In this document: piece by piece, positions 1 through 37,253 of the stretch
Numbering within the stretch: position 1 is the first letter of the stretch
Layout: each line of letters opens with the position of its first letter
Assembly (NCBI GenBank): GCA_028702675.1
Contig: JAQVOJ010000010.1
Location: 9,926 to 47,178, forward strand
Direction: 5' to 3'
Length of the DNA: 37,253 nucleotides
Source: Bacteroidales bacterium
GTDB lineage: Bacteria > Bacteroidota > Bacteroidia > Bacteroidales > ML635J-15
Position numbers and translations under genes: made by a program
Notes under the pieces: model-generated
What the model saw: only the letters and a program-made list of their open reading frames with translations
Database searches by the model: none
What the model was told of the DNA's origin: nothing

Positions 1-1244
1 TCAGAGTTTAATAGGTGTCCCTTGGAGTTAGAATCAGTATTATTAAGATCATCATCAGAACCATCGCCGGAAGTATTGCCGTTTTTGTTGGCAAGATCAT
101 CATCAGAACCATCGCCGGAATTGTTGCCGTTTTTGTTGGCAAGATCATCATCAGAACCATCGCCGGAAGTATTGCCGTTTTTGTTGGCAAGATCATCATC
201 AGAACCATCGCCGGAATTGTTGCTATTCTTGTTGGCAAGATCATCATCAGAGCCATCGCCGGAATTGTTGCCGTTTTTGTTGGCAAGATCATCATCAGAG
301 CCATCGCCGGAATTCTTGCTATTCTTGTTGGCAAGATCATCATCAGAGCCATCGCCGGAATTGTTATTGTCATTATCAGCCAGCAAATCTTCTGTGTCTT
401 TATATAAGTCGTAAGGATTTTTAATATTTAAGGAATTATAACCTGTATTTGGATCATAATTTTCTGAAAGCCAATCGCTACCCACCGAAAATTCGTTAGG
501 GCTAATACAATCGTAATCGCTATCAATAGCATACAACCAAACATCATCAATAAAATAATAGGCATAAACAAAATTGGTGTCGCATAAAGTAGTATCTGTA
601 ATACGAACAAATCTAGTAAGATCGTTGTCCCAAAAATTACCTATGCTCAAATATTGTTCTCCTCCCCGTGCTCTGTATGTGCCGGAAAGTTCTATCCATT
701 CAGTATTATTATCCATTATGTGTCCGGGTATATTTGTTACCTGCGGTTTTTGAATAATTTGTCCGGCATCTTTTGCATAAATTTTGTTTTTAGTAATTGT
801 AATACCTAAAGCATCAACTGCAAAAGCACTTTTACTTGCCAACATATAATTAAGTCTAACACAGTAAAGTTGTTCTTTCGTTAATGGTTCTGTAAGTTTA
901 ACCTGCACATATTCTCGCGATACTCCTTTTCTATTAACACAAGTATCAAATGTTTCCCTAAGAATTAAACCTATATATCCCGATCCTTTAGCAGGGTAGG
1001 CATATCCTGCAAAATTTTCGGGTACACCCATTATGCTGTCGCTGCATAAGTGGTAATAATCGGGAGTACCTTTGTTGGGATTTATCCATTCGGGGACAAG
1101 TTCCTTTACAGGGTCGGTAGTATAATATTGCGGACAAGTCCATGCTTTTTCAAAGCTTTGATTTGGCACAAGATTCTGTGCAAAACTCCACAAGTTTAAT
1201 AATACACATACAACAATAATACAATATTTACAATAATTATCCAT
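1..1244 (-). CDS. Secreted OmpA-type/surface protein with Asp-rich repeats, partial (C-terminus beyond left edge)
   Basis: This frame is open from an ATG at 1244 to the window edge (414 codons read, no stop). The ORF track does not list it because it has no stop in the window. It starts with a signal peptide (MDNYCKYCIIVVCVLLNLWSFAQ). Mature residues begin 'NLVPNQSFE...CP', which is the N-terminal module seen in many Bacteroidota OmpA-family surface proteins (family recognition from memory). The module covers about residues 24-265, with 'GVPENFAGYAYP' and 'YYFIDDVWLY' inside it. From about residue 290 it enters a strongly acidic linker of 16-residue repeats (NSGDGSDDDLANKNGN). A C-terminal OmpA peptidoglycan-binding domain or a type IX sorting domain probably follows outside the window; this is inference. 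The gene is divergent from the small membrane protein at 1352. Confidence 0.8.
   Translation of the reverse strand, partial: MDNYCKYCIIVVCVLLNLWSFAQNLVPNQSFEKAWTCPQYYTTDPVKELVPEWINPNKGTPDYYHLCSDSIMGVPENFAGYAYPAKGSGYIGLILRETFDTCVNRKGVSREYVQVKLTEPLTKEQLYCVRLNYMLASKSAFAVDALGITITKNKIYAKDAGQIIQKPQVTNIPGHIMDNNTEWIELSGTYRARGGEQYLSIGNFWDNDLTRFVRITDTTLCDTNFVYAYYFIDDVWLYAIDSDYDCISPNEFSVGSDWLSENYDPNTGYNSLNIKNPYDLYKDTEDLLADNDNNNSGDGSDDDLANKNSKNSGDGSDDDLANKNGNNSGDGSDDDLANKNSNNSGDGSDDDLANKNGNTSGDGSDDDLANKNGNNSGDGSDDDLANKNGNTSGDGSDDDLNNTDSNSKGHLLNS
47..373. repeat. 48-bp tandem repeat array, about 7 copies, inside the surface-protein gene
   Basis: Copies begin at 47, 95, 143, 191, 239, 287 and 335, each starting 'gatcatcatcag' and exactly 48 bp apart. 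The last copy diverges after about 38 bp. The unit is a multiple of three and codes 16 residues (NSGDGSDDDLANKNGN and variants) on the minus strand. Copies 47 and 143 are identical, while copies 191 and 287 share the variant 'gctattcttg'. This suggests expansion by 96-bp dimers. Because no frame of the unit has a stop, three false ORFs appear here in the ORF track. Confidence 0.95.
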
Positions 1245-1289
1245 TCAAAAAGCGATATACTTAACAATAGATGTTAAAAAATTCTATTC

Positions 1290-1298
1290 TCAAATATA
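1290..1298 (-). promoter_or_regulatory. Bacteroidota -7 box for the surface-protein gene
   Basis: On the minus strand the sequence reads TATATTTGA, matching TAnnTTTG. Its expected start point is about 40 nt before the ATG at 1244. No clear -33 TTTG is seen. It lies upstream of the preferred start of the divergent gene at 1352, so it does not overlap that coding region. Confidence 0.4.
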
Positions 1299-1329
1299 AG
1301 AACAAATTATTCACTATATTATTTTATTT

Positions 1330-1338
1330 TATTTTTGT
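1330..1338 (+). promoter_or_regulatory. Bacteroidota -7 box for the small membrane protein
   Basis: TATTTTTGT matches TAnnTTTGY, 14 bp before the ATG at 1352. If used, the transcript would begin near 1345 and the longer ORF start at 1271 would lie upstream of the message. No good -33 box is visible. Confidence 0.4.
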
Positions 1339-1351
1339 GAAAAGTTTTATA

Positions 1352-1687
1352 ATGACTAAACTTAAACATAAAGGTAATATAGACACTAATATTCTTGCCA
1401 ATGTATTAAGAGAAGTTGATTTTGTAGAAGATATTATTGTAAAGAATAATAGTATTATTGCAAAGCTTGGCAATTGTAAAGGAATAGAATTACGTTTAAA
1501 AAAGCAATGCGCTAAGATTTCTACAAGTTTTACATCTAGATCATGCAGACTTTGGTTTTACTTTTCCATCCTTTTTCTTGGTTTAATTCTACCCTTACTT
1601 ATCTATTTATTTGCTTGGTATATACCAAGTTTAGTATATCGTAAGAAGTTGGTTAATATTCTTAAGAATAGCTTACAAAGTTATTAA
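1352..1687 (+). CDS. Small membrane protein of unknown function
   Basis: This is a 111-residue protein beginning MTKLKHKGNID. The ORF track starts it at 1271. I prefer the internal ATG because a TAnnTTTG box lies just before it and the minus-strand promoter of the left-edge gene lies inside the longer version. The first 60 or so residues look soluble and mixed charged ('VLREVDFVEDIIVKNN'). About residues 68-95 (from 'LWFYFSILFLGLILPLLIYLFAWYIPSLVY') form one long or two short membrane segments, and the tail is basic. I do not recognise the family. It lies 41 bp before nhaA on the same strand and could be cotranscribed with it. Confidence 0.55.
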   Translation: MTKLKHKGNIDTNILANVLREVDFVEDIIVKNNSIIAKLGNCKGIELRLKKQCAKISTSFTSRSCRLWFYFSILFLGLILPLLIYLFAWYIPSLVYRKKLVNILKNSLQSY

Positions 1688-1728
1688 TAGTTTATTAAGA
1701 GCTTTCATCTATTATTTAAATATTTAAT

Positions 1729-2874
1729 ATGAGAATACAAATTTTTAGGCAATTTTTACATAACGAAAAATCAGGGGGTTTAGTTTTAATACTTTGCACT
1801 CTTATATCCTTAACAATTGCAAATCTAAGTTTTGGTTCGTTATATCAAGGTTTTTGGCATATAAGTTTTTTGGGTCTGTCTATTGAACACTGGATAAATG
1901 ACGGTTTTATGGCTATTTTCTTTTTATTTATAGGATTAGAGTTAGAAAGAGAGATTTACGAAGGTGCTTTATCAAAACTTAAAGATGCTTTACTTCCGAT
2001 ATTTGCTGCTATTGGTGGAATAGTAGTACCTGCTTCAATTTATATGATATTTAATCATGGAACACCAACCCAATCGGGAGCAGGAATACCAATGGCAACA
2101 GACATTGCGTTTGCACTTGGAATTCTATCATTGTTAGGGAGTAGAGTTCCTATTACGTTAAAAATATTTCTTACAGCACTTGCTGTAATAGATGATTTAT
2201 GTGCTATTATTATTATTGCAGTGTTTTACACAAACACATTAGTAATTACAAATCTTCTTATTGCTTTAGTAATATTTGTTTTGCTTCTATTATTAAACAA
2301 ACTTAAGATTAATAGTATTATACCCTACATTATTGGTGGCATAATTATGTGGTATTTCATGTTAAATTCAGGTGTGCATGCTACAATTACAGGAGTTTTA
2401 TTGGCTTTTGCAATACCTTATCGAAAAAAATCTGTATCAACTTCAAATAAATTAGAAAAATTTTTGCACATACCTGTAGCGTTTATTATTCTTCCTCTAT
2501 TTGCCTTAGCCAACACAGCTATTGATATTAGCGGACAGTTATCAGACACATTATCAGAGAATTACAGTATTGGTATTCTCTTAGGTTTAGTAATTGGTAA
2601 ACCCTTAGGTATTATAAGTTTTATATTGTTTAGTATTTTAGTTGGATGTTGCAAACTACCTAAAACATTCACACTCAAAGATGTTGTTGGTGTTGGATTT
2701 TTAGCCGGTATTGGGTTTACCATGTCTATATTTATTACTTTACTTGCATTTACAGATATTACAATAATTAATAATGCTAAACTTGTAATATTAATATCTT
2801 CATTAATAGCAGGAACTATTGGTTTTGTAATTCTTAAATTTTCATTACCCCAGATTATAAAAACAAAGCTTTGA
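1729..2874 (+). CDS. nhaA: Na+/H+ antiporter NhaA
   Basis: This 381-residue inner-membrane protein exchanges external protons for internal sodium, supporting pH and salt homeostasis. It matches NhaA along its length: the early 'FLFIGLELEREIYEGAL' motif, 'GAGIPMATDIAFALGILSLLGSRVP', the transport Asp pair in 'LAVIDDLCAII' (about residues 150-155), 'PLFALANTAI' and the C-terminal 'GIGFTMSIFI' stretch. About 11-12 membrane segments can be read. Length is normal for the family (about 380-390). A stem with a T-run follows the stop. The short 5' gap suggests it may share a transcript with the gene at 1352. Confidence 0.96.
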   Translation: MRIQIFRQFLHNEKSGGLVLILCTLISLTIANLSFGSLYQGFWHISFLGLSIEHWINDGFMAIFFLFIGLELEREIYEGALSKLKDALLPIFAAIGGIVVPASIYMIFNHGTPTQSGAGIPMATDIAFALGILSLLGSRVPITLKIFLTALAVIDDLCAIIIIAVFYTNTLVITNLLIALVIFVLLLLLNKLKINSIIPYIIGGIIMWYFMLNSGVHATITGVLLAFAIPYRKKSVSTSNKLEKFLHIPVAFIILPLFALANTAIDISGQLSDTLSENYSIGILLGLVIGKPLGIISFILFSILVGCCKLPKTFTLKDVVGVGFLAGIGFTMSIFITLLAFTDITIINNAKLVILISSLIAGTIGFVILKFSLPQIIKTKL

Positions 2875-2897
2875 TTATATTTATTCTTAGTAAATGC

Positions 2898-2950
2898 ACC
2901 TCCTCTACTCTTACTCGTTAGCATCGAATATAAATAGAGAGGTTTTTTTT
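2898..2950 (+). terminator. nhaA: Probable terminator of nhaA
   Basis: ACCTcCTCTA at 2898-2907 pairs with TAGAGAGGT at 2935-2943, with one bulged C and a 27-nt loop. It is followed at once by eight Ts. It lies 24 bp after the nhaA stop. The long loop lowers confidence. Confidence 0.5.
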
Positions 2951-2975
2951 GAAAAATAAGTGCTTATGCAGAAAG

Positions 2976-3030
2976 GGTTTTTGGCATGTGTTTTTGCTTT
3001 TCTTCGAGGCAAAAAACCATGCCAAAAACC
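2976..3030. repeat. Long inverted repeat (about 22-bp imperfect stem)
   Basis: GGTTTTTGGCATG (2976-2988) is perfectly complementary to CATGCCAAAAACC (3018-3030). Inside, TTTTTGC pairs with GCAAAAA across a loop of about 10 nt containing TTCTTCGA. The symmetric position between convergent genes suggests a bidirectional terminator or the remnant of a small repeat element. Confidence 0.7.
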
Positions 3031-3184
3031 TTCGTTTCTATGTTCTGCACCAAGCTTCTAACTCTGAGATACTTTTGCAAAGTGTTTCGGTGCTCTGCAC
3101 CTTTTATCCTAACTATCACTTGGAAATATCTATGTTTCGCAACTCTAATAAATGGCGGTGTATGTATTAATTAGTATTCTTAGT

Positions 3185-4159
3185 TTAATACTTCTTTTTC
3201 CGCTTTAGCCTTAGTTTGTGAGGAATAAGGCTGCGTAATTTTTGAAGGGGACGATACGATTTTATGTGTCTGTCTTTTTTAGAAGTATAAATATCTTCGA
3301 TAGCAATTAATATACCTGTCTCTTCTACATCGCCAAAGTAAGGATTATCTACAGTCCCAAATGTAATCATAGAGGGGCTAAGATTCATATAGGCATTAAT
3401 TAATGGAGGTATTTTTTCATTATGTTGTTTTAATATTTGTACTAACTGCTTATAATCGGCTTTATAATTATTTCCTAAAAACAATTTCTGAGATTCAATA
3501 AAATCGGGTAAAATTGGATTCTGTGGAACTACAAGTTTTCCTTTGTTAGGAAAATGCAGATTTAAAAATCCAAGCAAATAATTTCTTGCTTCAACATTAA
3601 AATGCTTATACATAGTAACTTTTCCGAAAAAATACTTAATCTCGGGATACTCAATAATTAGTGCTCCCAGACCATCCCACAAATTATCAAGAGCAAACAG
3701 CCCTTTTCTACTATTCTTGCCATATTGGTAACGGGGTTGCACAAACGATCTTCCAAGTTCAATAGTGTAAGGCAAATAATCAGAAAGAAATTTTTCGGAA
3801 AAATTAAAAAGCCTTGATGTAGCAAGTTTTTTATCAGGGTTGTCTACAGTAGCTTCACCATTAATAAACCTGTAACCACCAATAATTTCAAGTTCTTCAG
3901 GGTCCCAAACAATTAGCTGCAAATATGGCACATCCGACAAATCGTAAGAATCAATATCCATGCTCTTACCGGTACCCCCTCCTGCATCTCTAAATGTTAA
4001 TTCCCTAAGACGCCCAAGCTCATGCATTAAGTTTGGGGAATCTTCGTGAGAAAAGACATAAATTTCGGTATTTCCAAAATTTGATTTACGCAATAACTTA
4101 TCTTCAGTAAGTTCCTGAAGCAATAATCTTTTATCTACCGGTGCAATCAATGGTTCCAT
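3185..4159 (-). CDS. GNAT-family N-acyltransferase (OlsB/GlsB/hemolysin-like)
   Basis: This 324-residue protein has the aminolipid N-acyltransferase signature: 'LGRLRELTFRDAGGGTGKSMDIDSYD' (about residues 48-73), 'YLQLIVWDPEELEIIGGYRF' and 'YTIELGRSFVQPRY' (about residue 132 on). Known relatives acylate the amino group of ornithine (OlsB) or glycine (GlsB of Bacteroides), the first step to ornithine or glycine lipids of the membrane. Which amino acid is used here cannot be read from sequence. The usual second-step O-acyltransferase (GlsA/OlsA) is not adjacent. It is the last gene of the long minus-strand run, 38 bp after ubiE. The tail is very basic (LRLKRKKKY). Confidence 0.75.
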   Translation of the reverse strand: MEPLIAPVDKRLLLQELTEDKLLRKSNFGNTEIYVFSHEDSPNLMHELGRLRELTFRDAGGGTGKSMDIDSYDLSDVPYLQLIVWDPEELEIIGGYRFINGEATVDNPDKKLATSRLFNFSEKFLSDYLPYTIELGRSFVQPRYQYGKNSRKGLFALDNLWDGLGALIIEYPEIKYFFGKVTMYKHFNVEARNYLLGFLNLHFPNKGKLVVPQNPILPDFIESQKLFLGNNYKADYKQLVQILKQHNEKIPPLINAYMNLSPSMITFGTVDNPYFGDVEETGILIAIEDIYTSKKDRHIKSYRPLQKLRSLIPHKLRLKRKKKY

Positions 4160-4197
4160 TACATAATTTTCGCTTTGTGCAAATGTACAAAAATAAA

Positions 4198-4887
4198 TTA
4201 CTTTGTTGCTATATAATAAGTAACAATTCCCCCTGTTAATGGTTTAATTTTTTCGACACTAAATCCTTTTTGCCTTAATTTCTCATTAAGTATTACGTTT
4301 TTATTAAACTCCAATATGCTATCTCTTAAGTATCTATAAGCCTTAATATTATTACTAAGTAACCCACCAAATACGGGTATTACATAGTTCAAATAATTCA
4401 AATAAAAAAACTTAAATATTTTATTTGAAGGAATCGTAAATTCTAAAATTGCACATCTACCGTTTTCAGCTAAAACTCTGTAAATCTCACTTAAAGATTT
4501 CTCAATATCAGCAAAGTTACGTACTCCAAAAGCAATCGTAATTAAATTCACACTTTGGTCTTGCAAAGGCAAAGATTCAGCATATCCAACAATATATTCT
4601 GTTTTAAAATTTGCATACCTGTTTTTAGCTTTCTCTATCATTTTAGGACTTGGGTCTAATCCAATAATCTTTGTACTATCAAATTTAATCAGATATTTTC
4701 CCAATTCACCAGCACCACAAGCAATATCAAGTATTACTGGATATTTATCATTTTTAATTGCTTTTATAAAAAACTTTCTCCAAAACTTATCAATTCCAAA
4801 TGTGAGCAAACTATTAACCAAATCGTAATCTTTTGAAATATGATTAAACATTTGATTAATCTCATTCTGTTTATGCTCAGCACTCAT
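4198..4887 (-). CDS. ubiE: Demethylmenaquinone methyltransferase (UbiE/MenG)
   Basis: This 229-residue class I SAM-dependent methyltransferase should methylate demethylmenaquinone to menaquinone, the last step of menaquinone synthesis. Family marks are 'MFNHISKDYDLVNSLLTFGIDKFWRK' near the N-terminus, the SAM-binding 'ILDIACGAGELGKYL' (about residues 51-65), 'VRNFADIEKSLSEIYRVL' and 'LEFTIPSN'. Length is normal. The glycine loop reads DIACGAGELG rather than the commoner D-A/C-TGTGD, a small deviation. It starts 3 bp after the yidC stop, so translation is probably coupled. Confidence 0.93.
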   Translation of the reverse strand: MSAEHKQNEINQMFNHISKDYDLVNSLLTFGIDKFWRKFFIKAIKNDKYPVILDIACGAGELGKYLIKFDSTKIIGLDPSPKMIEKAKNRYANFKTEYIVGYAESLPLQDQSVNLITIAFGVRNFADIEKSLSEIYRVLAENGRCAILEFTIPSNKIFKFFYLNYLNYVIPVFGGLLSNNIKAYRYLRDSILEFNKNVILNEKLRQKGFSVEKIKPLTGGIVTYYIATK

Positions 4888-4890
4888 TAT

Positions 4891-6801
4891 TTATCTTCTT
4901 CTCTGCTGATTACTCTTTTGTCTTGAAGCTTCTTCGAGTCTTTTTTGCCAATTAGATTTTTTAACAGGTTTTTTCTTATTTTCTTCAAGCTTTGCCAACA
5001 CTTTATCCTCATCAACAAAGTATTTTCTAATTACCCAAGTTTGAATTATAGTAAAAAGATTTGCTAAAAAGTAATAATAGCTTAAGCCTGATGCATAATT
5101 ATTGAAAAAGAACAGCATCATTACAGGCATCATATACAGCATCACTTTCATTCCGGGTTGCCCTGTAGAAGCCTGCGAGCTACTACTCATTTTGGTTGAG
5201 ACAAACATTGAAATAGCCATTAGTAAAGTAAACAAACTTATGTGATTACCATAAAAGTTTGATAATAAAGGTATATTGGCATTCCATGACACAATGGCAT
5301 CGTAGGCTGATAAATCGCTTGCCCATAAAAATGATTCCTGACGTAATTCTATTGAAGCAGGAAAAAATCTAAACATTGCAATAAGAATCGGAAACTGTAA
5401 CAGCATAGGCAAACAACCACCCATTGGATTAACTCCGGCTTTTTTATAAAGTGCCATTGTAGCCTGTTGCTTTTCCATTTCTTTTCCTTTAGGGAATTTT
5501 TTTGCTATTTCATCAATCTGAGGTTTTAGCACCTTCATTTTAGCTGTTGACATGTAGGACTTATATGTAAGTGGGAATAACAGCATTTTAATGATAATGG
5601 TTAATATTAAAATAATGATTCCATAACTACCAATAAAAGTTCCTAACCAGTTAAAAAGCGGTATTATCAGGAAACGGTTTACCCACCCAAAAATACCCCA
5701 GCCCAGAGGGATAAGCTTTTCGAGTTTAATATCGTATTGCTTAAGAGTTTTAAACTTATTTGGTCCAAAATAGAACTGAAACGGTATAATTTGTTCTTGT
5801 TCATTTTTAATTGGGAAAGTACATTCGGCAGTAAAGTATTTTAAAAACTCACTATTTTCATCATCAATGGTATTACTAGTAATTAATGGGTCATCAACTA
5901 ACTCATCGGCAATAAGAACTGACGAAAAGAATTGCTGCTTAAAAGCAACCCAATGCATTTTGCCACTACTTGTAAATTCATCTTCACTTTTTCGCTCAGA
6001 TAATTTTTCAATATCATCATCGTCCATTTTAAGATATACATTTGTATTTTGCAATTCCCATTTACGCCCTTTTTCTTGTGCTTTTACAAGCTCGGCCCAA
6101 TACAATTTCCCATAATTAACATTTCTACTAATTATGTCTTGCATGTTGTAAAATCTGATATCAAAATCGAGCATATACTCATCAGGTTTAAGAGTATAAA
6201 CAAAATCTAAATAACTGTTTTCGCCTGCTTTTAAACGCATTGTAAGAGTTTCTTCACTTTCGTTTGCATCTATAAACTCAACATTTTCAACAGATTCAAA
6301 GAACAAATCATTTGTAAAAATTGGTCTCCCGTCTATCATAAATTCTATTCCAAATACTGTAGTATCAGTATTGATAAGAACGACAGGTTTACCATTATGA
6401 TCCTTATATTCTTTTAATTCTGCTTGATAAACTCGTCCTCCCTTTGATGATATTTTAAGTTTAATAAGATTATTTTCTATTGTAATAAAACTTTGTTCGC
6501 CTTGAGCTGCGTGAGCAAAAACCCCAAGTTTTTCTTTTAGTTGTACATTATTTATCGAGTCATTATTCTCACTCAGCAATGCTTCTTGTTCTAACAACGA
6601 ATCGGTTTCTTGTGTTTCTTTTTCTGCAGCTATTGCTTTTTCAACTTCTTTTAAGGAATCTTCTTTTGCTTTAACCGTTGCAATTGAATCTTGCACTCTT
6701 TTTTGCTCCATTAATTGAGCTTTATCAGGACGATTAAATACAGAATAAAGCACTAAAATTACTCCAATAATTACTATTCCAATTATGCTATTTCTATCCA
6801 T
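4891..6801 (-). CDS. yidC: Membrane protein insertase YidC
   Basis: This 636-residue inner-membrane insertase acts alone or with Sec. It has an N-terminal membrane anchor (residues 5-21), a charged linker to about residue 80, a periplasmic beta-domain to about residue 350, and five C-terminal membrane segments. The core reads 'GSYGIIILILTIIIKMLLFPLTYKSYMSTAKMKVLKPQIDEI'. The Lys in 'IIIKMLLFPLT' sits where E. coli YidC has its groove arginine, so the positive charge is kept. 'KKAGVNPMGGCLPMLLQFPI' is the conserved cytoplasmic-loop/TM3 signature. The tail is Lys/Arg/Gln-rich, as expected for ribosome contact. It lies 18 bp after pyrG. Confidence 0.97.
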   Translation of the reverse strand: MDRNSIIGIVIIGVILVLYSVFNRPDKAQLMEQKRVQDSIATVKAKEDSLKEVEKAIAAEKETQETDSLLEQEALLSENNDSINNVQLKEKLGVFAHAAQGEQSFITIENNLIKLKISSKGGRVYQAELKEYKDHNGKPVVLINTDTTVFGIEFMIDGRPIFTNDLFFESVENVEFIDANESEETLTMRLKAGENSYLDFVYTLKPDEYMLDFDIRFYNMQDIISRNVNYGKLYWAELVKAQEKGRKWELQNTNVYLKMDDDDIEKLSERKSEDEFTSSGKMHWVAFKQQFFSSVLIADELVDDPLITSNTIDDENSEFLKYFTAECTFPIKNEQEQIIPFQFYFGPNKFKTLKQYDIKLEKLIPLGWGIFGWVNRFLIIPLFNWLGTFIGSYGIIILILTIIIKMLLFPLTYKSYMSTAKMKVLKPQIDEIAKKFPKGKEMEKQQATMALYKKAGVNPMGGCLPMLLQFPILIAMFRFFPASIELRQESFLWASDLSAYDAIVSWNANIPLLSNFYGNHISLFTLLMAISMFVSTKMSSSSQASTGQPGMKVMLYMMPVMMLFFFNNYASGLSYYYFLANLFTIIQTWVIRKYFVDEDKVLAKLEENKKKPVKKSNWQKRLEEASRQKSNQQRRR

Positions 6802-6819
6802 ATTGTTATTTTATAAATA

Positions 6820-10719
<3,900 letters not shown>

Positions 10720-10730
<11 letters not shown>

Positions 10731-12762
10731 TATCGTCCTTCTCTTCCTTAATTTGCTTTTTCACATCTCTTTCTGTAAGATCAATAATCTTTTTCTTTTC
10801 GGCCAGATTATCTAATTCTTCGTGTGCTTTCTCAAGCTTCTTTTTTACATCTTTAAGTAAATCGCCTGCCGAGCCTGAAAAGAAGCTTAAATTATTTTCC
10901 CATAGAGCAATATCATTTTCAATGGTTTTCATTTTTTGTATAATATAGCTTCTCTCTTTTCTGAGTTTCTCTAATTCTTTACCTTCGGCATATATATCCA
11001 TACGCTCCCGATACTTAGTTATGTCAACAACATCTTTCGACATATTAAGCTTTTTGTATAATTGGTCGATTGCTTCTCGATAATCTTTTTGTAATTTTTC
11101 TTTAACCTTAAACGCAACAAAACCAATTTCAGTCCATTTGTTCTGAAATTCTTTTATTTTTTCAACATTTTTTGCATGATCATCAGAAGGCTCGTAATTT
11201 TCAATTTCAGAAATAAGCTTTTCTTTAGCAATCATATTTTCGTTTAGTTCATCCTGACGATTTTTAAAGAATTCAGACTTTGCTTCGAAAAAATGATTAC
11301 AAGCAGCTCTAAAACGTTTCCAAATCACATCATTCTGTTTTTGAGGAACAGTACCTATAGTTTTCCATTTTTTCTGGAGTTTTAAAAATGCATCAGTTGT
11401 CTTTTTCCAATCTGTACTGTTTTGCATACTCTCGGCTTGAACGCATAAATCTAATTTTAGTTGTAAATTATTGTTTTGTTCTTCCCGAATTTTTAAGAAA
11501 TATTCCTTTTTCTCTTCAAAAAACTTATTACATGATTCTCTAAAACGAGTATATATTGGAGTGTTTAAGCTTGCAGGTACCATTCCTATACTTTTCCACA
11601 TTTTTTGTAAATCCAGTATTTGTCGGGTTTGCTCATTCCAATCCTTAAAACTATTTCTTTCCATTTTCAGAATTGCTTCTGCTTGTTGGCATAGAACTTC
11701 TTTTTGCTTAAGATTCATTTCTCGCTCTTCCTTAATTTTAATAAAATGCTCTTGATGCCTTTTATTAATTTCGCGAGTAATTACCTGAAAACGCTCCCAA
11801 ATCTCTTCACGATTTGTAAGTGGAACAGGACCTATTTCTCTCCATTTGTTGTGATACTCCTGAAGCTTCTTGTAAGCATCCACAATATTGGGTTCTAACA
11901 TTAAGCTTTCGGCTTTTTCGCAAAGCTCAATTTTATATTCCAAGTTCTTTTTAAAATCAAGATCACGTAATTCCTTATTAATCTTAATATAGTCATAAAA
12001 ACGCTCAACCTGAAGATTGTAACTATGCCACAAATCTTTGCTCTCGGAATGAGGAACAGCCCCTATTTCGTTCCATTTTTGCTGTAATTCCTTAAATTCA
12101 TTAAAAGTATTATTTAAAGATTCTTCTCCATTTGCTAAAACACCAATTTTATCTATTATTTCTTTCTTAAGAGCCAGATTATCTTCTTTCATTTTCTCTA
12201 AGGCTTCTGCATAATCCGTTCTTAGTTTACGGTAATCTTCTAAAAGTTCTTTAAAATAAGCTTCATCGGTGTCTTTTGGTACTTCAAAATTAATCTCATC
12301 TTCACCGGTAGCAATAAACTTGTTTTTGATAGATTCAATCTCATCATTACGCAAACGATAATAATGTTTTTTAATTTCTTCTACATCTCTTTTAATTGAA
12401 GATACCGGTTTTTCACGTAATAACTGATTAAGCACGACAAGCAATTCTTCTTTGCTTAAACTACTATAATCAATATTATTTTGCTCATCGCCCTGAACAT
12501 CTGTATCATCATCAATTTCGTCTTCTTGAGTTTCTATATTCTCCGAATCGTCTTCTTCAGGCAAAATAACAAACTCATCCGATTTCCTTTCCGATTTGCT
12601 AATGTTAGTACTTGTTGCTTTATCTTTTTTAACAACATTATTAGTTACGTCTTTAGCTGTTTTATGTTCTTCCTGCTTATTAGCAGAAGTTCCAGACACA
12701 TTACCCTGCGAAGATTCATTCCCGATTTCTTCGTTCAGGTTCAGATTTTCGTGGTTATCCAT
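10720..12762 (-). CDS. DUF349 repeat protein
   Basis: This 680-residue, highly charged cytoplasmic protein has no signal peptide. The first 115 residues are acidic and Ser/Thr/Asn-rich and probably disordered. Five DUF349 repeats follow, each about 77 residues, with the cores 'QQKWNEIGAVP' (about 227), 'HNKWREIGPVP' (about 304), 'QKMWKSIGMVP' (about 390), 'QKKWKTIGTVP' (about 464) and 'QNKWTEIGFVA' (about 540). The C-terminal 100 residues are coiled coil. DUF349 proteins are widespread in Bacteroidota; their function is not established to my knowledge. It is the first gene of the minus-strand run. Confidence 0.9.
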
Positions 12763-13102
12763 AATACAATAATCACTTAGTTATTAAGTATTTAATTCAA
12801 TTTAAATTTATTTCGTAAAAACTCACGAAAATAGGCATATCACAAATAAAAGACAAAGTTTTTTTTACTTATCTGAAATTATTATTCTTGTTAGCTCTAT
12901 CCAATATAATACTTTACTACCCTTAACATGGATATTTTTATCATTTTAAACTACATTATCCGCATAAACTCATCTCTATATTTATTGTTAATGCCATAAA
13001 ACAGTTGTTAAGTTTTAAAATCAATTATATTTGTGTATTCTATCATTGTTTAAATCATTGATGGAATATTTTATAAATTTTTAATTTTAAAAAAAGATAC
13101 CA
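12763..13102. other. 340-bp divergent intergenic region
   Basis: This AT-rich gap separates the start of the DUF349 gene from the start of the M28 peptidase. I see one good plus-strand promoter at 13004-13034 and a weak 6-bp stem at about 12810-12832 (TTTCGT/ACGAAA). No convincing minus-strand TAnnTTTG box was found, although 'cacgaaaata' at 12824-12833 is one mismatch away. I see no small ORF or RNA gene. Confidence 0.5.
13004..13034 (+). promoter_or_regulatory. Promoter of the M28 peptidase operon
   Basis: GTTG at 13004-13007, an 18-bp spacer and TATATTTGT at 13026-13034 fit the Bacteroidota TTTG/TAnnTTTGY promoter. The start point would be near 13041, giving a leader of about 60 nt before the ATG at 13103. 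Confidence 0.65.
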
Positions 13103-14749
13103 ATGAATATACTTAGTTTGTTTTCTGTGATCTGTTTTCTTTTAATAATCAACACTAATATAGTTAGTTCTCAAAACATTAACACCGCTATAGAAGCAAT
13201 TAATTATCTTGCCAACGAGGAAATGGAGGGGCGGTTCCCTGGCACTAAAGGAGACATCAAAACTATTGAATACTTAATCTCAGAATTTGAATCATACGGA
13301 GTTAAACCATTTGAATTTGGGTATAAACAAAATTTTAATATTGTAAGCGATATATCGCATGGAAAAAACACTACTGCAAAAATTGATAATCGTAAACTTA
13401 AATTAGACAAAGATTATTTACCATTTAATTTTTCAAATAATGATGAATTGTCGGCTCAAATAATTATTGATAATAAGCTAAATAAAGCAGGAGCAGATTA
13501 TAATGGGAAATGGGTATTGTACTACTTACCAATAGACACAACTATTGATTACAAAAGCATAATAAACTTAGCAATTAAAGCACAACATCTGGGAGCAGGA
13601 GGCTTTATTTTGCTTACCGACAAAAGCAATTTTTCACCCTTTGTACATAATCGCTCTGTATCTCCAATAGGAATTCCTGCAATTCAATTAAGTAATAAAG
13701 CCTTAAAAAAGTATTTTAAGATAGATATTTCAGAATTAAGCAATGGCACAATTATTCCTATTGAATTATATGTAAATGTTGATAATGACAAGATATATTC
13801 AGAAACAGCCAATGTAGCCGGATATCTTAAATCAGACCAAACAAACTACTGGATTGTAATAGGTGCACATCACGACCATTTAGGTTGGGGCGGTCCAAAT
13901 TCAGGGTCTCGTGCACCTGAAACAAAAGCGATACATTACGGTGCAGACGATAATGCCAGTGGTACAGCCATGGTACTGATGCTTGCCGAATATTTTTCCA
14001 AAAACCCAATTGATTGTAATATCGCTTTTGTACTTTTTGGAGCTGAAGAACAAGGCCTTATAGGAAGCAAATATTTTGTTGAAAATTTACCTTTCAATAA
14101 AGATAATATTAAAGTAATGCTTAATTATGATATGGTCGGCAGAATGAATGAGAACAAGTTAACTTTAATTGGAAGTACTACTGCCGTAGAATTTGATTCG
14201 TTAATACAAACATTACCTGAACATAAGCTTGAGATAAGCCTTAGAGGCGGAGGATATAGTGGCTCAGACCAAGCATCGTTTTATTCCGAAAAAATTCCTG
14301 TATTATTTTTCTATACAGGTACTCACAACGATTATCATACTCCGGCTGATGTTATAGAATTAATAAATTTTGGAGGGATGGAATTAACTGCATCGCTATC
14401 AGTTAGTATTGTGGATTTATTTGCGAAACCCGAAATTACACTTACTTACCAAGAGGTAGAACAAAAATCGAAAAACCGACATGGTGGCGAAATGAAAGTT
14501 AAACTGGGTATTATGCCGGATATTACCGACGATAGTGGCAATGGGTTACGCATAGATGGAGTAGTACCCGGAGGAACTGCTTATAATGCGAAAATGCAAA
14601 AAGGAGATATTATTACAGAACTTGATGGGACAAAAATCAGCGGCATTTATGACTATATGCATGTAATGTCTGATTTTAAAGAAGGCCAAACAGTTAAGGC
14701 AAAAGTTATTCGTAATAATAAAATAATTGATATCGAATTAAAATTCTAA
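13103..14749 (+). CDS. Secreted M28-family zinc peptidase with PDZ domain
   Basis: This 548-residue protein has a signal peptide (MNILSLFSVICFLLIINTNIVSSQ). A PA-like insert at about 95-210 is followed by the M28 catalytic domain. Zinc-ligand and catalytic motifs are all present: 'GAHHDHLGWGG' (about 253), 'HYGADDNASG' (about 279), 'FGAEEQGLIGS' (about 312, catalytic Glu), 'NYDMVGRM' (about 341) and 'HNDYHTPAD' (about 410). A PDZ domain fills about 470-548 ('GLRIDGVVPGGTAYNAKMQKGDIITELDG'). It likely trims peptides in the periplasm or outside the cell as an aminopeptidase. The next gene follows after 2 bp. Confidence 0.92.
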   Translation: MNILSLFSVICFLLIINTNIVSSQNINTAIEAINYLANEEMEGRFPGTKGDIKTIEYLISEFESYGVKPFEFGYKQNFNIVSDISHGKNTTAKIDNRKLKLDKDYLPFNFSNNDELSAQIIIDNKLNKAGADYNGKWVLYYLPIDTTIDYKSIINLAIKAQHLGAGGFILLTDKSNFSPFVHNRSVSPIGIPAIQLSNKALKKYFKIDISELSNGTIIPIELYVNVDNDKIYSETANVAGYLKSDQTNYWIVIGAHHDHLGWGGPNSGSRAPETKAIHYGADDNASGTAMVLMLAEYFSKNPIDCNIAFVLFGAEEQGLIGSKYFVENLPFNKDNIKVMLNYDMVGRMNENKLTLIGSTTAVEFDSLIQTLPEHKLEISLRGGGYSGSDQASFYSEKIPVLFFYTGTHNDYHTPADVIELINFGGMELTASLSVSIVDLFAKPEITLTYQEVEQKSKNRHGGEMKVKLGIMPDITDDSGNGLRIDGVVPGGTAYNAKMQKGDIITELDGTKISGIYDYMHVMSDFKEGQTVKAKVIRNNKIIDIELKF

Positions 14750-14751
14750 GA

Positions 14752-15561
14752 ATGAAAAAAACACTAATTTGGATAGCTGCAATAATTATAACCTTGGGAT
14801 CATCGGTTTATCAAAGACTTACAGGACCTACTCACCCACTAAGAATAAAAACTGAACTAAACGGGAGTGAATACGATTTAAAACTTACACGATCAGCAAC
14901 TATTGGCAAAGACTGTGAAGTAAATGTTCCAAATAACTCCGAATTTAATCGTGCATTATTAATATTTCATAAATATCCCGGTAATTTTGAAACAGATACA
15001 ATTGAAATGCAGCTAAAAGACAATAATTATACTGCTGTTTTACCAGAACAACCGCCTGCCGCCAAAATACAATATTATATATCTCTATACAAAAATGATT
15101 TAGAAGTTTTCAATAATTCAAAAAACACGGCAATTATAAGATTTAAAGGAGATGTGCCGGCAGCAGTTTTAATTCCACACATTTTAGCGATGTTCTTATC
15201 TATGCTATTTGCAATAGTTAGTTTGCTAATGGCTGTAAGTAATAATGGTAATTACAAACTAATGAGCTACCTTACATTTGGAGCTTTGGTTTTAGGCGGT
15301 TTCATTTTAGGCCCAATAATACAGTATTACGCATTTGGCGATGCATGGACTGGTTGGCCAATTGGGAAAGACTTAACCGATAATAAAACTTTAATAGCAG
15401 TAATCTTTTGGATTATAGCAATAGTTTTAAATGTAAAAAAAGATAGAAAATGGACAATAATTGTAGCAGCTATTATTATGATAATAATATTTTCGATACC
15501 ACACTCTGCCGGCGGCTCAGAGTTTAACTACGAAAGTGGAACAATAGAAACAGGACTTTAG
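14752..15561 (+). CDS. Membrane protein of unknown function
   Basis: This 269-residue protein has an N-terminal membrane anchor (residues 4-20) and an extracytoplasmic beta-rich region of about 110 residues ('PLRIKTELNGSEYDLKLTRSATIG'). About four membrane segments follow between 135 and 255. The stretch 'YYAFGDAWTGWPIGKDLTDNKT' lies between helices and looks conserved-like. I recognise it only as a Bacteroidota-type conserved membrane protein. It starts 2 bp after the M28 peptidase stop, so the two are probably translated together and may act together at the envelope. Confidence 0.8.
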   Translation: MKKTLIWIAAIIITLGSSVYQRLTGPTHPLRIKTELNGSEYDLKLTRSATIGKDCEVNVPNNSEFNRALLIFHKYPGNFETDTIEMQLKDNNYTAVLPEQPPAAKIQYYISLYKNDLEVFNNSKNTAIIRFKGDVPAAVLIPHILAMFLSMLFAIVSLLMAVSNNGNYKLMSYLTFGALVLGGFILGPIIQYYAFGDAWTGWPIGKDLTDNKTLIAVIFWIIAIVLNVKKDRKWTIIVAAIIMIIIFSIPHSAGGSEFNYESGTIETGL

Positions 15562-15630
15562 TCTTCATATTTTATTCTAAACCTAAAGTATAGGTACATA
15601 GTTCAATCACTATTAGTTTTATGATTTACC

Positions 15631-17292
15631 TTATTTATCCTTTAATTTATATTGAATTATTCCTATACCAAAAAATAGAATTGAGGAAATGGTAATCCCC
15701 AAAATATTTGCATCAAGGTTTAGTGGTAAATTTACATCTAAAGCAATCAAGCTTATTGTGGTTCCACCTCCTCCTATCATAGCCACTAAAGCTGCCAAAG
15801 GACTTGCCTTCTTCCAATATAATGCTCCAATTACGGGCAAAAGTAGTCCACTTACCATAAAAGCATACGAGTATAGCATAAGTGAAAGAACGTTTTGCAT
15901 ATTTGATGCTAATAACAGAGCAAATGCTCCAATAAGAATTGTAATAATTTGAGAAATTCGGAGTGTATGCTTTTTATTTTTATTCAAGAATCTCCATTTT
16001 CCTAACAAATCTGTTTGAACATTTCCTGAAGCAGCCATCAAGTATGAGTCGGCAGTGCTAAGTATGGCCGAAAAATAGGCTGCCAACATCAATCCTAATA
16101 AACCAACGGGTAAAACATGGTTAACCCGCATTATTCATCGCATTATTCTTGGTTGGCTCGTAACAAGATTTTAGTCAGTGGATTGGCACGGTGCTTATGG
16201 TTTTATTATTAGCCAAATTTTGAGAAAGCTTACAATTATCTTTGTGCATCTGCTTCGTTGCAAAACTCTTGAAATATAAGGATATATCTGCAAGTTTCGA
16301 CGCCTACCAGCTACACAAAGCTAATCGTATGAATAATGCGGGTTAAGCAATAATGGCAAACCCATTTCTTCATCTATAGAGCTACCTGCTGCATACCCAA
16401 TATCGGCAAACATATTGGCATCGAAAGCAACTTTACCTAGCAAACCAAGAATTACACCCATAAAGGCCATTACCGGATATTCAAAAAGACCTGCTATATA
16501 CCAAGCTTTTTGAGCTTCTTTGGTACTTTTACTGGCATATATTCGCTGATATAAGGTCATCCCAACAAACCAAATTGGAATAATTGTGAATCCCCAATTT
16601 ACAAGTTGTTGCCAAGTAATATTACTCAAAGAAAAAAACTCTTTGCTAAGGCTAGTAGATATTACGTCCCAACCTCCGGTTGTATAATATGCAAACGGTA
16701 TCCCAATAAAAATTAATCCGACAAGTAATATTGCCCATTGAATGGTATCGGTATAAATTACAGCTTTAAGCCCACCTGTTCCGGTATAAACAATCGCAAT
16801 TATTCCCATTATCAGAAGAGCTGTATTAATATTAAATTCAGGAAATGTTGCCGAAGCCAATTTTGCCCCCGCCAATAATTGACTACTTGTAAAACCGATG
16901 TAACCTATTGCAGAAATAATTCCTGCAACCAAAGCTACTTTACCATCATAATAATGTGTAAACAGTTGTGGAAAAGTCATAAATTTGTTATCGCGGGCAA
17001 CATTACTTACCTTTGGTATAAGCAGAACAGCACTAAGCCATGCTCCAATAAGACCTGTAAAGAGCATCCAACTCCCCGACAATCCCATTAAAAATCCTAA
17101 TCCTCCAAGTCCTATACTAAAACCTCCACCTACATCAGTAGCTACAACCGATAAACCTATATGCCATTTCCCCAATGAACGACCTCCTACATAATAATCT
17201 TCGGTGTTTTTATTCCTTTTCAAGAAATAAAACCCTACTCCCAACATCACTATCATGTAAACAATAAAAATACTAAAGTCTATCCAATGCAT
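15631..17292 (-). pseudogene. Sodium:solute symporter (SSS family), split by a 218-bp insertion
   Basis: The N-terminal part (17292 to the insertion) begins MHWIDFSIFIVYM; I chose this ATG over the track's 17346 because it gives a normal SSS first helix. It carries 'GGRSLGKWHIGLSVVATDVGGG' and 'GFTSSQLLAGAKLASATFPEFN'. It then runs into element sequence and stops after PHYSYD. The C-terminal part resumes as 'HVLPVGLLGLMLAAYFSAILSTADSYLMAASG', a core SSS sodium-site region. Removing the element plus one TTAA joins 'GLPLLLN' to 'HVLPVG' in frame, giving 479 residues, a normal SSS length. The gene is therefore recently disrupted. The track's MRVNHVL start is made by the element and gene together. 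Confidence 0.93.
16125..16342. mobile_element. 218-bp non-autonomous TTAA element (MITE-like) in the symporter gene
   Basis: The ends are a perfect 14-bp inverted repeat, CCCGCATTATTCAT (16125-16138) and ATGAATAATGCGGG (16329-16342). Both sides are flanked by TTAA (16121-16124 and 16343-16346). Deleting the element and one TTAA rebuilds an uninterrupted symporter frame, so TTAA is a true target duplication. There is no transposase ORF. Inside are a second GCATTATTC at 16140-16148 near the left end and an inverted CTTTGTG/CACAAAG pair (16240-16246, 16314-16320). It could be an internally deleted IS or a MITE moved in trans. The parent family is not identifiable by eye; TTAA choice resembles piggyBac/IS1380-like DDE enzymes. 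Confidence 0.92.
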
Positions 17293-17498
17293 AATAAATA
17301 GTTTAAGCAAACAATAAAAAAAAATATAATTAGAAATGCAAATCACAAATTATACTATACATTTAAATTCTCCTTTAATAATCTTTCTGCTTCATGACTC
17401 AAACTACAAACAAGAAATAAAACCTTACTATATTAAATCAAAATTCCAAACAATTAAACGTGAAAGTCTGTTAGGTAGAAAAAACAACAATAATTTTT

Positions 17499-18203
17499 AT
17501 GAATATACTTATAACAGGAACTAGCAAGGGGCTAGGCGAAGGATTGGCAAAATATTACCTAAACAAAGGATATATAGTAATCGGACTTAGCAGAAGTTCT
17601 AATACTGATTTACGTTCATACGAAAACTTCACTTATTATAGTTTAGATTTGTCTAATCTTGATAGCCTACCCGCAAAATTTAAAAGCATATTAGTTAATA
17701 CCCCTAAAATTGATTTAGCAATCCTAAATGCAGGGATACTTGGCAAAATAGCTGATATGAGAGAATCATCGCTTACTAATATTAAAAAAGTAATGGACAC
17801 CAATGTTTGGTCGAATAAAATACTAATCGACAATCTGGTTAAATATAATATACCCAATCAGATAGTAGCAATATCCTCGGGTGCAGCAATAAGTGGCAGT
17901 AGAGGATGGAATGCATATTCACTTTCGAAAGCTGCATTAAATATGCTAATTAGCTTATATGCTGATGAAATTCCTGAAGTGCATTTTTCGGCACTTGCCC
18001 CAGGACTTGTTGATACACAAATGCAAGAATACATATCAAGTTTACCAGAAGATAAGCAATTTCCAACAATGCAAAGACTAAAAAAGGCAAGAGGTACAGC
18101 TGACATGCCAAAACCTAATAATATTGCTCCTAAAATTGCAGAAACAATCAATAAAATTCAAGAGGAATTAAGCGGTAGCTTTTTTGATGTAAGGAGGATT
18201 TAA
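17499..18203 (+). CDS. SDR-family oxidoreductase
   Basis: This 234-residue short-chain dehydrogenase has the nucleotide-binding 'ILITGTSKGLGEGLAKYY' at the N-terminus, 'LAILNAGILG' (NAG motif, about 73-77), 'IVAISSGAAISGSRGWNAYSLSKAA' with catalytic Ser and YxxxK (about Tyr140/Lys144), and 'LAPGLVDTQM'. Length and motif order are those of a classical NAD(P)H-dependent SDR. The substrate is not predictable. It stands alone: the symporter pseudogene is divergent on its left, lnt is convergent on its right. Confidence 0.9.
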   Translation: MNILITGTSKGLGEGLAKYYLNKGYIVIGLSRSSNTDLRSYENFTYYSLDLSNLDSLPAKFKSILVNTPKIDLAILNAGILGKIADMRESSLTNIKKVMDTNVWSNKILIDNLVKYNIPNQIVAISSGAAISGSRGWNAYSLSKAALNMLISLYADEIPEVHFSALAPGLVDTQMQEYISSLPEDKQFPTMQRLKKARGTADMPKPNNIAPKIAETINKIQEELSGSFFDVRRI

Positions 18204-18239
18204 ACTGGTAATATCGCAAGGTATGTACCACACGATATC

Positions 18240-18275
18240 CCAATAGCTCTATTGGAGTACGGTATTATTTTTTTT
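18240..18275 (+). terminator. Terminator of the SDR gene
   Basis: CCAATAG (18240-18246) pairs with CTATTGG (18249-18255), probably with a 4-nt loop, and GTAC/GTAC can extend it. A T-rich run (tattatttttttttc) follows from 18263. It sits 36 bp after the SDR stop. Confidence 0.55.
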
Positions 18276-19884
18276 TCTTTTTACGCTTCATTAAAATATT
18301 TGGGATTATTGCAAGTGCAAGGAGTGCAGAAACTACAAGCGACATTCGTGACATATAATTTCCATATTTGGTATAGAATGTAATTTTATCGTTTAAATTT
18401 AGTTTAGTTCTAATTACATCTTTTTCCCACCAATCGCAAGCCATTAATATATCGCCCCTTTGATTTACGAAACAACTAATGCCGGTATTTGCAGAGCGTG
18501 CTATACTGCGGCGTGTTTCAACTGCACGTAGCGAGGCATAACTTTTATGCTGACGATGTCCGGCAGTATTACTCCACCACCCATCGTTTGTAATAATCGC
18601 CATAAGTTGAGCTCCATTTTTAACAAATTTGCTGTAAAACTCACCATAAACCGATTCGTAACAAATTACAGAACCTATTTTTAACGAATCACTTTCTCGC
18701 ACTAAAGGGGTTTGTTCTTCCTGATAGCCTAGCCTGCCTCTTATTCCTCCCAAATCAACAATTAACTCACCCAAGAAACCAAATATTTTGGGGTAGGGCA
18801 TCATTTCAACGCCAGGAACAAGTCTTGATTTATGGTAAACCTGAAAATTATCGGAAGTGTCAATGTAAATTGCCGTATTGTATAAATCGTAAAAATCACC
18901 TGTTGAACCAAAAGGTTTTGCTGTTTCAGTTTTATCATTTCCTTTGGGATAATATTTACGAGTAACAGCACCTATTATGCAAGCAGTATTGGGATATTGA
19001 TTCAAATAATTACGAATAAAATTAATATTACGTTCCTCTATTAGTTCATCAAGCCACATACCGTTAGGGATAGCAGTTTCGGGACCTACAATAAAATCAA
19101 CACTATCATCCATTAAGGAATCAACAAGAACAAACATATTTTCAACTTGCTCCCAATCAGGAATATCATATTTTTCGTCGTATGGGTCAATATTAGGTTG
19201 AAAAACAACAACATCCACGGGGTTATCTGTTTCACTATATGTATAATATCTTATTAAAGAATAAGTTAAAGGTATGAATATTACTAATGCTAATGTTAAA
19301 TATTTCCTTATTAAAATATTTTTACCTATATTTTCCATTCTTGATTTCACAAGTTCGTACAATAAAATATTAACTGTAAGAATCCATAAACTTCCACCAA
19401 GATGTCCGGTAAATTCATACCATTGAACCCATGCAATATTATTTGCAAAAGAGTTTCCTAATATTAACCATGGCCAGGAAATTTGACTATTCAAAAAAAG
19501 GTATTCAAAACTCATCCAAAAACTTACAAATGCAACATATCCTGTTTTTTTTCCTAAATATTTATTTGCTAATGCTGCAAACCAAATAACCGAAGCCATA
19601 AACAATGAAGACAAGAGTATGGCGACTACTGCACCGGGTGCTGTTGAGTAATATATCCACCAAGTAGAAATTGCATTCCAAATAATAAAACTAATAAGCG
19701 ACCAAAGAAAAACATAATTACTTCCCTTTTTATTTTCATCTTTAGTTCCTGCATCTCTCAGTATAAGGATAGGAATAAACGCAAAAAGCATTGTCCAACC
19801 TAAACCGAGTTGAGTATAACCTAAACTTAATAAACCCCCGCTCAGTACACTTAATATAAGCTTATGATATTTTTTCAATTTCAT
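18265..19884 (-). CDS. lnt: Apolipoprotein N-acyltransferase
   Basis: This inner-membrane enzyme adds the third acyl chain to the N-terminal Cys of lipoproteins. The N-terminal half has about six membrane segments. The nitrilase-like domain has the catalytic triad: Glu in 'DFIVGPETAIPNG' (about 266), Lys in 'QVYHKSRLVPGVEMMPY' (about 351) and Cys in 'IGSVICYESVYGEF' (about 408). A last membrane segment and a Lys-rich tail follow. The track starts at 19917; I chose the ATG at 19884 (MKLKKYHKLIL), which shortens the overlap with the upstream EamA gene to 23 bp. Length is then 539, somewhat above the E. coli enzyme (512). Confidence 0.93.
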   Translation of the reverse strand: MKLKKYHKLILSVLSGGLLSLGYTQLGLGWTMLFAFIPILILRDAGTKDENKKGSNYVFLWSLISFIIWNAISTWWIYYSTAPGAVVAILLSSLFMASVIWFAALANKYLGKKTGYVAFVSFWMSFEYLFLNSQISWPWLILGNSFANNIAWVQWYEFTGHLGGSLWILTVNILLYELVKSRMENIGKNILIRKYLTLALVIFIPLTYSLIRYYTYSETDNPVDVVVFQPNIDPYDEKYDIPDWEQVENMFVLVDSLMDDSVDFIVGPETAIPNGMWLDELIEERNINFIRNYLNQYPNTACIIGAVTRKYYPKGNDKTETAKPFGSTGDFYDLYNTAIYIDTSDNFQVYHKSRLVPGVEMMPYPKIFGFLGELIVDLGGIRGRLGYQEEQTPLVRESDSLKIGSVICYESVYGEFYSKFVKNGAQLMAIITNDGWWSNTAGHRQHKSYASLRAVETRRSIARSANTGISCFVNQRGDILMACDWWEKDVIRTKLNLNDKITFYTKYGNYMSRMSLVVSALLALAIIPNILMKRKKKKK

Positions 19885-20764
19885 TTTCTTTTTTCTTTTT
19901 GTTAATAAGATAAACACCTGTAAGAATGAGCAATATAGCTAATATTTGATTTAAAGAAATAATCTCTCCATCAACAATTCCCCAAAATACAGCAAAAACA
20001 GGAATTATATATGTAACAGACGAAGCGAACATACTTCCGACCCTTTGAATCAATATATTAACAATTATAACAGCTACAGCCGAACCAAAAATCCCTAACA
20101 ATAATACAAATAATAAGTTTTTGGTAAAATCAGGAGTAATAAGCGGTGCAGATAAATCAGTAAATGCAAGATAAATACCTGTAACCGGACCAATAAACAG
20201 AAATGCTAATGTTGCAATTTCGAATCCGTTTAAACTTTTTAGTTTTGATTGTACATAATTCATATTATAACCATACATCATAGTTGCTAAAACAACAAAA
20301 AGTGCAAATGCATTTACGTGTATTTCAGTAGCTGTGCTATTAGATAATACCAAACCTATAGCACCGGCAAGTCCAATAATAACACCGATAACTTGAGAAC
20401 GAAAAGTTTTTGTTTGAAATAATATCAGTCCGAATAAAAGTGTAAAAACGGGAGTACTTGCATTTAACATTCCGGCTAGGCTGCTATTTATTTTTGTTTG
20501 AGCAATTGTAAACAAAAATGCGGGGATACAATTACCTATAAATGCTACAATTAAAATTCCTGTAATATTTTTCTTATTTATTTTTTTTATATTTTTAATG
20601 CTAAATGGTAAAAGTACAATAAATGCAGAGAACATACGTATAGCAGCAACCTGACTGTAAGAAAAACTTTTTAATCCGTATTTCATTAAAACAAATGAAG
20701 CACCCCATGTAAACCCTAAAAACAATAAGGCAAGCCAATAATATATTTTAGTTTCGAATTTCAA
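19862..20764 (-). CDS. EamA-family (DMT) transporter
   Basis: This 300-residue inner-membrane protein has ten hydrophobic segments in two EamA repeats. The first opens 'YWLALLFLGFTWGASFVLMKYGLKSFS'. The second half starts near residue 155. Motifs typical of the family include 'SLAGMLNASTPVFTLLFGLILF' and 'SSVTYIIPVFAVFWGIVDGE'. Such proteins export small metabolites or amino acids; the substrate is not known. It overlaps the downstream lnt by 23 bp and is divergent from the DUF4294 gene. Confidence 0.88.
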   Translation of the reverse strand: MKFETKIYYWLALLFLGFTWGASFVLMKYGLKSFSYSQVAAIRMFSAFIVLLPFSIKNIKKINKKNITGILIVAFIGNCIPAFLFTIAQTKINSSLAGMLNASTPVFTLLFGLILFQTKTFRSQVIGVIIGLAGAIGLVLSNSTATEIHVNAFALFVVLATMMYGYNMNYVQSKLKSLNGFEIATLAFLFIGPVTGIYLAFTDLSAPLITPDFTKNLLFVLLLGIFGSAVAVIIVNILIQRVGSMFASSVTYIIPVFAVFWGIVDGEIISLNQILAILLILTGVYLINKKKKENEIEKIS

Positions 20765-20813
20765 TTTTTTGGTACATTTATTGAATTGAAGACCAAAATT
20801 AAAAATACTGGTG

Positions 20814-21425
20814 ATGAAACCTCATAAATTAGTTCTATTTTTTTTACTTTTTGTGATTTTTTTTGGTTTTAACAGTTTTAAAGTTGAAGCTCAAATGCCT
20901 AAGTACGTCATGCAAAGCCTTAATATTGACAGTATATATGCAAGTACACAAATGCCTGTAATTTTTGCTGATGAGATATTTGTATTCCCACAAAAAACAT
21001 TTAAAAATAATCGTGAGAGGAAAAGATATAATAAGCTTCGATATAATTTTAAGAAAGTTTATCCATATGCTTTATTAATAGAAGAAGAACTAGAAGCTAT
21101 CGAAACTGTTGTTGAACGCTTACCTACTGAAGAAGCCAAAAAGGCTTACATAAAAAAGAAAGAAAAGGATTTAATGGATAAGTATAAAGACACAATGAAA
21201 AAACTTACTATGAGTCAGGGCTTTATGCTTGTAAAACTAATCGATAGGCAAACCGGCAATACAGCCTATCATTTAATTGAAGACCTTAAAGGTTCGGTAG
21301 TGGCATTCTTTTGGCAAGGAATTGCTTTGTTATTTAAAAATGACTTGAAAGCGGAATATGATGCCGAAGCAAGCGACAAAGAGATTGAGGAACTAATAGT
21401 ATTGTGGGAACACGGGTGCTTGTAA
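20814..21425 (+). CDS. DUF4294 protein, exported
   Basis: This is a protein of about 203 residues. The track uses a GTG at 20811, but the next codon is ATG at 20814 and is preferred. It has a signal peptide (MKPHKLVLFFLLFVIFFGFNSFKVEAQ). The body matches what I remember of DUF4294: 'EIFVFPQKTFKNNRERKRYNKLRYNFKKVYPYALL' followed by a long charged helix and 'LTMSQGFMLVKLIDRQTGNTAYHLIEDLKGSVVAFFWQGIALLF'. It ends 'EHGCL'. The function is unknown; it is likely periplasmic. It is convergent with valS, with only 22 bp between stops. Confidence 0.85.
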   Translation: MKPHKLVLFFLLFVIFFGFNSFKVEAQMPKYVMQSLNIDSIYASTQMPVIFADEIFVFPQKTFKNNRERKRYNKLRYNFKKVYPYALLIEEELEAIETVVERLPTEEAKKAYIKKKEKDLMDKYKDTMKKLTMSQGFMLVKLIDRQTGNTAYHLIEDLKGSVVAFFWQGIALLFKNDLKAEYDAEASDKEIEELIVLWEHGCL

Positions 21426-21447
21426 AGAATTTACTTCTATAATTATT

Positions 21448-24078
21448 TTATTTCTTTAATTGTTCTATTTGCTGTTCTAAAAGATTGATTTTTGCTTCTG
21501 CGTCTTCTTTCTTTTTATTTTCTATCTCGACAACTTTAGTAGGTGCATTACTTACAAATCCTTTGTTACTGAGTTTTTTCATTACAGAATTAAGAAACCC
21601 CTTAGTATATTTAAGTTCTTCATTGAGTTTAACTAACTCTGCTTCAATATCTACAGAATCTTCGGGTAGAGGCACAAAGAATTCATCTGTTGCTACTCGA
21701 AAAGACAATAACGAAGTTTGTGATTCTTTAAGAGCTTCTATATTACTAATGTTAACAAGTTTTTTTATTATTTCAACAAAATATTTTCCCGTATTATTTT
21801 CGCCATAATGTAAAACCAATTCATTTTTCATCGCAATATCTTTTTCTTTACGAATAGTTCTGATATTGGTAATAATTTCTTTTGTATCTTCAAATGTTTT
21901 TATCAATTCTTTATTATATCCGGTAAACTGAGGCCATTGGGTTATCATAATGCTATCGCCTTTGGTTCTGTTTTCAATTGTTTGCCAAATATGTTCAGAA
22001 ATAAATGGGATAAATGGATGCAATACTTTTAATAGTTTTTCAAGAAATTCAACAGTTTTGTAGTATGTGTTTTTATCGATTGGTTTTCCATATTCGGGTT
22101 TTACCAATTCCAAATACCATGAAGAAAAATCGTCCCAAAACATTCGATAAACAGTCATAAGGGCTTCGCTTAACCGGAATTCATCAAATTGACGGTTTAA
22201 TTGTTCGAGAGTTTGTTGAAATTTATTATCGAACCATTCTGTTGCATTTTGTGCTGCTTCAGGAGCTTGTATCTCATCACTTATTTGCCATGATTTAACC
22301 AATCTGAAAGCATTCCAAATTTTATTCACAAAGTTCCTACCTTGTTCGGGCAAACTATCGTCGTAAAGGAGGTCTCCACCTGCAGGGGAGCATAGCAACA
22401 TACCAACTCTTACGCCATCGGCACCGTATTTATCCATAAGCTGTATAGGATCAGGCGAATTTCCGAGCGATTTACTCATTTTACGCCTCTGCTTATCTCT
22501 CACTATACCATGTAAGTAAACATTATTAAATGGCTTTTCCCCTGTATATTCGTATCCTGCAATAATCATACGTGCAACCCAGAAAAACAAGATTTCGGGA
22601 GCAGTAATCAAATCGTTGGTAGGATAATAATATTTAAAATCAGGGTTATCGGGATTATTAATTCCATCGAATACCGATATAGGCCATAACCACGATGAGA
22701 ACCATGTATCAAGAACATCCTCGTCTTGAGTAAGGTTGTTAACAGAAATTTCGCTATTTTTTGTAAGCTCTCTGGCTTTTATTAAGGCTTCTTCTTTAGT
22801 TTCTGCAACTACAATTTGGTTTGTACCATTAATGTAGAATGCCGGTATCTGATGTCCCCACCACAATTGACGGCTTATGCACCAATCTCTAACATTTTCC
22901 ATCCAGTGGCGATAAGTATTTTTAAATTTTGGTGGATAAAGTTTAATGTCATCATTTTCTACTGCTTCAATTGCCGGTTTTACCAAATCTTCCATTTTAA
23001 GAAACCACTGCATCGAGAGTTTCGGTTCAATAACAGCATTTGTGCGTTCAGAACGTCCCAATTTGTTTATATAATCTTCTTCCTTAACCAGTAGTCCTAA
23101 ATTTTTTAATTTTTCTACAGCAAGTTTCCTTGCATTAAACCTGTCTTCGCCAATAAACAATTCTGCATCAGAGTTTAAAGTACCATCATCATTAAAAATA
23201 TCTATACTATTTAAATTGTGGCGTATTCCAATTTCGTAATCATTAATATCGTGTGCAGGAGTAATTTTAAGACATCCTGTACCAAATTCCATATCTACAT
23301 AATCATCAAAAATAATTGGCACTACCCTGTTTACCATAGGTACGATAACGTTTTTCCCTGAAAGATGAGTAAATCTTTTATCGTTTGGATTAACACATAC
23401 AGCAGTATCGCCAAGAATTGTTTCGGGACGAGTAGTTGCAATCTGTACAAAATCATTATTTCCCTCGATAGGATAATTAATATAATACAATTTGCTATTT
23501 TCTTCGGTGTAAATTACCTCTTCGTCTGATACAGCAGTTTTAGCTTGTGGATCCCAATTAACCATTCTAACACCACGATAAACAAGACCTTTATTATATA
23601 GATCGATAAATACTTTTATTACACTTTTAGAACGAATTTCGTCCATTGTAAAGGCAGTACGATCCCAGTCGCAAGAAGCACCGAGTTTTTTAAGTTGTTC
23701 TAAAATAATTCCCCCATGTTTTTCTTTCCACTCCCAAGCGTAATCAAGAAATTCGCTTCTACTCAAAGTATTTTTATCTATACCCTCATTGCGAAGCTTA
23801 GCCACAACTTTAGCTTCGGTAGCAATACTTGCATGGTCGGTACCTGGTACCCATACAGCATTTTTACCAAGCATACGAGCCCTACGAACCAAGATATCTT
23901 GGATTGTATTATTTAGCATATGCCCCATATGTAATACTCCGGTTACATTTGGAGGAGGAATAACGTTTACATAAGGTTCTTGATTGTTAGGTTCTGAGTG
24001 AAACAATTTATTATCGTTCCAGTACTTATACCATTTTTCTTCGATAAATTTAGGACTGTATTTGCTAGTAATTTCCAT
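21448..24078 (-). CDS. valS: Valyl-tRNA synthetase
   Basis: This 876-residue class Ia synthetase charges tRNA-Val. The HIGH-type motif is '[14 protein letters not shown]' (about 40-53) and the KMSKS motif is '[14 protein letters not shown]' (about 532). The editing domain lies between, with '[17 protein letters not shown]' and '[16 protein letters not shown]'. '[16 protein letters not shown]' is typical of ValS. The C-terminal 65 residues form the coiled-coil arm that contacts tRNA. Length is normal. Confidence 0.98.
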
Positions 24079-24107
24079 ATTATTGTATCTGTATTCTAAT
24101 TAAGCCC

Positions 24108-24116
24108 ACAAAAATA
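24108..24116 (-). promoter_or_regulatory. Bacteroidota -7 box for valS
   Basis: The minus strand reads TATTTTTGT, matching TAnnTTTGY, 30 bp upstream of the valS ATG in the 102-bp gap after trmD. The -33 box is not clear. Confidence 0.45.
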
Positions 24117-24180
24117 GCAAAATGTAAGTAGTGATAAAATAAAATTGTTTTATCTATGGCTTTTACCTACCCAACCTGTA

Positions 24181-24861
24181 TTATTCATCAAGCAAATCGG
24201 GTCTAAAGCGTTTTGTTCTTTCAAAAGATTGATTTTCTCGCCATTTTTCGATTTTAGGAAAGTTTCCTGATAGTAAGATATTGGGAACTTTCCATCCATT
24301 AAATTCGGCAGGTCGTGTATATACAGGTGGAGCAAGCATCCCGTCCTGAAAAGAATCTGTAAGTGCCGACTGTTCATCTCCAATTGCTCCCGGTATTAAT
24401 CTTACGATACTATCAGTAAAAGCAGCAGCAGCCAACTCGCCTCCAGTAAGCACAAAATCTCCGAGCGAAAATTCATGTGTTATTAAATTATCCCTTATTC
24501 GTTGATCAATACCTTTATAATGTCCACACAGAATAATTATATTTTTTAATGTTGAGAAGTGATTTGCAGTTTTTTGGGTCCAAGGTTTTCCATCTGGAGA
24601 AGTATAAATTATAGCATCATAGTTAGTTTGATATTTTAGTTTTTCGATAATAGTAAAAATCGGTTCAATCATCATAACCATTCCCGCCTCTCCACCAAAA
24701 GCATAATCATCAACTTGTTTATGTTTTCCAATTCCGTATTCACGCAAATCATGGATATTAATACTTACAAGCCCATTTGTTATTGCTCGTTTAATAATAG
24801 AATAATTAAACGGACTTTTCAACAATTCAGGTAAAACAGTAATAATATCTATTCTCATCAT
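24181..24861 (-). CDS. trmD: tRNA (guanine-N1)-methyltransferase TrmD
   Basis: This 226-residue SPOUT enzyme methylates G37 next to the anticodon, preventing frameshifts. Family motifs: '[25 protein letters not shown]' at the start, '[18 protein letters not shown]', '[16 protein letters not shown]', the knot region '[14 protein letters not shown]' and '[16 protein letters not shown]'. The C-terminus '[31 protein letters not shown]' (reading YTRPAEF) is also typical. Length is slightly short of E. coli (255). The start lies 10 bp after the FAD gene stop, suggesting one transcript. Confidence 0.97.
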
Positions 24862-24871
24862 CTACAGTTTT

Positions 24872-26413
24872 TTAGGATACAAATTCTGCTGCTTTTTCTG
24901 CAATACGTCTTCCATCAATAGCCGACGACATGATTCCTCCCGCATATCCGGCTCCTTCGCCCGCAGGGAAAAATCCCTGACACTTTGGCGACATTAAACT
25001 TACAGAATCACGAATTATTCTAACAGGGGAACTGGTTTTTGATTCAACTCCAAGCATAATGGCATCGTTGGTAACAAAGCCGGGCATTCTTTTACCAAAA
25101 TATTTAAGTGCTAGTTTAAGTCTTGTCGAAATATGTTCCGGCATCCAAAAGTGTATTGGAGAACTTACAGTTCCGGGAGAATACGAGTTTTTAGGTAAAT
25201 ACGAAGATATTTTACCATCTACAAAATCGCCCAGAGCCTGTGCAGGTGCAATCAATCCATTTCCGCTATTAAGTGCTGCTTGCTGTTCGAGTGATTGCTG
25301 ATATCTTAACCCTGCAAGCGAATCCTGTTCGGGTAAATCTTCGCGGCGAATTTCCACAACAAGTCCAGAGTTAGCATAATTCGAATTACGATAACTATTC
25401 GACATTCCATTTACCACTCTTGTATTCACATCGGTTAAAGCAGGCACAATAGTTCCACCGGGGCACATACAAAACGAGTAAACTCCTCTTCCCTTTTGTT
25501 GGCAAACTATAGCATAAGCAGCTGCAGGTAAATACTTACCTCTCTCTCTACCATAACGTATTTTATCAATCAATTCTTGCGGATGCTCAATGCGAACACC
25601 CATCGCAAACCCTTTAGCTTCGATGGGGATGTTCCTATGTTGAAGTAAATGATACGATTCAGTAGCTGAATGTCCGGTTGCCCATATTATTGCTTTCGCA
25701 TTATATTCGATATCATTTTCGGTTATTACAGATTTAAACATATTATCTTCAACAATAATATCAGTAACACATGAATTAAAAATTACTTCTCCACCAAATT
25801 CAATTATAGTATTGCGTAAATTTTTTATTATAGACGAAAGCTTGTCGGTACCGATATGTGGATGTGTATCAATAAGGATATCGGGCACTGCTCCAAAATG
25901 ATGAAAAAGATTTAGGACATCGTTTACATCATGTTTACGTTTTGATCGTGAATATAATTTACCATCTGAATAGGTTCCGGCTCCACCTTCGCCAAAAGCA
26001 TAATTGGAATTTCGATTTAGAATTTGATCACGATGAAGAGCTGAGATATCAAATTTTCTTTCTTCAACAGGCTTCCCTCGCTCCAATATTACGGGTTTTA
26101 TACCGAGGCTTAATAATTTTAGAGCAGCAAAATATCCAGCAGGTCCTGCTCCAACGATTAAGACAGACTCTGAATGCTCTACATTTTTGAAATCGCTTGC
26201 AAATTTTTCGGTTTTAGGTTTTTCCTTCCCTAAGCCATATTCAACAAGAACATTGTAAAGAACAGATTTACGTGCATCAATTGAGCGTCTTTTTACAATA
26301 CAAAAACTTATATCCTCGGCATTTACATCAATTTTTTTTGCCAGGGCAGATTTTAATTTGGTTTTATCCCATACTTTGTCGGGACTAATTATCAGGGTTT
26401 CGGTACGATTCAT
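24872..26413 (-). CDS. FAD-dependent oxidoreductase (COG2509-like)
   Basis: This 513-residue protein has an N-terminal module of about 80 residues ('ISPDKVWDKTKLKSALAKKIDV'). An FAD-binding Rossmann fold follows ('VLIVGAGPAGYFAALKLLSLGIKPVILERGKPVEER', about 85-120), then 'GEGGAGTYSDGKLYSRSK', 'IWATGHSATESYHLL' and a C-terminal 'FPAGEGAGYAGGIMSSAIDGRRIAEKAAEF'. This is the architecture of uncharacterised FAD-dependent dehydrogenases. I use the ATG at 26413 instead of 26452, because it lies directly behind the porT stop (TAATATG) and avoids an overlap. The substrate is unknown. Confidence 0.87.
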   Translation of the reverse strand: MNRTETLIISPDKVWDKTKLKSALAKKIDVNAEDISFCIVKRRSIDARKSVLYNVLVEYGLGKEKPKTEKFASDFKNVEHSESVLIVGAGPAGYFAALKLLSLGIKPVILERGKPVEERKFDISALHRDQILNRNSNYAFGEGGAGTYSDGKLYSRSKRKHDVNDVLNLFHHFGAVPDILIDTHPHIGTDKLSSIIKNLRNTIIEFGGEVIFNSCVTDIIVEDNMFKSVITENDIEYNAKAIIWATGHSATESYHLLQHRNIPIEAKGFAMGVRIEHPQELIDKIRYGRERGKYLPAAAYAIVCQQKGRGVYSFCMCPGGTIVPALTDVNTRVVNGMSNSYRNSNYANSGLVVEIRREDLPEQDSLAGLRYQQSLEQQAALNSGNGLIAPAQALGDFVDGKISSYLPKNSYSPGTVSSPIHFWMPEHISTRLKLALKYFGKRMPGFVTNDAIMLGVESKTSSPVRIIRDSVSLMSPKCQGFFPAGEGAGYAGGIMSSAIDGRRIAEKAAEFVS

Positions 26414-26414
26414 A

Positions 26415-27155
26415 TTAGTTTTCCCACCATTTAATTTTGTCAATTTTTCCACCTTCGAAATGGAATGACAGTATAATCATTTTTGAATTTAGCTTTTGAT
26501 AAACTTCAGAAAACTCTGAATTATCGTAACGTACCATATTAAACATTCCAAAACTACCTTTAAGTTCAATTCCAAACATAAAATATTCCAAAAAGAAATC
26601 GACTCCAACGCCAACTTCATAATAAGCATCTAAAGGTTTAAGTCTAATTTTTGGTAATTCCGTAGGGTCAACTTTTCGTTGTGCGGCTAAATCAACACGA
26701 AACGAAGCTCCACCAACAAGAAATGGTCTAAAATTATTAAGTCTTGCTGCTTTATATTTAAATAATAATGGAAAATCTAAGAACGTTGATTCAATTCTCA
26801 TTGTGTGCCTTCTAAATGATGTATCTCGCATTACTTTATATTCGAGATCGCGTTGTCCAAACATTAATCCGGGTAAAAATCTTACATCAAGATATTCAAG
26901 TATCCTCAAATTTGCAATCATATTTATATTAAAGCCAACATAATGAGTAGTTTCAATCCCAAAAACAGTATCGAAAAAGAGAAACTCTTGCACAGGACGT
27001 ATGGTAAAGCCCATAGAATTTAATCCTAATGAATACCCAAAATGGGCTGTTTGATTATCAAGCTTAGGTAAATTTTCGGGTCGTCTTCGTTGTGCCCACA
27101 TGGTTTGTACCAACACAAGAAATATTATAATAAGTATAAATTTTTCTATTTTCAT
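26415..27155 (-). CDS. porT: Type IX secretion beta-barrel protein PorT/SprT
   Basis: This 246-residue protein from the ATG at 27155 begins with signal peptide MKIEKFILIIIFLVLVQTMWAQ. The track's longer start at 27203 adds 16 residues before the signal peptide and is unlikely. The mature part starts 'RRRPENLPKLDNQTAHFGYSLGLNSMGFTIRP', resembling the opening of PorT from memory, and continues as eight-strand-like outer-membrane barrel segments ('PFLVGGASFRVDLA', 'AYYEVGVGVDFFLEYFMFGIELKGSFGM'). PorT is needed for type IX secretion and gliding. A general PorT-family barrel of other function is possible. It is coupled to the FAD gene and divergent from rplU. Confidence 0.78.
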   Translation of the reverse strand: MKIEKFILIIIFLVLVQTMWAQRRRPENLPKLDNQTAHFGYSLGLNSMGFTIRPVQEFLFFDTVFGIETTHYVGFNINMIANLRILEYLDVRFLPGLMFGQRDLEYKVMRDTSFRRHTMRIESTFLDFPLLFKYKAARLNNFRPFLVGGASFRVDLAAQRKVDPTELPKIRLKPLDAYYEVGVGVDFFLEYFMFGIELKGSFGMFNMVRYDNSEFSEVYQKLNSKMIILSFHFEGGKIDKIKWWEN

Positions 27156-27171
27156 ACATCTGCAATAACTC

Positions 27172-27180
27172 TCAAAAATA
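27172..27180 (-). promoter_or_regulatory. Possible -7 box for porT operon
   Basis: The minus strand reads TATTTTTGA (TAnnTTTG), 17 bp before the porT ATG at 27155, implying a leader of about 10 nt. No -33 box is visible. If real, it excludes the longer ORF start at 27203. Confidence 0.35.
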
Positions 27181-27228
27181 AGAAAAAGTATAGAATTAAT
27201 CATAATTGAAAAAAAATGATAGAATTCT

Positions 27229-27260
27229 TTTGCTTAATATTAAAGTTTATTTACCTTTGC
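27229..27260 (+). promoter_or_regulatory. Promoter of rplU-rpmA
   Basis: TTTG at 27229-27232, a 19-bp spacer, and TACCTTTGC at 27252-27260 match both consensus boxes of the Bacteroidota housekeeping promoter exactly. The start would be near 27267, giving a leader of about 37 nt. This is the strongest promoter seen in the window, as expected for ribosomal protein genes. Confidence 0.8.
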
Positions 27261-27303
27261 AAGCCCTAAATGATAAATAATATTTAGAATTAATTAACTG
27301 ACA

Positions 27304-27615
27304 ATGTACGCAATAGTAGAGATAGCAGGACAGCAATTTAAAGTAGAAAAAGGCAATAAGCTTTTTGTTCATCGTTTAGATGCTGAAACAGGCAGTGATA
27401 TTGAGTTTGATAAAATATTACTGATTGACAACGACGGTAAAATAAAAGTAGGAAAACCGGTAGTAAAAAATGCAAAAGTAGTTGCAAAAGTATTAGATCA
27501 CGTAAAAGGCGATAAGGTAAAGGTTTTCAAGAAAAAAAGACGTAAAGGTTACCAAGTACTTAATGGACATCGTCAGTATTTTAGCGAAGTAGAAATTCAA
27601 GAAATAACAGCATAA
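27304..27615 (+). CDS. rplU: 50S ribosomal protein L21
   Basis: This 103-residue protein has the full L21 pattern: '[25 protein letters not shown]', '[17 protein letters not shown]' and the C-terminal signature '[23 protein letters not shown]'. It is a component of the large ribosomal subunit that binds 23S rRNA. It is followed after 11 bp by rpmA, the usual partner. Confidence 0.98.
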
Positions 27616-27626
27616 AAATTTGAGCC

Positions 27627-27890
27627 ATGGCACATAAGAAAGGAGCAGGTAGTTCAAGAAACGGTCGCGAATCGGAAAGTAAACGACTAGGTGTAAAAAT
27701 ATACGGCGGACAGAAAGCTGTTGCTGGAAACATAATAGTTCGCCAGCGCGGCACAAGACATAATCCGGGTAATAATGTTGGATTAGGGAAAGACCATACA
27801 TTGTTCGCACTTTGCGACGGTGTGGTTAAATTCCAAAAGAAAAGAGACAATAAATCTTATGTTTCTGTAGAACCAAGTTCGGCAGAATAA
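27627..27890 (+). CDS. rpmA: 50S ribosomal protein L27
   Basis: This 87-residue protein shows the L27 signature: '[62 protein letters not shown]'. The N-terminus is the plain AHKKG form that reaches the peptidyl-transferase centre, without the cleavable extension known from Firmicutes. It shares the rplU transcript, which probably ends at the terminator 28 bp downstream. Confidence 0.98.
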
Positions 27891-27917
27891 TCTTAAAAAA
27901 TTAAAACATATTAATGT

Positions 27918-27957
27918 CCTGTTTTTTCTAACTTTGCAGAGAAAACAGGATTTTTTT
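27918..27957 (+). terminator. Intrinsic terminator of rplU-rpmA, overlapping the serS promoter
   Basis: CCTGTTTTTTCT (27918-27929) pairs with AGAGAAAACAGG (27938-27949) over 12 positions including one G-T, with the 8-nt loop AACTTTGC. ATTTTTTT follows. It is the clearest intrinsic terminator in the window. Confidence 0.88.
27929..27937 (+). promoter_or_regulatory. -7 box of serS, located in the terminator loop
   Basis: TAACTTTGC matches TAnnTTTGY exactly and occupies the loop of the upstream terminator. The start point would be near 27944, in the right arm, giving a leader of about 33 nt before the serS ATG at 27977. A -33 TTTG is not evident. Confidence 0.6.
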
Positions 27958-27976
27958 ATTTTATAATGTCAAGCTT

Positions 27977-29248
27977 ATGTTAAATATTCAAGTATTAAGA
28001 GAAAATTCAGAATTTGTAATTGACCGACTAAAGGTTAAGAACTTTGATGCTAAAAAAATAGTTGCAGAAATTATTGAATTAGATAATAATCGTAAGACAA
28101 ATCAAGCAGAAAGAGATAATCTGCAAAGCACTTTAAATAATATTTCTAAACAAATTGGAATTTGTTTTAAAGAAGGCAAAACCGCGGAAGCTGAAAAATT
28201 TAAATCTGAAACTCTTTCGCTTAAAATCAAAATAAAGGAGTTGGAGTTGTTACAACAAAACTATCAAAGTAAACTAGATGATTTGTTAGTATTACTGCCA
28301 AATATTCCCAATGAAGAAGTACAACCAGGTAAATCAGAAAACGACAATATTGAAATTAGAAAAGGCGGTATAATTCCCAACTTACAAAACAAAAAACCTC
28401 ATTGGGAACTAATTTCTAAATATGATATTATTGATTTTGAACTTGGAAATAAAATTACAGGAGCAGGATTTCCTATATATAAAGGTAAGGGAGCAAAACT
28501 TCAAAGAGCCCTTATAAGTTTCTTTTTAGATCAAGCCGAAACTGCCGGCTACGAAGAAGTTCTTACTCCTTTAGTAGTTAATGAAGCAAGCGGATTTGGC
28601 ACAGGACAGCTTCCCGATAAAGAAGGTATGATGTATCATGTAGTTAATGATCATTTATATTTGATTCCAACCGCAGAAGTACCTATTACTAATATTTACC
28701 GTGATGTAATTTTAGACGAAGATGTTTTGCCTATCAAACATGTTGGTTATTCGGCATGTTTTAGGCGTGAAGCAGGAAGCTGGGGAGCTCATGTAAGAGG
28801 CTTAAATCGTTTACATCAGTTCGATAAAGTCGAGATAGTGCAAATTCAAACCCCCGATAAATCTTACGAAACTTTAAACGAAATGGTTTTACATGTTGAA
28901 AGCCTTCTTAAAAAGCTTATGCTACCATATCGCATTGTAAGATTATGTGGTGGCGATTTGAGTTTTGCTTCAGCATTAACTTACGATTTTGAAGTTTTCT
29001 CAGCAGCACAAGAAAGATGGTTAGAGGTAAGCTCAGTATCTAATTTTGAATGTTTTCAATCTAATCGCTTAAAACTAAGATATAAAAGTAAGGAGCAGAA
29101 AAAAAATATTGTTGCTCACACCCTTAATGGTAGTGCTCTTGCCTTACCACGAATAATGGCCGCAATTATTGAAAACTATCAAGATAACGAAGGAGTTAAT
29201 ATTCCCGAAGTATTAATTCCTTATACAGGATTTAATAAGATATCTTAA
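27977..29248 (+). CDS. serS: Seryl-tRNA synthetase
   Basis: This 423-residue class II synthetase charges tRNA-Ser and tRNA-Sec. The N-terminal tRNA-binding coiled-coil arm covers about 25-110 ('LDNNRKTNQAERDNLQSTLNNISKQIG'). The catalytic domain has 'YLIPTAEVPITNIYRD', motif 2 'YSACFRREAGSWGAHVRGLNRLHQFDKVE' and motif 3 'LNGSALALPRIMAAIIENYQ'. Length is normal. It is followed after 56 bp by the lipoprotein gene. Confidence 0.98.
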   Translation: MLNIQVLRENSEFVIDRLKVKNFDAKKIVAEIIELDNNRKTNQAERDNLQSTLNNISKQIGICFKEGKTAEAEKFKSETLSLKIKIKELELLQQNYQSKLDDLLVLLPNIPNEEVQPGKSENDNIEIRKGGIIPNLQNKKPHWELISKYDIIDFELGNKITGAGFPIYKGKGAKLQRALISFFLDQAETAGYEEVLTPLVVNEASGFGTGQLPDKEGMMYHVVNDHLYLIPTAEVPITNIYRDVILDEDVLPIKHVGYSACFRREAGSWGAHVRGLNRLHQFDKVEIVQIQTPDKSYETLNEMVLHVESLLKKLMLPYRIVRLCGGDLSFASALTYDFEVFSAAQERWLEVSSVSNFECFQSNRLKLRYKSKEQKKNIVAHTLNGSALALPRIMAAIIENYQDNEGVNIPEVLIPYTGFNKIS

Positions 29249-29304
29249 AATAAAAACTAAACTATTAAGTTCTAAATTTAAATTAATGTAAATATCATAA
29301 AACT

Positions 29305-29838
29305 ATGAAAAACTTTTTCCTAATTATCCCATTATTTTTATTAATATCTTGTACACCTACCGAAAACCGCCAAGCTGTAGAACAAATCGACAGTTTACTT
29401 GTTGTAAATCAGAATCTTCAAGACGAGTTAAACAGTCCTGATATTGATACTTTTCGGATGATATACGATACAGTTGTAAAGTACAATGCATATTTTTGTA
29501 AAGAAAACTTACCCGATTTAAGTAATAAAGACCTTGATGTAATATATTATTATGGAACTTTGGATAAAACATTTAAAAAGTTTCTAAATAATTATCGTGG
29601 TGATTTATTGAATCGATTACAATATCGTGAAAATCAACTTAATACACTAAAACACGATATTTCGAATAAGCTATTAAAACCTGAAGAATTTAATAAATAT
29701 TTATATGTTGAAGATTCGGTAATGCAGTTTTTAACACAAGAAGTAAAAGACAGACTTGAATTTGCATACGAACATAAAGAGAAGTTTACTGAATACCATA
29801 ATCAAGCATTATCATTAATTGAAAAAATCGAAGATTAA
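29305..29838 (+). CDS. Lipoprotein of unknown function
   Basis: This 177-residue protein has a lipoprotein signal (MKNFFLIIPLFLLISC, Cys16 acylated). The mature part is largely helical and charged. It includes 'QAVEQIDSLLVVNQNLQDELNSPDIDTFRMIYDTVVKYNAYF' and a later helical stretch 'RLQYRENQLNTLKHDISNKLLKPEEFNKYL'. I do not recognise a named family. Its 3' end overlaps or abuts the TPR gene start, so the two are probably made together as envelope proteins. Confidence 0.8.
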   Translation: MKNFFLIIPLFLLISCTPTENRQAVEQIDSLLVVNQNLQDELNSPDIDTFRMIYDTVVKYNAYFCKENLPDLSNKDLDVIYYYGTLDKTFKKFLNNYRGDLLNRLQYRENQLNTLKHDISNKLLKPEEFNKYLYVEDSVMQFLTQEVKDRLEFAYEHKEKFTEYHNQALSLIEKIED

Positions 29839-31666
29839 ATTGAAATTTAGTTTAATAAAATACTTATTTGTTTTAGGAATTGCCGTTTTGTTATTTCCAC
29901 AGACAGTTATATCGCAACATTACGACAGTCAGTTAGCTGCTGAATATATGCGTAACAAGGAGTACGATAAAGCATCAATATTATATGAGCAGCTATACGA
30001 AAAATTTGGATATGCAAGTTACAGGAATAACTACATAAGATGTTTAAGTGAATTAGAAGATTATAAAACTGCCGAAAAATTTCTAAAAAAGGAGTTACGA
30101 AAGAATAAAACCGACCCCAGCCTATATGTTTATTTAGGAAATATTTATCATCTTATAGGCAGTACGGCAGATGCAGAAAAAGAGTTTAGTAATGCAATAG
30201 AAATGGCTTCTGATAATAGAGGTCAAACAATAAATACAGCAAATTCTTTTGTAATGCATCGTCAGTTTAATTATGCAGAGCAAATGTATATAAGTGCTTC
30301 TGAAAAACAGAAAGTGAGCTTCGATTACGAACTTGCAAATATTTATTATTACCAACGCGATTATCAAAAAATGATAGATAAATTTCTTGATTTGATAATT
30401 GAACAGCCTGATTATTTAACTAATGTTCAAAGTAGATTAGTAAGTATTTCGGCAAGTTTTGTAGATAGCGACCTAAATATTATAATCGAGAACAGCATAA
30501 TTCTAAGAATACAGCAAAAACCACAATCGTCTTCGTTGTATGAACTATTGATTTGGCAATATTCGCAAACCGGACAATACAAAAAAGCTCTGGAACAAAA
30601 CTATGTACTAGACAAACGCCTTAGCGAAAAAGGATTACGAGTACTGCAATATGGTCATATATTAAAAGACAATCAAGAGTACGATTTGGCACTCGAAGCT
30701 TTTGAGTATGTACTACAACAAGGCGAAACCTCCCCACATTATCAAACTGCAAGTATTGATTATTTAAATACATTATTTGGCAAAGTTGTAAATACTCCCA
30801 ATAATAGCGAAGAAGAATTGCTTGAACTTGAATCTCTTCTTATAGAGACGCTTTCTAAAGTACGGGCTACACAATCTTTTAGTCTTATTTATGCTTTAGC
30901 GAATATTCAAGCATTTTATTTAAATAAAACTAATGAAGCCGAAGAACTTTTAAGCAAAGTAATTGAAGAAAACAAATTAAATACTTCAGAAATTGCAGAA
31001 TGTAAACTTTTGTATGGTGATATTCTATTAATAAACGAAAATCCTTGGGATGCAACTATTATTTATGCACAAGTAGAAAAAGCCAATATTAATAATCCAT
31101 ACGGGCACGAAGCACGTTTCAGAAAAGCAAAACTTGCATATTATACAGGACAATTTCAGTGGGCTCAAGCACAATTAGATGTTTTAAAAGCCAGCACAAG
31201 TAAACTAATAGCTAATGATGCTTTTGAGCTATCTTTTTTAATTAGCGAAAATCTAAATCTAGACACAACCGAAACAGCAATGAAATTATTTGCAAAAGCT
31301 GATTTGCTTACATACAAGAACGATAACGAGCATGCTTTGCTTGCTTTAGATAGTATTATAGCCCAATTTCCGAGTAATACTTTAATTGATGATGTATATT
31401 TTAGGAAAGCCCAAATTTACGAAAGACAAGGTAATATTGATCTTGCTTTAGAAATGTACAAAAAAGTATTGAACAATTATTCATGGGATATTTTGGCTGA
31501 TAATGCCTTATATAAAATTGCAAAAATTTACGATTTTTCTTTAAAAGATAAAGAAAAAGCCATGGAGTATTACGAAAAAATAATAATTGACTATCCTGGA
31601 AGCATATTTACAGTAGAAAGTAGAAAGAGATTTAGGTTTTTAAGAGGTGATAGTATTAATCAATAG
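29819..31666 (+). CDS. Exported TPR-repeat protein
   Basis: This 615-residue protein is built of tetratricopeptide repeats from about residue 35 to the end ('AAEYMRNKEYDKASILYEQLYEKFG', 'PSLYVYLGNIYHLIGSTADAEKEFSNAIEMA', 'VYFRKAQIYERQGNIDLALEMYKKVLNNY'). It begins with a signal peptide ('FSLIKYLFVLGIAVLLFPQTVISQ'). No ATG precedes the signal sequence: the start must be TTG, either at 29819 (track, 20-bp overlap) or at 29840, one base after the upstream stop. TPR proteins of this kind scaffold envelope complexes; the partner is unknown. It lies 8 bp before ruvC. Confidence 0.85.
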   Translation: MKKSKIKLKFSLIKYLFVLGIAVLLFPQTVISQHYDSQLAAEYMRNKEYDKASILYEQLYEKFGYASYRNNYIRCLSELEDYKTAEKFLKKELRKNKTDPSLYVYLGNIYHLIGSTADAEKEFSNAIEMASDNRGQTINTANSFVMHRQFNYAEQMYISASEKQKVSFDYELANIYYYQRDYQKMIDKFLDLIIEQPDYLTNVQSRLVSISASFVDSDLNIIIENSIILRIQQKPQSSSLYELLIWQYSQTGQYKKALEQNYVLDKRLSEKGLRVLQYGHILKDNQEYDLALEAFEYVLQQGETSPHYQTASIDYLNTLFGKVVNTPNNSEEELLELESLLIETLSKVRATQSFSLIYALANIQAFYLNKTNEAEELLSKVIEENKLNTSEIAECKLLYGDILLINENPWDATIIYAQVEKANINNPYGHEARFRKAKLAYYTGQFQWAQAQLDVLKASTSKLIANDAFELSFLISENLNLDTTETAMKLFAKADLLTYKNDNEHALLALDSIIAQFPSNTLIDDVYFRKAQIYERQGNIDLALEMYKKVLNNYSWDILADNALYKIAKIYDFSLKDKEKAMEYYEKIIIDYPGSIFTVESRKRFRFLRGDSINQ

Positions 31667-31674
31667 TTGCATAA

Positions 31675-32235
31675 ATGCAAGACAATAAAGAGAGAATAAT
31701 TTTAGGAATAGATCCTGGCACAAATCTTATGGGATACGGGATATTGCTGATATGTGGCAAAGATGTTTCGGTTGTTAATATGGGCATAATTGATATGCAT
31801 CGAATGCAAAACCATTATCTCAAACTAAAGAATATTTTTAAAAGAACGATAGAATTAATAGATGGCTACAAACCTGACGAATTAGCTATAGAAGCCCCTT
31901 TTCAGGGGAAGAACGTACAGAGTATGCTAAAGCTTGGGAGAGCTCAAGGTGCAGCAATGGCAGCTGCCTTATATCGCGAAATTCCTATTTTTGAATATGC
32001 TCCAAAAAAAATTAAAGTTTCAATTACAGGAAATGGTAACGCAGCAAAAGAGCAGGTTGCTTCAATGCTACAAAAAATACTAAAGTTTGAAGAGATGCCT
32101 AAGTATCTTGATGCAACAGATGGTCTTGCAGCAGCATTGTGTCATTATTATCAGACTGGTATTATTAAGAAAGAGAATAGCTACAAAAATTGGGAAGATT
32201 TTGTTAGGAAAAATCCCAACAGAATTAAGAAATAA
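31675..32235 (+). CDS. ruvC: Holliday junction endonuclease RuvC
   Basis: This 186-residue enzyme cuts Holliday junctions together with RuvAB. The acidic catalytic residues are in '[16 protein letters not shown]' (Asp13), '[32 protein letters not shown]' (Glu in LAIEAP) and '[15 protein letters not shown]' (two Asp). Length is typical. No ruvA or ruvB is adjacent; it instead ends the serS-lipoprotein-TPR run. The stop codon abuts the A-run of the following terminator. Confidence 0.96.
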
Positions 32236-32268
32236 AAAAGGGCTACAAATCTAAGTAGCCCCTATTTT
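32234..32268. terminator. Bidirectional terminator between ruvC and the COG2403 gene
   Basis: GGGCTAC (32240-32246) pairs with GTAGCCC (32255-32261) over an 8-nt loop. Read on the minus strand it is followed by TTTTTT, and on the plus strand by CTATTTT. It therefore can end both convergent genes, with the minus direction better. Confidence 0.8.
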
Positions 32269-32289
32269 AAATTTGAAAACCTAAATTTA

Positions 32290-33627
32290 TTATTTACAGA
32301 ATTTATTTATAAATTGATCTGTAAATACTTTTAAATTAGGCGTTCCTATTTCTTGCAAATCGTAACCAATTTTAACTGTTGGTTTATCGATTTTAACAAT
32401 TCTTGTAAGATCAATAGGTGTAGCAATAACCACAGCATCACAAGGAGTGTTAGCGATTGTTTTTTCTAAGTCTTTAACTTGTTGATCGCCATAACCCATT
32501 GCAGGTAATAGTGTTCCGATTCCCGGATAAATTTTAAAAGTTTCTGCTAATTTACCAATAGCAAATTCTCTTGGATCAACTAATTCGGCAGCACCACATT
32601 TCATAGCAGCAACAGTACCGGCTCCCAATTTCATTTCGCCGTGAGTAAGAGTTGGTCCGTCTTCAACAACAAGCACTTTTTTACCTCTAATAAGTTCGGG
32701 TTTATCAATTGATAGAGGAGAAGCACCATCAACAACTGCTGCATCAGGATTAACCTTTACGATATTATCTCTAACAATCTGAATAGCCTCAGGTCCTGCT
32801 GAATCCATTTTATTAATTACAACTACATCAGCCATTCTTAATGTTGCTTCGCCTGGATAATATGCTAATTCATGGCCAGGTCTGTGTGGGTCAACTACAG
32901 TTACCATCATATCAGGTTTGTAGAATGGGAAGTCATTGTTACCACCATCCCAAATAATAACATCACAGCCATCGGGATCATTTTCGGCAGCTCTTACAAT
33001 AGCTTCGTAATCAACACCAGAATAAATAACGTTTCCACGTACAACATGTGGTTCGTACTCTTCCATTTCTTCGATAGTACATTTGTGTTTAGCAAGATCT
33101 TCGATAGTAGCAAAACGCTGCACCTTTTGAGCAACCAAATCACCATAAGGCATTGGGTGACGAATAGCAACTACTTTAAGACCAGCTTCCATTAACAATT
33201 CTATGATCCTACGTGAAGTTTGGGATTTACCACAACCTGTACGAACAGCACCAACAGCAATAAGTGGCTTGGTTGATTTAATTTGAGTTTTCTCCGGACC
33301 TAAAAGATTAAAGTTAGCTCCACATGTATTTACTAAAGCACTAAGGCTCATTACTCTATTATAAGGCACATCGCTATATGAGAATACACATTCCTCAACC
33401 TGATAATCTTTGATTAATTTTGGTAATTCCTCCTCAGCATAAATCGGAATACCTTCGGGATATAATTCGCCTGCTAACTCTGCCGGATATTTTCTTCCGT
33501 CAATATCAGGAATCTGAGCAGCTGTAAACGCAACAACATTGTACTCTTCTTTACCTCTGTAGTAAGTGTTGAAGTTGTGGAAATCTCTTCCTGCAGCTCC
33601 AATGATAATAACATTTTTTCTAGCCAT
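32290..33627 (-). CDS. COG2403-like P-loop protein (cyclic 2,3-diphosphoglycerate synthetase family)
   Basis: This 445-residue cytoplasmic protein starts with a nucleotide-binding-like 'KNVIIIGAAGRDFHNFNTYYRG'. A P-loop follows at about 125-140 ('GAVRTGCGKSQTSRRIIELL'), then 'DVIIWDGGNNDFPF', 'TVVDPHRPGHEL', 'VVVINKMDSAG' (NKxD) and 'VLVVEDGPTLTHGEMKLGAG'. The family includes archaeal cyclic 2,3-diphosphoglycerate synthetase, which makes a methanogen thermoprotectant; the bacterial members have no established role that I know. Its codon use looks less A/T-biased than its neighbours. It is monocistronic or ends the OsmC-thioesterase run 191 bp upstream. Confidence 0.82.
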   Translation of the reverse strand: MARKNVIIIGAAGRDFHNFNTYYRGKEEYNVVAFTAAQIPDIDGRKYPAELAGELYPEGIPIYAEEELPKLIKDYQVEECVFSYSDVPYNRVMSLSALVNTCGANFNLLGPEKTQIKSTKPLIAVGAVRTGCGKSQTSRRIIELLMEAGLKVVAIRHPMPYGDLVAQKVQRFATIEDLAKHKCTIEEMEEYEPHVVRGNVIYSGVDYEAIVRAAENDPDGCDVIIWDGGNNDFPFYKPDMMVTVVDPHRPGHELAYYPGEATLRMADVVVINKMDSAGPEAIQIVRDNIVKVNPDAAVVDGASPLSIDKPELIRGKKVLVVEDGPTLTHGEMKLGAGTVAAMKCGAAELVDPREFAIGKLAETFKIYPGIGTLLPAMGYGDQQVKDLEKTIANTPCDAVVIATPIDLTRIVKIDKPTVKIGYDLQEIGTPNLKVFTDQFINKFCK

Positions 33628-33683
33628 AACTTGTTTGTTATTTTATTTGTTAAACATATAATTTAAATTGATTCTAAACTTCA

Positions 33684-33692
33684 ACAAAGATA
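33684..33692 (-). promoter_or_regulatory. -7 box of the COG2403 gene
   Basis: The minus strand reads TATCTTTGT, matching TAnnTTTGY exactly, 57 bp before the ATG at 33627. It supports transcription separate from the upstream thioesterase gene. A -33 TTTG at the right distance is not seen. Confidence 0.5.
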
Positions 33693-33765
33693 GTTTTTTC
33701 GCTCAAAAATAATTATGATAAAATCACGTATTTAATGCTACAAGCTTAATTCAGACAGTTGACTA

Positions 33766-33796
33766 TCTATAAGCATTGAGGCAACAAGCTTATAGA
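33766..33796. repeat. 9-bp perfect inverted repeat
   Basis: TCTATAAGC (33766-33774) is complementary to GCTTATAGA (33788-33796) over a 13-nt spacer. It has no T-run on either strand, so it is not an obvious terminator. It may be an operator or an RNA hairpin ahead of the COG2403 promoter. Confidence 0.5.
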
Positions 33797-33818
33797 AAAC
33801 ACATGTTAAATAACATGT
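33797..33818 (-). terminator. Probable terminator of the thioesterase gene
   Basis: ACATGTTA (33801-33808) and TAACATGT (33811-33818) form a perfect stem directly after the stop codon at 33819. On the minus strand GTTTTC follows, a short T-run. The loop is tight (2 nt, or more if inner pairs open). Confidence 0.5.
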
Positions 33819-34202
33819 TTAGTTAATCTTTCCTAAAAATTTATCAACATCTACTATAAAACGCTCATGAATACCGTGTCCTATTAATCCTTCGCTATCG
33901 TTTGATTCTACCTTAAATACTAATCTTCGACGATCTATTTCAACTAATTCGCTCTTACAAGTAATTATCTCACCCGTTTTGCTTGCTTTAATATGCTTAA
34001 TATTAACCAAAGTTCCAACAGTAGTTTGTTCTTTGGGCAAATAATCTTCAACAGATAATAAGCAGGTTCTTTCCATAAAACTAATCATTGAAGGAGTAGC
34101 ATAAATCTCTAAAGTACCCGATTCGTAACTTGCAGCAGTTTTGTCAAATGTTACTGTTTCTGTATCATGTCGTTTAAGTCCCGGTTTTATTTTATTTTCC
34201 AT
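33819..34202 (-). CDS. Hotdog-fold thioesterase, FlK-like
   Basis: This 127-residue single hotdog-domain protein probably hydrolyses an acyl-CoA. 'YATPSMISFMERTC', 'TTVGTLVNIKHIKASKTGEIITCKSELVEIDRRRLVFKVE' and 'GLIGHGIHERFIVD' follow the pattern of FlK and related thioesterases. Thr36, Glu44 and His70 have the spacings (8 and 26) of the FlK catalytic Thr42/Glu50/His76. This is a motif comparison from memory. Relatives in most bacteria are not fluoroacetate-specific, and the substrate here is unknown. It starts 5 bp after the OsmC gene stop, so the two form a pair. Confidence 0.83.
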   Translation of the reverse strand: MENKIKPGLKRHDTETVTFDKTAASYESGTLEIYATPSMISFMERTCLLSVEDYLPKEQTTVGTLVNIKHIKASKTGEIITCKSELVEIDRRRLVFKVESNDSEGLIGHGIHERFIVDVDKFLGKIN

Positions 34203-34207
34203 TTTAA

Positions 34208-34615
34208 TTAAAATTTTATTTTCACGTTTTGTTTAATATCTGGATGTAAACTTAAGGCTACCGGACAAACACTTGGGATATTTTTCAATATCTTTTTCTG
34301 ACTATCGGTAAGAGTACACATCGACAAGTCAAGATTAATAACAATTTCCTCAATTTTTCTTTGACCTGACGAAGTCATAATCTTTTTAATTTCTCCTGTT
34401 GCCCCTTTAATAGAAAAACCACGTTCTTCAGCAGCTATTCCCATAATTGTAAGCATACAATCGCAAAGTGAAGTTGCCACGAGATCGGTTGGCGAAAATG
34501 CCTCGCCTTTGCCTTTATTATCAACAGGAGCATCTGTCATTATTTGGCAACTTGATCGCAAATGTGTATTAACAGTGCGTAGTCCACCTATGTAAGTTGT
34601 TTTTGATGTAATCAT
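34208..34615 (-). CDS. OsmC-family protein
   Basis: This 135-residue protein has the OsmC fold pattern: 'GEAFSPTDLVATSLCDCMLTIMGIAAEERG' with Cys in the first helix (about 51), and 'KNIPSVCPVALSLHPDIKQNVKI' with the second Cys near the C-terminus (about 118). Family members with this Cys pair reduce organic hydroperoxides or act as thiol-dependent stress proteins. This one is nearer the YhfA-like branch, inferred from the C-terminal motif. It is coupled to the thioesterase gene. Confidence 0.9.
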   Translation of the reverse strand: MITSKTTYIGGLRTVNTHLRSSCQIMTDAPVDNKGKGEAFSPTDLVATSLCDCMLTIMGIAAEERGFSIKGATGEIKKIMTSSGQRKIEEIVINLDLSMCTLTDSQKKILKNIPSVCPVALSLHPDIKQNVKIKF

Positions 34616-34640
34616 TATAAATTAGAATTTGGTTTGTTTC

Positions 34641-34649
34641 ACAAATTTA
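34641..34649 (-). promoter_or_regulatory. -7 box of the OsmC-thioesterase pair
   Basis: The minus strand reads TAAATTTGT, matching TAnnTTTGY, 26 bp before the OsmC ATG at 34615. The -33 box is not clear. Confidence 0.45.
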
Positions 34650-34701
34650 TAATAAAGAATCATAATTATCCATACTAATTATTTAATAAACAAGTAGTCG
34701 C

Positions 34702-34733
34702 TATTAAAACACAAATACTTGTAGGTTTTAATA
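34702..34733 (-). terminator. Hairpin downstream of fhs
   Basis: TATTAAAAC (34702-34710) pairs with GTTTTAATA (34725-34733), and ACAA/TTGT extend the stem inward across a 4-nt loop with a 2-nt bulge. It starts 20 bp after the fhs stop. It is AT-rich and lacks a separate T-run, so termination is only probable. Confidence 0.45.
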
Positions 34734-34753
34734 AGATATTATAATGATTCAGG

Positions 34754-36427
34754 TTAAAACACACCACTAATATTTCCTTCATTATCAATATCTATTTTTT
34801 CGGCCGAAGGGATTTTGGGTAATCCGGGCATTCTCATAATTGAACCTGCAATTGGAATGACAAAACCAGCACCGGCAGCGATTTCGATGTCTCTAATATT
34901 TATGACAAAACCCTCGGGGCGATTTTTAAGTTTTGGATCATCAGATAGTGATTTTTGCGTTTTGGCAATACAAACAGGTAGTTTACTTAATTCTAAGTTA
35001 TCGATAACTTTGAGTTGTTTTCTTGCTTTTAATGAATACTCCACAGCGGCGGCACCATAAATATTCTTTGCAATAGTTTCAATTTTTTTCTCTATCGACC
35101 AATCAAATTCATAAAGAGGTTTAAAGCATACCCTACATTGATCGGCTTCTCTAGCAACAATCTCAGCAAGTTCTATTGCCCCATCTCCACCTTTTTCCCA
35201 TGCATCTACAACAGCGACTTTTATATTTTTAGTATTGCAATGCTCTATAACCACTTGTAATTCTTCATCCGAATCTTTCACAAACTTATTTATTGCTACA
35301 ATCGGATTAAGATTAAACAATTGCATATTTTCGATATGCTTATCTAGGTTAGCCAGTCCATTTTTCACAGCTTCGGGATTGCTCTTATCTAAATCGGCAA
35401 GAGCCACACCACCATGATATTTGAGTGCTCTAATAGTAGCTACAAGAACAACAGCATTAGGATTAAGGTTTCCGTATTGTGATTTAATATCAAAGAATTT
35501 TTCGGCACCTAAATCTGAAGCAAAGCCAGCTTCGGTAACAACATAGTCGCTCAAAGATAATCCCATTTTAGTTGCAAGAATAGAATTTGTACCTTGCGCA
35601 ATATTAGCAAATGGGCCACCATGAATAATAGCTGGAGTTCCTTCAAGAGTTTGTACGAGATTTGGTTTAATAGCATCTTTAAGCAAAGTTGCCATAGCAC
35701 CATGAGCCTTAAGATCTCGTGCATAAACAGGTTCTCCATCGTAAGTATAACCAATAAAAATATTTCCTAATCGAGTTTTTAAATCTTCGATACTGTTTGA
35801 TAAACATAAAATAGCCATAACTTCGGAAGCTGCTGTAATATTAAAGCCTGTTTCGCGTGGTACACCTTCGGTTTTTCCTCCTAATCCAATTACAATATTT
35901 CTTAATGCTCTCTCGTTCATGTCCATTACACGTTTCCAACCAATTGTTCGAGGGTCGATATCTATACCATTACTTCGGCTATGCAAAGTATTATCAATTA
36001 TTGCAGAAAGCAGATTATGAGCCTTTTCGATTGCTGCCATATCTCCAGTAAAATGGAGATTAATATCTTCCATTGGGATAACCTGTGAATAGCCACCTCC
36101 AGCAGCACCTCCTTTTATACCAAAAACAGGACCTAAGGAAGGTTCTCGGAGCACCACAGTAGTGCGTCTGTTGATTTTGTTCATTGCTTGGGCAAGACCT
36201 ATTGATGTAGTGGTTTTTCCTTCTCCTGCAGGAGTTGGAGTAATTGCTGTTACCAAAATTAACCTACTATCAACTAACTTATCATTATCAATAAGAGATA
36301 ATGGTAATTTAGCTTTATAATGCCCATATTGTTCAAGATTGTCTTCACTGATTCCAAGCTGTGAAGCGATTTCTTTAATAGGTTTAATATCTGCCGCTTT
36401 GGCAATTTCAATATCAGAAGGTATCAT
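34754..36427 (-). CDS. fhs: Formate--tetrahydrofolate ligase
   Basis: This 557-residue enzyme makes 10-formyl-tetrahydrofolate from formate, ATP and THF, feeding one-carbon units to purines and initiator tRNA. The N-terminus is typical ('[39 protein letters not shown]'). The ATP-binding loop is '[20 protein letters not shown]' (about 63-82). '[37 protein letters not shown]' and the C-terminal '[25 protein letters not shown]' are family signatures. Length is normal. No other folate gene is adjacent. Confidence 0.98.
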
Positions 36428-36474
36428 ACTGTGTAAGATTTAAATTTATTTATGTATATATAACAAGTTTAAAA

Positions 36475-36493
36475 TATCTTTGTTTAGATTTGC
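36475..36493 (+). promoter_or_regulatory. Two tandem -7 boxes before the methyltransferase gene
   Basis: TATCTTTGT (36475-36483) and TAGATTTGC (36485-36493) both match TAnnTTTGY, 10 bp apart, and would give leaders of about 65 and 55 nt before the ATG at 36556. Neither has a clear -33 box. Confidence 0.45.
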
Positions 36494-36555
36494 AATTAGC
36501 ATAGTAATAACCGACAATCTAATTTGCTGATTTAATAAGGAATAACTGAGATATT

Positions 36556-37253
36556 ATGGCAACATTTCGCACAAAATTTAAATGGTTTTATTATTCTTTG
36601 AAACTACATACTGTAACACCTATAAAAATCTTCGGATTTTTATCCCAAATTGCAAAAACCTCAAAGTGGATACAAACTCATAAAAACATTGATTTTACTG
36701 ATTTCCCTACAAGAAAATTTGATTACAATAAAAGATATGATTTATACTCATACATAATAGAAAAAGAAAATCTTAATTCTAATATTGATTATTTTGAATT
36801 TGGTGTTTTTCAGGGTAAATCATTCAAATGGTGGACAAAACAAATTCAACACAAAGATGCTAGATTTTATGGCTTTGATACATTTACGGGGCTGCCAGAA
36901 GACTGGGGTACTTTTAAAAAAGGGGATCTTGCTAACAATAATATGATACCTGAAATTGACGATACACGGAATGAATTTTTTCAAGGATTATTTCAGCAAA
37001 CTCTTCCTAAATTTCTAAAAAAATATGATGGAACCAAACGAAAAGTAATTTTAATGGATGCCGACCTTTATAGTTCTACTGCCTATGTTTTACAAGCAAT
37101 GTCGAATTACTTAAAGGAAGGAGATATACTGTTTTTTGATGAATTTAATGTGCCTGAACATGAATTCAAAGCTTTTACAGAATGGGTTGAAATCAACTAC
37201 CTAAAATACAAGGTTCTTGGCGCAGTAAATAATTATTATCAAGTTGCTATTAT
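36556..37253 (+). CDS. TylF/macrocin O-methyltransferase-like SAM methyltransferase, partial
   Basis: The frame is open for 232 codons from the ATG at 36556 to the right edge; the track omits it because its stop lies outside. The SAM-binding region reads 'NIDYFEFGVFQGKSFKWWTKQI', followed by 'ARFYGFDTFTGLPEDWGTFKKGD', 'KVILMDADLYSSTAYVLQAM' and 'DILFFDEFNVPEHEFKAF'. These match the TylF-like family, in which the Asp residues of 'DADLYSST' and 'FDEFN' hold a metal. The family methylates sugar or other hydroxyls, often in glycan or secondary-product synthesis. The neighbours beyond the edge would decide the pathway. Confidence 0.8.
   Translation, partial: MATFRTKFKWFYYSLKLHTVTPIKIFGFLSQIAKTSKWIQTHKNIDFTDFPTRKFDYNKRYDLYSYIIEKENLNSNIDYFEFGVFQGKSFKWWTKQIQHKDARFYGFDTFTGLPEDWGTFKKGDLANNNMIPEIDDTRNEFFQGLFQQTLPKFLKKYDGTKRKVILMDADLYSSTAYVLQAMSNYLKEGDILFFDEFNVPEHEFKAFTEWVEINYLKYKVLGAVNNYYQVAI

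Follow-up and report, generated by a model that had tools for sequence, protein, structure and literature searches.

The window analysed here, the whole 37,253-nucleotide stretch of a Bacteroidales contig, carries rplU, rpmA and serS in tandem on the forward strand. Gene names are those of NCBIfam equivalogs, and the features of the region are as follows.

27252..27260, forward strand: TACCTTTGC, likely -7 box of rplU-rpmA, found by motif search 52 nt before the rplU ATG
27304..27615, forward strand: rplU, ribosomal protein L21 (TIGR00061 equivalog above cut-off), first gene of the upstream operon
27627..27890, forward strand: rpmA, ribosomal protein L27 (TIGR00062 equivalog above cut-off), last gene before the terminator
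27916..27951, forward strand: terminator hairpin of 14 pairs with an 8-nt loop (minimum free energy, z-score and terminator scan)
27929..27937, forward strand: TAACTTTGC, candidate serS -7 box formed by the last base of the 5' arm and the loop (exact match, motif enrichment and conservation)
27940..27944, forward strand: predicted serS transcription start within the 3' arm, placed from a box at -12 to -5 (PMC9723704)
27951..27957, forward strand: terminator T-run TTTTTTT, read from the sequence
27977..29248, forward strand: serS, serine--tRNA ligase (TIGR00414 equivalog above cut-off)

The gap between rpmA and serS is occupied by one hairpin, whose stem begins 25 nt after the rpmA stop codon. 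Its 5' arm (27916-27929, GTCCTGTTTTTTCT) and 3' arm (27938-27951, AGAGAAAACAGGAT) enclose the loop AACTTTGC (27930-27937) and form 12 Watson-Crick and two G-U pairs. The minimum free energy of the hairpin alone is -16.9 kcal/mol; folded with its flanks (27910-27965) it has a z-score of -5.8, and none of 200 shuffled sequences folds equally well. The coordinates and description of this terminator in the first-pass annotation hold, except that the stem has 14 pairs and not the 12 claimed there. The observation that the loop and the last stem base together make a perfect box in front of serS is confirmed by the exact match of TAACTTTGC at 27929-27937, within which TAACTTTG (27929-27936) fits TAnnTTTG exactly. 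The first T of the box is paired with A27938; 48 nt separate the start of the box, and 39 nt its end, from the serS ATG downstream. When the letters of the hairpin are shuffled, a TAnnTTTG is centred in it by chance in about 0.8% of cases.

Elsewhere in the window, a sodium:solute symporter-like gene (15631-17346, reverse strand) looks broken, being split into an ORF of 341 aa and one of 166 aa that are separated by stops and apparent shifts of frame. A 48-bp tandem repeat at 45-365 (6.7 copies, 93% match) is open in several frames on both strands.

The -7 box of Bacteroidota sigma-ABfr promoters is TAnnTTTG, and the sigma-A box is given at -12 to -5 (PMC9723704). In 1.71 Mb of the genome of the window (G000; 3.09 Mb in 188 contigs), from which all motif statistics were taken, TAnnTTTG is enriched 4.0-fold in the interval 15-49 nt ahead of ATGs; at 44-52 nt, the range of the serS box, the enrichment is 2.6-fold. 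Among variants at position 7, TAnnTTCG is enriched 2.3-fold and TAnnTTAG 1.8-fold, with TAnnTTGG at 0.4-fold, and replacement of the first T by C (CAnnTTTG, 0.6-fold) abolishes the enrichment; a smaller sample of this genome agrees. In pooled loci of other Bacteroidota the corresponding values at 15-59 nt are 3.9 for T, 2.3 for C, and 1.1 for both A and G at position 7. Over the whole window TANNTTTGC shows no enrichment (13 found, 14.4 expected), so that only the position of the box is informative. The sequence preceding the serS box is T-rich; within the 40 nt ahead of the box neither TTG nor TTTG occurs to serve as a -33 element. Since the -33 element was undetectable genome-wide in G000, it was not treated as defining promoters in this genome; in F. 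johnsoniae it likewise could not be identified (PMC7366714). Judged by its position alone, the serS box is more probably a promoter than not, though this is not certain.

TAnnTTTG occupies the loop in four of 137 strong terminators in the same 1.71 Mb, compared with a mean of 0.93 for the set of permuted-letter motifs, in which no other permutation exceeded two; 0.7-0.9 such cases are expected by chance among 86-137 terminators. This excess is suggestive only, and the serS case is itself among the four. The boxes lie 48 nt (serS), 31 nt (sufS) and 85 nt before a same-strand ATG, and the fourth is convergent. A genome-wide habit of placing boxes in loops was rejected, as there are just these four cases, one of them convergent and one 85 nt from its ATG. 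The sufS case is a strong terminator-like hairpin immediately ahead of the gene (L159, contig C27 of G000, 1437-1469) with TACCTTTG in its loop. It was set aside as a second conserved example, since those relatives that have a TTTG before sufS lack such a hairpin in the stretches compared, and from these comparisons the arrangement looks confined to G000. In the window itself, a hairpin at 32238-32263 on the reverse strand, between the convergent ruvC and 32290-33627, carries the TAnnTTTG box TAGATTTG in its minus-strand loop; no same-strand gene start is nearby, and this box could be either a chance occurrence or an antisense start into ruvC. A loose box-in-hairpin pattern run over 393 genomes returned many scattered matches of unclear context and was not used.

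The rpmA-serS gene order and a terminator with TCCTG/CAGGA are widespread in Bacteroidales. At the 54 junctions with a scored hairpin, TAnnTTYG is found in the loop in six, only downstream of the terminator in 21, elsewhere in one, and nowhere in 26. A downstream box is thus present at 21 of the 48 serS junctions whose loop lacks the box, and at none of the six whose loop contains it. One junction (L047) has the loop GTGA and the box placed downstream, a swap of position. No loop box was found at rpmA terminators that do not precede serS, about half of which come from one genus, and nothing was found in a search for rpmA in viral contigs. Counted over 66 serS junctions, the six loop boxes compare with 0.78 for permuted motifs; because the sequences are related, we do not take this count as proof. 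Where a box is visible, the common layout is a terminator followed by a putative promoter, and the two are fused in some lineages. Most Bacteroidales outside these lineages have an rpmA-serS loop without the box. At the junction L140 of genome G054, the box TAACTTTGG immediately precedes the terminator stem at a distance of 71 nt from the serS ATG; a start from it would fall in the 5' arm, giving another promoter-terminator overlap.

The window's own family contains both fused and unfused junctions, G000 being the sole genome of its genus in the comparison; among named organisms, its serS has its nearest relatives in Bacteroidales. The loop of G001 (genus g2) contains TATTTTTG in the same place as the box of the window, and that of G004 (genus g5) has TAATTTAG there, which departs from the consensus at position 7. 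The arms of these two hairpins differ, and their intergenic flanks have no obvious similarity. The large sister genus g4 is unfused at the junctions where rpmA is followed by serS: TAnnTTCGC lies downstream of the terminator, 27-36 nt before the ATG (junctions L105, L118, L120, L125 and L127), and the loop, without a box, is constant within the genus as TTCCCC.

The richest material comes from family f30 (71 genomes), whose genus g215 includes junctions identical to those of Carboxylicivirga. The search patterns fixed the stem base, the T-run and the serS start, leaving the box free; the resulting set of 38 junctions consists of the pattern matches together with G059 and Geofilum (L012), and off-pattern genomes, for example those of genus g192, were left out. 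At 37 of the 38 junctions, representing 13 genera, TAnnTT(C/A/T)G is in the loop: TACTTTCG in 34, TACATTAG in two and TACTTTTG in one, the box being lost in the last (TACTTAAA). Mean pairwise identity is 0.95 in the box, 0.80 in the inner 5' arm, 0.59 in the 7 nt after the box and 0.39 in the spacer, and no second such box was found in the f30 stretches compared. Inner stem pairs show compensatory or wobble changes (pair 10-23 is A-T in 13, G-C in eight and G-T in three of 25), and hence the hairpin is also selected. The first-pass annotation had asked about the loop in relatives and named a stem kept over a changing loop as a refutation; the opposite was found, as the f30 box stays while inner stem and spacer change. 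In two families, the comparison thus shows a candidate box that is conserved in the loop above a covarying stem. The 38 sequences from f30 are nevertheless related and represent few independent events.

The loop itself varies in size, from 4 nt in most f30 junctions to 8-10 nt in the window and G004, with TAnnTTnG unchanged. The 'nn' positions are nearly invariant in f30 (C in 38 of 38, followed by T in 36 and A in two), which hints at some constraint beyond the needs of a bare -7 box. Moreover, the covarying pairs that flank the f30 box give a C(TTTC)G tetraloop. At position 7 the f30 boxes carry C, T or A, the variants that G000 shows enriched ahead of its ATGs, and never G. In family f93 (G308, G122 and G223), the rpmA-serS loops have a conserved GCAACTTT(G/A), in which C replaces the first T of the box. 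These f93 loops (CAACTTTG or its variant with A) were not counted as promoter boxes, since CAnnTTTG, at 0.6-fold, is not promoter-like.

An intrinsic terminator requires no particular sequence in its loop. Because terminator loops are normally unconstrained in this way, a second function of the rpmA-serS loop is likely, and a serS promoter is the best fit. The loop is the best-conserved part of the element, matches the -7 box or its C variant, stands at promoter distance and lacks the box where serS does not follow; it is most simply explained as the serS promoter. Our favoured interpretation, which we consider likely, is that an intrinsic terminator and a promoter are fused in the rpmA-serS element, whose loop box starts the transcription of serS. 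The rplU-rpmA RNA, having both arms, would fold the hairpin and be released in the T-run. In the same DNA, sigma-ABfr RNA polymerase would read TAACTTTG as a -7 box and begin serS transcription approximately 4-8 nt downstream of it, within the 3' arm, leaving a serS 5' UTR of about 33-37 nt without the 5' arm. A serS mRNA that starts inside the 3' arm would miss the 5' arm, and the terminator could not form in it. We infer from these features both the start position and the use of the box for serS initiation in the cell. A change of TACTTTCG to TGCTTTCG would be an example of a loop mutation compatible with an intact hairpin.

The first-pass suggestion of a single sequence that closes one transcript and opens the next gains support from the box in the f30 loops and by TATTTTTG at the same place in G001. 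It is weakened by the imperfect TAATTTAG of G004, the unfused g4, the boxless loops of most Bacteroidales and the lack of a -33 element; the one f30 genome without the box, the near-miss loops of f93, the nearly fixed 'nn' bases and the relatedness of the f30 sequences also count against fusion, as does the fact that other families rarely have the arrangement. It is speculative, by analogy with known recycling, that polymerase released at this site may be handed to the overlapping promoter. That the overlap itself has been selected, with the polymerase ending the ribosomal-protein transcript being captured by the box it has just passed and serS output thereby tied to rplU-rpmA, seems to us rather doubtful.

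The strongest competing explanation, still an unlikely one, is chance combined with common descent: the loop of the window has the box accidentally, its constancy in f30 reflects slow drift among related sequences, and serS is transcribed by partial read-through from rplU-rpmA or from an unrecognised promoter. AT-rich loops do occasionally give TAnnTTTG, at the 0.7-0.9 cases per 86-137 terminators noted above, but the full consensus is retained in G001, and the f30 loop is constant over 13 genera despite 39% spacer identity and changed stem pairs. Constancy as such can arise without a box, as TTCCCC in g4 demonstrates within one genus, whereas boxless loops differ among genomes of the single genera g101 (family f97) and g29 (family f25). 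The absence of a recognisable box from 26 of 54 serS junctions, and an enrichment just 2.6 times background at 44-52 nt, remain in favour of accident.

We regard as improbable a second alternative, that the loop is a recognition site of another kind in RNA or DNA, for instance a loop through which the rpmA 3' end binds a protein or is stabilised, and resembles a promoter box incidentally. The nearly fixed 'nn' bases and the C(TTTC)G tetraloop of f30 would suit such a site, but G266, G449 and the window's family have kept TAnnTTnG without the tetraloop. The f93 loop GCAACTTT is similar and is kept without the consensus; on the other hand, the loop is not retained at rpmA terminators without a downstream serS, and the position-7 changes follow the forms enriched before ATGs, G being unseen. 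Finally, an attenuator or riboswitch-like leader of serS in place of an rpmA terminator is highly improbable despite the classic attenuation setting of a downstream aminoacyl-tRNA synthetase gene, given that no riboswitch, T-box or other serS-controlling RNA in the window matches Rfam at the gathering threshold, that the stem follows the rpmA stop by 25 nt, too little for a leader or competing structure, and that the rpmA terminator is retained even where serS is not next.

If the fused terminator-promoter interpretation is true, the core of the following promoter resides in loop nucleotides that the terminator leaves free, and the message downstream escapes termination by starting inside the hairpin. 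The element would then be a compact natural terminator-promoter part for Bacteroidota and a clean natural site for asking whether a terminator passes polymerase on to a promoter that overlaps it, which has so far been studied mostly in vitro with the E. coli enzyme. Its conservation in cultured Carboxylicivirga makes it experimentally accessible.

A literature search covering few subscription journals found no described -7 box in the loop of a preceding terminator, and the rpmA-serS element would be a new form of overlapping transcription signals. With sigma-ABfr promoters it shares the exact box, an ATG distance at which the motif is enriched and the T-rich sequence before the box; it differs in having the box within the terminator loop of the preceding operon and no TTTG at -33. 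Similarly, the stable hairpin, with G/C pairs close to the foot of its stem, its place right behind the rpmA stop codon and the T-run after it are those of an intrinsic terminator, but the loop sequence is constrained here and an ordinary terminator needs none. The E. coli ampC attenuator doubles as the terminator of the upstream frd operon and is likewise a single hairpin shared by two adjacent tandem transcription units; there the promoter lies upstream and the whole hairpin is in the downstream message, whereas the serS start would be inside the hairpin. RNA polymerase recycling and reinitiation after termination involve separate elements, up to ~1000 bp apart in E. coli (PMC6978322, PMC6978380, PMC11347151), and handover between separate elements has been shown in vitro (PMC6978322, PMC6978380). 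In both situations a terminator is close to the next promoter, which polymerase retained on the DNA could use; in the rpmA-serS element, terminator and putative promoter coincide.
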